This document shows, one piece after another, positions 1 through 54,518 of a DNA stretch of 54,518 bases. The position numbers and the translations under genes were made by a program. The notes beneath the pieces are model-generated. The model was not told the origin of the DNA. It saw only the letters and a program-made list of their open reading frames with translations, and did no database searches. Every line of letters starts with the position of its first letter. The stretch's first letter is position 1. Origin of the DNA: Chloroflexota bacterium. Its GTDB lineage: Bacteria > Chloroflexota > Limnocylindria > P2-11E. The stretch lies in NCBI GenBank assembly GCA_005881885.1, contig VBDX01000147.1, positions 1 to 54,518 of the forward strand, in the 5' to 3' direction.

Positions 1-2507
1 GCCGGGACGCTGACGGTGAAGGCGGTGGTGGTCACCCCGCCGGTGGGCATGACCAAGGTGAAGGTGCCGATCCCGCCACCGGCGCTAAAGGTGAAGCTGC
101 CGCCGCCGCCATTGGTCTGCTTGGACACGGTGAGCCGCGCGATGGCCTGATTGGTGAAAGCGCAGGTGGCCATAGCGTTGCCGCCCGCGAGGACGGTGCT
201 GCAGACGGTTGGGCCGACCGGTACAAAGCTCGAGGGCACGGTCTCACTCACCGTGAAGGTGCCGTTGGCAAGACCGGCAAAGCTGCCAGTGAGGGTGGCG
301 GTGGCGCCGGTGGACCCACCGCTCAAGGTGAGCGAGCCGGTACTGGGGCCGCTCAGGTCGAAGCTGAAGCTGCCGCTGCCGCCCCGGACCTGCTTGGTCA
401 CCACGATCCTTCCGTTCGTCGGGGCCGCGATCGCGGCGCCTTGAATCTGGTTGTCCAAGTTGCCGAGCGACCCCTGGTCGAGCAGGTCAAGGCTGAAGTG
501 GTACGACCCGCCGCTGATGGACGAAGAGCCCAAGCCAGCGCCCCAGGAGACACCGGTACCGTCTCCCCCGACGGCCAGATGGCCGGCCATCTCGATCAGG
601 ATTTTCGTTGACGCCGACGTCCAGGTAAGCGTGTAGTCGATGTCCGAGTCGGCGGTGTCGCTGCCAGGTCCGGAGACGCAGTTGGATCCACAGTCGTGGA
701 CCAGGGTGAGGGTCGCCGTTCCCGTGAACGCAGCGTCGCCGTAGATCTTGATCGTCCGGGGGCCGCGGAGGGCCTCGTATGCGGCGATCCGGCTAGATGT
801 CGAGCCGTCCTTGCTAACGAACGGATCGGACGGCACGGCGGCCGTGATGAAGTTGCTACCCCCGCGAATCGTGCTGCAGTCAGTCGCCATGCTGGGCGGA
901 GGACCGATCTCAGGGCCGCAGGGATTAAGTGCCATGGTGATGCCATTCGCCGCGGCGTCGGAGACCGCTTGGTCATACGAGACCAGCCAGTCGTAGCCGT
1001 GCTTGCCGCCTTTGGTGAAGCTGACGTGGAAGGTGAGCGTATGCCCGTTGGGGGTCGGGGTGGTCGTCGCGGGAACGTTGATGAGGATCGTCCGCTGCGG
1101 TACAGACATCCCCTCGAAGTACTTCGAGTTCGTCGTCTGAAGGATGTTGCTGATCCAGTGGCAGTTGCCGAGCCCGGTTATCGTGCTCGGGGGCTGGTCG
1201 TTCTCGGCGCACTGCCTGAAATCCTTGTTCAGCGAAACACCGACGCGGTAGGTCGGCGTCGGCCCGGGCGTTGGCGTGGGAGTCGGAAGCGGCGTCGGTT
1301 GCGGCGTGGCGGCCGTCGTCAGCGCCTTGTAGACGTTGATCCGGCCGAAGGTCTTGCCCGGTACGGGATCGGTCGTTCCGCGGATCTGGGTCGCAGCGTC
1401 CCCATTGCTCTTGCCGCTCGCGACTAGCAGCGCCGCGAGGCCCGCTGTCTCGGCGGCCGAGGGGGACGTTCCGGTGATCGCCCCGTACCCCCCACCTCGC
1501 TGTGTCGCCTGGATGCTGACGCCCGGGGCCGCCACCGCGGCACTGAAGGTGTTGCTATTCGCCGCGACCGCGTCGTTCTGATTGGTCGCTGCGACGCCGA
1601 TGACGTTTGCCATCCCGGCGGGATAGGTCGGCGCGGTCGAGCCATCGTTCCCGGTAGCCGCGACGAGCACGGCGCCCTTGCTCCAGGCGTAGTTCACGGC
1701 ATCCTGAAGCGACGACGAGAAGTCTGGGCTGCTGAACCCCATGAGGATGACCTTCGCGCCGTTGTCAGCCGCCCACAACACGCCCGATACGACATCGCTG
1801 TCCCACCCCGAGCCGTCGGCGCCCAAAACTCGAACAGAGGACAGGCTGGCGCCCGCATACGCGACCCCAGCGATGCCGATCATGTTGTTCACGTTCGCTG
1901 CGGCGATGCCGGCCATCGCGGTCCCATGGCCGTTCGAATCTATGTCGGGTAGTCCACCGACGAAGCTCTGCCCCGGAGAGACACGACCGAGCAGATCCGG
2001 ATGCGTCGCGTCGATACCGGTGTCAAGTACCGCGATTTTTGCGGAGCCGAGGATCGGGACCACGCCATACGCCTTGTCCCACGAGATCTTCGGCAGTGCC
2101 CACTGCTGTGCATACAGGGGATCGTTCGGAGATCCCGCCTGCGTTACGCGATGCGCGGCTTCCGCCCACTCGACGGCCGGGTGCTTCTTGTAGCCAGCGA
2201 GGATCGCCTCCTTCGCGACAGCCGGCACGCGTAATACGTGGAGGCGCAATTGCGTGTGCTCGCGAACGGCCAGTCCGCCTGTCGTCTTCATGGCGGCGTC
2301 GATTTCGGACGGGGCGGTGCCCGACCTGAACTTCACGAATATGGGGACGGTGTCGTCGGTCGACGCGACCGTCGGTGTCGGTGACGTGACCGCCGAGTCC
2401 TGGGCTGATACGACGGCCATGGGAGCCGCAGAGATGAAGTTGAACAGCACGAGGAGCAGGGCTCGTGTCGTCCATCGCGCGGCCGAACGCAGAGACAGGT
2501 CCCCCAT
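1..2507 (-). CDS. Secreted subtilisin-like serine protease (S8), 3' end cut by window edge
   Basis: The reading frame runs from an ATG at 2507 off the left edge, 835 codons without a stop. Residues 1-35 form a signal peptide ending VSA|QD, so the product is exported. The catalytic triad is visible: Asp162 (VLDTGID), His194 (NGHGTAMAG) and Ser348 (TGTSPS), with the oxyanion Asn287 (ATGNDG). A Pro/Thr-rich linker follows at about 397-417, then a Cys-containing region. From about residue 699 there are prealbumin/SpaA-like repeats (VVTKQ, then LTVSKQ about 91 residues later), which probably act as a surface stalk. The block after the catalytic Ser reads GTSPSAAETAG instead of the usual GTSMASPHVAG. 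The subtilase call is firm; the substrate is unknown. It lies just downstream of a response regulator on the same strand. Confidence 0.88.
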   Translation of the reverse strand, partial: MGDLSLRSAARWTTRALLLVLFNFISAAPMAVVSAQDSAVTSPTPTVASTDDTVPIFVKFRSGTAPSEIDAAMKTTGGLAVREHTQLRLHVLRVPAVAKEAILAGYKKHPAVEWAEAAHRVTQAGSPNDPLYAQQWALPKISWDKAYGVVPILGSAKIAVLDTGIDATHPDLLGRVSPGQSFVGGLPDIDSNGHGTAMAGIAAANVNNMIGIAGVAYAGASLSSVRVLGADGSGWDSDVVSGVLWAADNGAKVILMGFSSPDFSSSLQDAVNYAWSKGAVLVAATGNDGSTAPTYPAGMANVIGVAATNQNDAVAANSNTFSAAVAAPGVSIQATQRGGGYGAITGTSPSAAETAGLAALLVASGKSNGDAATQIRGTTDPVPGKTFGRINVYKALTTAATPQPTPLPTPTPTPGPTPTYRVGVSLNKDFRQCAENDQPPSTITGLGNCHWISNILQTTNSKYFEGMSVPQRTILINVPATTTPTPNGHTLTFHVSFTKGGKHGYDWLVSYDQAVSDAAANGITMALNPCGPEIGPPPSMATDCSTIRGGSNFITAAVPSDPFVSKDGSTSSRIAAYEALRGPRTIKIYGDAAFTGTATLTLVHDCGSNCVSGPGSDTADSDIDYTLTWTSASTKILIEMAGHLAVGGDGTGVSWGAGLGSSSISGGSYHFSLDLLDQGSLGNLDNQIQGAAIAAPTNGRIVVTKQVRGGSGSFSFDLSGPSTGSLTLSGGSTGATATLTGSFAGLANGTFTVSETVPSSFVPVGPTVCSTVLAGGNAMATCAFTNQAIARLTVSKQTNGGGGSFTFSAGGGIGTFTLVMPTGGVTTTAFTVSVP

Positions 2508-2520
2508 CGACCGCTGAACC

Positions 2521-2602
2521 TAGAAATCCGGAATTTAGAAGTCCATGGGGAGACCGTTAAGAAGACGGCACGACACCGTTACCCACGGAACAAGACTGTT
2601 AC
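2521..2602. promoter_or_regulatory. Direct repeats in the gap between response regulator and protease
   Basis: Two repeat sets are seen. TAGAAATCC at 2521 and TAGAAGTCC at 2536 are 15 bp apart. GTTAA/GTTAC cores lie at 2556, 2578 and 2598, so 22 and 20 bp apart. OmpR/PhoB-family regulators bind direct repeats in helical phase, so this could be the operator or promoter region of the protease gene starting at 2507. The function is inferred. Confidence 0.35.
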
Positions 2603-2605
2603 AGC

Positions 2606-3319
2606 CTAGGTTTGCTCCGCTCTCAGCATCACGCCGACGCCCGGGACGGTCTGAAGGAACTGGGGGTTGCTCGCGTCCTCGCCGAGCTTCCGGCGAAGCC
2701 GGTGAAGTGTCACGCGCACGACGTCACGAGCGCCGTCATCCTCGTAGCCCCACACCTCCTTCGCGAGCACGGATGTCCGGACGACGTGGCCGGCACGACA
2801 CATCAGGTGCTGAAGGAGCTTGAACTCGCTCACGGTGAGATGAAGGCTCTCGCCGTCCTTCTTTACTGAATGTTCCTCGACATCAAGCGTGAGCGGGCCG
2901 GCCTTGAGCGTCCCGCCGTTGATGCGGCGCGGGTCGCGTTCCGCGCGGCCCCGGCGCACGTGAACGCGAATGCGTGCGACGAGCTCGCGGACGCTGAACG
3001 GTTTCACGATGTAGTCATCTGCGCCGAGCTCGAGGCCACGAACCCTGTCATTCTCCCCACCTCGCGCGGTGAGGATGAGGACCGGTACGTCCGTGCGGCG
3101 TCGAAGCTCGCGGAGCAGGTCGAATCCATCCGAATGCCCCAGCATCAGATCGAGAAGGACCGCGTCCGGCTGCTCCCGCTCGAAAATCTTGAGCGCGGTT
3201 GGTGGATCTTGGGCCGGGAGCGCAGCGAAGCCTGCCTCTTCCACGATCGCCGCGAGAAGCTCCAGCAGCTCGCTCTCATCGTCGACGATCAGAAGCTTTG
3301 CTCGCAGATCTCCTGACAC
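2606..3319 (-). CDS. OmpR/PhoB-family response regulator, orphan
   Basis: This is a DNA-binding response regulator. From the chosen GTG at 3319 it is 237 residues. The receiver domain has the acidic pair Asp13-Asp14, phosphoacceptor Asp57 (VLLDLM), Thr84 and Lys106 (YIVKPF). It is followed by a winged-helix DNA-binding domain from about 140 to the end (TVSEFKLLQHL, RVTLHRLRRKLGED). The frame is open upstream to a TTG at 3385, but the receiver fold begins at RAKLLIVDD, so the short start is preferred. No histidine kinase is adjacent; the only one in the window is a soluble kinase at 22.3-24.0 kb. It may control the protease gene downstream. Confidence 0.9.
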   Translation of the reverse strand: MSGDLRAKLLIVDDESELLELLAAIVEEAGFAALPAQDPPTALKIFEREQPDAVLLDLMLGHSDGFDLLRELRRRTDVPVLILTARGGENDRVRGLELGADDYIVKPFSVRELVARIRVHVRRGRAERDPRRINGGTLKAGPLTLDVEEHSVKKDGESLHLTVSEFKLLQHLMCRAGHVVRTSVLAKEVWGYEDDGARDVVRVTLHRLRRKLGEDASNPQFLQTVPGVGVMLRAEQT

Positions 3320-3469
3320 CGCTCCCACCAAGAAGACCCCCACCGTGCGCGAGCGAGGTGCGCGCCGGAAAGCATACGCCCGCAAGGAGGGAACCGGAGC
3401 CTGCAGCCGCTGCCTTGTCCTCCCGCCCTAACGCCTAGCGACCGCCGGGAATATGTAACTCGAGCTCAA

Positions 3470-3802
3470 CTACCCGCTGCAGCCGCAACTGCCGGACATC
3501 GCCGGGTTACGGACGAGGAACCCGGTCCCCTCGGGACCGTCCACCCACTCGATCGTCGCGCCATCGCAGTACGGCCGGCTCTGCGCATCGATCGCGACGC
3601 GGAGGCCGGAGACCTCGGTCACGGCATCGGTCTCGGCCGGCGTCTCGTCGAAGGCCAGCCCGTACATGAACGAACAACACGACCGGCCAGCGACATAGAC
3701 GCGGAGGAAGGCACGCTTGGGATCGTCGGCCCGGAGCTCCAGGAGCTTCGTCACCGCCTGGGGAGTGACTTCGATCACGGTCGCGCTGCCGTCGATGGCC
3801 AT
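3470..3802 (-). CDS. HesB/IscA-family iron-sulfur cluster assembly protein
   Basis: This is an A-type carrier of about the usual family length (110 residues). The conserved cysteines are visible: a CC pair at 42-43 (GRSCCSFMYGL) and the C-terminal Cys-Gly-Cys at 106-108. The family signature PYCDGATIEWV lies between them, where IscA/ErpA proteins have PYLDG. Such proteins bind and pass Fe-S clusters to apo-enzymes in the cytoplasm. The gene starts 10 bp after the MFS transporter ends and is probably co-transcribed with it. No isc or suf genes are nearby, so the partner enzymes cannot be named. ErpA-type and IscA-type cannot be told apart from sequence alone. Confidence 0.88.
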   Translation of the reverse strand: MAIDGSATVIEVTPQAVTKLLELRADDPKRAFLRVYVAGRSCCSFMYGLAFDETPAETDAVTEVSGLRVAIDAQSRPYCDGATIEWVDGPEGTGFLVRNPAMSGSCGCSG

Positions 3803-3812
3803 CGCGCGAAGT

Positions 3813-5087
3813 CTAGCGTTCCTGGCCCAGCTGCGGCACGCGCAGCAAGATCGCGGCGAGCCCGGCGAAGACCACGGCGGTCGCGCCCGCGACCGCGAGC
3901 GGCGCGCCGAAGACGATCGCCGCGCCGCCGAGAAGCGGTCCGTTCAGAACGCGCATGCCCTGCGTCCCAAACGTGTACGCGCCCATGACCCGTCCGCGCA
4001 GGTTGTCCGGCGCCGACAGCTGGATCTTGGTATTCGTGAGGGACTGCGTGAGCACGGCGGCACCGCCGACGATGATCAAGAGCGCGAACGAGAGCGCATA
4101 GCTCTGCGAGAACGCGAAGACGAGAATCGCGAGCATCTCGGCCATCGCAGCACCGACGATGAAGCGCCCGCTGTGACGGCGCCCGCGGGCGTACGCCAGA
4201 TAAAGCGCCGCGGCCACCGCGCCGACGCCGCTGCCAACGAGGAGGAACGAGTAGCCGAGATCGTCGACGTGCAGCACGTCGTGCGCGAAGAGCACGAGGA
4301 ACGAGTTGAATGTGTGGCCGAGGAAGATTACGCCGAGCATCTCGACCCCGATGAGCGCCGCGATGAAGGGGCGACCGCGGACAAATCGCAGGCCGTCGCG
4401 GAGCGCTGCCGCGATCGGCGTTGTGGACCGCGCGCTGAGCGGGCGCACTCGGATGATCGCGAGGAACACGAGGAGCGGGACGAACGTGAAGGCGTTGATG
4501 AGGAATCCCCAGCCCGGTCCGAAGGCGACCACGATGAATCCAGCGACCGCCGGACCGATCACCTGCGAGAACTGTCGCGCGGTCGAGTTCAGGCTCACGG
4601 CCGAGAGGAGCTTTGATGGCCCGACCATCGAGTGGATAAGCGTCTGCTGTGCCGGCCCGCCGATCGCGCCCGCAAAGCCGTGCAGCAAGAGCAATCCGAA
4701 GAGCCACCACGTCGTGACGATGCCGCCGAGCGTCGCCGCAGCGATGGAGACTGCCGCGGTCATGAGCAGGAGCTGCGCGACGATCTGGACCTTCCGGTTG
4801 TCGTAACGGTCTGCGAGGACTCCGCCGTAGAGCGAGAAGAACGTGAACGGCACCCAGTGGGCGAAGACCATCATCCCCAGCCAGAAAGGCGCCGACGTTC
4901 CGGCGAGCTGGTACACGAGGACGTTGCGGATGACGTTCTCCATGCCGTCGCCCGTCGAGCTGATCCAGCTCGTTATCCAGTACCAGCGGAAGGTCGGCAC
5001 GCCGAGCGCCTCGAACTGGATCCGCCGCGGAGCGACGACGCCAGCGCCCGGCTCGAGCTCCAGTGCATCGACTTTCCGTTCAGCCAT
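3813..5087 (-). CDS. MFS transporter, MFS_3/EntS-like
   Basis: This is a 424-residue integral membrane protein with about twelve hydrophobic segments. Between segments 2 and 3 it carries the MFS loop motif (GGVLADRYDNRKV, like the G-x-L-a-D-r-x-G-R-k motif). The N-terminus (GVPTFRWYWITSWISSTGDGMENVI) and overall pattern fit the MFS_3 group, which contains enterobactin-type exporters and multidrug efflux pumps. It starts at ATG 5087 after a 205-bp non-coding stretch, so it probably heads the two-gene unit with the IscA-like gene. The substrate cannot be read from sequence. Confidence 0.85.
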   Translation of the reverse strand: MAERKVDALELEPGAGVVAPRRIQFEALGVPTFRWYWITSWISSTGDGMENVIRNVLVYQLAGTSAPFWLGMMVFAHWVPFTFFSLYGGVLADRYDNRKVQIVAQLLLMTAAVSIAAATLGGIVTTWWLFGLLLLHGFAGAIGGPAQQTLIHSMVGPSKLLSAVSLNSTARQFSQVIGPAVAGFIVVAFGPGWGFLINAFTFVPLLVFLAIIRVRPLSARSTTPIAAALRDGLRFVRGRPFIAALIGVEMLGVIFLGHTFNSFLVLFAHDVLHVDDLGYSFLLVGSGVGAVAAALYLAYARGRRHSGRFIVGAAMAEMLAILVFAFSQSYALSFALLIIVGGAAVLTQSLTNTKIQLSAPDNLRGRVMGAYTFGTQGMRVLNGPLLGGAAIVFGAPLAVAGATAVVFAGLAAILLRVPQLGQER

Positions 5088-5155
5088 CAGCGAGAGAGTA
5101 CGGGCAGGAGATGCGCGGCTGCGGGTGGCACGGGGGAGCGGGGGTCGCGCGCGAT

Positions 5156-5176
5156 GCGCGGGTGCCCCGGGGCCCC
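5156..5176. repeat. GC-rich 21-mer shared with the ABC-F gene
   Basis: GCGCGGGTGCCCCGGGG plus four bases here matches the reverse complement of 13896-13916 at 20 of 21 positions. The copy here lies in the 205-bp non-coding gap between the MFS gene and the CvpA-CAP gene; the other lies in the linker of the ABC-F gene. It is related in style to the palindromes listed elsewhere. Confidence 0.5.
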
Positions 5177-5292
5177 ATCCGAGATGCGCTCAAGGTACGT
5201 CGCGACGAATGAGGATGGGGAGGGTGCGCGAGCGCGCGACGCCCCGACCCCGGGACAGGACCCGCAGCCGCGAGCCGCGAGCCGCGCGCTCT

Positions 5293-6273
5293 CTATGGTG
5301 TGATGAAAAGCTGAGTCACCATGCGACCGTAGGCGCCGGCGCTGATCACGCCGATGCCGATGCGCGTGAACTCGGGGCGGAGGATGTTCTCGCGGTGTCC
5401 GGGTGAATCCATCAATGCGCGATGCGCGACGGCGACGGACTGGGCGTACGCCAGGTTCTCGCCGGCGCGTGCGTACGTGATCCCTGCCGCTTTCAGCCGA
5501 TCGAAGGGCGAGCCCGCGATCGGCGACTCGTGGCTGAAGTATTTGAGCTTGAACATCTCCTCGGAATGCGCGCGCGCGACCGGAACGAGCCGCTCGTCCC
5601 AGAGAAGATCAGGGAGGCCGCGATCCCTACGCTCGCCCTGCACTAGCTCAAACAGCTGACGCTCCGCCACCGGATCGGGCTCGAGGACGAGACCGTCAGG
5701 AAGATCGAGCCTCTCGGTCTCGTCTTCGCCGATCTTCGTAACAAGGAGCGGCGACCCGCCGAGCTGACTGGTGAGGGCCGCGATCTGGGGCTGGACGGCG
5801 GTGACCTGCTCGCCGACGATCCGCCCGCTGCGGCTCGTCTCGACCGCGGCCTTGAATTCGCTGGCGACCGGCAGCGCCTCGATCGCGAGGATCGCGACGG
5901 CGACGATGAAGATCGATCGCGCGATCGCCGGGATCACGCCCAGAGCTCGGTCAGCGCCGCTCATCGGGGTGCGCCGGATAAGGGCAACGATCGGACGTAT
6001 CGCGACGTATCCGGTGATCGAGAAGAGCGCCTCGACGATGACGATGACCGCGACGAATGCGACGCTTGTCGCCACGGGCCTTGGCAGGCGAGCGAATGTC
6101 TCGACGACGCTGCTCACCGGTCCGGCGAACGCGATCGCCGCGGCGGTTGCGAGTATCCAGGAGGCGAGGCTGTAGAGGGTGGCGACGAGCCCGGCGCGGA
6201 ACCCCATCCAGGTCGCAACGACGACGAGGCCGAGCACCACGGCGTCGATGGCGTTCAAAGCCAGGTCGGTCAC
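5293..6273 (-). CDS. CvpA-type membrane protein fused to a CAP/SCP domain
   Basis: This 326-residue protein has two modules. Residues 1-165 hold four hydrophobic segments of the CvpA (colicin V production) family (AIDAVVLGLVVVATWMGFRAG; later GVIPAIARSIFIV). Residues about 200-326 are a CAP/SCP domain with an N-terminal helix ending in HSEEM, then GENLAYAQS and the hallmark HRALMDSPGHRENIL. CAP domains are usually extracytoplasmic, so the C-terminus probably faces outward. The start is GTG 6273. It follows uvrA on the same strand after 48 bp that contain a palindrome. Substrate and role are unknown; the domain calls are secure. Confidence 0.85.
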   Translation of the reverse strand: MTDLALNAIDAVVLGLVVVATWMGFRAGLVATLYSLASWILATAAAIAFAGPVSSVVETFARLPRPVATSVAFVAVIVIVEALFSITGYVAIRPIVALIRRTPMSGADRALGVIPAIARSIFIVAVAILAIEALPVASEFKAAVETSRSGRIVGEQVTAVQPQIAALTSQLGGSPLLVTKIGEDETERLDLPDGLVLEPDPVAERQLFELVQGERRDRGLPDLLWDERLVPVARAHSEEMFKLKYFSHESPIAGSPFDRLKAAGITYARAGENLAYAQSVAVAHRALMDSPGHRENILRPEFTRIGIGVISAGAYGRMVTQLFITP

Positions 6274-6294
6274 GCGCCGACGATGCTACGGGCA

Positions 6295-6320
6295 AGAGGG
6301 CTCCGCCCCCTCGAACCCCC
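6295..6320. repeat. GC-rich palindrome, family copy a
   Basis: AGAGGGCTCCGCCCCC followed by TCGAACCCCC. It begins two bases after the uvrA stop codon and can form a GAGGG/CCCTC hairpin. It matches the copy upstream of pcrA (50152-50180) closely. It may act as an attenuator or 3' mRNA stabiliser between uvrA and the CvpA-CAP gene. Confidence 0.65.
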
Positions 6321-6321
6321 G

Positions 6322-9204
<2,883 letters not shown>

Positions 9205-9209
9205 GGAGA

Positions 9210-9905
9210 TCAGGCCGCCGGAGGCGCGGGTGCCGTCCGGAGCGCGCGCATCACGAGCCAGAGATACGCGAGCCACAGCGGGAGCGCGGCGAGTCCGCCA
9301 GAAAGAGCCTCACCTGCACCGGGCCGGAATGAGAACTGCGACGCCGGGACGATGTACGAAAGGGCTTGATAGATCCCCGTGGGGAGGAGAGCGATGGTCG
9401 CGATGCCGAAGATCGCCGTGCCCAGCATCAGATAGGCGCGGTAGAGGCCGCTCCCATGCTCGTCGACCTGCGCCAGGGATCGCCGCGCGAACCAGTGCGC
9501 GCCCCAGAAGATCCCGCCGAACACGACGAAGGTCGCTCCCCGGACCAGGTCCTCGCCCTGTCTGCGGATACGGTCGTCGGGGATCACCTGCTGGGGGAAC
9601 GGCGTCAGAAATGGTGGGCACGTCGCGTTCGGTGGGCACACGGGCGCGATCGCCGGCACGGGTCGAGGCTGCCCGGGGCCGTAGATGACCTCGAGACCGA
9701 ACGCCGCCGCGAGCACGTACGCGAGGATGCCCGCAAGACCGACGGTGAACGCGACGACCCCGGCAAGCGAAGCGAAATAGAGATACACGCGCAGCAAGCC
9801 GCTGAGCGAGAGGTCGACGCCCTCGCGACCGCGCTGCAGGAAGAGCACGACCAGCAGCGCGATCCCGCCGAGGACCGCAAGTCCGGTGAGCACGCCGAAC
9901 AGCAT
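9210..9905 (-). CDS. Integral membrane protein between uvrB and uvrA (DUF5671-like)
   Basis: This is a 231-residue protein with about six hydrophobic segments (near 4-24, 38-72, 125-140, 160-180, 186-200 and 207-225). A short loop holding two cysteines ([12 protein letters not shown]) lies at about 88-99. The pattern [26 protein letters not shown] resembles DUF5671-type membrane proteins; this is pattern recognition, not a search result. It starts at ATG 9905, 3 bp after the uvrB stop, and ends 5 bp before uvrA. It is therefore co-expressed with the excinuclease genes and probably DNA-damage inducible. No function is known. Confidence 0.75.
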
Positions 9906-9908
9906 GGC

Positions 9909-12044
9909 CTAAGGTCCGTGCCGCCGACGCCGGCCGCCCGCACGCACGACGCGTGACGTCGTGCGGACCGGCTCCGCCGCCGCGTCGAGACTCTCGGGGC
10001 CTCGCTCGAGGACCAGCAGCCCGCGCAGCTCGACGACTTCATCGCGCAGCGCCGCCGCGCGCTCGAACTCCAGCTCTTTGGCGGCCTGCTTCATCTGCGA
10101 CTCGAGGTCCTTGATGAGACGCGTGAGCTCGTCCTTCGGCAGCTCGCCCGCCGCGATCGGCCGCTTCGCCTTCTCCGCGATGCCTTCGACCTCGGCCACA
10201 TCCCGCAGCCGCATCCCGATGTCGCGGATCGCCTTCACGATCGTCTGTGGCTCGATCCCGTGGTCGCTGTTGTACTGCACCTGGATCTCTCGCCGCCGGT
10301 CCGTCTCGTCGATCGCGGCCCTCATCGAGGCCGTGATCCGGTCGGCGTACATGATCACGCGGCCTTCGACGTGCCGCGCCGCGCGGCCGATGACCTGGAT
10401 GAGCGAGCCCTCGGAACGGAGGTAGCCCTCTTTGTCGGCGTCGAGGATCGCGACGAGCGTCACCTCGGGCAGGTCGATGCCTTCACGCAGGAGGTTCACG
10501 CCCACCACCACGTCGTACACGCCGAGCCGTAGGTCGCGGAGGATCTCGACGCGCTGCAGGGTCTCGATCTCGGAGTGCAGGTAGTGGACCTTCACTCCCA
10601 ACTCGCGCAGATAGTCCGCGAGGTCCTCCGCCATCTTCTTGGTGAGCGTCGTGACGATCGCGCGCTGACCCCTTTCGACGCGCAGATTGATCTCGGCGAG
10701 CAGATCGTCGATCTGGCCCTCGGTCCTGCGCACCTCGATCTCGGGGTCGATGAGACCGGTCGGGCGGATGATCTGTTCGATCACACGCGGTGAGTGCTCG
10801 AGCTCGTAGGGACCCGGTGTGGCCGAAACGTAGATCGCCTGGTCCAGGCGCTGCTCGAACTCGGCGAACGTGAGCGGCCGGTTATCGAGCGCGCTCGGCA
10901 AGCGGAACCCGTAGTCGACGAGGATCTCCTTGCGCGAGCGGTCGCCGCCGTACATGCCGCGTACCTGTGGCAGCGAGATGTGCGACTCGTCGACGAACGC
11001 CAGAAAGTCGGGGGGGAAGTAGTCGAGGAGCGTCCAAGGGCGGCTGCCCGCCGGCCGGCGCGCGAGGTGTCGCGAGTAGTTCTCGACCCCGGCGCAGGTT
11101 CCGGTCTCGCGCAGCATCTCGAGGTCGAAGTTCGTCCGCTGCCGGAGCCGCTGGGCCTCCAGGAGCCTCCCGGCGTCCTCGAGCTCCTTCACGCGGTCGA
11201 CGAGCTCGGCCTCAATGTCTTTGATCGCCTCCATGAGCTTCTCGCGCGGAGTCACGAAGTGTCGCGCCGGGTAGATGTCCATCTTGTCGCGCTCGGCGAG
11301 CACCTCGCCGGTCAGTGGGTCGAGCTCCGTGATCCGCTCGACGTCATCGCCGAAGAACTCGACGCGGACCGCAAGGTCCTCGTACGCGGGCTGGATCTCG
11401 AGCGTGTCACCGCGGACGCGGAACTTGCCGCGGACGAGGTCCGTGTTGGTCCGCTCGTACTGGATGTCGACCAGATGCCGTAACACCGTGTCTCGCCGCA
11501 CCCGCTCGCCTTTGTTCAGCCGGACGGTGACCGCGCCATAGTCGACCGGCGCGCCGAGACCGTAAATGCAAGACACCGAGGCGACGATGATCACGTCGCG
11601 CCGCTCGAACAGGGACCGCGTGGCCGAGTGGCGCATCTTGTCGATCTCTTCGTTGCGCGAGCTGTCCTTCTCGATGTAGGTGTCGCTCCGTGCGATGTAG
11701 GCCTCGGGCTGGTAGTAGTCGTAGTACGAGACGAAGTACTGGACCGCGTTCTCGGGAAAGAACTCCTTGAACTCGCCGTAAAGCTGAGCTGCGAGTGTCT
11801 TGTTGTGCGCGAGGACGAGCGCCGGCCGCCCAGATTCAGCGATGACCTTCGCCATCGTCACCGTCTTGCCCGAGCCCGTTACCCCGCGCAGGGTCGTGTG
11901 TCGCTCGCCGCTTCGCAGTGCGCTCAGCAACCCCGCCGACGCTCCAGGCTGGTCTCCGGCGAGACCCCAGGGGAGTACCAGCCGGAACGGTGCCTTTGCC
12001 GCCGGACGATCGAGAGGGACCTGCAGGGTGTCGCCGTGGGGCAT
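9909..12044 (-). CDS. uvrB: Excinuclease ABC subunit B
   Basis: UvrB is the damage-verifying helicase-like subunit that recruits UvrC. From the ATG at 12044 ([12 protein letters not shown]) the product has 711 residues. Walker A is GVTGSGKT at 54-61. The beta-hairpin region [20 protein letters not shown] and the helicase motifs ([11 protein letters not shown]; later [15 protein letters not shown] and QVIGRAARH) are intact. The C-terminal UVR motif that contacts UvrC is present ([20 protein letters not shown]). The frame is open upstream to 12122, but that stretch overlaps the LexA-type box and is not conserved in character. First gene of uvrB-membrane protein-uvrA. Confidence 0.98.
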
Positions 12045-12060
12045 CTTTGCCTTCAATTCT

Positions 12061-12074
12061 AGAACAGACGTTCT
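12061..12074. promoter_or_regulatory. LexA/SOS box upstream of uvrB
   Basis: AGAACAGACGTTCT has perfectly complementary 5-bp arms and the GAAC-N4-GTTC core (12062-12073) known for Gram-positive LexA/DinR and reported for Dehalococcoides. It lies 17 bp upstream of the uvrB start, a normal operator position. uvrB is a classical SOS gene. The match is seen directly; LexA binding is inferred. Confidence 0.8.
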
Positions 12075-12194
12075 GGTACCATTTGGCTCCCCGAACCTCG
12101 TCTCATTGTCGCGCATCAACACCAGTTCGACTCCCGTTCACTTGTTACCGCTTGCTACAGTTCGCGCCCAGTCGCCCGGTAGAGGAAGGAAAGA

Positions 12195-12983
12195 GTGGAA
12201 GATCGTTCGCGTCGCCGTGCCCGGCTCGTGCTCATCGTGGGGATGCTGTTCGCACTAGGCGCCGGGGTGGCGACCTTCTTCTATGCCCAGACGCAGAAAT
12301 CGGAAGCCCCGGCCCCGATCCCGACCACACAGGTCGTTGTCGCCGCACGTGACATTCCTCCCAAGACGCAAATCACGCCCGGCGACGTCAAGCTCGTGAA
12401 GATGAACACGGAGGCCGTGCCGGCGGCGGCCGTCTCCGACACCGCACAGGTCGTCGGCCGGATCACGCTGGTCGGTATCACGACCGGTGAGCCAATCCTG
12501 CCAACAAGACTCGCCGGTCCGAACGGGGTGGCCTTCGTCGTTATCCCGTCAGAGGCACTTGGCGCCAACGGCGCGCCCAACCCCGGCTCGCCCAACTATC
12601 GGGCGATGTCGATCACGGTCGCGGACGCCCAGGCCGCCGGCGGAGCGATCCTGCCCGGCGACATCGTGGACGTCCTCTACACACTCACTTTCGCCCCAGA
12701 CAAGTTGCTCATCAATCCGAACCCGCAGAAAAACAGCTCGGACGTGTCAGCAAGGATCGTCCTCGAGCGCGTGCCGATCCTCGCACGGACGCTGTCCGTC
12801 TACGTGATCCGGACGGACGCGGCGACGGCCGAGCGCATCGGCTATCTAACCGCGTCGGGCGGGAGCATCTCGTTCCTTCTCCGCGGGCCGAAGGACGACA
12901 GGGCTACGGGCACGACCGGCGCGACGTTCCGAACCGTCCAGCCGGAAGTCAAGATCCAGATCCCGGAGAAGATCACGCAGTAG
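12195..12983 (+). CDS. cpaB: CpaB/RcpC-type Flp pilus assembly protein, isolated
   Basis: This 262-residue protein has an N-terminal membrane anchor (about 10-30, LVLIVGMLFALGAGVATFFY). A SAF-like domain follows, with the family opening VVVAARDIPPKTQITPGDVKLVKM and GEPILPTRLAG. The C-terminal RcpC-like region includes GDIVDVLYTL at about 156-165 and a VQPEVKIQIP tail. CpaB proteins are periplasmic or cell-wall parts of tight-adherence (Flp) pili. The GTG start at 12195 has a good ribosome site (AGGAAGGA). No tad/cpa partner genes are in the window, so its pilus role here is uncertain. It is divergent from uvrB and overlaps the convergent coaE by 11 bp. Confidence 0.85.
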   Translation: MEDRSRRRARLVLIVGMLFALGAGVATFFYAQTQKSEAPAPIPTTQVVVAARDIPPKTQITPGDVKLVKMNTEAVPAAAVSDTAQVVGRITLVGITTGEPILPTRLAGPNGVAFVVIPSEALGANGAPNPGSPNYRAMSITVADAQAAGGAILPGDIVDVLYTLTFAPDKLLINPNPQKNSSDVSARIVLERVPILARTLSVYVIRTDAATAERIGYLTASGGSISFLLRGPKDDRATGTTGATFRTVQPEVKIQIPEKITQ

Positions 12984-13572
12984 CCGGGCGGAGTTCCTTC
13001 CAGGCCTCGCGCACCCGCTCGCGCGTTCGCTCGCGGTCGCCGTCATTCACGATGACGGTATCCGCGGCCGCCCGGAAGCGTTCCTCGCTGAGCTGATTCG
13101 AAAGGCGGAGCTCCGCCTCGCGCGGACGCATACCGCGCGCCGCGAGGCGTTCGATCATCGTTTCACGCGGAGCCACGACGACCCACACGCGGTCGCAAAC
13201 CTTCCGGAGATCGCCTTCGAGGAGCTTGATCGCTTCCACGACCAGCACCGCGTCGTCAGGCAGCATCGCTCTCGCCTCGAGGACGCGCGCGATCACGCGC
13301 GGGTGGAGGATTCGCTCGAGACGCTGCAGCTTCATCGGGTCGCCGAAGACCTCGGCCGCGAGCTTCGCTCGGTCGATCTCCTTCGCTTCGTCGAGGATCT
13401 TCGTTCCGAACTGCTGGACAATCGCGCTGTAGCCGACCGTCCCGCGGAGCTGCTCGTCGTGCACCAGGGCATCCGCGTCGAGCACCTTCGCGCCGAGCTC
13501 CCGGAGCATCGCGCCGACCGTCGACTTTCCCGCGCCCATCGGTCCAGTGAGGCCGACGACGAACACCGTCAC
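12973..13572 (-). CDS. coaE: Dephospho-CoA kinase
   Basis: CoaE phosphorylates the 3'-hydroxyl of dephospho-CoA, the last step of coenzyme A synthesis. The product is 199 residues from a GTG at 13572 whose bases overlap the TGA of the ABC-F gene (GTGA). The P-loop is GLTGPMGAGKSTVG near the N-terminus. Other family features are VLDADALVH, the LHPRVIARV motif, LVVEAIKLLE and a C-terminal VIVND. Length and motifs are normal. Linkage polA-mutM-coaE is also found in Bacillus-type genomes, which supports the operon. Its end overlaps the convergent cpaB gene. Confidence 0.95.
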   Translation of the reverse strand: MTVFVVGLTGPMGAGKSTVGAMLRELGAKVLDADALVHDEQLRGTVGYSAIVQQFGTKILDEAKEIDRAKLAAEVFGDPMKLQRLERILHPRVIARVLEARAMLPDDAVLVVEAIKLLEGDLRKVCDRVWVVVAPRETMIERLAARGMRPREAELRLSNQLSEERFRAAADTVIVNDGDRERTRERVREAWKELRPATA

Positions 13573-15566
13573 TCGCTCTTCTCGCTCCCTTGCGCCCACT
13601 CGTCGTAGAGCGTCCGCAGATCGCGTTCGAGCGACGCGTATTCTTCGCTGACCCGCCGCGTCTCCATGTAATTCCCGCTCTGCGCGATCTGGCTCACTTT
13701 CTCTTGAAGCTGACGCAACTGAAGCTCCATGGCCTCGATGCGGGCCTCCAGCGCCCGCATCCCCTCGATGCGTCGAACTGCCGATGCCCTGTTGCTTCCT
13801 CGCCCTGTGGCGGCGGGGGTCCTGTCCCGGCGCCGGGATCGCTCGCTCCGCGCACCCTCCCCAGTACTCCGCGACCGCTTCGCAGTCGCGGAACTGGGTC
13901 CCCGGGGCACCCGCGCGTCGCGAGCGACTCCCTGCGCCGTGCCACCCCCGGCGCTCGGGTCGTCCAGCTTTGGCATCGGAAGCTCGACACCCGCAGAGCG
14001 CAGGCGTTGGAGGCCGGACCAGTTGCCCTCGAAGCGCTTCAGCACGCCAGCCTCGATCGGCCAGATCTCAGTCGCGAGCTTGTCGATGAAGTAGCGATCG
14101 TGGCTGACGAAGAGGATTGCGCCCTCGAATCCGCTCAGGACTGCCTCCAGCTGCTCACGAGCGACAAGATCGAGATGGTTCGTCGGTTCGTCCAGCACAA
14201 GAAGATTGGCCTGGCGTGCGGCAAGACGTGCGAGCGCGAGACGAGACCGCTCCCCACCCGACAGCACCCCCACGCTCGTGAATACGTCCTCGCCGCGGAA
14301 GAGAAAGCGCGCGAGATGATCACGAGCTTCGGCGTCACTCATTCCGCTCGCCACCTTCATCGCATCGAGCACGGTGTCGTCGCCGCCTAGCTCCAGCTGC
14401 GCCTGCGCGAGGAAACCCACGCGCGCGGTCGGCGCGGATTGAACGTAACCTTCGAGCGCGGTGAGGTCGCCGACGAGCGTGCGCACCAACGTGGTCTTCC
14501 CTGCGCCATTCGGCCCGACGACCGCGATGCGGGCATCCCGGGCGATGCGCAGCATCCCGGTGCGGACGAGCGGCTCGCCGTAACCGACCGCGAGCGGGGT
14601 GGTCTGCACCACCGTGTCACCGGCCAGATGCGCGGCCTCGAGGCGCCAGCTGTGCTGCTGCGCGCGCTCCGGAGCCTCGATGCGCTCCACGCGCGCGAGC
14701 TTCTTCGCGCGGCCACGCGCTTCTTTCGAACGCTGTCCCGCGCCGTAGCGGCGAATGAACTCCTCCGTCCGCGCGATGTCCTCGGCCTGGCGCGACGCGG
14801 CCTTCTCGGTCGCCGCCTCGCGGTCGGCGCGTTGCCGGGCATAGGAGGAATAGCCGCCGCGGTACTCGACAACGCTGTTGCGCTCGAATGAAAGTGTTCG
14901 ACTCGTGACGCGATCGAGGAACCACCGGTCGTGGGAGGAGACCAAGATGGTTTCGTCCTGCTCGATCAGGAATCGCTCCAGCCATTCGAGGGCCGCGAGA
15001 TCAAGATGATTCGTCGGCTCGTCGAGCAGCAAGAGATCGGGATCTTCGAGCAGGAGCCGCGCGAGACCGAGCCGCGTGCGCTCCCCACCTGAGAGCGTGC
15101 GCACTTCCCTGTCGCGCATCCCGCCGAGCCCCAGACCGGCGAGGACTCGGCCAACGGTCGCGTCGAAGTCGTACCCGCCCGCGTGATCGAAGCGGTGTTG
15201 CACGTCGGCGTACCGCTCGAGGAGATCCTGGTCACCGGTTGCCAGCCGTGGCTCCAATCCGCGCATTTCGGCTTCGAGCTCGCGGAGGTGCGCCGCCGCG
15301 CCGCGCGCATGCTCCTCGACGGTCCCGCTGGCGTCGGCGAGCACCTCCTGCTCGAGGAAGCCGATGCGCGTGCCGCGGGCGAGCGCGACATTCCCCGCAT
15401 CCGCCGTGTCGAGACCCGCCGCGATCCGCAGGAGCGTCGTCTTGCCGACGCCGTTTGGGCCAACGAGACCAACGCGGTCACCGTGCGCGAGGCGGAACGA
15501 AATGTCGCTGAAGACCAGCCGCTCGCCGAACCGTTTCGCAACTGCTTGGACCGAGAGGACGCTCAT
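13569..15566 (-). CDS. ABC-F family ATPase (Uup/YdiF-like ribosome factor)
   Basis: ABC-F proteins have two ABC ATPase domains, no membrane segments, and act on the ribosome. From ATG 15566 (MSVLSVQAVAKRFGE) the product has 665 residues. Domain 1 has GPNGVGKTT and LSGGERTRL with LLLLDEPTNHLDL; domain 2 has GPNGAGKTT and LSGGERSRL with LLVLDEPTNHLDL. The inter-domain linker is rich in Arg/Glu (RRYGAGQRSKEARGRAKK). A C-terminal extension of about 130 residues has a basic low-complexity stretch (about 530-600) and ends in a coiled coil (LEARIEAMELQLRQLQEKV). The basic stretch coincides with GC-rich repeat-like DNA. The start overlaps the preceding stop as ATGA. Whether it serves translation or antibiotic protection is not clear. 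Confidence 0.93.
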   Translation of the reverse strand: MSVLSVQAVAKRFGERLVFSDISFRLAHGDRVGLVGPNGVGKTTLLRIAAGLDTADAGNVALARGTRIGFLEQEVLADASGTVEEHARGAAAHLRELEAEMRGLEPRLATGDQDLLERYADVQHRFDHAGGYDFDATVGRVLAGLGLGGMRDREVRTLSGGERTRLGLARLLLEDPDLLLLDEPTNHLDLAALEWLERFLIEQDETILVSSHDRWFLDRVTSRTLSFERNSVVEYRGGYSSYARQRADREAATEKAASRQAEDIARTEEFIRRYGAGQRSKEARGRAKKLARVERIEAPERAQQHSWRLEAAHLAGDTVVQTTPLAVGYGEPLVRTGMLRIARDARIAVVGPNGAGKTTLVRTLVGDLTALEGYVQSAPTARVGFLAQAQLELGGDDTVLDAMKVASGMSDAEARDHLARFLFRGEDVFTSVGVLSGGERSRLALARLAARQANLLVLDEPTNHLDLVAREQLEAVLSGFEGAILFVSHDRYFIDKLATEIWPIEAGVLKRFEGNWSGLQRLRSAGVELPMPKLDDPSAGGGTAQGVARDARVPRGPSSATAKRSRSTGEGARSERSRRRDRTPAATGRGSNRASAVRRIEGMRALEARIEAMELQLRQLQEKVSQIAQSGNYMETRRVSEEYASLERDLRTLYDEWAQGSEKSE
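13896..13916. repeat. GC-rich 21-mer inside the ABC-F linker
   Basis: The reverse complement of this segment matches 5156-5176 at 20 of 21 bases. It encodes part of the basic, low-complexity linker (VARDARVPRGP) of the ABC-F protein, so repeat DNA seems to have been taken into the coding sequence. Confidence 0.45.
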
Positions 15567-16033
15567 GGCATCCGGGGAAGCCAACGCGGCACGCTCTCGC
15601 GGTACGACCGGTATTCGTCACCGAACGTCCGCTCGAGCGACGGCTCTTCCCACAGGATCACGAAGAGATGCCAGATCACCGCGAGGGCGGCAAGGTAACC
15701 CAGGAGCGACAGCGAGCCGAAAAGGATCGCCTCTCCGAGTACGACCGAGCCGACACCGAGATACATCGGATTCCGCACGAGGCGATATGGCCCGCTCGCG
15801 ACGAAGCGGCGTGGCGCGTCCCATGGCGCGAGTGTCCCGCGACCACGCGTCGCGAACTCGAAAACGCACCATGTGAAGATCACCAGCCCGAACCCGAGCG
15901 GCAGGAGCCCGACCCAGGCAGCACCGTCCGGTCCCGACGCTGGGCCGAGGATGAGCCACGGGATGAGCACCGCGGCAACGCCGGGGAGGACGATGACCGA
16001 GACAAGCGAACGGATCACGATCTGAAGGCTCAC
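15563..16033 (-). CDS. Isoprenylcysteine carboxyl methyltransferase-like (ICMT/PEMT) membrane protein
   Basis: This 156-residue protein has about four hydrophobic segments. It carries the family signature SGPYRLVRNPMYLG at about 92-105, the cofactor-binding GPYRxxRNP-x-Y motif of ICMT/PEMT-type methyltransferases, and a C-terminal EEPSLERTFGDEYRSY motif. It probably transfers a methyl group from S-adenosylmethionine to a membrane-associated substrate, which is unknown. The GTG start at 16033 is chosen because it follows the mutM stop by 10 bp and opens directly into the first hydrophobic segment. The TGA overlaps the ATG of the ABC-F gene (ATGA). Confidence 0.8.
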   Translation of the reverse strand: MSLQIVIRSLVSVIVLPGVAAVLIPWLILGPASGPDGAAWVGLLPLGFGLVIFTWCVFEFATRGRGTLAPWDAPRRFVASGPYRLVRNPMYLGVGSVVLGEAILFGSLSLLGYLAALAVIWHLFVILWEEPSLERTFGDEYRSYRESVPRWLPRMP

Positions 16034-16043
16034 GCGAACCGAC

Positions 16044-16907
16044 CTAACGGCGGGGCGACCGCTGGCAGCGCGGGCAATGGAACGTGCCGCGGCCGCCCAC
16101 CACGGTGCGAACGATCGCGCGGCCACACCTCGGGCAGGGCTCTCCGGCGCGAGCGTAGACCTGGAACTCGCGCTGCATCCGGCCTTCGTTGCCGCGAGCA
16201 TCGACGTAGTCGCGACGCGACGCGCCGCCAAGACGGATGCCCTTCCGGAGCGCCCAGCGGATCGCCTCATGCAAACGCGCGACCTCGGCGGCGCGCAGCG
16301 ACCCCGCCTTTCGGAGCGGATGGATGCGCGCACGCCATAGCGCCTCGATCGCGTAGATGTTCCCGATGCCGGCGATCGCGCGCTGATCCAGCAGCAGGAC
16401 TTTGATCGCCACGCGCGGCCGGCGCCGGAGGAGCGCACGAAACCAGGCCACGGTGAAGCCGCGGGCGAGCGGTTCTTGACCCAGGGATGAGTGCAGCGGC
16501 ACCCGGGGCCCGGGGGGCGAAGCGCCCCGACTCTCCAACGTCGCTGCGTCGACGACCGCCATGCGCCCGAACTTCCGCGTGTCGGAGAATCGGAGCGCGG
16601 TCCCGTCTTCGAAGAGGATCTGACCGCGCACGTAGCGCTCATCGACATCGTCGACGCCGTAGAGGAGCTTGCCGGTCATCCGGAGCGAGACAACGAGCGC
16701 CTCACCGCCGTCCAAGTCGAAAACGACGAACTTCCCGCGACGTCGCACGCTGCTGATCCGCCGGCCCCGAAGCCGCGCCGCTACGACCTCGGCCGGCTCG
16801 GGCTCGGTCAGACGGACCCAGCGGGACTCGAAGTCGCTGATCGTCCGGTCCACGACGAGCTCCCTGAGCTGGCGCGCGATCGTTTCGACCTCGGGTAGCT
16901 CAGGCAC
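16044..16907 (-). CDS. mutM: Formamidopyrimidine-DNA glycosylase (Fpg)
   Basis: MutM removes oxidised purines such as 8-oxoguanine and nicks the strand. The GTG at 16907 gives VPELPEVETIAR; after Met removal, Pro is the catalytic nucleophile and the next Glu completes the site. RRGKF carries the conserved lysine, and the C-terminal zinc finger is CPRCGRAIVR ... FHCPRCQ. The product is 287 residues, longer than the usual ~270, because of an in-frame segment near 136-150 (SRGASPPGPRVP) that corresponds to a GC-rich palindrome. The start lies inside the end of polA (8-nt overlap), so translation is coupled. Confidence 0.96.
   Translation of the reverse strand: MPELPEVETIARQLRELVVDRTISDFESRWVRLTEPEPAEVVAARLRGRRISSVRRRGKFVVFDLDGGEALVVSLRMTGKLLYGVDDVDERYVRGQILFEDGTALRFSDTRKFGRMAVVDAATLESRGASPPGPRVPLHSSLGQEPLARGFTVAWFRALLRRRPRVAIKVLLLDQRAIAGIGNIYAIEALWRARIHPLRKAGSLRAAEVARLHEAIRWALRKGIRLGGASRRDYVDARGNEGRMQREFQVYARAGEPCPRCGRAIVRTVVGGRGTFHCPRCQRSPRR
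16503..16532. repeat. GC-rich palindrome in frame inside mutM, family copy b
   Basis: GGGGCG-AAG-CGCCCC hairpin flanked by GGGGCCC, matching the family core. On the coding strand it translates as SRGASPPGPR, an insertion in MutM between the DTRKFGRM region and the next conserved block. Confidence 0.6.
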
Positions 16908-19632
16908 TGGCGGCGGCCACGACCTCCAGCCGTTCCATCTCATCCCAGTTCGGTCCAACGCGGACGTCGACGACGAGCGGCACCTCCAGCTGATACGCGG
17001 CGCTCATTTCATCGCATAGAAGTCGGGCCATGCGCTCGACCTCGAGTCGCGGGACTTCCGCGACGAGCTCGTCGTGCACCTGCAGCAGGACGCGCGCGTG
17101 CAGATCGCTGTCGTGGAGCGCTCGGTGCACCCGCGACATGGCGATCTTCATGATGTCCGCGGCGGTCCCCTGGATGGGCATGTTGATCGCCATGCGTTCG
17201 GCGGCGTTGCGCACGGCGTTCACCGGACTCGTCATGTCGGGGATGTAGCGCCGCCTGCCGAGCAATGTCTCGACGTAGCCCTGCTCGATACAGAAGGCCT
17301 TCGTCTCGAGGATGTACCGGCGGACCTGCGCGTAGCGCTTGAAGTACTCGTCGATGAAGCGCTGGGCTTCCTCGCGGGGCATCTGCATCCGCCACGCGAG
17401 GCCGAAGTCGCTCATTCCGTAGATGATCCCGAAGTTGAGCATCTTGGCGACGTCGCGCTGCTGACGCGTGACGTCCTTCTCCTCGACGCCGAAGCCAGCG
17501 GCCGCGGTGCGGCGATGGACATCGGCACCGGAGCGGAACGCATCGAGCAGCGCGGGATCCTGCGACACGTGCGCGAGCACACGCAGCTCGATCTGCGAGT
17601 AGTCCGCGGCCACGAGCACCATGTCCGGCGAGCCGGCGACGAACGCGTGGCGGATCCGGCGTCCGAGCGGCGTGCGGATCGGGATGTTCTGCAAGTTCGG
17701 CCCGCGGCTCGAGAGCCGTCCCGTAGCGGCGACGGTCTGGTCGAAGGTCGTGTGGACGCGCCGTGTCTCCGGATCGACCAGTCCTCCGAGCCCCTCGGCG
17801 TACGTCGAGCGGAGCTTTTCGATCTCGCGGTACTCGAGGATCTTCTCGATCACCGGATGCGCGCCGCGAAGCTCCTCGAGCACCGTCGCGTCGGTGGAAA
17901 AACCCGTCCCGGTGCGGCGACCGCGGGGCAGCTTGAGCTCTTCGAACAGGAGCGACTGCAGCTGCTTGGGCGAGTTGATGCCGAAATCGTGGCCCACGGC
18001 GTCGTAGGCCTCGCGCTCGATTCGCGCGACCTCACGCGCGAACTCCTCCCCCAGCGAGCGCAGGTACGAGAGGTCCACGGCGATCCCCGCTTCCTCCATT
18101 TCGACGAGCACGTCGACGAGAGGCAGCTCGACGTCGCGGTAGAGCCGCTCGAGGCCGAGGCGCTCGAGCTCAACAGCGAATTGTTCGCCAAGACGCGCCG
18201 CCGCCACCGCGCCCGCGCCGGCACGGGCCACCCGCTCGTCGAGCGTGGGTGTGCGCAGCGGATCTTTGCGGTCCGGCACCGGCAGGATGGGGACCTCCAG
18301 CTTCAACCGTTCGGCGGAAAGATCCTCAAGCGCGTGGTATCGGCGGCTGGCGTTGACGAGGTAGCTCGCGATCATCGTGTCCATCGCGAGTCCGGCCAGA
18401 TCAGCGCCGGCGCGCCGTAGAGCGCGCCGTGCGGTCTTCGCATCGTGTGCGGTCTTCGGGATCGTGTCGTCGAGGAGCACGGCGACGATGGGCGCGGGAA
18501 CGCCGTCGGGAGTCGGCAGGTACCACGCGCGATCGCCGAGAGCGAAACCGATCCCGACGAGCGCCGGATGGCGCCCGGAGATGTCGACGTCGGCGTGGAG
18601 GGCGAGAGCGCCGGCCGCCCGCACCGCGCGCGCGACGGCGTCGGCATCTGCGACGAGGGCGGTGTCCACCGGCGGCGCGACGGTGGGCGCAGCTTCGAGG
18701 CCCAGCTGAAGCTGCCCACCGCGGGCCACGGCAGGCCGCTGGCTCGGCGCTGGCGCGGCGAGGTTCTGGTCCGCCGGCGGCAGTCGCGGCACGAGGCTGC
18801 GGAACTCGAGGTCGCGGAACAGCTCGAGAACCGCGGCACGGTCATACGTTGTGCGTCTGGTGCGCTCGAGCTCGAGCGTCACAGGCAGCTCGGTCACGAT
18901 CGTCGCAAGCTCCCGACTCTTGAAGACCTGGTCCTTGTTTGCCGCCAGCGCTTCACGCAGGCGCGGCGTGTACCCGCTGAGATCGGCGTATACGCCTTCG
19001 AGGTTCGTGTGCTCGCCGATTAGCTTCGCCGCGGTCTTGTCGCCCACCCCTGGGACGCCGGGGATGTTGTCGGTCGTGTCACCCTTGAGCGCTTTGAAGT
19101 CGACCATCTGGTCGGGTCGCAGCCCATACCGCTGACGGATCATCTCCTCGTCGTAGATCACGGTGTTCTGGAAGCCTTGTCGCGTGGTCATCAGCTTCAC
19201 GCGTGGCGACACCAGCTGCAGAGGATCGAGATCGCCGGAGACGATGATGGTCTCGAGGCCTTTGGCTTCGGCCTGCCGCGCAAGCGCCCCGATGACATCG
19301 TCGGCTTCGTAGCCCGGCAGCGAGTACATGGGTACGCCGAATTTCTCGAGGAGCTGCTTTACCCGCTCGAACTGCGGCCGCAGCTCGTCGGGCATCGGTC
19401 GGCGCGTGGCCTTATACGTGGGCTCGCGGTCGTGCCGGAAGGTCGGAACCGGCAGATCGAACGCCGCGGCGATGTGCTGCGGCGTGGTCTGCTCGAGCGA
19501 CTTCAGAAGGATCGAAGCGAAACCGAAGGTGGCGTTCGCGAGCTCGCCCTTCGTCGTCGTGAGCGGCGGCATGGCGAAGAACGCCCGGTAGATGAGGCTG
19601 TTCGAGTCGAGGAGGACAAGACGTTCGGTCAC
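16900..19632 (-). CDS. polA: DNA polymerase I
   Basis: Pol I fills repair gaps and removes RNA primers. The 910-residue product starts with the 5'-nuclease domain (LVLLDSNSLIYRAFFA, then PGYEADDVIGAL and DNIPGVPGVGDKTA). The middle 3'-5' exonuclease-like domain is degenerate: the usual D-T-E of motif I reads ALHADVDISG, so proofreading is probably lost, as in Taq. Polymerase motifs are intact: RLSSRGPNLQNIPI, motif A DYSQIELRVLAH, motif B RDVAKMLNFGIIYGMS and motif C LLQVHDELV. The GTG start at 19632 follows the anti-sigma gene by 16 bp. mutM begins inside its 3' end. Confidence 0.97.
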   Translation of the reverse strand: MTERLVLLDSNSLIYRAFFAMPPLTTTKGELANATFGFASILLKSLEQTTPQHIAAAFDLPVPTFRHDREPTYKATRRPMPDELRPQFERVKQLLEKFGVPMYSLPGYEADDVIGALARQAEAKGLETIIVSGDLDPLQLVSPRVKLMTTRQGFQNTVIYDEEMIRQRYGLRPDQMVDFKALKGDTTDNIPGVPGVGDKTAAKLIGEHTNLEGVYADLSGYTPRLREALAANKDQVFKSRELATIVTELPVTLELERTRRTTYDRAAVLELFRDLEFRSLVPRLPPADQNLAAPAPSQRPAVARGGQLQLGLEAAPTVAPPVDTALVADADAVARAVRAAGALALHADVDISGRHPALVGIGFALGDRAWYLPTPDGVPAPIVAVLLDDTIPKTAHDAKTARRALRRAGADLAGLAMDTMIASYLVNASRRYHALEDLSAERLKLEVPILPVPDRKDPLRTPTLDERVARAGAGAVAAARLGEQFAVELERLGLERLYRDVELPLVDVLVEMEEAGIAVDLSYLRSLGEEFAREVARIEREAYDAVGHDFGINSPKQLQSLLFEELKLPRGRRTGTGFSTDATVLEELRGAHPVIEKILEYREIEKLRSTYAEGLGGLVDPETRRVHTTFDQTVAATGRLSSRGPNLQNIPIRTPLGRRIRHAFVAGSPDMVLVAADYSQIELRVLAHVSQDPALLDAFRSGADVHRRTAAAGFGVEEKDVTRQQRDVAKMLNFGIIYGMSDFGLAWRMQMPREEAQRFIDEYFKRYAQVRRYILETKAFCIEQGYVETLLGRRRYIPDMTSPVNAVRNAAERMAINMPIQGTAADIMKIAMSRVHRALHDSDLHARVLLQVHDELVAEVPRLEVERMARLLCDEMSAAYQLEVPLVVDVRVGPNWDEMERLEVVAAASA

Positions 19633-19648
19633 GTAACGAGTATCGCCG

Positions 19649-20353
19649 TTAACGCGCGCGGAGCCTCCGCTGTAGCACGAACGCGAGCGCGCCGAAGCCG
19701 ACCGCGAGCACGAGCCAGATCCACGGCGACGGGCCGAGCTGCGGACGCTCCGGAGCGCTGTACGCCACGACCACCGGGCTGGTCGTGACGTTCTCTCCGC
19801 GCTGCGCGGCTGGGGCAGCGGTGCCTGTGACCGCCTTTGTCGCGTCGGTCTGAAGGGAGCGCTGCGCCTCCGGCGCCGGCACCGGCGTCGGGCTCGCGTT
19901 TACGGCGAAGCCCGCGGCGGGCGAAGCGGATGCGGTGAGACTGGTCCGCTGGTCGGCAGCTCCGGTTGGACCCGCCGCACCCGCGGGACCTGCCGGGCGT
20001 TCCCTCGAGGCATTGGACACCGGCGCGAACGCGGGCGCCGCGGCCCCACCGCCGGTGCCGAACGGCAGTGCGCTCATGACGGCTGATGCGACGAAAAGGA
20101 AGAGCGCGGCGCCGCTCGCCAGGGTCGCGAGCGTCCGCATCGGCGCGAGCCAGAACGGCGCGGACACGCGAGGCACAAGTGAGCGCGAAGGCACCGGCGC
20201 CGGGAGCGCCGCGATGAGGCGGGCCGTGTCCCGAAGCTCCGCGAGGCGGGTTCGGCACACTGCACAGCTGCCTAGGTGCGTCCCGACTGCCGCTTTCGCG
20301 GAGGAATCGAGCGCATCGTCGATGTACGCGGACAGCTCGACGAACGGATGCAC
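19649..20353 (-). CDS. Anti-sigma factor with zf-HC2 domain, two membrane segments
   Basis: The N-terminal 45 residues form a zinc-binding anti-sigma domain, with HLGSCAVC giving the His-x3-Cys-x2-Cys motif. A first membrane segment lies at about 70-90 (LATLASGAALFLFVASAVM). A long Ala/Pro/Thr-rich outer region follows, and a second membrane segment sits at the C-terminus (WIWLVLAVGFGALAFVL). It probably holds the ECF sigma factor encoded just upstream at the membrane. The GTG start at 20353 has a strong ribosome site (AGGAGG about 8 nt before). The signal sensed is unknown. Confidence 0.85.
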   Translation of the reverse strand: MHPFVELSAYIDDALDSSAKAAVGTHLGSCAVCRTRLAELRDTARLIAALPAPVPSRSLVPRVSAPFWLAPMRTLATLASGAALFLFVASAVMSALPFGTGGGAAAPAFAPVSNASRERPAGPAGAAGPTGAADQRTSLTASASPAAGFAVNASPTPVPAPEAQRSLQTDATKAVTGTAAPAAQRGENVTTSPVVVAYSAPERPQLGPSPWIWLVLAVGFGALAFVLQRRLRAR

Positions 20354-20401
20354 GGTCCTAGCCTCCTTTCCTTACAACGTCCGCCGCGCCCGCCGGTTCC
20401 C

Positions 20402-20995
20402 TCATCCGGCCGGCCCCTTCCAGCCCCGGGCCACGAGCGCGTTCCGCACCGCAAGACGCCCGCGGTGGATGCGCGACTTGACCGTGCCGATCTCCACTGT
20501 GGTGATCGAGGCGATCTCTTCGTAGGCGAAGCCCTCGACATCACGCAGGAGAAGGGCCGCACGCTGCTCCGCGGGGAGAGTGGCAAGAGCCTCCTCGACG
20601 ATCACCAGCGCCTCGCGGTCCGCAGCGATGTCCGTGAGATCGGGGCCGGGAGCCGCGGGTTCCGCCCATGATCGATCGTCATCATCCTCGGCCGGGGGAT
20701 CAAGCGGCAGCTCGGGATGCCTACGACGCGATCGAAGACGGTCAAGCGCCCGATTTGTTGCGATACGAAAAATCCAGGCGCGAAACGAGCTGCCCTCGAA
20801 AGACGTGAGCGATCGCCACGCCGCCAGGAGCGCGTCTTGCACCACATCCTCGGCGTCGGCCTGACCGACCATCCGCACCGCATGCCGATAGAGCGGCCGT
20901 TCGACGTCTCGAGCGAGCTGCTCGAAGGCGCGCGCGTCGCCCCGACGGGCCCGCTCCACAAGCAGAGCGCTCGCCTCGGCGGAGACACCCTTCAT
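20402..20995 (-). CDS. ECF-family RNA polymerase sigma factor
   Basis: This 197-residue protein has sigma region 2 (about 25-90: FEQLARDVERPLYRHAVRM, DAEDVVQDALLAAWRSL, FRAWIFRIATNRALDRLR) and region 4 (about 135-190: LPAEQRAALLLRDVEGFAYEEIA, VEIGTVKSRIHRGR). It lacks region 3, as ECF factors do. An acidic linker (EDDDDRSW) joins the two. It heads a leftward run with its anti-sigma gene 48 bp downstream, followed by polA, mutM and others, so the repair genes may partly depend on readthrough from its promoter. The target regulon is unknown. Confidence 0.93.
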   Translation of the reverse strand: MKGVSAEASALLVERARRGDARAFEQLARDVERPLYRHAVRMVGQADAEDVVQDALLAAWRSLTSFEGSSFRAWIFRIATNRALDRLRSRRRHPELPLDPPAEDDDDRSWAEPAAPGPDLTDIAADREALVIVEEALATLPAEQRAALLLRDVEGFAYEEIASITTVEIGTVKSRIHRGRLAVRNALVARGWKGPAG

Positions 20996-21039
20996 GAGGG
21001 ACCGCTCGCGGCCTCAACACCGGTTCGGTAGATTGCCCG

Positions 21040-21450
21040 GTGCTCATGCCAGACGACGACGTCAAAAAGAAGGTCGTCGTGATCGGCGAGGACGACGAGC
21101 CGATCGCGACGCTGCTTCGTGACTCGATCAACGACGAAGACGGATACCAGGCGGTGGTGGTGTCGGACGGCGCTCTGGTGCTCGAAACCGTCCGTCAGGT
21201 GCACGCGGACCTCCTCATCCTCGACATCATGATGCCGGGGCTGAGCGGCTTCGAGGTGTTCGATCGGGTCCGGGCCGACCCCGAGATCCGAGAGATGCCC
21301 GTCCTCTTCGTGAGCGCCGCGTCCCCGCAGTTCGAGGCGGAATTCACGGAGCGCGGCATCACGGACATTGTTTCGAAGCCGTTCGATCTCAACGATCTCC
21401 TGGATAAGGTCCGCGTACTCTGCCCGAGCGATGCTCGAGGCAAGACCTAG
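21040..21450 (+). CDS. Single-domain response regulator (CheY-like)
   Basis: The protein is a receiver domain of about 136 residues with no output domain. Visible residues are the acidic cluster E17-D18-D19, phosphoacceptor Asp62 (LLILDIMMPG), Ser92 and Lys113 (IVSKPF). It probably relays phosphate or acts by protein contact. The start could be GTG 21040 or ATG 21046; no clear ribosome site decides. It is divergent from the ECF sigma gene with a 44-bp gap, and its 3' end overlaps the phosphatase gene by 20 bp. Confidence 0.88.
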   Translation: MLMPDDDVKKKVVVIGEDDEPIATLLRDSINDEDGYQAVVVSDGALVLETVRQVHADLLILDIMMPGLSGFEVFDRVRADPEIREMPVLFVSAASPQFEAEFTERGITDIVSKPFDLNDLLDKVRVLCPSDARGKT

Positions 21451-22243
21451 CCCGCGGAACCGCGCGCGTTACGCACGTCTCGCGCGAGTCGCCGCCCAGA
21501 TCGTGGTCACAGTCGGAGAAGCCATTGCCGTAGAAGACACGGCGATCATCACACGCAAGCGAGGCCGCTCGAATTTCGCCACCGCGGCGGATCACGCCGC
21601 GGAAAAGGCGATCGTCGCGAAACTCGCGGACTTTGACCGGAGCATTCCTGTCCTCGCCGAGGAGAGCGTGCGCAAAGAGCTGCCCAGCGCCGAGCGCCTC
21701 TGGGTCGTCGACCCGATAGACGGAACGCTGAATTACTCGCGGGGGATTCCGTTCTATGCCGTCGTGATCGGGTATGTCGAGGATGGCCGGACCCGCGCGT
21801 CGGCGATCTGCGCTCCGCGCACGCGCGAGACATTCGTCGCGTCGGAAGGAGCGGGTGCGACCTTGAATCGAGCCCCGGTACACGTCTCAGACGTCAGGCG
21901 CCTTTCGAGCGCGCTGGCTGTCGCGGCGCTCTCGTACCGGGTCATGAAGGACCGTCGGCCGAGGACTGTGGCGCTCGCGGCGGCGTGCGCTGGAATGCGT
22001 GACGTCGGCTCCGCGGCGCTGGGGATCGCGTACGTCGCCATGGGTCGCTTCGACATCTTTGCCCACGAGTACCTCTCACCGTGGGACGTGGCCGGTCCCG
22101 CGCTTATCGCGCGCGAAGCGGGCGCGGCGGTGCTGTCGCTCAAGACCGGCCGCGACGCCGCGTGGAACGAGCGTCAGATCATCATCGCGAACCCGACCCT
22201 CGCGCGCGCGGCGATCAGCCTGCTGATGAAACCTAGAATGTGA
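21431..22243 (+). CDS. Inositol monophosphatase-family phosphatase
   Basis: This is a Mg-dependent sugar-phosphate phosphatase of the IMPase/FBPase superfamily, 270 residues from ATG 21431. Metal-site motifs are in order: Glu in VLAEESV, then VDPIDGTLNYSRG (the D-P-I-D-G-T signature), and the C-terminal SPWDVAGPALIAREAG (W-D-x-A motif). The substrate might be inositol-1-phosphate, fructose-1,6-bisphosphate, histidinol phosphate or PAP; sequence alone does not decide. The start lies inside the response-regulator gene (20-nt overlap), which argues for co-expression. The tRNA-Leu gene begins 5 bp after its stop. Confidence 0.88.
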   Translation: MLEARPSPRNRARYARLARVAAQIVVTVGEAIAVEDTAIITRKRGRSNFATAADHAAEKAIVAKLADFDRSIPVLAEESVRKELPSAERLWVVDPIDGTLNYSRGIPFYAVVIGYVEDGRTRASAICAPRTRETFVASEGAGATLNRAPVHVSDVRRLSSALAVAALSYRVMKDRRPRTVALAAACAGMRDVGSAALGIAYVAMGRFDIFAHEYLSPWDVAGPALIAREAGAAVLSLKTGRDAAWNERQIIIANPTLARAAISLLMKPRM

Positions 22244-22248
22244 AATGC

Positions 22249-22334
22249 GCCGGAGTGATGAAACTGGCAGACATTAGGGACTCAAAATCCCTTGGGCCGA
22301 AAGGTCCGTGAGGGTTCGACTCCCTCCTCCGGCA
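22249..22334 (+). tRNA. tRNA-Leu (anticodon CAA)
   Basis: The 7-bp acceptor stem GCCGGAG/CTCCGGC closes the structure, and the discriminator is A. The anticodon arm is AGGGA-CTCAAAA-TCCCT, giving anticodon CAA at 22283-22285 (reads UUG). The long variable arm (GGGCCGAAAGGTCCG region) and the G-rich T arm with GGTTCGACT fit a class II leucine tRNA. The DNA continues ACCG, so the final CCA is not fully encoded. A TAGAAT hexamer at 22234-22239 could be a -10 element, but no -35 is evident; cotranscription with the upstream gene is possible. Confidence 0.95.
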
Positions 22335-22339
22335 CCGAT

Positions 22340-23953
22340 CTAAAGCGGCAGTTTCACCCGCACGGTCGTTCCTTTGCCGTCACCGGCGCTCTCGAGCTGC
22401 AGCGATCCACCGTGTCCTTCGGCGACAAGACGCGCGACATAGAGACCGACCCCCATCCCTGCGAACGTCGAGGCGCGCCCGGTCCCACGGACGAACGGCT
22501 GCCCGAGATTGGGCAGATCGGCAGCGGCGATGCCGATCCCCTCGTCAGAGATCCTGATCTCGGCGGTGCCGTCGCGCCCGTCCAGTGCGACACGGACCTC
22601 GCCCCCGGACGGTGAGTACTTCACGGCGTTGCCGACGAGATTCATCAGGAGCTGCTCGAGCCGGTACTGATCGCCTCGGACGCGAAGACTCTCCGGCGCC
22701 TCGACCGTGAAACGGTGTCGGCCCTCTTCCTCCGTCGCGTCCACGTACCGCTGGACGACATCCCGCGTCGTCACGGCAAGATCGAAAGATGCCGGCTCCA
22801 TGTGGAGACCGCCGCGCTCCGCACGAGAGACGGACAGCAGGTCGTTCACGAGTCCGTTCATCCGATCGACCTGACGCTCGATCGCCGCGAGATTCCGGTC
22901 CAACGACTCCAGGTCGAGCTCGGCGCCTTGCTCGCGCGATCGGCGCATCCGCGAGCGCACCAGCTGTGCGAGCGCCTTGAGCGGCGTGAGCGGCGTGCGC
23001 AGCTCGTGCGAGACAATCGAGAGGAACTCCTCTCGCTCGCGTTCGGCGGCGTGGATGTCTGTAACGTCGTGCACCGTCATCACAGCTCCGATGACTCCTC
23101 CATCATTGCCGTGGACCGGAGCGGCGTTGACGGAGAGATCGCGTCGCTGCCCCGTGCTCTTCTGTGTGATGAAGAACTCGCCGGCGCTCGTCTCACCGCG
23201 TAGTGCCCGATCGAGCGGATAGCTGCCGGCGGGCACGCTTTCCCCCGTCCGAAGCACGCGCACGTCGAGGGCATCGCGAAGCTCGGCCAGCGAGCTCATC
23301 GTGCCGATGCCAAGGATGGCCTTCGCGCCCGCGTTGGCTTCGTACCGGCCATCCGGCCACGCGATGATCACGCCTTCACCCAAAGAGTCGAGCAGATGCC
23401 GCTGCAGCTCCCGTTGTTCCAGGACGTCCGCGAAGAGCCGGGCATTGGTGATCCCGATCGTCGTCTGCGCAGCGAGGAGGTGGGCTACCTCGACGTCGTC
23501 CTCGTCGAACGAACGGTTGGCGTCCTTTGTGTAGATGGTCAGCGCACCGATCAGCTCGCCTTCACGGACAAGGGGGACGGCGAGCGCCTTCGCGAGGCCC
23601 TCCGCGCGAATCAGCGCCGCATCGCCGAGGGGTCCCTTCCGCAGGTCGAGGATGACGTGCTCGTCCGGCCCGCGGTAGGCGGCTCGGGCACGATCCATCG
23701 GGATCCGTTGCCGCGCGGCGTAGCTCTCGGAGAGGCCCTCCTGCGCGCTGATGACGAGGGCATCGCTCGTCTCGTCCCGCAACATCAGCGAGGCTGCCTC
23801 GGCCGATTCGAGACTTCGCGCCGCGCGCACGGCGGTCCGGATGCGATGGCCAACGTCGAGCGACCGCGTCATCTCCGCGGTCGCGTCGTGCAGCCTCCGC
23901 AGCCGCTCCCGACTTGCCATCTCGCTGGACGGCCGAGGCACGCCCTGTGCCAC
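22340..23953 (-). CDS. Soluble sensor histidine kinase, GAF-PAS-HisKA-HATPase
   Basis: This 537-residue protein has no membrane segment or signal peptide. It has a GAF domain at about 25-175, a PAS domain at about 180-305 (LLDSLGEGVIIAWPDGRYEANAGAKAILG), the dimerisation/phosphoacceptor domain with FLSIVSHELRTPLTPL at about 313-330, and an ATPase domain with N box NLVGNAVKYS, G1 DEGIGIA and G2 GMGVGLYVARLV. It should sense a cytoplasmic cue. The start is GTG 23953 or ATG 23920. It follows dnaE by 35 bp. No response regulator is adjacent; the two in the window are candidates only. Confidence 0.93.
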   Translation of the reverse strand: MAQGVPRPSSEMASRERLRRLHDATAEMTRSLDVGHRIRTAVRAARSLESAEAASLMLRDETSDALVISAQEGLSESYAARQRIPMDRARAAYRGPDEHVILDLRKGPLGDAALIRAEGLAKALAVPLVREGELIGALTIYTKDANRSFDEDDVEVAHLLAAQTTIGITNARLFADVLEQRELQRHLLDSLGEGVIIAWPDGRYEANAGAKAILGIGTMSSLAELRDALDVRVLRTGESVPAGSYPLDRALRGETSAGEFFITQKSTGQRRDLSVNAAPVHGNDGGVIGAVMTVHDVTDIHAAEREREEFLSIVSHELRTPLTPLKALAQLVRSRMRRSREQGAELDLESLDRNLAAIERQVDRMNGLVNDLLSVSRAERGGLHMEPASFDLAVTTRDVVQRYVDATEEEGRHRFTVEAPESLRVRGDQYRLEQLLMNLVGNAVKYSPSGGEVRVALDGRDGTAEIRISDEGIGIAAADLPNLGQPFVRGTGRASTFAGMGVGLYVARLVAEGHGGSLQLESAGDGKGTTVRVKLPL

Positions 23954-23988
23954 CCCTCACTGGGCGACCCGTCCGCCAAGGGCCGAGG

Positions 23989-26900
23989 TCAGCGCGGGAG
24001 GACGATCTCCACGACGTCGCCGCCGACCTCGCGGGCGACCGCTTCGGCCAGTTCACGCGACGGTTTCGCCCGGAAGGAAGTCTGCACCCGCCGCATCCCG
24101 CCACCACTCCGGGGAAGCTCCAGGACGACCTGAGACGTGCCGGCATACCCCGCAAGGACCACCTGGATCTTTTGGAAGAGCGCGATGGACCGGTCATAGT
24201 CCAGGACTTCCCGGAAGCGGATGAGGAGTGGAGGAGGCTCGTCCCGGGGAGGCTCTAAAGGGGACGACGACGGGGGTGGCTCCTCGGAGGAGTGCTGGAC
24301 CGTCCGTAGATGAGGACGCTCCTCGTGACTGCCTGGTCCATTACTCCGACGAGGAGTCACCCCCGTCGTCGGAGGGGTCGGCCCAGGCGAGCCGTTACCG
24401 TTCCGTTGCCCAAACTTCGCCCGCTTCGCGAGGAACTGTCTCCGCTCCTCGGCTACCCGCTTGATCTCGGCGATCCCCGCGTCGTCGAACCGCGCCGCAT
24501 GCTCGCAGAGCAGCTTCGGGTCCTCATCGCGCTGTTCGACGCGCGCGAGGACCAGGAGGATCTCATCGGTGTTCCAAAGGCTCGCCGTCCCCTCGTAGGT
24601 CCGCGGAAAGACCGTCACCTCGACGCTGCCGGTCAGGTCCTCGACCTGGGCGAACATCATCAGCTGCTTGTTCTTGGTGATGTGTTTGCGCGCGCTCGTC
24701 ACGACGCACGCGATCGTCACGAGATCCTCGCCCGCATCGCGCAGCTCCGCGAGATACGCCGTCACGACGTCGCCCATCTTCGGGGCAAGCGCCTGGAGTG
24801 GGTGCTCGGAAAGGTAGATCCCGAGAAGCTCCTTCTCCCAGCCGAGTAGCTCCCGGCGCGGCGCTTCGCCGCCGGCGAGCGGGCCGCCCAGGACCACCGT
24901 GCCGGCGAGGTCGAAGAGGCCGACCTGACCACTCGCGCGGTCGCGCTGCTCGCGCTGGGCGGTCCCGAGCGTCGCGTCCAGATTGTTGAGCTGCGCTTGC
25001 CGCGGCCCGAAGGGGTCGCACGCGCCGCACTTGATCAGTGACTCGAGGACACGCTTGTTCGCGCGCTGCAGATCGATACGCGCACAGAGGTCGTCGAGCG
25101 AGCGGAAGCGTCCACCGGCCCGACGGGCCTCGATCAGCCCTTCGACCGCGCCCTCGCCGACGTTCTTCACCGCGCCGAGTCCGAAACGGATGCCCTTCGG
25201 CGTGATCGCGAAGTCGAGCTCCGACTCGTTCACGTCTGGCGGCAGCACAGCGAGCCCCATGCGCCGGCACTCGGCGACCGCGATCGCGATCCGCTCGGGC
25301 GTCCCCATCTCGGCGGACAGCACCGCGGTCATGTACTCCGTGGTGTAGTTGGCTTTCAGGTACGCGGTGTGGTACGCGATGATCCCGTAGATCGCCGCGT
25401 GCGCGCGGTTGAACCCGTATCGAGCGAACGGTTCGAAGTCCTTCCAAACCGCCTCGATGACGTCGGCGTGCACGCCGTTGCGGATCGCGCCCGACACGAA
25501 CTTCACCTTCTGCGCGTCGAGCTTCTCGCGGATCTTCTTGCGGACGGCGTAGCAGAGGACATCGGCCTCGGCGAGCGTGAAGCCGGCGAGCGCCTGCGTC
25601 ACAGCCATCACGTCCTCCTGATAGACCATGACGCCGTACGTCGATTTCAGCACCGGCTCCAGCGTGGGATGCGCGTAGGTGACCGGCTCCTCGCCGTGCT
25701 TGCGGCGGATGTACGTAGGGATGTAGTCCATCGGACCGGGCCGGAAGAGCGCGACCATGGCCATGACGTCCTCAACGCGGTCGGGCTTGAGCTCGCGGAC
25801 GTACCGGCGCATCCCGGCCGACTCGAGCTGGAACATGCCGGTCGTTTCCCCGGATCCGAGGAGCTCGAATGTCTTCTTGTCATCGAGCGGGATGTCCTCG
25901 CGTTTGATCGATATGCCCCGGGTCTGCTCGATGAGGCGGAGCGCGTGTTCGAGGATCGTGAGGTTCCCGAGACCCAGGAAGTCGAATTTCAGGACGCCGA
26001 GCTTCTCGAGCTGCTTGTCCTCGTACTGCGTCTGGAGCGCATTCGCATTGCCCTTCGAGCGCTCGAGCGGCACGAGCTGGGTGATCGGCTCCCGCGAGAT
26101 CACGACTCCCGCCGCGTGCGTCCCCGTCGAGCGCACTAGTCCCTCGACCTTCTCCGCCAGATCGAGGAGCCGCCCGATGTGGGCCTCCTGCTCGAGGTCG
26201 CGCAGCTCGCCCGACATCCGCCTGGAATCGGTGAGGGTCGTACCGAACGGGATCGTCTTCGCCACTCGGTCGGCCTCGCCGTACGGCATCCCGAGCACGC
26301 GCGCGACGTCGCGGACGGCCGCGCGCGCGAGCATCGTGTTGAACGTGCCGATCTGCGCGACCCGGTCGGCGCCGTACTTCTGGGTCACGTACTGGATGAC
26401 CTCGTCGCGCCGGTCACCCATGAAGTCCACGTCGATATCCGGTGGTGTGAAGCGCTCGAGGTTGAGGAACCGCTCGAAGATGAGCCCGTACTTGAGCGGA
26501 TCGATGTCCGTGAGATCGATCGCGTAGTTCACGAGTGAGCCACCGGCGGACCCGCGGACCGCGGTGAGGATCCCGCGCTCCTTCGCGAAGCGGATGAAGT
26601 CCTGGACGATGAGGATGTACCCCGTGTAGCCGGTCTTCGCGATGACGGCGAGCTCCTTGTCGATTCGCTCGCGCACCTCTGGCGTGAGGGCGCCGTACTT
26701 CGCGACCGCGCCGGTCTCGGCGAGCATGCGCAGCTGCTCCTCGGGCGTCTTGCCGGCCGGGACCTCGAAATGCGGGAGCCGAAGCTCACCGAGGGGTAGC
26801 CGCAGATCGATCTTTTCGGCGATGCGGACGGTGTTCTCGAGGGCTTCGGGATCGTTCGGGAAGAGCTCGGCCATCTGGGCCGCACTGCGCATGTACAGCT

Positions 26901-27648
26901 CAGGGTGGTCGATCATCTTCAGGCGATCTGGCGTGTCGATGGTCTTCCCACTCTGGATGCAGACCATCACGTCCTGCGCCTCGGCATCCTCCGCGCCCAC
27001 GTAGTGGATGTCGTTCGTCACGACGAGCGGGATGCCCGTCCTGCGCGACACCTCGCGTACGCCGTCGTTCACCCGCTCCTGTTCGGCGATGCCATGCGAC
27101 ATGAGCTCGAGGTAGTAGTTGCCTTCGCCGAAGATCTCACGATGCTCCTCGGCGACGGCGCAGGCCGCGTCGACACTTTCATCCATCAGCGCGCGCGCGA
27201 GCTCGCCCTGGAGACACGCGGAGAGGGCTATCAACCCTTGACCGCGCTCGCGGAAGAGCTCCTTGTCCATGCGCGGCCGGTAGTAGTAGCCCTCGAGGTG
27301 GGCCGCGGTCACGAGCGCCACCAGGTTCTGGTAGCCGGTGAAGTCCTTGGCGAGGAGCACGAGGTGGAACGGCTTGCCGTGGCCTTCGGATCGCGCGTCG
27401 CGGTCGAAACGGCTCTTCCGCGCGACGTACGTTTCGATGCCCACGATCGGCTTGATGCCGGCGTCCCGGCAAAGCGTGTAGAAGTCAATCGCCCCGTAGA
27501 GCGCGCCGTGATCGGTGAGCGCCAGAGCGGGCATATCGAGCGCCTTCGCGCGGGCGACGAGGTCGGAGAGCCGCGACAGCCCGTCGAGCAGGCTGTACTC
27601 GCTATGGGTGTGCAGATGGACGAACTGCTTGGCGATGACCTGCCCCAC
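23989..27648 (-). CDS. dnaE: DNA polymerase III alpha subunit
   Basis: This is the replicative polymerase, 1219 residues. The N-terminal PHP domain keeps its metal-binding pattern (HLHTHSEYSLLDG; ALTDHGALYG; VVTNDIHYVG), so PHP nuclease activity is plausible. The polymerase core includes NYAIDLTDIDPLKYGLIFERFL and PDIDVDF with the catalytic aspartates, RGSAGGSLV, and GTHAAGVVIS. A tandem helix-hairpin-helix and an OB-fold follow. The C-terminal domain is preceded by a Pro/Ser-rich linker at about 1080-1140, which corresponds to an inverted repeat in the DNA. It starts at GTG 27648. It is not a PolC and has no DnaQ-like exonuclease insertion. Confidence 0.97.
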   Translation of the reverse strand: MGQVIAKQFVHLHTHSEYSLLDGLSRLSDLVARAKALDMPALALTDHGALYGAIDFYTLCRDAGIKPIVGIETYVARKSRFDRDARSEGHGKPFHLVLLAKDFTGYQNLVALVTAAHLEGYYYRPRMDKELFRERGQGLIALSACLQGELARALMDESVDAACAVAEEHREIFGEGNYYLELMSHGIAEQERVNDGVREVSRRTGIPLVVTNDIHYVGAEDAEAQDVMVCIQSGKTIDTPDRLKMIDHPELYMRSAAQMAELFPNDPEALENTVRIAEKIDLRLPLGELRLPHFEVPAGKTPEEQLRMLAETGAVAKYGALTPEVRERIDKELAVIAKTGYTGYILIVQDFIRFAKERGILTAVRGSAGGSLVNYAIDLTDIDPLKYGLIFERFLNLERFTPPDIDVDFMGDRRDEVIQYVTQKYGADRVAQIGTFNTMLARAAVRDVARVLGMPYGEADRVAKTIPFGTTLTDSRRMSGELRDLEQEAHIGRLLDLAEKVEGLVRSTGTHAAGVVISREPITQLVPLERSKGNANALQTQYEDKQLEKLGVLKFDFLGLGNLTILEHALRLIEQTRGISIKREDIPLDDKKTFELLGSGETTGMFQLESAGMRRYVRELKPDRVEDVMAMVALFRPGPMDYIPTYIRRKHGEEPVTYAHPTLEPVLKSTYGVMVYQEDVMAVTQALAGFTLAEADVLCYAVRKKIREKLDAQKVKFVSGAIRNGVHADVIEAVWKDFEPFARYGFNRAHAAIYGIIAYHTAYLKANYTTEYMTAVLSAEMGTPERIAIAVAECRRMGLAVLPPDVNESELDFAITPKGIRFGLGAVKNVGEGAVEGLIEARRAGGRFRSLDDLCARIDLQRANKRVLESLIKCGACDPFGPRQAQLNNLDATLGTAQREQRDRASGQVGLFDLAGTVVLGGPLAGGEAPRRELLGWEKELLGIYLSEHPLQALAPKMGDVVTAYLAELRDAGEDLVTIACVVTSARKHITKNKQLMMFAQVEDLTGSVEVTVFPRTYEGTASLWNTDEILLVLARVEQRDEDPKLLCEHAARFDDAGIAEIKRVAEERRQFLAKRAKFGQRNGNGSPGPTPPTTGVTPRRSNGPGSHEERPHLRTVQHSSEEPPPSSSPLEPPRDEPPPLLIRFREVLDYDRSIALFQKIQVVLAGYAGTSQVVLELPRSGGGMRRVQTSFRAKPSRELAEAVAREVGGDVVEIVLPR
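24265..24371. repeat. 22-bp inverted repeat inside dnaE
   Basis: Arms 24265-24286 and 24350-24371 are complementary at 21 of 22 bases (arm starts CGACGACGGGGGTG), separated by 63 nt. They lie in the linker coding region (PPPSSSP on one arm, TTGVTPRR on the other). In dnaE mRNA they would form a long stem. Confidence 0.7.
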
Positions 27649-27690
27649 GTTGCCGCTCGGGAAGCGCGGCGGTTCAGGACGAGTCTATGG

Positions 27691-28181
27691 TCAGAACGGC
27701 TTCAGCACCATGAGGACGAGGATGAGCCCGAAGCCGACGAGCTCGCCCCAATGCGATCGAGCGACGACGGGGTCCGCGAAGGCGGCCCTCAGGCTGGGCG
27801 TGAGGTCGCCGCGAACCGTCGCATCCTCCAGCGCCGCGCCGAAGGTCCGCCCGCGCGGAAGGAACACCGTCGGCACGAGCGCAAGGGTGGCGGCGAACAG
27901 AAGCAGTGAGACAAAGATCCATGCCGGCTCGTTCTGCAGCGGTCCGAGGAGCGGAAACCCGCCCGCGAGCGCCGTGGCGATCCCCGAGATGAGAACGGCG
28001 CTCGAGCCGGGAATGACCATGGTCGTCTCGAAGCGGCCCGCGAGATCGGCGAATGCGCGCGTAAGCCGGATCTCCGTCGCGCGAGTAGCGGCACCGAGCG
28101 CGTAAAAGCGCCGAGAAGCCCACCGAACATCCAGATCACACTTGCGACGTGAATCAGCTTTAACAATCCGAAGAGCGTCAC
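27691..28181 (-). pseudogene. DUF2269-like membrane protein, frameshifted
   Basis: The gene opens at GTG 28181, whose bases overlap the upstream TGA (GTGA), with VTLFGLLKLIHVASVIWMFGG. It then needs a shift at about 28108-28113 to continue as RFYALGAATRATEIRL, then AGRFETTMVIPGSS and a C-terminus ending FGLILVLMVLKPF. Joined, the two frames give about 162 residues with four membrane segments and the DUF2269-like blocks (AGRFE-MVIPGS, VFLPRGR-FGAAL, LMVLKPF). One base seems to be missing, so this is a recent pseudogene or a sequencing or assembly error. A TTTT run at the junction leaves ribosomal slippage as a weak alternative. Function of the family is unknown. Confidence 0.75.
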
Positions 28182-30016
28182 GGCCGTGACTGCTTCGTGA
28201 CGTTCACGACCACCGCACGGTGATCTGACGCGGCCAGCGCCATGACAGTGTGCGGGTTCGATCCGATGACGCCGATTCCCCAGAGATAATCGATCCGCTT
28301 GGGTGGGTCATCCATCGTCGTGGTAGGCCCCGCCGGCTCGGCGAGGTCACCAAATCCGGCCTCCCCGAGAAGTCCCATCTCCAACTCCGATGGCTCGGCG
28401 TTCATATCCCCGGCGATGATCGCTATCTTCTCACCGTCCCACTCACGGAGGATCGACCGCACCTGCTCCTGGCGGATCGCACTCGAGTCGGCGATGTCGT
28501 CGAGGTGCGTGTTGATGATGAGCACGTCGCCGATGCGCACGCCGACCGCGCCCCGAGGCTGATGCCGCAGCGAGGGCTGAGGCGCGAAATGCACGCGCTT
28601 TACGTCTGTCATTGGAAAGCGGGAGAGAATCGCGTTGCCGTAGAGGTCGCCGATGTTCGGCGCGAAGACGTACGGCATCCCAAGGCGCTCGGCGAGCACG
28701 CCGAGCGCGTCATGCTGCTCGTCGATCATCCAGCCGCGAACGACCTCCTGGAGCAGAAGGACGTCGGGCGATTCGTGCGCGATCACGTCGACGATCTGAT
28801 CGAGCGACGGTGACTGCACGGCGTTGAAGCCCTGATGGATGTTGAAGGTCATGACCCGGAACGTATTGCGCGGGTCCACCGACGCGCCAGGCGCGGGCGT
28901 GAGCAGGAGCGCCGCGAGGGGCACGCCGACGACGAGCGGTACGAGCGCGATCGCGAGCATGCGCCACGGTGGCAGACCCGCCGCCGGCACGATCAGACCC
29001 GCGACGACGACGAGCGCCACCGCCGCGTATACCGCCGGAACGTACGCCCAGAACGCGTAGAAGCCGAAGGTGGTCCCCACGAAAGCGAGCCACCCGAGGG
29101 CGAAGGCGAGGGTGACCGCCAGTGGCGAGCGCGCCGGTACTACGGGCGCCGCGGGAAGAGCCGCGGAGGCCAGCAGTACGCCCGCCCCGAGCACGAGTCC
29201 GCCCACCAAAGAGATCACGGCTGCATGGACGTACCAGACAAGGGCGGCACCCAGCGCGCAGAGGATCGCGGCGACCATCCCGCGAGGAGCAGGTCGCGAG
29301 AGGATCAGCGCACCCGACGCGAGCCCGAGCGCCACGAGGACCATCCCGAGCTCCGTGCTGCGGGCGGGCTCGGGGCCGAGACCGAGCTGGCTCGCAAGGG
29401 CGACCTGGGCCCCGTTCGTGCCTCCGGTCTCCGCCACCATGAAGACCGCGGGCAAGGCGAGGAGCGCGATCGATCCGCGAAGACCGGGTCGCGTCCACGA
29501 GCGCTCGCCGCCGAGAGCCGCCACGCCCGAGGCGAAGAAGACCAGCGCGGCGACGAGCGCGAGCGGGGCCGCGACGGTGGGCGTGACGTCAACGACAGGA
29601 ACGGAGTGGAACGCGGCACGGAGCGCGAGGTCGACCGCGAGGGCGACGGGAATCGCGATCGGTAGCGGCGAGGATCGATCCGGCGGCCGCGAGGAGTGAA
29701 GGAGGCCGAGCCACCACATACCGGCGGCGAGGCCCACGACCGAGAGCGCGAGGTCGGGGACGTTGCTCCGCGATAGCGTCGCGAGGAGCGTCGCAAGTCC
29801 GAGGATCGCGCCGCTGACCGCGACCGATCGTCGCGGGCCGAGGCGCCAGCCAAGGAGCGGCGCCAGGAACGCCGTAGCGAATGCGGCGATCGCCATGATG
29901 CCAAGGGTGCTGTTCGGCTGCCCGTAGAAGGTCAGCTGGAACGCGGACGCGAACGTTCGGATGTCGGCAATGAGGAAGAGGACACCGAGGACCGCGAAGG
30001 TCACCTCGCCGACCAT
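28178..30016 (-). CDS. Multi-pass membrane protein with C-terminal endonuclease/exonuclease/phosphatase domain
   Basis: This 612-residue protein has about ten to twelve hydrophobic segments in residues 1-370. An EEP-fold domain follows from about 385 to the end. Its catalytic motifs are all visible: FRVMTFNIHQG, LLLQEV, INTHLDD, IIAGDMNAEPSE, RIDYLWG and ASDHRAVVV. EEP domains cleave phosphodiesters in DNA, lipids or phosphoinositides; with a membrane module a lipid or envelope substrate is likely (inference). The layout recalls eukaryotic CWH43/PGAP2IP-type proteins. It follows the GAF gene by 18 bp, and its stop overlaps the DUF2269 start. Confidence 0.88.
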   Translation of the reverse strand: MVGEVTFAVLGVLFLIADIRTFASAFQLTFYGQPNSTLGIMAIAAFATAFLAPLLGWRLGPRRSVAVSGAILGLATLLATLSRSNVPDLALSVVGLAAGMWWLGLLHSSRPPDRSSPLPIAIPVALAVDLALRAAFHSVPVVDVTPTVAAPLALVAALVFFASGVAALGGERSWTRPGLRGSIALLALPAVFMVAETGGTNGAQVALASQLGLGPEPARSTELGMVLVALGLASGALILSRPAPRGMVAAILCALGAALVWYVHAAVISLVGGLVLGAGVLLASAALPAAPVVPARSPLAVTLAFALGWLAFVGTTFGFYAFWAYVPAVYAAVALVVVAGLIVPAAGLPPWRMLAIALVPLVVGVPLAALLLTPAPGASVDPRNTFRVMTFNIHQGFNAVQSPSLDQIVDVIAHESPDVLLLQEVVRGWMIDEQHDALGVLAERLGMPYVFAPNIGDLYGNAILSRFPMTDVKRVHFAPQPSLRHQPRGAVGVRIGDVLIINTHLDDIADSSAIRQEQVRSILREWDGEKIAIIAGDMNAEPSELEMGLLGEAGFGDLAEPAGPTTTMDDPPKRIDYLWGIGVIGSNPHTVMALAASDHRAVVVNVTKQSRP

Positions 30017-30034
30017 CGGCGACCGAGTATGGGG

Positions 30035-31762
30035 CTAGCTGTTAGTGCGCCAAGCCTCCGTGAGTCGCGATGCGGTCTCGTCCACCAACCCACGCACCAT
30101 CACGATCGTTCTGAAACCGGGCTCGTCGGCCATCGGGCCCACCACCAGCGCGCCGACGACGTCCCCGGAGACGGAGATCGGGATGATCGTCGACCGCCCG
30201 CCCTGCACGAGACGCTCGAGCGTCGCGGCCCCGTCGGCATCCCGCAGCGGGTGGACAAGCTCGTCGAGGGTGGGCGATGTCACGATGCGCCCCTCGCGGC
30301 ATGCGCGCGCGATCGCGTTGTACCGGTCGGCGAGCTCGATCGTGAACCTGCCCGCCGAGATCCCGAGCGCGTAGTCGAATTCACGCGCCGCGGCCGACGT
30401 GCTGATGAGCTCACCGCGAAGCACGCCGGCGGCCGGGTCCACGCCCACCATGAAGGTGGTCGGAAGGCCGATCTCGGCGCACTTCGCGAGGAGGTCCTTG
30501 AGGATCTCGTCGGTCGTTGGGGCCTCCGGCTCTGCGGGAGTGGAGGACGGAGCCGCGGCGGCCGGCGGGAGGACGACGGCCGCCGCGGACTCCAGAGGGG
30601 AGAGACTTGGTTGGAAGCGGGTGGCACGCCGAACAGCGGCGAGCCGATCGCTCGAGACCTCGATGACGCGGAGGACGAGCCGAGTGGCGTGGTCGGAGAA
30701 CCCGCTCTCGCCAAACACCTGCAGCGTCGTGACGCCGAAGACCTCGTCGGCAGCGACGAGCGGGTACTGAAGGACCGATATCTTGCGCGCCTCGACACCT
30801 TCCGGCCCGCGCATGCCGATCTCGCGGATGTACGAATGCCAGCGCCGATCGTGCCGTGCCGCATAGCAGTCCGGACCATCATCGACGGCCTGCCGGCCCA
30901 TCTCGGCGGACTCGGGATCGGCCCCCACCACCTTGTACCGGTAGGCGACTTCGCGTCGCACGGCGTTGAAGAGCGTCACGGAAAAGCCGTCGACCCCCGC
31001 GATCGCGGTGACCGCGTCGCGCAGGACCCGACCGATCGATCGTGCATCGGTGAGGTCGTCGAGTGCGCGCGCGACCTCTTCGACCACCTGGCGGTCGCGC
31101 TCTTCCTGCTCATCTTTCGGATCAAGGACAGCTTCGGGGGGCAGAGCCCCCCGGCCACCGAAGTCCGGTTGGGATTCCGGCTCGGGCTCGGGCTCGTTGG
31201 GCACCACCACGAGACGCCGCGGCTGCTCCGGTTGGGCGGTCGTCGCGAACGTCGCGAGCGAATCGCTTCCCACCGCCGCGGCGATGAGCTCGCATGAAAG
31301 ATCGAGCGCCTCGCGAGCCTGCGCCGTGACCACTTCGCGCGTGATGAGCGTGCCGAGGAGCACGCCGACCGTGCGCTCGCGAGCGACGAGGCGCGAGATG
31401 AGGAGTCGCGGCGGTATCCCCACCCACTCGGCTTGGTAGGGCACCGGCCAGTCGAGAAGGATGGCGCGGTTCGCCGGGAGTGTGTCGTCGGGAAGCTGCA
31501 GATTCAGCAGCCGACGGTCGTGCAGCCAGGGCATACGGCCTACCTGTGCTTCGACCGAATCGCCGGCCGCGGGCTGCCGGACCACCGCCGCCCCGATGAG
31601 ATAGGGGACGCTGTTCAAAAGAATGCGAAGCGTCGCCTCGATCGGCGGCGTCATCGGGACGATGGACAACGGAGGAAGGTCGAGCCGAGGCGATTCGGCC
31701 GCCTGCTCCATCGGAGCCGCGGTCGGGGTCGCCTGCATCGACACTCGCCGTGCGCCTCCCAT
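30035..31762 (-). CDS. Multi-GAF-domain protein without output domain
   Basis: From ATG 31762, behind a strong ribosome site (GGGAGGAGA), the product has 575 residues; the frame is open further upstream but without such a site. Three GAF-like blocks are seen: about 35-190 (ILLNSVPYLIGAAVV), about 225-395 (ALDDLTDARSIGRVLRDAV, FSVTLFNAVRREVAYRYKVVG, SVLQYPLVAADEVFGVTTLQV) and about 430-570 (TTFMVGVDPAAGVLRGELI, RSTIIPISVSGDVVGALVVG). Linkers are acidic or Pro-rich; one carries an in-frame palindrome (GGRGALPPEAV). No kinase, cyclase or DNA-binding domain is present, so it may be a scaffold or ligand sensor for a separate partner. Confidence 0.8.
   Translation of the reverse strand: MGGARRVSMQATPTAAPMEQAAESPRLDLPPLSIVPMTPPIEATLRILLNSVPYLIGAAVVRQPAAGDSVEAQVGRMPWLHDRRLLNLQLPDDTLPANRAILLDWPVPYQAEWVGIPPRLLISRLVARERTVGVLLGTLITREVVTAQAREALDLSCELIAAAVGSDSLATFATTAQPEQPRRLVVVPNEPEPEPESQPDFGGRGALPPEAVLDPKDEQEERDRQVVEEVARALDDLTDARSIGRVLRDAVTAIAGVDGFSVTLFNAVRREVAYRYKVVGADPESAEMGRQAVDDGPDCYAARHDRRWHSYIREIGMRGPEGVEARKISVLQYPLVAADEVFGVTTLQVFGESGFSDHATRLVLRVIEVSSDRLAAVRRATRFQPSLSPLESAAAVVLPPAAAAPSSTPAEPEAPTTDEILKDLLAKCAEIGLPTTFMVGVDPAAGVLRGELISTSAAAREFDYALGISAGRFTIELADRYNAIARACREGRIVTSPTLDELVHPLRDADGAATLERLVQGGRSTIIPISVSGDVVGALVVGPMADEPGFRTIVMVRGLVDETASRLTEAWRTNS
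31131..31155. repeat. GC-rich palindrome in the GAF gene, family copy c
   Basis: GGGGGGC-AGA-GCCCCCC is a perfect 7-bp stem. On the coding strand it reads GGRGALPPEA, between GAF-like blocks 1 and 2. Confidence 0.65.
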
Positions 31763-31888
31763 GTCTCCTCCCGTTGTTGCTGATCGATTTGTAGGACGGC
31801 GCGCGCTCTCTCCCATCACCCGACGGGACTATCTCGACCGCGGGGGAGTACTGACGTACCGGGCGGGGGATGTCGGGTTTGACGGCGC

Positions 31889-31914
31889 CGGGGGCCTGAG
31901 GGGGCCAGAGCCCC
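31889..31914. repeat. GC-rich palindrome after the SDR gene, family copy d
   Basis: GGGGGCC-TGA-GGGGGCCAGAGCCCC lies seven bases downstream of the SDR stop codon, within the 159-bp gap before the GAF gene. The rest of that gap shows no other clear feature apart from the ribosome site of the GAF gene. Confidence 0.6.
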
Positions 31915-31921
31915 TTACTCG

Positions 31922-32680
31922 CTAGTGAGCCCCGGTCCCGCCGTCGACCAGCAACAGCTGGCCGGTCACGAACCCGGCTTCGGTAGACGCGAAGTACACG
32001 ACCGCCGCGGCGACGTCCTCGGGCGTTCCGAGCCGGCCGAGCGGCGTGCGGGCGACCTCCCGCTCCCGGAAGCTCGGGTCGCGACTCATGCGCTCTCGGG
32101 TCAGGTCGGTCTCGATAAGGCTCGGACCAACCGCGTTCACGGTGATGGCCCGCGGTGCGAGCTCGAGCGCGAGCGACTTCGTGAGCGTGACCACGCCACC
32201 CTTCGCGGCGCTGTACGCCACGCGCTCGACGCGGCCGAGCACGCCGTAGATCGACGCGACGTTGACGATGCGGCCGCCGTCCGAGAGGAGCGGAAGCGCC
32301 GCCTGCGTCACGAAGGCCACCCCTTTGAGATCGGTATCGACGACCGTGTCCCAGCTCGACTCGTCGAGCGACTCAAGGTCTGTCGGGATGTTCGTTCCGG
32401 CGTTGTTGACCAGAATGTCGAGGCTTCCCCACTCACGCCCCAGACGCTCGAAGCAGACGCGGATCGAAGGAGCGTTGCGAACCTCCAGCAGCAGCGCGAG
32501 CGAGCGGCGCCCCTTCGCGCGGATTTCGCGCGCGACCGGCTCGGCATCGTCGCCCTTCCGCGATGTGATAGCGACGTCAGCGCCCGCGTCGGCCAGCGCG
32601 AATGCGATCGCGCGCCCGATGCCGCGGGATCCGCCCGTCACGAGGGCGCGCTTGCCCCCGAGGTCGAATGGTCCTGCCAC
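31922..32680 (-). CDS. Short-chain dehydrogenase/reductase (FabG-like)
   Basis: This NAD(P)-dependent oxidoreductase of the classical SDR type has 252 residues from GTG 32680 (VAGPFDLGGKRALVTGG). Motifs: TGGSRGIG cofactor loop at about 14-21, NNAG at about 92, catalytic Ser in NVASIYG, and YSAAKGG giving Tyr and Lys. The C-terminal VTGQLLLVDGG is typical. SDRs of this kind include ketoacyl-ACP reductases and glucose or gluconate dehydrogenases; the substrate is not determinable. The start lies only 24 bp from the divergent malate synthase start, and a 9-bp palindrome covers its start codon. The frame stays open upstream through the antisense of malate synthase, which is not coding for this protein. 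Confidence 0.9.
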   Translation of the reverse strand: MAGPFDLGGKRALVTGGSRGIGRAIAFALADAGADVAITSRKGDDAEPVAREIRAKGRRSLALLLEVRNAPSIRVCFERLGREWGSLDILVNNAGTNIPTDLESLDESSWDTVVDTDLKGVAFVTQAALPLLSDGGRIVNVASIYGVLGRVERVAYSAAKGGVVTLTKSLALELAPRAITVNAVGPSLIETDLTRERMSRDPSFREREVARTPLGRLGTPEDVAAAVVYFASTEAGFVTGQLLLVDGGTGAH

Positions 32681-32695
32681 TCCCGCGTGGCAGGA
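32672..32695. promoter_or_regulatory. Perfect 9-bp inverted repeat at the divergent SDR/malate synthase start
   Basis: TCCTGCCAC (32672-32680), six spacer bases, GTGGCAGGA (32687-32695). It covers the SDR start codon and nearly all of the 24-bp divergent gap. It could be an operator serving both genes, or a hairpin that hides the SDR start codon in mRNA. Confidence 0.5.
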
Positions 32696-32704
32696 TACGA
32701 GGCG

Positions 32705-34297
32705 ATGCGGACGGCCTCCGTGCAGATCAACGCGCCATCGGGCCAGGCCTTCCCGGAGATCCTGACACCCGAGGCGCTCGATTTCCTCGCGCGGCTTCAC
32801 CGTGAGGTCGAGCCGGTCCGGGTGGGGCTTCTCCAAGATCGCGCGGGAGTCGCGGAGCGTCTTCGGTCCGGCGGGACGTTCGAATTCCGCGCCGACACCC
32901 GTCAGGTCCGTGAGGGCGACTGGAAGGTCGCAGAGGTGCCGCCAGATCTCCGCGTCCGTAAGGTCGAGATCACCGGGCCAACGGATCGAAAGATGGTGAT
33001 CAACGCCCTCAACTCCGGTGCCTCCGTGTATATGGCGGATTTCGAGGATGCGAACACGCCGACGTGGTCGAACCTCATGGAGGGCCAGCAGAATCTCATC
33101 GACGCGATCGAACGGACCATCTCGTTCCAGAACCCCGACGGAAAGAAGTACTCGCTGGCCGAGAAGACCGCGACACTCGTCGTCCGGCCGCGCGGATGGC
33201 ATCTGGTGGAGAAGCACCTCCACGCCGAGGGCGTATCGATCGCGGGCGCCGTCGTCGACTTCGGCTTGTACGTGTTCCACAACGCCCGCCGCCTGCTCGA
33301 GCGCGGGACCGCGCCGTACTTCTATCTGCCAAAGCTCGAGAGCCATCGCGAGGCGCGTCTCTGGGATCAGATCTTCAGCTGGACCGAGGACCAGCTCAAG
33401 CTCGACCACGGAACGATCAAGGCGACCGTACTGGTCGAGGTGCTGCCTCTGGCGTTCGAGATGGAGGAGGTCCTGAGCGAGCTCCGCGATCACAGCGCGG
33501 GTCTCAACGCCGGCCGCTGGGACTACATGTTCAGCATCATCAAGAAGTTCGGCGACCGCAGGGAATTCATCCTGCCCGATCGCGCCCAGGTCACGATGAC
33601 CGTCCCGTTCATGCGCGCGTACACCGAGCTGCTCGTCAAGACCTGCCACAAGCGCGGTGCGTTCGCGCTCGGCGGGATGGCGGCGTTCATTCCCAACAGG
33701 AGGGACCCAGCGGTCACCGAAACGGCGCTCGCGAAAGTGCGCGACGACAAGACGCGGGAGGCGAACGACGGTTTCGATGGGACGTGGGTCGCGCATCCCG
33801 ATCTCGTCGAGACCGCGATGACGGAATTCGATCGCGTCCTTGGCGCGAAGGAAAACCAGCTCAGCCGCCAGCGCCCGGAGGTCAATACGACGGCGAAGCA
33901 GCTGCTCGACGTACGGATCCCCGGTGGGACGATCACCGATGCCGGTCTGCGGACGAACGTGAGCGTGGGCATCCAGTACATCGCGTCGTGGCTCCGAGGA
34001 ACCGGGGCCGCCGCGATCAACAACCTCATGGAGGACGCCGCGACCGCCGAGATCTCACGCTCGCAGGTCTGGCAGTGGATCCACCACGGCGTCTCGCTTT
34101 CCGAGGGACCGCGCGTGACGCCGAAGCTCGTTCGCGATGTTGAGCGCGAGGAGCTCGAAAAGATCAAGAACGCCGTCGGCGCGGACCTCTTCGCGAAGGG
34201 TCGTTATGAAGACGCGCGGAAGATCTTCGAAGAGGTCGCGCTGTCAGACGAGTTCCACGACTTCCTGACGATCCCCGCGTACGAGTTCATCGATTGA
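32705..34297 (+). CDS. aceB: Malate synthase A
   Basis: Malate synthase condenses glyoxylate with acetyl-CoA to malate. From ATG 32705 the product is 530 residues, the normal length of the A isoform. Recognisable blocks are VYMADFEDANTPTW, LVVRPRGWHLVEKH, YFYLPKLESHREARLW, VEVLPLAFEMEEVLSELRDH, AGLNAGRWDYMFSIIKK and GGMAAFIPNRRDP, with WIHHGVSLSEG in the C-terminal domain. No isocitrate lyase lies in the window, so the glyoxylate source (glyoxylate shunt or other) is unknown. It is divergent from the SDR gene. Confidence 0.96.
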   Translation: MRTASVQINAPSGQAFPEILTPEALDFLARLHREVEPVRVGLLQDRAGVAERLRSGGTFEFRADTRQVREGDWKVAEVPPDLRVRKVEITGPTDRKMVINALNSGASVYMADFEDANTPTWSNLMEGQQNLIDAIERTISFQNPDGKKYSLAEKTATLVVRPRGWHLVEKHLHAEGVSIAGAVVDFGLYVFHNARRLLERGTAPYFYLPKLESHREARLWDQIFSWTEDQLKLDHGTIKATVLVEVLPLAFEMEEVLSELRDHSAGLNAGRWDYMFSIIKKFGDRREFILPDRAQVTMTVPFMRAYTELLVKTCHKRGAFALGGMAAFIPNRRDPAVTETALAKVRDDKTREANDGFDGTWVAHPDLVETAMTEFDRVLGAKENQLSRQRPEVNTTAKQLLDVRIPGGTITDAGLRTNVSVGIQYIASWLRGTGAAAINNLMEDAATAEISRSQVWQWIHHGVSLSEGPRVTPKLVRDVEREELEKIKNAVGADLFAKGRYEDARKIFEEVALSDEFHDFLTIPAYEFID

Positions 34298-34328
34298 TCA
34301 CGCGCGCCGCGTCAAGCCACTGTGGCCG

Positions 34329-35795
34329 CTAAGGTCTCTCAGCCGATCGTTCCAGGATGATCCGGCGGATCACCGCGCCGCTCGCCTTTCCCTTCATGCG
34401 ACCCATCACCGGACCGATAAGCCCGTCCAGCGCGCGCTCGTTCCCTTTCCGGTAGTCCGCGATCACCTTCGGATTCGCCTTGATGACCTCGTCCACGGCC
34501 GCCGCGATCGCGCCTTCGTCGCTCGTCTGCGCCAGGCCGAGCGTGTTCACGATCGCCTCTGGATCGCCGCCGCTCTTCCACATCTCCCCGAAGACCTGCC
34601 TCGCGGCGGTGGCGCTGACTTTCTCGGTGGAAACGAGCCGCACGAGCACCGCCAGCTGTTCCGGCGCGACACGCGCGCCCTTCGCGTTGCCACCGTCCCG
34701 CTTCAGCGCGGCGGTGAGCTCGCCGGTGACCCAGTTCGCGACAGCCTTCGCGCTGGTAGGTTCGACGCCGACCGCCGCTTCGAAATAGTCGGCGAGGGCG
34801 CGGTCCGAGACGAGGATCCGCGCGGCGTATTCAGAAAGCCCGAACTTCTCAATGAACCGAGCGCGGCGCTCGGTCGGCATTTCGGGGAGCGCGGCGCGGA
34901 GCTCGGCGACCCGTTCGGCCTTCGGCTGGAGCGCGACGAGATCGGGCTCGGGGAAATAGCGGTAGTCCTCGACCTCTTCTTTGCTCCGCTGCAGGTACGT
35001 GCGGCCGCGCTCGGGGCTCCACCCCACGGTCACCTTGCCCGTCCGCGTCCGGATCTCCCCCCCGCTTTGCCACTCCTGCCAGAGACGGTCCGACTCGTAC
35101 GCGACGGCGCCACGAAGGGCCTCGTAGCTGTTCAGGTTCTTGATCTCGCTCTGCGGCGGCCAGAGCGTCTTGCCGCCTTCCTGAAAGCGGATCGACACGT
35201 TGACGTCGAAGCGGCCCGCGCCCTGCTCGAGCCGCATCTCGGAGACGCCGGAGTAGACGAGGATGTCGCGCAGGGTGCGAACGTAGTGCTCGGCTTCGTC
35301 GGCGGAGCTCATGTCCGGATCGGTGACGATCTCGAGGAGCGGGACGCCGGAGCGGTTGAAGTCCACGAGCGTGTAGCGCCGTCCGGCATCCTCCCCATGC
35401 TTCAGCGTTCCGGTGTCTTCCTCGAGATGCGCGCGCCGGATGCCCACACGCTTCCCGCTCTCCAGCTTCAGCCAGCCGTTCACCGTCAGGGGCAGGTCGT
35501 ACTGCGAGATCTGATAACCCTTCGGCAGATCGGGATACATATAGTTCTTGCGGTCGAACTTGGTGTGATCGGGCGTCTCGCAGTGCAGCGCGAGCCCCGC
35601 CGTGATCGCGAGCTCGATCGCGCGGCGGTTCGGCACGGGCAGCGCGCCGGGAAGCCCGAGGCAGACCGGGCAGACGAGCGTGTTCGGCGGCGCACCGAAC
35701 CAGCGCGCCTTGCAGCCACAGAACATCTTCGACTCGGTGTTGAGCTCGACGTGGGTCTCGACCCCGATGACGAGCTCGTACGGTGTGGGGCTCAC
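34329..35795 (-). CDS. gatB: Asp-tRNA(Asn)/Glu-tRNA(Gln) amidotransferase subunit B
   Basis: GatB is the tRNA-binding kinase subunit of the GatCAB amidotransferase, which turns mischarged Glu-tRNA(Gln) or Asp-tRNA(Asn) into Gln- or Asn-tRNA. From GTG 35795 (VSPTPYELVIGVETHVEL) the product has 488 residues. Signature blocks: MFCGCKARWFGAPPNT with VCPVCLGLPGALPVPN (zinc cysteines), FDRKNYMYPDLPKGYQISQYD, and LEEDTGTLKH. A C-terminal GatB/YqeY tail domain ends the protein. The start overlaps the preceding TGA (GTGA). Three unrelated genes separate it from gatA in the same operon. Confidence 0.97.
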   Translation of the reverse strand: MSPTPYELVIGVETHVELNTESKMFCGCKARWFGAPPNTLVCPVCLGLPGALPVPNRRAIELAITAGLALHCETPDHTKFDRKNYMYPDLPKGYQISQYDLPLTVNGWLKLESGKRVGIRRAHLEEDTGTLKHGEDAGRRYTLVDFNRSGVPLLEIVTDPDMSSADEAEHYVRTLRDILVYSGVSEMRLEQGAGRFDVNVSIRFQEGGKTLWPPQSEIKNLNSYEALRGAVAYESDRLWQEWQSGGEIRTRTGKVTVGWSPERGRTYLQRSKEEVEDYRYFPEPDLVALQPKAERVAELRAALPEMPTERRARFIEKFGLSEYAARILVSDRALADYFEAAVGVEPTSAKAVANWVTGELTAALKRDGGNAKGARVAPEQLAVLVRLVSTEKVSATAARQVFGEMWKSGGDPEAIVNTLGLAQTSDEGAIAAAVDEVIKANPKVIADYRKGNERALDGLIGPVMGRMKGKASGAVIRRIILERSAERP

Positions 35796-36388
35796 GGCAC
35801 TGCCGGCGCCGAGGTGCGCTCGGGGGAGACGATGAGGCGGCTCAGGTTGACGATCACGCGGTCCTCGCTCACCGACACAAGATATCGGTCGAGGCCGCGG
35901 GAAGCTCCGTCGCTCGAGTTGCCGCGCGTGTCGAACGTAAAGAACAGTCCGCGGCCGGCCTGCGTGCAAACCGCCTGGTAGCCGACCTTTCCGTTCACGA
36001 TGGCGTCCCGGATCAGGCACTCCGGCTGACCAGGCTGGGGGGACCAGCGCGCGCGGACGGCGATCACTTCGGCGCGGTCGACGCGCACGAGTAAGAAGCT
36101 GCGCGCCTCGTCGATCAGAGGCGGACCGATACGATTCGGCGGCGCTCCCGCCCCGCCGACGTACGGGGGCAACACGCTGAGCGGCAGCACCAGGCGATCG
36201 CCGGGAACGAGCGCCGGCGGCTTCGCGATCTGCGGCGCGACCTCGAACGCCGCGACCACGCCGACCAGCACCAGGCCGAAGAAGAGGAAGAGCCCGATCA
36301 ACGCGAACTGCTTCCACACCGGCGTGGGATCGAGCGACTCGGGGCCGGCCCATAGCTCAGGCGGCTGGTCCTCGTAGATCGTTCCCAT
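35792..36388 (-). CDS. Membrane-anchored protein resembling a Rieske domain without cluster ligands
   Basis: The 198-residue protein has one membrane segment at about 27-48 and an outer domain. Its C-terminal part (GNSSDGASRGLDRYLVSVSEDRVIV) resembles the end of Rieske [2Fe-2S] domains, where the usual pattern is G-PA-R-PLDRYPV. The Cys-x-His and Cys-x2-His ligand pairs are missing: only C124 and C141 remain, without His partners, so no classical cluster can form. They might form a disulfide. The ATG directly follows the upstream TAG with no gap, and its TGA overlaps the gatB start. Membrane anchoring is clear; the Rieske relation is inference. Confidence 0.6.
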   Translation of the reverse strand: MGTIYEDQPPELWAGPESLDPTPVWKQFALIGLFLFFGLVLVGVVAAFEVAPQIAKPPALVPGDRLVLPLSVLPPYVGGAGAPPNRIGPPLIDEARSFLLVRVDRAEVIAVRARWSPQPGQPECLIRDAIVNGKVGYQAVCTQAGRGLFFTFDTRGNSSDGASRGLDRYLVSVSEDRVIVNLSRLIVSPERTSAPAVP

Positions 36389-37252
36389 CTACGCGACCAG
36401 CGTTCGAACGCGACGCTGGGCGGCGCGGACCGCGCCGCGCACGAACGGCCGCTCGTCCGTGGCAAGAAACTCGAGGATGTCGGGGGCGCGTAGAGCGAGG
36501 CGCGCGCCGCTCGCGGCCGAGAACGTCATCGCGACGTTCCAGCGCACGTTCTCGTCCTCATCCTTCATCCACGTCCGGAGCCGTGCGAGCGTCGCATCGG
36601 GATACGAGCGCACGAACTGATCGCCGAGCGCGAACGGCCCGAGGTTCTTGCGCACGTACTCCTCATGGTCGCGAAGGGCGGGCTCGATCAGCCCGAGCAG
36701 CGGCTCGGCCCACTCCTGACGCCGCGTCCGTGCCGCGTACTTGGCAGCCACCACCACCGCGCGCCTGAGGCGGCTGTCCGGCCCGCTCACCCACTCGCGG
36801 GCCAGAGGAAGCGTGTCCTCCCACGACTCGACGAGGAGGCGGCCCAGGAGCGCTGCGGCGGTCTCGCGCACCCCCCAGTCGTCGTCGCGCGCAAGGCGGT
36901 AGGCCATTCGCATGAGGTCGCGCGAATGACCCTGAATGAGCGGCGCGGCGATCAGCGCGGCGAGCTCCTTATCGACGCGCCGGGGATGGGCGATGAGGCG
37001 CTCAGCCCAGTTCAGCCGGACGATCGGCGCCGGTCCGATCCGGTCGATGATCTCGACCGCGCGGTCGAAGTTGTCCTTGCGGACCCAGCCGTTGATGCCG
37101 GACTTGCGAAGGGCGTCGGACGCTCCCAGCGGATCTCCCACTGCGAGAGAACGCTCGAACCGCTCCACCCACACCTCGTCCGGCGGCGGGTTCTCGGGGG
37201 CAGGGGCAGGGGTCCGTGGGCGCGAAGCGCTCGCCCCTCGGATCTGGGTCAC
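36389..37252 (-). CDS. HEAT-repeat protein, AlkD/DNA alkylation repair-like
   Basis: From GTG 37252, which overlaps the aminotransferase TGA (GTGA), the product has 287 residues. After a Pro-rich N-terminus (RGASASRPRTPAPAPE) it is all helical, with HEAT-type repeats such as DDDWGVRETAAALLGRLL, DSRLRRAVVVAAKYAAR, EYVRKNLGPFALG and DENVRWNVAMTFSAASG. The WGVRE and YVRKNLGPF blocks resemble DNA alkylation repair proteins (AlkC/AlkD group), which hold alkylated bases without flipping them. The similarity is suggestive, not proof; a general scaffold is the alternative. The N-terminal tail comes from a GC-rich repeat. Confidence 0.65.
   Translation of the reverse strand: MTQIRGASASRPRTPAPAPENPPPDEVWVERFERSLAVGDPLGASDALRKSGINGWVRKDNFDRAVEIIDRIGPAPIVRLNWAERLIAHPRRVDKELAALIAAPLIQGHSRDLMRMAYRLARDDDWGVRETAAALLGRLLVESWEDTLPLAREWVSGPDSRLRRAVVVAAKYAARTRRQEWAEPLLGLIEPALRDHEEYVRKNLGPFALGDQFVRSYPDATLARLRTWMKDEDENVRWNVAMTFSAASGARLALRAPDILEFLATDERPFVRGAVRAAQRRVRTLVA
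37209..37241. repeat. GC-rich palindrome at the start of the HEAT gene, family copy e
   Basis: GGGGTCCGTGGGCGCG-AAGCGC-TCGCCCC forms a GGGCG/CGCCC-type hairpin. On the coding strand it gives RGASASRPRTP directly after the start. A CAGGGGCAGGGG run beside it is shared with the gatC-gatA insertion. Confidence 0.6.
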
Positions 37253-38418
37253 GCTCGTCCGACGAAGCGTGCGATCCGGTCGCACGCCTCCTCGATCTTC
37301 TCGAGGCTGGTCGCATAACAGGCGCGCACGTGCCCTCGTCCCCGCTCCCCGAACGCGTTGCCGGGAACGGTGACGACCTTCTCTTCGACGAGGAGGCGCT
37401 CCGCGAACTCGTCGTCGCTCATGCCCGTCGAGGTGATGTTCGGGAAGCAGTAGAACGCGCCACGCGGCTCGAAGCATTGGAGGCCCATCTCATTGAACCG
37501 GCGCCACATCACCTTGCGGCGGCGGTCGTACTCGCCGACCATCCGTCGGACCTCGTCCTCGCCCGTCCGCAGCGCCTCGAGCGCCGCGTACTGCCCGGCG
37601 GTGGGCACGCACATCACCGTGTACTGGTGGACCTTCATCATCTGCTCGATGACCTCGGCCGGCGCGCAGGCATAGCCGACCCGCCAGCCCGTCATCGCGT
37701 ACGACTTCGAGAAGCCCGCGAGGTAGACGGTGCGCTCACGCATTCCCGGCAGCGAGATGATCGAGCGGTGCTCGCCGCCGTACACCAGGCGGTCGTAGAT
37801 CTCATCCGCGTAGACGAGGAGGTCGTGCTCCTCGGCGAGCCGGGCCAGTCCGTGCACATCGTCGTCGGTCAGCACGCCGCCGGTGGGGTTGTTCGGGAAC
37901 CCGAGCAGGATCGCGCGCGTCCGCGGTGTGATCGCGCGCTCGACGTCCTCCGGGCGTAGCCGGAACTCGTGCTCCTCCTCCGTCGCTACCGGCACCGGAA
38001 CGCCCCCGGCGAGCACGATCCCTGGCACGTACGCGACATACGAGGGGTCCGCGATGATCACCTCTTCGCCGTCATTCAGCGTCGCACGTAGCGCGAGGTC
38101 CACAGCCTCCGACACGCCGACGGTCACGAGGATTTCGCGGTCGGGGTCGTACGTGACGCCGCGAAGCCGCGCGGTGTGCTCGCTGATCGCCTGGCGCAGC
38201 GGCTGGATGCCGTAATTCGACGTGTACTTGGTCCGGCCCTCTTTGATCGAGCGGATCGCGGCCTCGCGGAAGCGCTCGGGAGTGACGAAGTCCGGTTCGC
38301 CGACCCCGAGCGAGATCACGCCCTCGACCCCCGACACAAGGTCGAAGAAGCGGCGGATACCGCTGGCCGGTATGCGCTCGACCTTCCTGTTGGTCAGCGG
38401 ACGTCCGGTGGCCTTCAT
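37249..38418 (-). CDS. PLP-dependent class I/II aminotransferase
   Basis: The product is 389 residues from ATG 38418, which overlaps the gatA TGA (ATGA). The fold-type I signature is complete: ISLGVGEPDFVTPE near the N-terminus, NYGIQPLRQAIS, GFPNNPTGG, the DEIYDRLVYGG block, and the PLP lysine in GFSKSYAMTGWRVGY. The final RACYATSLEKIEEA carries the substrate-carboxylate arginine. It fits the aspartate/aromatic aminotransferase group (AspC/PatA-like). The amino donor and acceptor are not certain. Its place inside the gat operon suggests a link to Glu/Gln or Asp/Asn supply, but that is inference. Confidence 0.93.
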   Translation of the reverse strand: MKATGRPLTNRKVERIPASGIRRFFDLVSGVEGVISLGVGEPDFVTPERFREAAIRSIKEGRTKYTSNYGIQPLRQAISEHTARLRGVTYDPDREILVTVGVSEAVDLALRATLNDGEEVIIADPSYVAYVPGIVLAGGVPVPVATEEEHEFRLRPEDVERAITPRTRAILLGFPNNPTGGVLTDDDVHGLARLAEEHDLLVYADEIYDRLVYGGEHRSIISLPGMRERTVYLAGFSKSYAMTGWRVGYACAPAEVIEQMMKVHQYTVMCVPTAGQYAALEALRTGEDEVRRMVGEYDRRRKVMWRRFNEMGLQCFEPRGAFYCFPNITSTGMSDDEFAERLLVEEKVVTVPGNAFGERGRGHVRACYATSLEKIEEACDRIARFVGRA

Positions 38419-39872
38419 GCCGCCTTCACCTCCGGTCGCGCGAGATGGTGTGGCGTGGCGCGCTCGTACGCCGCGGCGACGCGGAACATCGTGCGCTCCT
38501 GGTACGAGTTGGCGATGACTTGGAGGCCGACCGGTAATCCCTCGGAGAGCCCGCACGGTAGGGAGATGCCGGGGAGACCCGAGATGTTCACCGGGAGGGT
38601 GAAGATGTCGTTCAGGTACATCGCGAGCGGATCATTCACTTTCGCGCCGATTGCGAACGCAACGGTCGGCGACGTCGGCGTGACGAGCGCGTCAACCTCT
38701 TCGAAGACGCGGTCGTACTCCGCCTTGATCAGCGTGCGGACCTTCTGCGCCTTCACGTAGTACGCGTCGTAGTAGCCCGCCGAAAGCGCATACGTGCCGA
38801 GGATCATGCGGCGCTTCACCTCGGCCCCGAAGCCCTTGCCGCGCGTGCGTTTATAGGTCTCGAGGAGATTCGGCCCCTCGACGCGCAGGCCGTAGCGGAC
38901 GCCGTCGTACCGTGCGAGGTTCGACGATGCTTCCGCCGGCTGGATGATGTAGTAGACGGCGAGGCCGTGGTCGGTGAGCGAGAGCGAAACCTCCTCGAGC
39001 TTGGCGCCCTCGCGCTCGAGCACCGCGAGGGCCTCGCGGACCGCCCGCTCGACGCCCGGCTCCATGCCTTTGATGGAGAAGTACTCCTTCGGCACGCCGA
39101 GGCGCAGACCCTTCACGCCCTTCTCCAGATCGGTGCGCAGGTCATCGTTCGGGAAATCAGCGACCATCGTCGTGTCGTTCGGGTCCTTACCGAATATCGC
39201 CTCGCAGACGATGGCAGCGTCTTCGACCGTGTTCGTGAACGGTCCGACCTGATCGAGCGACGACGCGAAAGCGACGACGCCCCAGCGCGGCACGCGCCCG
39301 TACGTCGGCTTCATACCGACGACGCCGCAGAGCGCGGCCGGTTGCCGGATCGAGCCACCGGTATCGGTGCCCAGCGCAAAGAGCACCTCGCCGGCCGCGA
39401 CGGCGACCGCCGAACCGCCGGACGACCCGCCCGGTACGCGTTCGAGGCGCCAGGGGTTCTTGACCGGCCCGAAAGCGGAGTTCTCATTGGACGAACCCAT
39501 CGCGAATTCGTCGAGGTTGGTCTTCCCGATCATGACCGCGCCCCGCGAGTCGAGACGCTCCACGACCGTCGCGGAGTAGGGCGGAACGTACTGCTCAAGG
39601 ATCCGTGAGCCCGCGGTCGTCGGGATCGCCTTCGTCCCGATGATGTCTTTGCACGCCCACGGGATGCCGGTCAAGACGGGTGCACCGCCGGACTTGAGCA
39701 TCCCGTCCGCGGCGCCCGCCTGCGTGCGCGCGTGCTCGTCGCAGAGGTGCAGCCACGCGTTGTGGCGATCGGCGTGCGCGCGCGCGAGCGCGGCCTCGGC
39801 CAGCTCGACCGCGCTCGCCCGGCGTGAGCGCAGCAGCTCCGCCGCGTCGCGGATCGAACGCGGCAGCTCCAT
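38415..39872 (-). CDS. gatA: Asp-tRNA(Asn)/Glu-tRNA(Gln) amidotransferase subunit A
   Basis: GatA is the amidase subunit that frees ammonia from glutamine for GatB. The product has 485 residues from ATG 39872, behind AGGAAAGG. The amidase-signature Ser-cisSer-Lys triad is seen: Lys in PWACKDIIGTK, then GGSSGGSAVAVAAGEV and GTDTGGSIRQPA. YGRVPRWGVVAFASSLDQVGPF is the usual GatA block. Its ribosome site and start are a repeat of the gatC end (14-bp direct repeat), with 105 bp of extra sequence between them. Confidence 0.97.
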   Translation of the reverse strand: MELPRSIRDAAELLRSRRASAVELAEAALARAHADRHNAWLHLCDEHARTQAGAADGMLKSGGAPVLTGIPWACKDIIGTKAIPTTAGSRILEQYVPPYSATVVERLDSRGAVMIGKTNLDEFAMGSSNENSAFGPVKNPWRLERVPGGSSGGSAVAVAAGEVLFALGTDTGGSIRQPAALCGVVGMKPTYGRVPRWGVVAFASSLDQVGPFTNTVEDAAIVCEAIFGKDPNDTTMVADFPNDDLRTDLEKGVKGLRLGVPKEYFSIKGMEPGVERAVREALAVLEREGAKLEEVSLSLTDHGLAVYYIIQPAEASSNLARYDGVRYGLRVEGPNLLETYKRTRGKGFGAEVKRRMILGTYALSAGYYDAYYVKAQKVRTLIKAEYDRVFEEVDALVTPTSPTVAFAIGAKVNDPLAMYLNDIFTLPVNISGLPGISLPCGLSEGLPVGLQVIANSYQERTMFRVAAAYERATPHHLARPEVKAA

Positions 39873-40004
39873 CAAGGCCTTTCCTGATCAATCTCGCGGC
39901 CAGGGGCAGGGGCCCCTGGGCGCGTAGCGACCCGCGGAGACACGCCTGCGGCCGCGAGGACTCGCTCGTCGCGGGTGAACCGCTCCTCGCTCAAGGCCTT
40001 TCCT
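39872..40004. repeat. 105-bp insertion between gatC and gatA, flanked by 14-bp direct repeats
   Basis: TCAAGGCCTTTCCT occurs at 39872-39885 and again at 39991-40004. The 105 bp between them contain a perfect 9-bp inverted repeat (CTCGCGGCC at 39893-39901, GGCCGCGAG at 39950-39958) and palindrome copy f (39903-39937). Without the insertion and one repeat, the gatC stop and gatA start would overlap as TGATG. This looks like a small non-coding element with target duplication, or a slippage product. Confidence 0.7.
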
Positions 40005-40293
40005 CGAGCACCTGCTGCACGCGGAAGAACTCACCATCGCGGCCGCCGCGCGGCGCGTTGGCGAGGGCTTCGTCCACGGTGAGCCCCGGACGAGCTTCAT
40101 CTTCGCGCATAACATCCAAAACGGGCAGGACGGACGCGGTCGGCGACACCTTCTCCGTGTCGACGTCCTTCAGTCGCTCGACCGCCTGCAGCACGACCGA
40201 CAGCTGCCCGGTGAAACGCTCGACCTCTTCGGGAGTCAGCGCGATGCGCGCCAGTCCGGCGGCCTTTTCGACGACGGAACGATCGATGGCCAT
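39991..40293 (-). CDS. gatC: Asp-tRNA(Asn)/Glu-tRNA(Gln) amidotransferase subunit C
   Basis: GatC is the small subunit that stabilises the GatA-GatB complex. The 100-residue product has normal length and blocks: VEKAAGLARIALTPEEVERFTGQLSVVLQAVERL, then PVLDVMREDEARPGL and the C-terminal FFRVQQVLEER, where the family usually has FF-VPKVLE. It starts 9 bp after dgkA and precedes gatA. Its last codons lie in the 14-bp direct repeat. Confidence 0.95.
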   Translation of the reverse strand: MAIDRSVVEKAAGLARIALTPEEVERFTGQLSVVLQAVERLKDVDTEKVSPTASVLPVLDVMREDEARPGLTVDEALANAPRGGRDGEFFRVQQVLEERP

Positions 40294-40302
40294 GAGCGAA
40301 GT

Positions 40303-40665
40303 CTAGGGGCCGAAGAAACGAGCGACGAGCCGCGGACCGAGCAGGAAAAGGCCGATCGCGACCGACGCGATCGCGCCGACGAGCACGCTCGCGGCGGCGA
40401 CATCCTTGGCCGCCTTCGCGAGAGGATGCTCATCGGGCGATGCGAGCGCGACGGTGATCTCGACGGCGGTGTTCATCCATTCGAGGCCGATGACCAGCCC
40501 CATCGTCAGGGCGAGCACCGCCCATTCGATCGGGCCAAGCCCGAGCCAGATCCCGACGACCGCTGCCGCGGCGGCGACCACCAGCTGAATCCGAGCGTTG
40601 CGCTCGCTGCGGATGACGTAGATCGCGCCTTCGAACGCGAAGCGGAACGCGCGAACGAGCGCCAC
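40303..40665 (-). CDS. dgkA: Diacylglycerol/undecaprenol kinase family membrane protein
   Basis: This is a 120-residue integral membrane kinase with three hydrophobic segments. The N-terminal amphipathic part (VRAFRFAFEGAIYVIRSERNARIQ) and the catalytic block GLEWMNTAVEITVALASPDEHPLAKAAKDVAAASVL fit the family: E-x-x-N-T-A-x-E and K-x-A-K-D. Gram-positive-type members phosphorylate undecaprenol; the Proteobacterial type uses diacylglycerol. The GTG start at 40665 is part of a palindrome shared with the divergent oxygenase gene. It probably heads the gatC-gatA-gatB operon (9-bp gap). Confidence 0.9.
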   Translation of the reverse strand: MALVRAFRFAFEGAIYVIRSERNARIQLVVAAAAAVVGIWLGLGPIEWAVLALTMGLVIGLEWMNTAVEITVALASPDEHPLAKAAKDVAAASVLVGAIASVAIGLFLLGPRLVARFFGP

Positions 40666-40677
40666 ACTCGTAGTGTG
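40663..40677. promoter_or_regulatory. Palindrome joining two divergent GTG start codons
   Basis: CACACT-CGT-AGTGTG is a perfect 6-bp inverted repeat with a 3-nt centre. Its outer ends are the start codons of dgkA (40665-40663) and the DUF2236 gene (40675-40677). Only 9 bp separate the two genes, so it may be an operator or the mark of leaderless divergent transcripts. Confidence 0.45.
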
Positions 40678-41469
40678 CGGGACCCAGGGATCCTAGCCGT
40701 CGACTCGGTCGCGAGACGCATCAACCGCGAGAGCTTTCTGCTTCTCGGGGGGACTGCCGCGCTCCTCATGCAGGTCGCGCATCCGCTCGTCGCCGCCGGC
40801 GTGGATCAGCACTCGGATTTCAGGCGCGCGCCGCTGCCACGCCTGATCCGCACCGTGGACTCCACTCTCGCGATCGTCTTCGGCGACCGCGCGCGTGCCG
40901 ACCGCGCGCTGCGTCGCATCGACCGCGTGCACGCGCACATTCGCGGGAAAGCCCAAGACGGCAGGGCCTATGTGGCTCGCGACCCTCGACTGATGTTGTG
41001 GGTGCAGACGACCCTTGTTCTGACATCGCTGCGCTGGTACGAGATGGTCATGGGTCCGTTCTCAGACCGTGAGCGGGAGTCCTACTGGGAGGAAGGGAAG
41101 TTCTTCGCGGGTGAGCTTGGGGTTCCCCATGATCTCTTCCCGTCTACGCTCGCCGATCTGATCCGGTACGAGAAGCTCATGTTGCGGACCGAGGTCGTGC
41201 CGGACGCCACGGCGATTGGCGTCGCTCGCGATGTCATCCGGCCATTCGGCTGGCTTCCGAATCTCGCGTACTGGCCCAACGACGCCATCACCGCGGGTCT
41301 GCTTCCGGACAGCCTTCGGTCCGCGTTCGGCCTCCGTTTTGGACCGGCCGAGCGGCGATGCTTGAGAGCCGTGACGGTTGCGGTCCGTGCGGCCCGACCC
41401 GCGCTACCTCGGTGGATCACGGTGGTGCCGCAGGCACGCCGCTACGAGGAGGCTTTCGCGCCGCGGTGA
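40675..41469 (+). CDS. MpaB-like oxygenase (DUF2236)
   Basis: This 264-residue protein of the MpaB/rubber-oxygenase domain family begins at GTG 40675 (VRDPGILAVDSVARRINRESF). The typical opening FLLLGGTAALLMQVAHPLVAAGVDQHSDF carries conserved histidines, and later blocks include RALRRIDRVHAHIRG, RDPRLMLWVQTTLVLTSLRWYEM and YWEEGKFFAGELGVP. Members such as latex-clearing protein bind b-type haem; the natural substrate here is unknown. Its TGA overlaps the GTG of the His-rich lipoprotein gene (GTGA), so the two are translationally coupled. Confidence 0.88.
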   Translation: MRDPGILAVDSVARRINRESFLLLGGTAALLMQVAHPLVAAGVDQHSDFRRAPLPRLIRTVDSTLAIVFGDRARADRALRRIDRVHAHIRGKAQDGRAYVARDPRLMLWVQTTLVLTSLRWYEMVMGPFSDRERESYWEEGKFFAGELGVPHDLFPSTLADLIRYEKLMLRTEVVPDATAIGVARDVIRPFGWLPNLAYWPNDAITAGLLPDSLRSAFGLRFGPAERRCLRAVTVAVRAARPALPRWITVVPQARRYEEAFAPR

Positions 41470-41963
41470 AGATCGCGTTCACGGTCGCCCTGGCGATCCT
41501 CGTCGGAAGCTGCGGCGGCACCGCGGCGTCGACCCCTACGCCGAGCGCCGCTTCCAAGGTTCCGTGTGGACCGACCGAGGTGTTCACGCGCCACGAGCAC
41601 GCTCATCTCACCATCGTGGTGCGCGGCCAGCTGCGCGTGGTGCCAGCGTTCATCGGGATCACCGCCACGTCGATCTGCTGGCTGCATACCCACGACACGA
41701 GCGGGATCATCCACATCGAGGCCGGCGACAATCGGCAGCTCACTCTCGGCGACTTCTTCTCCGTGTGGGGCAAGCCGCTCAGCAAGACCGTGGTCGCCGA
41801 CGATCGCGTCTCAGACGGCGAGTCCGTTCAGGCAACGCTAAACCAGAAGCCGTACGCCGATGCGCCGGAGTCGATCGTCCTTCACGACCACGACGACATC
41901 GACCTCGAGCTGGGCCCGCCGCTCCCGACCGTCGCGCCGTACGTCTGGCCGCCGGGGTATTAG
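41466..41963 (+). CDS. Histidine-rich lipoprotein of unknown function
   Basis: The 165-residue product has a lipoprotein signal (VKIAFTVALAILVGSC, lipid Cys16) and a Thr/Ser/Pro-rich spacer. The outer domain has ordered histidines: RHEHAHL (43, 45, 47), CWLHTHDTSGIIHIE (74, 76, 83) and VLHDHDDIDLELG (140, 142). C34 and C71 could pair. The pattern suggests metal or haem binding at the outer face of the membrane, which is inference. It is coupled by a 4-nt overlap to the haem-oxygenase-like DUF2236 gene. I recognise the HTHD-SG-IHIE block only as a recurring, uncharacterised motif. Confidence 0.8.
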   Translation: MKIAFTVALAILVGSCGGTAASTPTPSAASKVPCGPTEVFTRHEHAHLTIVVRGQLRVVPAFIGITATSICWLHTHDTSGIIHIEAGDNRQLTLGDFFSVWGKPLSKTVVADDRVSDGESVQATLNQKPYADAPESIVLHDHDDIDLELGPPLPTVAPYVWPPGY

Positions 41964-41987
41964 CGCGGAGTTCGATGCAGCGGGCGG

Positions 41988-42016
41988 CTCGCGCTCTGGG
42001 GTTACGCCCCCGCGAG
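41988..42016. terminator. Hairpin between convergent lipoprotein and AAA-ATPase genes (family copy k)
   Basis: CTCGCG (41988-41993) pairs with CGCGAG (42011-42016), and GGGG (41998-42001) with CCCC (42007-42010). It covers the AAA-ATPase stop codon and contains the GGGG-nnnn-GCCCCC core of the palindrome family. There is no T run, so a Rho-independent role is unsure. Confidence 0.4.
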
Positions 42017-43354
42017 GTTGCCGCCCGGGTCGAGCGAGACGAAGTAGCTGTCGCAGGCCATTTCGATGAGGTCCGGCGTGAGCTGCGCCGGCCGCCCCAG
42101 GAACCGCGCGGTGTCGATCAGCTGCTCGACGATGTCGCGCGGGTGGCAGCTCCGGAGCCCCAGGTTCTTCTTGCGGTAGTGCGCCAGGATCTGGCTCATC
42201 GCCTCGGTCTTGTACTCGATCCCCTTGCGCGTGCAGATGCGCTTGAAGATCTCGTCGTACTGCTCGACGGACGGCGCCTCGATCCCGATCTTGTAGCGGA
42301 TGCGGCGGAGGAAGGCCTCGTCGACCAGGTCCGCCGGGTCGAGGTTCGTCGAGAAGATGATCAGCATGTCGAACGGGATCTCGATCTTCTTGCCGGTGTG
42401 AAGCGTCAGGTAGTCGACGCGCTTCTCGAGCGGGACGATCCATCGGTTCAGCAGGTCCTTCGGACTGACGCGCTGCCGTCCGAAGTCGTCGACCATGAAG
42501 ATGCCCCCGTTCGCCTTCATCTGGAATGGCGCCTCGTAGAACTTCGACGTCTCGTCATAGATGAGGTCGAGCGTCTCGAGGGTGAGCTCGCCGCCGGTCA
42601 TGACAATGGGCCGCTTCGAGACGACCCAGCGGTGATCAAAGCGGAGCCGCTCGGCGACGACCGGGTCGAGCGCGACGCGGTGATAGACCTGGTCGTAGAC
42701 CTTGACGACCTGCTGGTCGACCTCGACCGCGTATGGCAGCACCACGTCGCCCTTCATGAGCGATGCGAGCACTTCCGCGATCGTCGTCTTCCCGTTGCCC
42801 GGCGGGCCGAACAGGAAGATCGACTTGCCGGAGTTCACGGCGGGGCCGAGCTGGGCGAGCGTCTCGCGCGGGATGACCATGTGCGAGAACGCTCGGATCA
42901 TGTCGTCCTGGGTCACATGCAGGTTCGCGATCGATTGACGCTGTACGGCTTGGACGTACATCGAGAGCGGGACCGGCGCCTTGCCGACGTACTGACTGCG
43001 GGCCAGCGCTTCCTGCGCTTTCTCGGAGCCCCGGTCGATGATGACGAACTGGTAATTCGCTGACGAAAGCCCCGCGCCGCCACGGATCTCGACGAGACGC
43101 TCGCTCTTGAGGAACTCCATGACGCGATCGGTGACGTTGGCGATGGGCAGCCCAAGCGAGCTCGCGATCTCGGCCATCGTCATCTGGCCACGCAGGTAGA
43201 GCGTCTTCAGCGCGAGGTCGGAGAGGAATCCGAGCGTCAGCCCGGTCTGATCGATGGAGCCGGGCTCCGGTGGGAGCGGGATCTCCGGCGCGGGCGGCTG
43301 CGCGGCGCCTACTTGCGCCACGAGCGGCCGCGTCTGCGTCGGCGTTTGATACAT
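42002..43354 (-). CDS. MoxR-like AAA ATPase with N-terminal winged helix
   Basis: This 450-residue protein has a Pro-rich N-terminus, then a winged-helix-like domain at about 38-105 (LALKTLYLRGQMTMAEIASSLGLP). The AAA+ module follows: Walker A GPPGNGKT at 183-190, Walker B GGIFMVDDF at 283-291, sensor 1 IIFSTNLDP, and an arginine-finger region (DEAFLRRIRYKI). A C-terminal helical lid ends it (SCHPRDIVEQLIDTARF). Its client is unknown. It follows ligA by 23 bp. Related ATPases sit near pilus or secretion genes in other Chloroflexota, but no such genes flank it here. Confidence 0.82.
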   Translation of the reverse strand: MYQTPTQTRPLVAQVGAAQPPAPEIPLPPEPGSIDQTGLTLGFLSDLALKTLYLRGQMTMAEIASSLGLPIANVTDRVMEFLKSERLVEIRGGAGLSSANYQFVIIDRGSEKAQEALARSQYVGKAPVPLSMYVQAVQRQSIANLHVTQDDMIRAFSHMVIPRETLAQLGPAVNSGKSIFLFGPPGNGKTTIAEVLASLMKGDVVLPYAVEVDQQVVKVYDQVYHRVALDPVVAERLRFDHRWVVSKRPIVMTGGELTLETLDLIYDETSKFYEAPFQMKANGGIFMVDDFGRQRVSPKDLLNRWIVPLEKRVDYLTLHTGKKIEIPFDMLIIFSTNLDPADLVDEAFLRRIRYKIGIEAPSVEQYDEIFKRICTRKGIEYKTEAMSQILAHYRKKNLGLRSCHPRDIVEQLIDTARFLGRPAQLTPDLIEMACDSYFVSLDPGGNLAGA

Positions 43355-43377
43355 GTGCCCCTTCCCTTCCCTGGGTG

Positions 43378-46677
<3,300 letters not shown>

Positions 46678-46680
46678 TGG

Positions 46681-47796
46681 CTACGGGTGGCCGGTCGCGC
46701 CTCCCACTCGAATGACGGACGTCGTGTCCGGCGCGTAGGTCATCGGGTCGACGAGCACGCCGTTCGTTCGCGCTTCCCAGTGCACGTGCGGACCGCTCGT
46801 GACACCGGTCAGGCCAACAGCTGCGATCTGCTGTCCGGCCACGACGCGCTCGCCGAGCTCCACATTGACCGCCGAGGTGTGGTAGTCGCACGTCTCGAGG
46901 CCCCAGTCATGATAGATGCATACCGCCAGACCGCCGGGTCCGCGCACGCCGACAGCGCTCACCGTTCCCGCGTCGCTCGCGACGATCGGCGAGCCGTACG
47001 GCGCCGCGATGTCGATGCCGGTGTGGCCGGGCGAGAAAAGCTGCGTCACCACGCCTTCGGTCGGCCAGCGCAGTCTCGGGGCGAACACGCGCGGGGCGTC
47101 GCTCACTCGAAGACGGAAGCCCGGGTAGCGCCCGTCGGGCACGGGCAGCAGGAGCACGCGGCCCGGAGTTACGTCGGCCGGCTCGTACGCGACGCGGTTC
47201 AGTGCACGGACCGCGTCCGGATCGACATTGAAGCGCGCCGCGACTTGCGCGAGCGTCTCGCCGTCTTGCACGACATGTATCGCGGCGTCGAGCGGCGGCA
47301 CGACGAGAGGTTGCCCGGGACGCACCTCCGCCGTATCGGCGAGAGCGTTGTTGTACGCGAGCGTCTGCGGGGTGACGCCGTAGTGCGCCGCGATGGAGAA
47401 GAGCGTTTCGCCGGGCGCGACCACATGCGCTCGGAGCGCCGGCGGTTCCCGACGGACCTCCGTGACGAGCGAGCGGCGCGCGCGCACGACCGCCCGTGGG
47501 ACGGCCACATAATTCGACGCGTCGAGCGCCGTCGGATGCCGCGCGGGAACGGCGAGCGCGCCGATGCGCTCGAGGTCTGGAGCCGCCGTCACGGTCGCGA
47601 TGGGCACCACGACGGCGAGGACGCAGCACCCGGCGATCATGGTGGCCCGCGCCCACCGGCGCGTCGTTCCCAATGAACGGCGTCGTCTGCGTGGCGTCGA
47701 CAAAGAGATACCGAAAACGATCTCAGTCCTCGCCGTCAGAGGTAGGCGGACCTGAACACGGCGGCGCGCGGGCCGACTCGCTCCCCTTGCCTGCAC
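46681..47796 (-). CDS. M23 metallopeptidase with two LysM domains
   Basis: This cell-wall hydrolase of 371 residues has an Arg-rich N-terminus and a membrane or signal segment at about 53-72 (MIAGCCVLAVVVPIATVTA). LysM domains lie at about 124-167 (HVVAPGETLFSIAAHYGV) and 174-218 (HVVQDGETLAQVAARFNV); they bind peptidoglycan. The LytM/M23 domain has the zinc ligands His258 and Asp262 (GHTGIDIAAPYG) and the His337-x-His339 motif (GPHVHWEA). It starts at GTG 47796, 74 bp after pcrA ends, and is convergent with the propeller pseudogene (3-bp gap). Confidence 0.92.
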   Translation of the reverse strand: MQARGASRPARRRVQVRLPLTARTEIVFGISLSTPRRRRRSLGTTRRWARATMIAGCCVLAVVVPIATVTAAPDLERIGALAVPARHPTALDASNYVAVPRAVVRARRSLVTEVRREPPALRAHVVAPGETLFSIAAHYGVTPQTLAYNNALADTAEVRPGQPLVVPPLDAAIHVVQDGETLAQVAARFNVDPDAVRALNRVAYEPADVTPGRVLLLPVPDGRYPGFRLRVSDAPRVFAPRLRWPTEGVVTQLFSPGHTGIDIAAPYGSPIVASDAGTVSAVGVRGPGGLAVCIYHDWGLETCDYHTSAVNVELGERVVAGQQIAAVGLTGVTSGPHVHWEARTNGVLVDPMTYAPDTTSVIRVGGATGHP

Positions 47797-47870
47797 GTGC
47801 GCTTCCCTGGCAAGCGGCGTGCCGGTCGTGACTCGACCGGCCTGACTGACCAGCGCTCGACGGACTCCCG

Positions 47871-50138
47871 CTAGGCGCGACCGAGCTTCGCGAAGCTCGC
47901 CATGAGCTTCTTCACTCCTTTGTCGGGGAATGCGACAGTCACCTCTTCATCGTCGTCCCGCGCCACGCTCGAGACGACCATGCCCTCGCCGAGGACCGGG
48001 TGGCGCACCTTGTCCCCGGGGCGGAACCGCGTTTCGGTCGGAGTAGCGGTCCGTGCCCGCGTCGCACGACCGGTCCAGGCCGACGGAAGGCCCACGAGCA
48101 TCTCGTCGCGCCGCGCCTGTTTCCGCTCCTCGTATCGCACCCGGTCGCGCTCCCAATCGAGCTCCGCCCAGGTGTCGCGCTCTTCGGTCTCGATGCCGCC
48201 GCGGAGCTGAACGCCCTCGCTCGGAAGCTCCATGAGGAACCGCGACGGCGGATTCATGTTGGTGCGGCCGAAGAGCGATCGGCGCCGGGCGTATGTGAGG
48301 TACGCGCGATCTTTGGCGCGGGTGATGCCGACGTAACAGAGGCGACGCTCCTCTTCGAGCTCGGCCTCGCTGCCGCTCTCGATCGCGCGCGCGTGGGGAA
48401 AGACACCTTCCTCCATACCGGTCATGAAAACGATGGGGAACTCGAGGCCCTTCACCGCGTGCATCGTGATGAGCGTCGCCGAGGGTTTCGCGTCCTGGTA
48501 TTCGTCGACGTCCGACACGAGCGCGATCTGCTCGAGGAAACTCGGCAGCTGCTCGTCCTGAGGAACGGTGATGAACTCTTCGGCGAGCGTCCGGAGCTCC
48601 TGGACGTTCGCCCAGCGCTCCTCTCCTTCTTCGGTGCCGTCCTTGAGGTATGCCTCGTATCCCGTGAGAGCGGTGACCTCGTCGAGCAGCCGCGGCAGCG
48701 CGAGCTGCTCCGCCGCGCCGCGAAGCTTCGTCATGACCTTTCCGAAGGCGACGAGCGCGTCCTGCTGCCGTTTGGGGATGGACGTGATGAGGTCCGCCTT
48801 CGCGAGCGCGTCACCGACGCTCATGTCGTGCTCGCGTGCGGTCGCGAGCAAGGCGGCGCGCGTCTTGTCGCCCAGGCCGCGCGGCGGCGTGTTCAGGACG
48901 CGCGCGAGCGCGAAGGCGTCGTGCGGATTCCGGATCAACCTCAGGTAGGCCAGCGTGTCCTTCACCTCGCGGCGCTGATAGAACGACACCCCGCCGACGA
49001 TCTGATACGCGAGTCCGAACGCGCGGAACTTGTCCTCGATCGCGCGCGATTGCGCGTTCGTCCGGTACAGAACGGCGACGTCCCGCGTCCCGTGCGCCTC
49101 GCCCTCACGCTGCAGCCGTTCGATCTCACGCGCGACGAGCTCGGCCTCATGCGACTCGTCGTACGCCTGCATCACGACCACCTCGGCGCCGCCCTGCCGC
49201 TCGGTCCAGAGCTTCTTCTCTTTGCGCGCGGCGTTGTTCCGCACCACCGAGTGCGCCGCATCGAGGATCCGCTGCGTCGAGCGGTAGTTCTGCTCGAGCT
49301 TGACGACCTTGGCGTTCGGATAGTCGCGCTCGAAATCTAGGATGTTCCGCACGTCGGCGCCGCGCCAGCTGAAGACCGACTGATCGTCGTCGCCGACGAC
49401 GGCCAGGTTCTGCCTGAAGCCGGCGAGGTATCGCAGGAGCACGTACTGGGCGCGGTTGGTGTCCTGGTACTCGTCGACGAGGATGTGTTGGTAGCGGTCC
49501 TGCCACTTCTCGAGCGCGCGGTCGCTCGTCTCGAACAGGCGGCAGGCGAGGAGCAGCAGGTCGTCGAAGTCGACTGCGTTGTTCTCACGCAGAAGCTCGT
49601 CGTAGCGCTTCCAGACGATGGCGGCGATGCGGTCCAGCTGTCCCTTCGGGCTCGCGGCCAGATCCGCAGGTCCTTTGAGCTCGTTCTTCGCGCCGGAGAT
49701 GACCGCGGCGATGGCACCGGGGTGGAAGATGCGCTCGCTCGCGTTCGTGTTGGTCATCGCCTGACGGAGGACGGCGCGCTGGTCGGCCTCGTCGTAGATG
49801 GCGAACGAACGATCGATCCCGACCGTCGGACCCTCGCGGCGGAGGAGGCGAGCACAAAAGGCGTGGAACGTCCCGACGGTGAGCTCGGCGAGGCGCTCCT
49901 TCCCGACGAGACGGTCGAGCCGCTCCCGCATTTCCCGAGCCGCCTTGTTGGTGAAGGTGACGGCCAGGATCGCGCTCGCCGGCACCGCGAGATCTCTGAT
50001 CAGATACGCGATCCGGTGCGTCAGGACCCGGGTCTTGCCGGATCCGGCGCCGGCGAGGATCAACAGCGGGCCATCACCGTGGGTCACGGCGGCGCGCTGC
50101 TCGGGATTTAGAGGATCGAGGATGGGATCGATCACCAA
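47871..50138 (-). CDS. pcrA: ATP-dependent DNA helicase PcrA/UvrD
   Basis: This is a superfamily 1A 3'-5' helicase of 755 residues, used in repair and in removing proteins from DNA. Motifs: LNPEQRAAV (Q motif), Walker A AGAGSGKT at 29-36, LAVTFTNKAAREMRERL, HILVDEYQDTNRAQY, VGDDDQSVFSWRGA, NYRST, TMHAVKGLEFPIVF, and LCYVGITRAKD. The C-terminal Tudor-like RNA polymerase-binding fold is present (GDKVRHPVLGEGMVVS). GTG start at 50138. Its leader contains a GC-rich palindrome and a set of phased GTGGA motifs. Confidence 0.97.
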   Translation of the reverse strand: MVIDPILDPLNPEQRAAVTHGDGPLLILAGAGSGKTRVLTHRIAYLIRDLAVPASAILAVTFTNKAAREMRERLDRLVGKERLAELTVGTFHAFCARLLRREGPTVGIDRSFAIYDEADQRAVLRQAMTNTNASERIFHPGAIAAVISGAKNELKGPADLAASPKGQLDRIAAIVWKRYDELLRENNAVDFDDLLLLACRLFETSDRALEKWQDRYQHILVDEYQDTNRAQYVLLRYLAGFRQNLAVVGDDDQSVFSWRGADVRNILDFERDYPNAKVVKLEQNYRSTQRILDAAHSVVRNNAARKEKKLWTERQGGAEVVVMQAYDESHEAELVAREIERLQREGEAHGTRDVAVLYRTNAQSRAIEDKFRAFGLAYQIVGGVSFYQRREVKDTLAYLRLIRNPHDAFALARVLNTPPRGLGDKTRAALLATAREHDMSVGDALAKADLITSIPKRQQDALVAFGKVMTKLRGAAEQLALPRLLDEVTALTGYEAYLKDGTEEGEERWANVQELRTLAEEFITVPQDEQLPSFLEQIALVSDVDEYQDAKPSATLITMHAVKGLEFPIVFMTGMEEGVFPHARAIESGSEAELEEERRLCYVGITRAKDRAYLTYARRRSLFGRTNMNPPSRFLMELPSEGVQLRGGIETEERDTWAELDWERDRVRYEERKQARRDEMLVGLPSAWTGRATRARTATPTETRFRPGDKVRHPVLGEGMVVSSVARDDDEEVTVAFPDKGVKKLMASFAKLGRA

Positions 50139-50151
50139 TTTCGGATGGTAT

Positions 50152-50180
50152 GGGGGTCCGAGGGGGCGCAGCCCCTCGAA
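50152..50180. repeat. GC-rich palindrome upstream of pcrA, family copy g
   Basis: GGGGGTCCGAGGGGGCG followed by CAGCCCCTCGAA; hairpin GAGGGG/CCCCTC. It is the near twin of copy a at 6295-6320. It lies 14 bp upstream of the pcrA start codon, where it would fold in the mRNA leader. Confidence 0.65.
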
Positions 50181-50195
50181 GGCGGCTGGCGGAAC

Positions 50196-50268
50196 GTGGA
50201 CGAGCGGTGGAAAAAGCGGCGCAACTCGTGGAAAGAGTTGCCCCCTCCCAAGGCGATTTTGTGGATAA
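50196..50268. promoter_or_regulatory. Four GTGGA motifs in helical phase, one a perfect DnaA box
   Basis: GTGGA begins at 50196, 50207, 50228 and 50261, with steps of 11, 21 and 33 bp, close to one, two and three helical turns. The last is TGTGGATAA (50260-50268), a perfect DnaA box on the reverse strand (TTATCCACA). A binding array upstream of pcrA is possible. Confidence 0.4.
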
Positions 50269-50540
50269 CCGCATTGCCGCGGCGAAGCTGCGACCGCTAG
50301 ATTTCCCCCCGTCCCGAGGGGTCTGCTAAAGGGAACGGGTCCGAGATTCCATCAAGGGCACCGGTCCCCGGGAGCGCAACCGGAGATAGCATCAAAGGCG
50401 GTCCGAGAGGATATCGAGGATCGGCTCCACGGCCAGGCCGCAGAACTTTGAAGCTGCGGTAGGGCACGGAGGCAGGTCGCTCGGGACGCTTCTTTGTCTG
50501 GTTTCATCCAGGCCTGTGCTCCCACCGTACAGTTTTCGGA

Positions 50541-51092
50541 GTGCCTGACCAGCAGCCGTCCGACGACGCGCTCCTGAGCTCCCTGGCCGCCCGGGATTTG
50601 GGCGCGCTCGCCGCGCTCTATGACCGCTACGGACGCCTGGCGTACTCCCTGGCCTACCGGATCCTCGGGGAGAGCGAGGGCGCCGAGGACGTCGTACAGG
50701 ATGCCTTCCTCTCCGCCTGGCGCGGCGCGCCGGGCTATCGCCGCGAGCGCGGGAATCCCCGGGCCTGGCTCCTCTCGATCGTCCATCACCGTGCCGTCGA
50801 CATCCTTCGTCGCAAGACGACGTTCCGGCCCGCGCCGCTCGAGGTGGCGGAGCTTCAGCCCGGTGACGAGGACACCGCACTCGCGGCCGAGAAGAACGTC
50901 GAGGGCCGCACGGTCCGCGCGGCCCTCGAGGCGCTCCCGCAGGCACAACGGCGCACGATCGAGCTCGCGTATTTCGGTGGATACACCCATGTCGAGCTCT
51001 CCGAGCTCATGGGCGTGCCGCTCGGGACCGTGAAAGGGCGGATGCGGATCGGCCTTCAGAAGATGCGCCGCGCGCTGGAGCGTTCACGATGA
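50541..51092 (+). CDS. ECF-family sigma factor (SigK-like)
   Basis: The 183-residue product has sigma region 2 (about 20-85: LAALYDRYGRLAYSLAYRILG, GAEDVVQDAFLSAWRG, PRAWLLSIVHHRAVDILRRK) and region 4 (about 125-180: ALPQAQRRTIELAYFGGYTHVELSELMGVPLGTVKGRMR). The GTG start at 50541 has only a weak ribosome site (CGGAG). Its TGA overlaps the ATG of the anti-sigma gene (ATGA), the usual sign of a sigma/anti-sigma pair. It is a different subgroup from the ECF factor at 20.4-21.0 kb. Confidence 0.93.
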   Translation: MPDQQPSDDALLSSLAARDLGALAALYDRYGRLAYSLAYRILGESEGAEDVVQDAFLSAWRGAPGYRRERGNPRAWLLSIVHHRAVDILRRKTTFRPAPLEVAELQPGDEDTALAAEKNVEGRTVRAALEALPQAQRRTIELAYFGGYTHVELSELMGVPLGTVKGRMRIGLQKMRRALERSR

Positions 51093-51841
51093 ACGATCAC
51101 GTCCTCGACGATCTGGAGGCCTACGCGCTCGGCGCTCTGGATCAGGCCGACGCGCAGCGCCTCGCGACGCACCTCGCGACATGCGGAACGTGCCGCGCAG
51201 AGGCCGCGGCTCTCGCCGAAGTGGTCGGCACGCTGCCCGATGCTGTGACGCTCCGCGAACCCCGGCCCGCCCTCCGCGAGCGCGTCCTCGGTGCCGCGCG
51301 CGCCGATCTCAAGCCGGCGACGGGAGGAGATCGGCGTCGCTGGTCGCCCGGCCCGATCAGGCTATCGCGCATCGCCTTCGCGGGGCTGACCGCGGCGGTG
51401 CTCGTTCTCGCCGCGGTCGACGTGGATGCATACCGTCGCCTCTCGCGCACGACGGCGGAGCGCAACGAATACAGCGCCATCGTGGAATCGCTGCGGCAAG
51501 GCGCGCGCGTGTGGTACATGACTGGCAAAGACGACTTCGCCGGATCGGGCGGCACCCTCTTCGATCCGCGGGCCAACGGCAAGCAGCCGTTCGTGCTGTT
51601 CCACGATCTGCCGCCGATCCCGCAGGACAAGGTCCTGACGATCTGGTTTGTCAGCCCGGACAGCACGTGGGCTCGCGCAGCGACTTTCCGGCCGAATGGC
51701 CAGGACATTCAGTCGGTGCAGATCGCGGCAGAGGTCGCGGGCTTCGACCGGTGCGCGGTGACCCTTGATGACTCCCCCTGGGGCAGGCACGGGCCGATCG
51801 TCATGGAGTCGCGCATCGCCCCGCCGGCGACCACGCAGTAA
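51089..51841 (+). CDS. RskA-type anti-sigma factor
   Basis: This 250-residue protein has an N-terminal zinc-type anti-sigma domain (LEAYALGALDQADAQRLATHLATCGTC, His-x3-Cys-x2-Cys at the end). A single membrane segment lies at about 91-110 (IAFAGLTAAVLVLAAVDVDA). The extracytoplasmic RskA domain (about 135-250) contains GTLFDPRANGKQPFVLFHDLPPIPQDKVLTIWFVS. It should hold the coupled ECF sigma factor at the membrane until released by proteolysis or a signal. The 4-nt overlap with the sigma gene supports the pairing. A strong bidirectional hairpin follows the stop. Confidence 0.9.
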   Translation: MNDHVLDDLEAYALGALDQADAQRLATHLATCGTCRAEAAALAEVVGTLPDAVTLREPRPALRERVLGAARADLKPATGGDRRRWSPGPIRLSRIAFAGLTAAVLVLAAVDVDAYRRLSRTTAERNEYSAIVESLRQGARVWYMTGKDDFAGSGGTLFDPRANGKQPFVLFHDLPPIPQDKVLTIWFVSPDSTWARAATFRPNGQDIQSVQIAAEVAGFDRCAVTLDDSPWGRHGPIVMESRIAPPATTQ

Positions 51842-51844
51842 CAA

Positions 51845-51883
51845 AGATCGGCCGCTCGTTTTCCTAGGCCGAGCGGCCGATCT
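51845..51883. terminator. Bidirectional terminator hairpin between rskA-like and DUF4383-like genes
   Basis: AGATCGGCCGCTCG (51845-51858) pairs perfectly with CGAGCGGCCGATCT (51870-51883): 14 bp with an 11-nt loop. It lies between convergent genes. In the leftward direction the stem is followed by TTTGTTACT, so it is best suited to end the DUF4383-like transcript. Confidence 0.75.
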
Positions 51884-51905
51884 AGAGTCCCGACGACGAT
51901 CGCCG

Positions 51906-52301
51906 CTACATCGCCTTTGCCGGCATGCTCATGCGACCGCCCATGAAAGCCGCCGCGAGAGCCCAGACGCCGACGACGAGATGGAGAATGTCGTCCGCCG
52001 GGCTCTCGAGGTTCGCGATCCCGAACGTGTTCGGTGAGGCGTTGCCCCCGACCACGAACCCGTACACGGTGAAGAAGAGTGCCAGGACGCCCACCGCGAT
52101 GACGAGCCACCTTTGGAGATTCGCGTCCTTGAGTACGTACGCCGCCGCGATCGCGACGATCCCGAGGACTGTGTGCGCGACGTTCTCCGCGTTATCCAGA
52201 TAGAAGAAGCTGTTCATCTGGCTGAACAGACCCGCGAAGCCGACCAGACCCAGCGCCAAAAGAACGATGCCGCCGATGAGCAGGAACTGCTTGGGATTCA
52301 A
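51906..52301 (-). CDS. DUF4383-like four-helix membrane protein
   Basis: The 131-residue protein has four hydrophobic segments. The family-like block DNAENVAHTVLGIVAIAAAYV, then LVIAVGVLALFFTVYGFV and NLESPADDILHLVVGVWALAAAFMGG, fit DUF4383. The TTG at 52301 is chosen because it follows a strong ribosome site (GAGGAGGG), and because the frame upstream runs into the groEL terminator. The function is unknown. It is flanked by terminators on both sides and so is a single-gene unit. Confidence 0.8.
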   Translation of the reverse strand: MNPKQFLLIGGIVLLALGLVGFAGLFSQMNSFFYLDNAENVAHTVLGIVAIAAAYVLKDANLQRWLVIAVGVLALFFTVYGFVVGGNASPNTFGIANLESPADDILHLVVGVWALAAAFMGGRMSMPAKAM

Positions 52302-52335
52302 AGAACCCTCCTCTCGGCCGCATCTACGAAGCAAA

Positions 52336-52365
52336 GGAGCCCGGCGGTTCATCCCGCCGGGCTCC
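52336..52365 (-). terminator. Rho-independent terminator of groES-groEL
   Basis: GGAGCCCGGCGG (52336-52347) pairs perfectly with CCGCCGGGCTCC (52354-52365): 12 bp, 6-nt loop. In the leftward direction it is followed by TTTGCTTCG. It sits 36 bp past the groEL stop. Confidence 0.8.
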
Positions 52366-52400
52366 GCGCCTAGTACCGGGCTGGTAATGCCCGCGCCGAG

Positions 52401-54035
<1,635 letters not shown>

Positions 54036-54056
54036 TTCTTCTCGATACCCTCCCTT

Positions 54057-54386
54057 CTAGTTGTCGATCTTGGCGAGGACGTCCTTCTCACTCAGGATGA
54101 GAAGCTCCTCGTCGTCGAGCTTGAATTCGGTTCCGGCGTACTTCTGGAAGAGGACGCGGTCGCCTTCCTTGAGCTCCACCGGGATGCGCTGGCCGGTGTC
54201 GGGGTGCCGGTCGCCCGGTCCGACGGCCAGGACCTTGCCCTCCTGAGGCTTCTCCTTGGCGGTGTCCGGCAAGACGATCCCGCTCTTCGTGATCTCCTCG
54301 CGCTCGAGGGCCTTGACCACGACGCGGGAGCCGAGCGGCTTGAGCTTGAGCTTCTGCGCGGGCTTGGGTGCTGTTGCGACTGCCAC
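54057..54386 (-). CDS. groS: Co-chaperonin GroES
   Basis: The lid subunit of the chaperonin, 109 residues. It is a little longer than usual because of an N-terminal [10 protein letters not shown] extension. The core is typical: [26 protein letters not shown], the mobile-loop region, [33 protein letters not shown] and EKDVLAKI. The GTG start at 54386 has a strong ribosome site (GGAGGGGAG). The operon is preceded by a sigma-A promoter and a CIRCE operator. Confidence 0.98.
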
Positions 54387-54453
54387 TGCTCTCCCCTCCG
54401 TTTTTATGGGTTTTTGGGCGCGGCGAGGCCCGCCTGAGGCGGACGTATCTGGA

Positions 54454-54480
54454 TTAGCACTCGCCGGGCTTGACTGCTAA
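54454..54480. promoter_or_regulatory. CIRCE operator (HrcA binding site)
   Basis: TTAGCACTC, nine spacer bases, GACTGCTAA; a single mismatch from the consensus TTAGCACTC-N9-GAGTGCTAA. It lies just downstream of the groES promoter, the standard place for HrcA repression. No hrcA gene is in the window. Confidence 0.93.
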
Positions 54481-54481
54481 G

Positions 54482-54510
54482 ACTCTAGGGAGGGCCCGAA
54501 ACGGTGTCAA
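54482..54510 (-). promoter_or_regulatory. Sigma-A promoter of groES-groEL
   Basis: On the leftward strand, -35 TTGACA (54505-54510), a 17-bp spacer, and -10 TAGAGT (54482-54487). The CIRCE element begins two bases past the -10 hexamer and thus covers the transcription start. Confidence 0.88.
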
Positions 54511-54518
54511 GCGCCGGA

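Follow-up and report, generated by a model that had tools for sequence, protein, structure and literature searches.

A small palindromic element dispersed at gene junctions and within reading frames, mutM among them, in one Chloroflexota genus

The window, by which the whole analysed stretch of 54,518 nucleotides is meant, is the entire contig C162 of the MAG G000 (3.36 Mb, 67% GC). A sequence-only reading of this DNA had reported a palindrome at 16503–16532 inside mutM and in-frame copies of the same element in two further genes, which it called a GAF gene and a HEAT gene. The name GAF stays unconfirmed because no Pfam family was found in that gene at E 1e-5. The features concerned are the following:

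16044..16904, minus strand: mutM (formamidopyrimidine-DNA glycosylase), host gene; Pfam PF01149, PF06831 and PF06827; PDB MutM 1l1t, E 7e-58
16505..16530, minus strand: element copy in mutM, TCGGGGCGCTTCGCCCCCCGGGCCCC, slightly decayed, read in frame as RGASPPGP
16900..19632, minus strand: polA, in the window without a copy; its linker at about 18600–18700 is filled in G004 and G001
30035..31819, minus strand: so-called GAF gene, host gene
31134..31159, plus strand: element copy in the so-called GAF gene, TCGGGGGGCAGAGCCCCCCGGCCACC, against the gene direction, in-frame GGRGALPPEA
37223..37243, minus strand: claimed HEAT-gene copy, at chance level and not an element copy

Alignment of the first genome matches yielded the consensus TCGGGGGGC-TCY-GCCCCCCGGCCCCC for a dispersed element which forms a repeat family. 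With the 26-mer TCGGGGGGCTCTGCCCCCCGGCCCCC and up to 3 mismatches 45 matches were obtained in G000, and the reversed 26-mer as a control gave none in the same genome at the same tolerance. The element has a GC-only stem of 8–10 bp (8 bp, extended by up to 2), which is closed by a loop of 3 nt and followed by a tail rich in C. Folding of the consensus gave a stem of 10 bp and the loop of 3 nt at −22 kcal/mol (z −2.6). Among 117 copies with at most 2 mismatches the core is almost invariant except for the loop, the consensus tail reads GCCCCCG, and upstream of the core A is preferred at position −5 (0.54), C at −3 (0.51) and G at −1 (0.62). As a T run is absent after the hairpin, the element does not have the form of an intrinsic terminator. 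Compensatory changes maintain the pairing in the stem: 22 double Watson-Crick changes, spread over four pairs, were counted in 147 copies, as compared to a mean of 4.0 and a maximum of 11 with shuffled columns, and 17 of the 22 are due to a single T-A subfamily (17 copies, 13 of them from G004). This set of 147 comes from loci chosen around matches rather than from whole genomes (41 copies from G000, 55 from G001, 50 from G004 and one from G007), with a tolerance of four mismatches outside the loop. ATGA occurred 28 times upstream and twice downstream in 188 upstream/downstream stretches. This enrichment arises in part because many copies follow start codons, and a fixed upstream tag was therefore rejected. 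A search of the window against Rfam gave no match.

The palindrome pointed out in mutM proved to be a genuine copy of this element, with mismatches at 2 of the 23 positions outside the loop, and no match with up to 2 mismatches was obtained in 20 dinucleotide shuffles of the window. Read on the minus strand from 16530 to 16505 it encodes S-RGASPPGP-R in frame, and the RGASPPGP segment corresponds to about residues 126–134 of MutM, where an AF2 model shows the peptide as a coil linking a strand to the helix that follows (loop pLDDT about 64, a modest confidence). The copy in the so-called GAF gene, with 1 of 23 mismatches outside the loop, was likewise found to be the element and to encode the reported peptide GRGALPPEA, but its orientation had been taken to be the same as in mutM, and the tail, which opposes the gene, shows the opposite; the loop alone reads the other way. 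At the orthologous place this copy is missing in all three relatives compared (G003, G008 and G007). For the HEAT gene the claim was not borne out: the peptide IRGASASRP is present, but the underlying DNA has 9 of 23 mismatches, a number found at 246 places of the window, and the 20 dinucleotide shuffles reach 5–7 on their own. This place is at chance level in both and is therefore not regarded as a copy.

Comparison of mutM within the genus was possible for nine genomes with a complete gene. The element is present in three of them in the identical loop and frame, with a single copy in G000, an intact one in G004 and two in G001. Between fixed flanks the loop comprises 33 residues in G000, 35 in G004 and 45 in G001, as compared to 32 in all six element-free congeners, which corresponds to net changes of +1, +3 and, with the two copies, +13. 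The view that the palindrome adds a peptide to MutM is thus correct in so far as about nine residues of the window protein are derived from the element, but the net gain is a single residue. A simple addition was therefore rejected, and as the loop grew by only one residue, native loop residues were replaced. In a scan of MutM loops (37 rows in total, drawn from overlapping sets of 21 family loci and 16 named loci, with 3 rows unreadable across the loop) the peptide was seen only together with the DNA element. An RGAxP peptide in the absence of the palindrome, which the sequence-only reading had named as counter-evidence, did not occur in the 16 further MutM loops of the family that were read, and the MutM of PDB entry 1l1t is also without the peptide. 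An import of the G004 copy from G000 by recombination was considered and rejected, the flanks being similar to G003/G005 up to the element. In MutM the peptide would be a tolerated stretch of linker and not a functional motif.

The expected absence of the segment from congeners that lack the element was found for further genes, the segment being carried in two of eight polA genes and, out of four GAF-gene loci, in the window only. The polA linker holds a double copy in G004 and an inverted copy at another place of the linker in G001, and none in the six others compared. In G001, CarB has 11 additional residues compared to E. coli CarB (PDB 1bxr), located in a tight beta-hairpin before VYVLEVNPRAS, and IleRS has 11 additional residues compared to PDB 8c8w. 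Further in-frame hosts are DnaG in G000 and G004, and an FAA hydrolase, an S1-domain protein and MutS2 in G004. The view of a repeated palindrome which is inserted in frame into unrelated coding genes, and which occupies loops, linkers or termini there as Rickettsia palindromic elements do, is supported, with polA, carB, ileS and dnaG as hosts besides mutM.

Copies are mostly located at gene junctions and gene ends. With reading frames called by a simple custom codon-usage script, 146 copies (the single G007 copy was omitted) were assigned to 52 intergenic positions (36%), 61 positions within 15 codons of a gene end (42%) and 33 deeper positions (23%), while these zones make up 8.0%, 9.5% (both gene ends) and 82.5% of the sequence, respectively. 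Of the 52 intergenic copies, 40 are no more than 30 nt away from a gene end. The terminal copies are divided into 36 near the C-terminus and 25 near the N-terminus. In-gene copies are part of an open reading frame that is coding on either side of them; a strict two-sided coding test was passed by 26 of the 147 copies. All six frames of the element are open and all six are used, if unevenly (chi-square 43.5): the 94 in-gene copies read SGGSAPRPP (37), GRGAEPPD (20), RGALPPGPR (13), GAGGQSPP (12), GGLCPPAP (6) and RGPGGRAPR (6). Because the stem is palindromic, RGAxP is given by two frames, one per orientation, which explains the motif that the sequence-only reading had found to be shared; the special status given there to an RGA-x-P peptide is not supported in view of the other frames.

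Among 28 genomes of the family the 26-mer was found in five, all belonging to the genus of the window (G000 with 45, G001 with 73, G004 with 42, G007 with 19 and G002 with 10 matches), and with up to 3 mismatches it was not detected in the six congeners G003, G005, G006, G009, G008 and G010. These genomes are incomplete MAGs, the genus set being 71–92% complete. When 400 genomes sampled from the phylum were searched with up to 2 mismatches, three carried the element, all from this genus, of which four members had been sampled. The hairpin core GGGGGGCNNNGCCCCCC, with up to 1 mismatch, occurs 63 times in G000, 146 times in G001, 13 times in G002, 65 times in G004 and 51 times in G007, and is absent from the six element-free congeners at that tolerance. 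In other genera it was also found, 27 times in G018 and with 1–11 occurrences each in ten more genomes, so the element family is wider than the genus and patchy. The copies read in G018 and G016 are built in a related way, with the spacer that precedes the C tract being longer, and the hairpins of other genera (L213–L237, G016, G018) read CATGACGAGCTACC-GGGGGGCTCCGCCCCCC-GAGGA-CCCCCCG. In a translation made by eye, several of the G016 and G018 hairpins would supply the start codon, reading MTSYRGAPPPEDPP. Pairing of loop and tail in the G018 variant was looked at and dropped, as it was inconsistent on inspection by eye.

At orthologous sites the element is present in some genomes and absent in others, and different species hold copies at the same sites, some of them inverted. 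The 5′ junction of ddl is filled in 4 of 9 genomes, the 3′ junction of the epimerase gene in 4 of 11 (with a partial row for G002), where G000 and G004 have one orientation and G001 and G007 the opposite one, and the nusA-ylxR junction in 3 of 11, there as an inverted pair. The gene names murB, nusA and ylxR are taken from sequence reading, and those of ddl and the epimerase are supported by Pfam. At nusA-ylxR (L207, L211, L201) the pair takes the place of a ~20-nt spacer and makes up a long inverted repeat, and a few bases outside the core also pair, these being different bases in each species. When sites with orthologous flanks on both sides were counted as shared, G000 and G004 had 12 in common (of 41 G000 copies), all in the same orientation, G000 and G001 had 10 with 4 inverted, and G001 and G004 had 13 with 4 inverted. 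Shared copies in the same orientation look inherited or exchanged, and inverted ones look independent. The sharing as such is compatible both with recurrent insertion and with ancient presence followed by loss.

A tree of polA and mutM does not support monophyly of the element-bearing species, since G004 groups with element-free species in a clade with a support of 100 and weak support inside (57–79). Single-gene trees keep this G004 clade with the exception of ddl, where G004 goes with G001. As the support within the clade is weak and the single-gene trees disagree, G004 is not claimed to be the sister of G005. The ddl gene of G004 (L188, G004:C165) groups with G001 at a support of 100, and the other G004 genes tested group with G003/G005/G006/G009. 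This placement may be due to gene exchange or to a mixed bin, and as ddl behaves unlike the other genes, G004 is possibly mixed.

From all these data the segment in mutM very likely belongs, as a single copy, to a dispersed palindromic element of small size and REP/RPE-like kind which is spreading through one Chloroflexota genus and has relatives in other genera of the same bacterial family. Copies would be moved in hairpin form by an enzyme provided in trans, and most insertions into genes would be purged by selection, so that the survivors would be those in frame, in loops, linkers and first or last codons. Insertion may often go along with a loss of some native residues, by which the local length would be little changed, and it is possible that some copies are used as RNA structures. 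The Y1_Tnp domain of RAYT-type transposases (PF01797) was found in none of the 11 genus genomes, which are 71–92% complete, and in 5 of 14 in the control rings; mobility driven by a RAYT was rejected on this ground. A target-site duplication could not be read, as the nearest genomes are only about 80–90% identical. More tentatively, and rather doubtfully, a hairpin without the known REP transposase may repeatedly enter the same places across species in either orientation, namely junctions preceded by TGA or ATGA motifs that resemble stop or start codons and the loops of mutM and polA, with some congeners staying entirely free of it. If so, REP-like elements would have a new insertion system which chooses its targets, and insertion into coding sequence would be one of its regular outcomes.

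Proline/glycine-rich linkers are common, and in a genome of 67% GC such linkers could by chance or convergence form palindromes and peptides of Gly, Ala, Pro and Arg. The HEAT place with its 9 mismatches is exactly such a case. For the mutM and GAF-gene copies, however, an origin by chance is refuted by the genome-wide count of 45 against none for the reversed control, and together with the shuffles and the sharp presence or absence between congeners this makes chance hardly credible as a general explanation. Nearly as improbable is a conserved RGA-x-P protein motif with a function of its own. It could draw on the frame RGAxPPGP shared by the mutM copies of three species and on the uneven use of frames, but the latter fits selection against some readings, the six frames yield quite different peptides, the host proteins are unrelated, and the 16 family MutM loops do without the peptide.

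Two further explanations concern the history and the use of the copies. The family might be old, inserted in the ancestor of the genus and lost wholesale in the group of G003, G005, G006 and G009 and in that of G008 and G010, with little or no recent movement. The uniform orientation of all 12 sites shared by G000 and G004 agrees with this, and since the gene trees leave G004 unfixed within its clade, two losses could suffice; but neither a remnant nor a hairpin core was left in the six element-free congeners at the tolerances used, the mutM loops of element-free genus members have a uniform length, and with 4 inverted pairs in each of the two comparisons with G001 descent alone is insufficient, so that great age is a possible but rather improbable account. 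That the hairpin is selected at gene ends for RNA stability, termination or protein binding, with the in-gene copies as by-products, is unlikely. The concentration at gene ends, the compensatory changes, the stable fold and the inverted pair at nusA-ylxR would all suit such a role, but the element is dispensable in six congeners at every site compared, the copies deep in genes number 33 of 146, either orientation is found with no T-tract behind, and avoidance of gene damage alone would push copies to gene ends.

As a spreading REP/RPE-like element it is best read as a new family outside the GTAG and CGTC families, from which it is set apart by their descriptions. It agrees with the broad picture of a REP-like sequence as a dispersed palindrome of 20–40 nt that occurs in numerous copies, for the most part at gene junctions, and with that of RPEs as palindromic repeats in frame inside unrelated protein genes. 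In the survey by Di Nocera et al. (2013, PMC3733652) REPs are described inside genes, many of these for replication and repair, and with termini supplying stop codons. CGTC REPs, to which RPE-4 and RPE-6 are counted, are given there as lacking a known transposase and as having a stem of 8–9 bp with A-T pairs at positions one and two, a loop of 4–5 nt and a CCA-like tail; their families are listed from five phyla, Chloroflexi not included. The present element resembles CGTC REPs in stem length, in a short preferred segment at one end, in having a tail, in dimers and in gene-end and intragenic copies (DNA polymerase I and tRNA synthetases included). It may resemble them also in lacking a dedicated transposase, the search for Y1_Tnp having given 0 of 11 genomes. 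It differs in the absence of A-T pairs from the first two stem positions, in its 3-nt loop and in its GCCCCC tail. As CGTC was found at 24 of 147 copies and its allowed variants TGTC/CCTC at 12 of 147, and as the GTAG tag, the A-T start of the stem and the loop length do not fit either, the element is placed outside the CGTC and GTAG REPs. With GTAG REPs and REPtrons it has in common a hairpin of REP size, many copies and a location at gene ends; GTAG was detected within 12 nt upstream of 3 of 147 copies, and the RAYT that belongs to a REPtron was not found. GTAG-23 of T. roseum forms clustered blocks according to the same survey, in contrast to the dispersed copies here.

The likeness to RPEs, especially the short RPE-4 and RPE-6, lies in a small palindrome that sits in frame at tolerated places of many unrelated genes and is patchy between species of one genus. 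Here the stem is GC-only with 8–10 bp, the loop has 3 nt, the host is a Chloroflexota lineage of 67% GC and all six frames are used, and with such a stem homology to an RPE family is unlikely. In the review PMC10969869 the RPEs that were reported first are given a much larger size of about 150 bp. The parallels met with in the literature come from Rickettsia and from mitochondria. For this lineage the literature searches yielded nothing on such elements apart from PMC3733652.

A GC-rich soil Chloroflexota lineage thus has a Rickettsia-like habit which reaches core enzymes such as CarB, IleRS, DnaG and PolA. Palindromes inserted in frame are familiar above all from Rickettsia, in which genome decay is frequently involved. 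The all-or-none distribution among congeners and the shared, sometimes inverted junctions offer a natural comparison for the movement of REPs without a transposase, a question to which the 2013 survey gave no answer for the CGTC REPs (PMC3733652).

Other repeats were observed nearby. A second repeat of the dispersed type, about 150 nt long and containing inverted repeats, lies at 5123–5271 and 13810–13947 of the window in mutually inverted orientation. The two copies are 77% identical, one intergenic and the other in a called ORF (13569–15584), and related stretches occur in loci of several congeners, with no Rfam match. A third dispersed repeat of about 85–95 nt, starting near GACGAGCGACGAGCGG, has several copies elsewhere (L141 of G004 among them) and is also found at the 5′ junction of ddl in G000 (L181/L029) and G006 (L186), so that, together with the palindromic element, this one junction has received two unrelated repeats.

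Follow-up and report, generated by a model that had tools for sequence, protein, structure and literature searches.

The junction between gatC and gatA in this 54,518-nucleotide stretch of Chloroflexota DNA (the window, meaning the whole stretch that was analyzed) raises the question of how two genes that abut or overlap in related genomes came to be parted by 105 bp, and how their operon could have survived the change. Both genes lie on the reverse strand, gatC at 39991-40293 (an open reading frame with 84 to 93% identity to gatC in same-genus genomes) and gatA at 38415-39872 (an open reading frame with 76% identity to gatA relatives from Chloroflexota MAGs), the latter starting with an ATG at 39872, with an alternative TTG at 39875 possible. 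An exact 14-mer, TCAAGGCCTTTCCT, stands at 39872-39885 and again at 39991-40004 and encloses the 105 bp at 39886-39990; the coordinates given in a preliminary description of this DNA were confirmed, with identity at 14 of 14 positions. Read in gene sense, the junction is ...GTGCTCGAGGAAAGGCCT-TGA-GCGAGGAGCGG...GAGATTGATC-AGGAAAGGCCTTG-ATG-GAG. The upstream duplicate (AGGAAAGGCCTTGA in gene sense; 39991-40004, reverse strand), which is a single copy in relatives, retains the gatC stop codon TGA at its end (39993-39991). The downstream duplicate (39872-39885, reverse strand), in which the A of TGA is common to the ATG, carries the Shine-Dalgarno-like AGGAAAGG ahead of gatA, as had been proposed. 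Removal of the 105 bp and one 14-mer gives CCTTGATGG, in which TGA and ATG have one base in common, also as claimed; relatives differ from this excised junction in having a 4-nt GTGA-type overlap and a GTG start.

The empty site by which the preliminary description had hoped to recognize an insertion was sought by searching 100 related genomes for gatC and then inspecting the junction. The gatC stop and gatA start abut or overlap in all 6 same-genus loci with both genes resolved, and the equivalent of the 14-mer is single in 6 of 6 readable same-genus relatives; the empty junction of L011 reads GTGCTGGAGGAAAGGCCG-TGACG-GAGCTG. The junction is likewise tight in the rest of the family, with the exception of a member of another genus (L026), in which the spacer of ~88 nt is a divergent copy of the three-hairpin element described below (E = 8e-6); the flanks of this copy are GGAGGAACGGTGA and GGAGGAAAGGTGA, and GGAGGAA(C/A)GGTGA is duplicated. 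Since this divergent copy has flanks of its own and the junction is empty in a genus-mate (L025), the gatC/gatA junction received two independent insertions. Two genomes from a different family within the class (L034 and L035, from G044 and G064) have gatC-gatA spacers that are ~200 nt long, have common CACCGGGGG...CTGTTA motifs, and are unrelated to the element.

The inserted sequence matches many dispersed places in its genome, with different flanks, as the preliminary description had suggested it might, and it resolves into two families. The first is an element of ~77 nt, in gene sense GAGCGA[C/G]GAGCGG-loop-CCGCGA[G/C]GAGCGAGNC..CCAGCCNTGAGCGTGTCTC-stem-GNA-stem-GAGATTGAGC, and the second, a 32-nt palindrome, is nested within one of the loops of the first. 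In the window, the element with its nested palindrome occupies 39886-39992 on the reverse strand (covariance model R1, E = 2e-11), and its 5' GA coincides with the final two bases of the 14-bp duplicate on the upstream side. Hairpin 1 (GAGCGAGGAGCGG-TTCAC-CCGCGACGAGCGA; 39962-39992, reverse strand), recognized by comparison across copies and by covariation, contains tandem G.A steps, and its pattern has a single match in the window versus 0 expected. The hairpin 2 region, GCC-GCA-GGC in this copy, lies at 39943-39963 on the same strand (helix 3 of the covariation analysis). Hairpin 3 (39893-39941, also on that strand; helix 4) runs from GTCTCCGCGG to CCGCGAG, with the nested palindrome in place of its loop, and is followed by ATTGATC. 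The palindromic repeat, CCAGGGGCAGGGGCCCCTGGGCGCGTAGCGAC (39900-39931), is a separate dispersed family, whose core occurs 28 times in the genome with at most 3 mismatches versus 2 occurrences of a reversed control; elsewhere it is nested in hairpin 1 (L160, L171, L150, and L165) or between hairpins (L163). The preliminary description was right about a nonautonomous insertion with a duplicated target but not about a single unit, the 105 bp being a repeat plus a nested palindrome. It had also pointed out a palindrome, which is present (39895-39907 and 39912-39924), and a 9-bp inverted repeat, which exists (CTCGCGGCC at 39893-39901 and GGCCGCGAG at 39950-39958) but fails as a terminal inverted repeat, the pair being internal and not conserved at the family ends.

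Searched with a covariance model of the 77-nt repeat, the source genome yields 31 copies (E ≤ 0.1). At E ≤ 0.001, all 28 genomes of the family have copies, 1 to 38 each, and 73 other genomes in the same search yielded two single weak matches; of 301 evenly sampled Chloroflexota genomes, 8 were positive at E ≤ 1e-4, all within the family, as against 0 of the 293 others. Five copies stand in a ribosomal-protein stretch of ~16 kb (L204, G000:C152), about one-sixth of that genome's copies, and tandem copies with one duplicate between them occur at L220 and L150. An Rfam search gave no match even at E ≤ 1, the viral contigs contained no exact match of the hairpin 1 pattern, and no description of the element was found in the limited selection of open-access literature searched; insofar as that literature and Rfam show, the family has not been filed before.

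Flanking direct repeats scoring at least 9 accompany 18 of 93 copies, versus 1.1 expected from mismatched flanks, and the 14/14 identity in the window is far above chance. Independent cases of duplication are the window, L228, L240/L247, L220, L261/L171, L151, L165, L160, and L223. Target duplication is a feature of the family at large, and the duplicated targets vary in length from about 7 to 21 bp (9 to 21 bp in the best ones) and mostly end in GA. Clear duplication is no longer visible in most copies, which we counted against a mobile repeat. Across 11 congeneric genomes, some ten junctions in the ribosomal operon are each filled in certain genomes and empty in others: the empty genomes have a short junction with the target in single copy, and the filled genomes have the target duplicated. 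AGGTCCT, for example, is duplicated in G005 only, and AGGAGCC(C/G)AAGT is duplicated in G005, G008, and G009.

These observations support the main reading of the preliminary description, insertion with target-site duplication, and we consider it very probable that a short nonautonomous mobile repeat was recently inserted here and that its arrival duplicated a stop codon and ribosome site. Such a repeat might be a classical MITE, consisting of the termini of a known insertion sequence whose DDE transposase moves them. Shortness, lack of coding capacity, dispersal, and target duplication would all suit a MITE, but the family consensus has ends (GAGCGA... and ...GATTGAGC) with no inverted-repeat relation, and the duplications are not fixed in length. 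Furthermore, IS4-type DDE proteins (DDE_Tnp_1, PF01609), the DDE family searched, were found in 0 of 11 genomes of the genus and were rejected as partners there. This version of the mobile repeat is unlikely.

A different explanation would be a resident structured RNA (a processing site, attenuator, or regulator) that is held in the operon by selection and does not move. The three hairpins covary strongly, in RNA or single-stranded DNA form. Of the cells in an alignment of 95 copies, 91.7% pair; both sides change in 14 of 17 pairs, and the covariation score is 0.223, compared with 0.095 after shuffling and no more than 0.072 after sliding. This alignment was fitted to the structure, but a MAFFT alignment of 13 copies agrees. 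Position 7/25 of hairpin 1, between tandem G.A steps, switches between C-G and G-C (47 versus 41 copies), and hairpin 3 has a GNA loop in 45 of 71 parsed copies. Folding one consensus-like copy as RNA did not reproduce the comparative structure, so the structure rests on covariation. A conserved internal reading frame was rejected, since 43 of 56 full-length copies have a stop in one frame and the frames shift with variable hairpin length.

Position and orientation are also biased. The 93 aligned copies represent ~63 distinct sites, 61 of which have genes on both sides; 56 of these lie between codirectional genes (45 sense and 11 antisense, P = 5e-6), 5 between convergent genes, and 0 between divergent genes. 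Measured from the element start, the upstream stop falls at -6 to 15 nt in 34 of the 45 sense sites, and 24 of these 34 stops are TGA; measured from the element end, the downstream start falls at -6 to 30 nt in 34 of 45. Individual starts are approximate because genes were called by a simple codon-usage script, with the genes of the window as its training set. The bias in junction and orientation would be partly due to selection on survivors and partly due to target preference. Strong covariation and sense bias are what a resident RNA would display, and some sites are indeed common to several species (rpoA-rplQ in G000, G003, and G004). However, the gatC/gatA junction is without the element in every same-genus relative read, sites vary between species, the genes around copies are unrelated in content, Rfam is silent, and the structure may instead serve movement. 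We judge a resident RNA to be rather improbable.

If the segment is a mobile repeat, as we prefer, then it would presumably be moved by an enzyme acting in trans. One conceivable form is a bacterial SINE-like element, a structured RNA read in sense from operons and either retroposed at stop/ribosome-site junctions or placed there by an enzyme yet to be described; this would embrace both the variable-length duplications and genomes with no recognizable reverse transcriptase, Y1, or IS4-type transposases, and we give it a slim chance. The chance is very slim for strict retroposition of a structured RNA, SINE-like and target primed, by a reverse transcriptase in trans. Variable duplication length, structure on the sense strand, and some 5'-truncated copies (L059 and L168) fit such a process, as does a preference for A-R-G-W just downstream of the element's 3' end, which could mark a preferred target or be made up of the ribosome sites. 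Yet truncation may reflect later deletion, and hairpins that are rich in G.A or have GNA loops are stable in single-stranded DNA too. Reverse transcriptase (RVT_1, PF00078) was found in 1 of 28 family genomes and was rejected as a general partner, and the Y1 transposase (Y1_Tnp, PF01797; the RAYT domain) was found in 0 of 28, with control genomes positive, and RAYT was likewise rejected, all genomes being draft assemblies, in which transposons are under-represented. A tandem duplication arising locally in the stop/ribosome-site region, with later sequence drift, would yield flanks that form an exact direct repeat, but it cannot supply 105 bp matching dispersed repeats elsewhere, is refuted by the dispersed family, and has practically no probability.

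Under the mobile-repeat reading, a staggered cut at insertion would duplicate a target of ~7 to 21 bp, typically one that starts with a Shine-Dalgarno-like A(A/G)G and extends to the upstream gene's stop codon. The upstream gene would keep this stop, where necessary with the element's 5' GA completing it after a target T, and the downstream gene would keep its ribosome site through the second duplicate. Because the duplication would span both stop and ribosome site, both genes, and an operon of overlapping genes with them, would survive; other outcomes of insertion would be removed by selection. The window copy would also have come to house the second, 32-nt palindromic repeat in its hairpin 3 loop. 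At three independent sites, the upstream TGA consists of a target T plus the element's 5' GA, and the downstream duplicate still has TAA or TAG: in G005/G008/G009 (AAG-TGA versus AAG-TAA or TAG), at L250 (versus TAA), and at L160 (versus TAG). Mobile DNA can thus enter tightly overlapping genes, even ribosomal-protein operons, and leave them unbroken, the duplicated target bringing a stop codon and ribosome site and the element bringing a GA that remakes a stop. Its filled and empty sites across congeneric genomes provide a testable system, and its mobilizer is absent from the enzyme classes searched (RVT_1, Y1_Tnp, and DDE_Tnp_1).

Among known repeats, the nearest kinds are MIRU, for its stop/start target, and YPAL, for its variable-length duplications. 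MIRUs carry an open reading frame and, to our knowledge, have no dyad symmetry; they reportedly insert at DTGA stop/start sites in the direction of the genes, a finding attributed to Supply et al. 1997. The element resembles them in unit size (77 nt), intergenic position in operons, gene direction, and tandem copies, and its nearby upstream stops, mostly TGA, recall the reported target. It differs in that its three hairpins covary and it lacks a conserved open frame. MIRU units measure 40 to 100 bp (senX3-regX3 has units of 77 and 53 bp) and lie between the genes of operons, with tandem copies, and species without them have a junction of a few base pairs (PMC2734929, PMC4213456). YPAL/RU-2 of Yersinia is 168 bp long, a short repeat that is not A+T-rich, with internal inverted repeats and no TA ends; its target duplications, known from comparisons of empty and filled sites, are 3 to 26 bp, and its targets span or adjoin dyad symmetry (PMC2229807). 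The element is likewise short and not A+T-rich, lacks TA ends, and combines variable-length target duplication with internal inverted repeats and empty and filled sites, whereas it is 77 nt long, sits at stop/ribosome-site junctions, and is confined to one Chloroflexota family among the genomes searched, YPAL being enterobacterial. Since the element lacks a defining feature of MIRU and one of YPAL, we file it as neither. ERIC (IRU/RU-1) is also an interspersed structured repeat within operons, where it is cotranscribed and affects mRNA stability depending on orientation, but it is 127 bp long and has a terminal inverted repeat with TA at its ends (PMC2229807). REP/BIME sequences with their RAYT are similarly short, palindromic, and intergenic, unlike the element in that the 28 family genomes have no Y1 transposase and the element has target duplications. 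MITEs mobilized by DDE enzymes differ from it in the terminal inverted repeats and fixed duplication lengths already discussed.

Other repeats occur in these genomes. At stop/start junctions of the ribosomal operon, L271 (G002) and L275 (G003) have different structured inserts (TACTCCGTCCGGCC...GGACGGAGTA and ...GCGCCCTCCGTTGGAGGGACGCAGTA), probably another repeat family, and the same junctions have the three-hairpin element or nothing in other genomes. The window also has, at 37192-37229 and apparently within coding sequence, a degenerate palindromic repeat of the nested kind (87% over 38 bases). Finally, a longer repeat, GGCGGC(A/G)CCGAAACCCTCTCTAC..., with its GC-rich end matching in reverse, is found at positions 1350-1730 of both L005 and L008; it also houses the nested palindrome and represents a third dispersed family.
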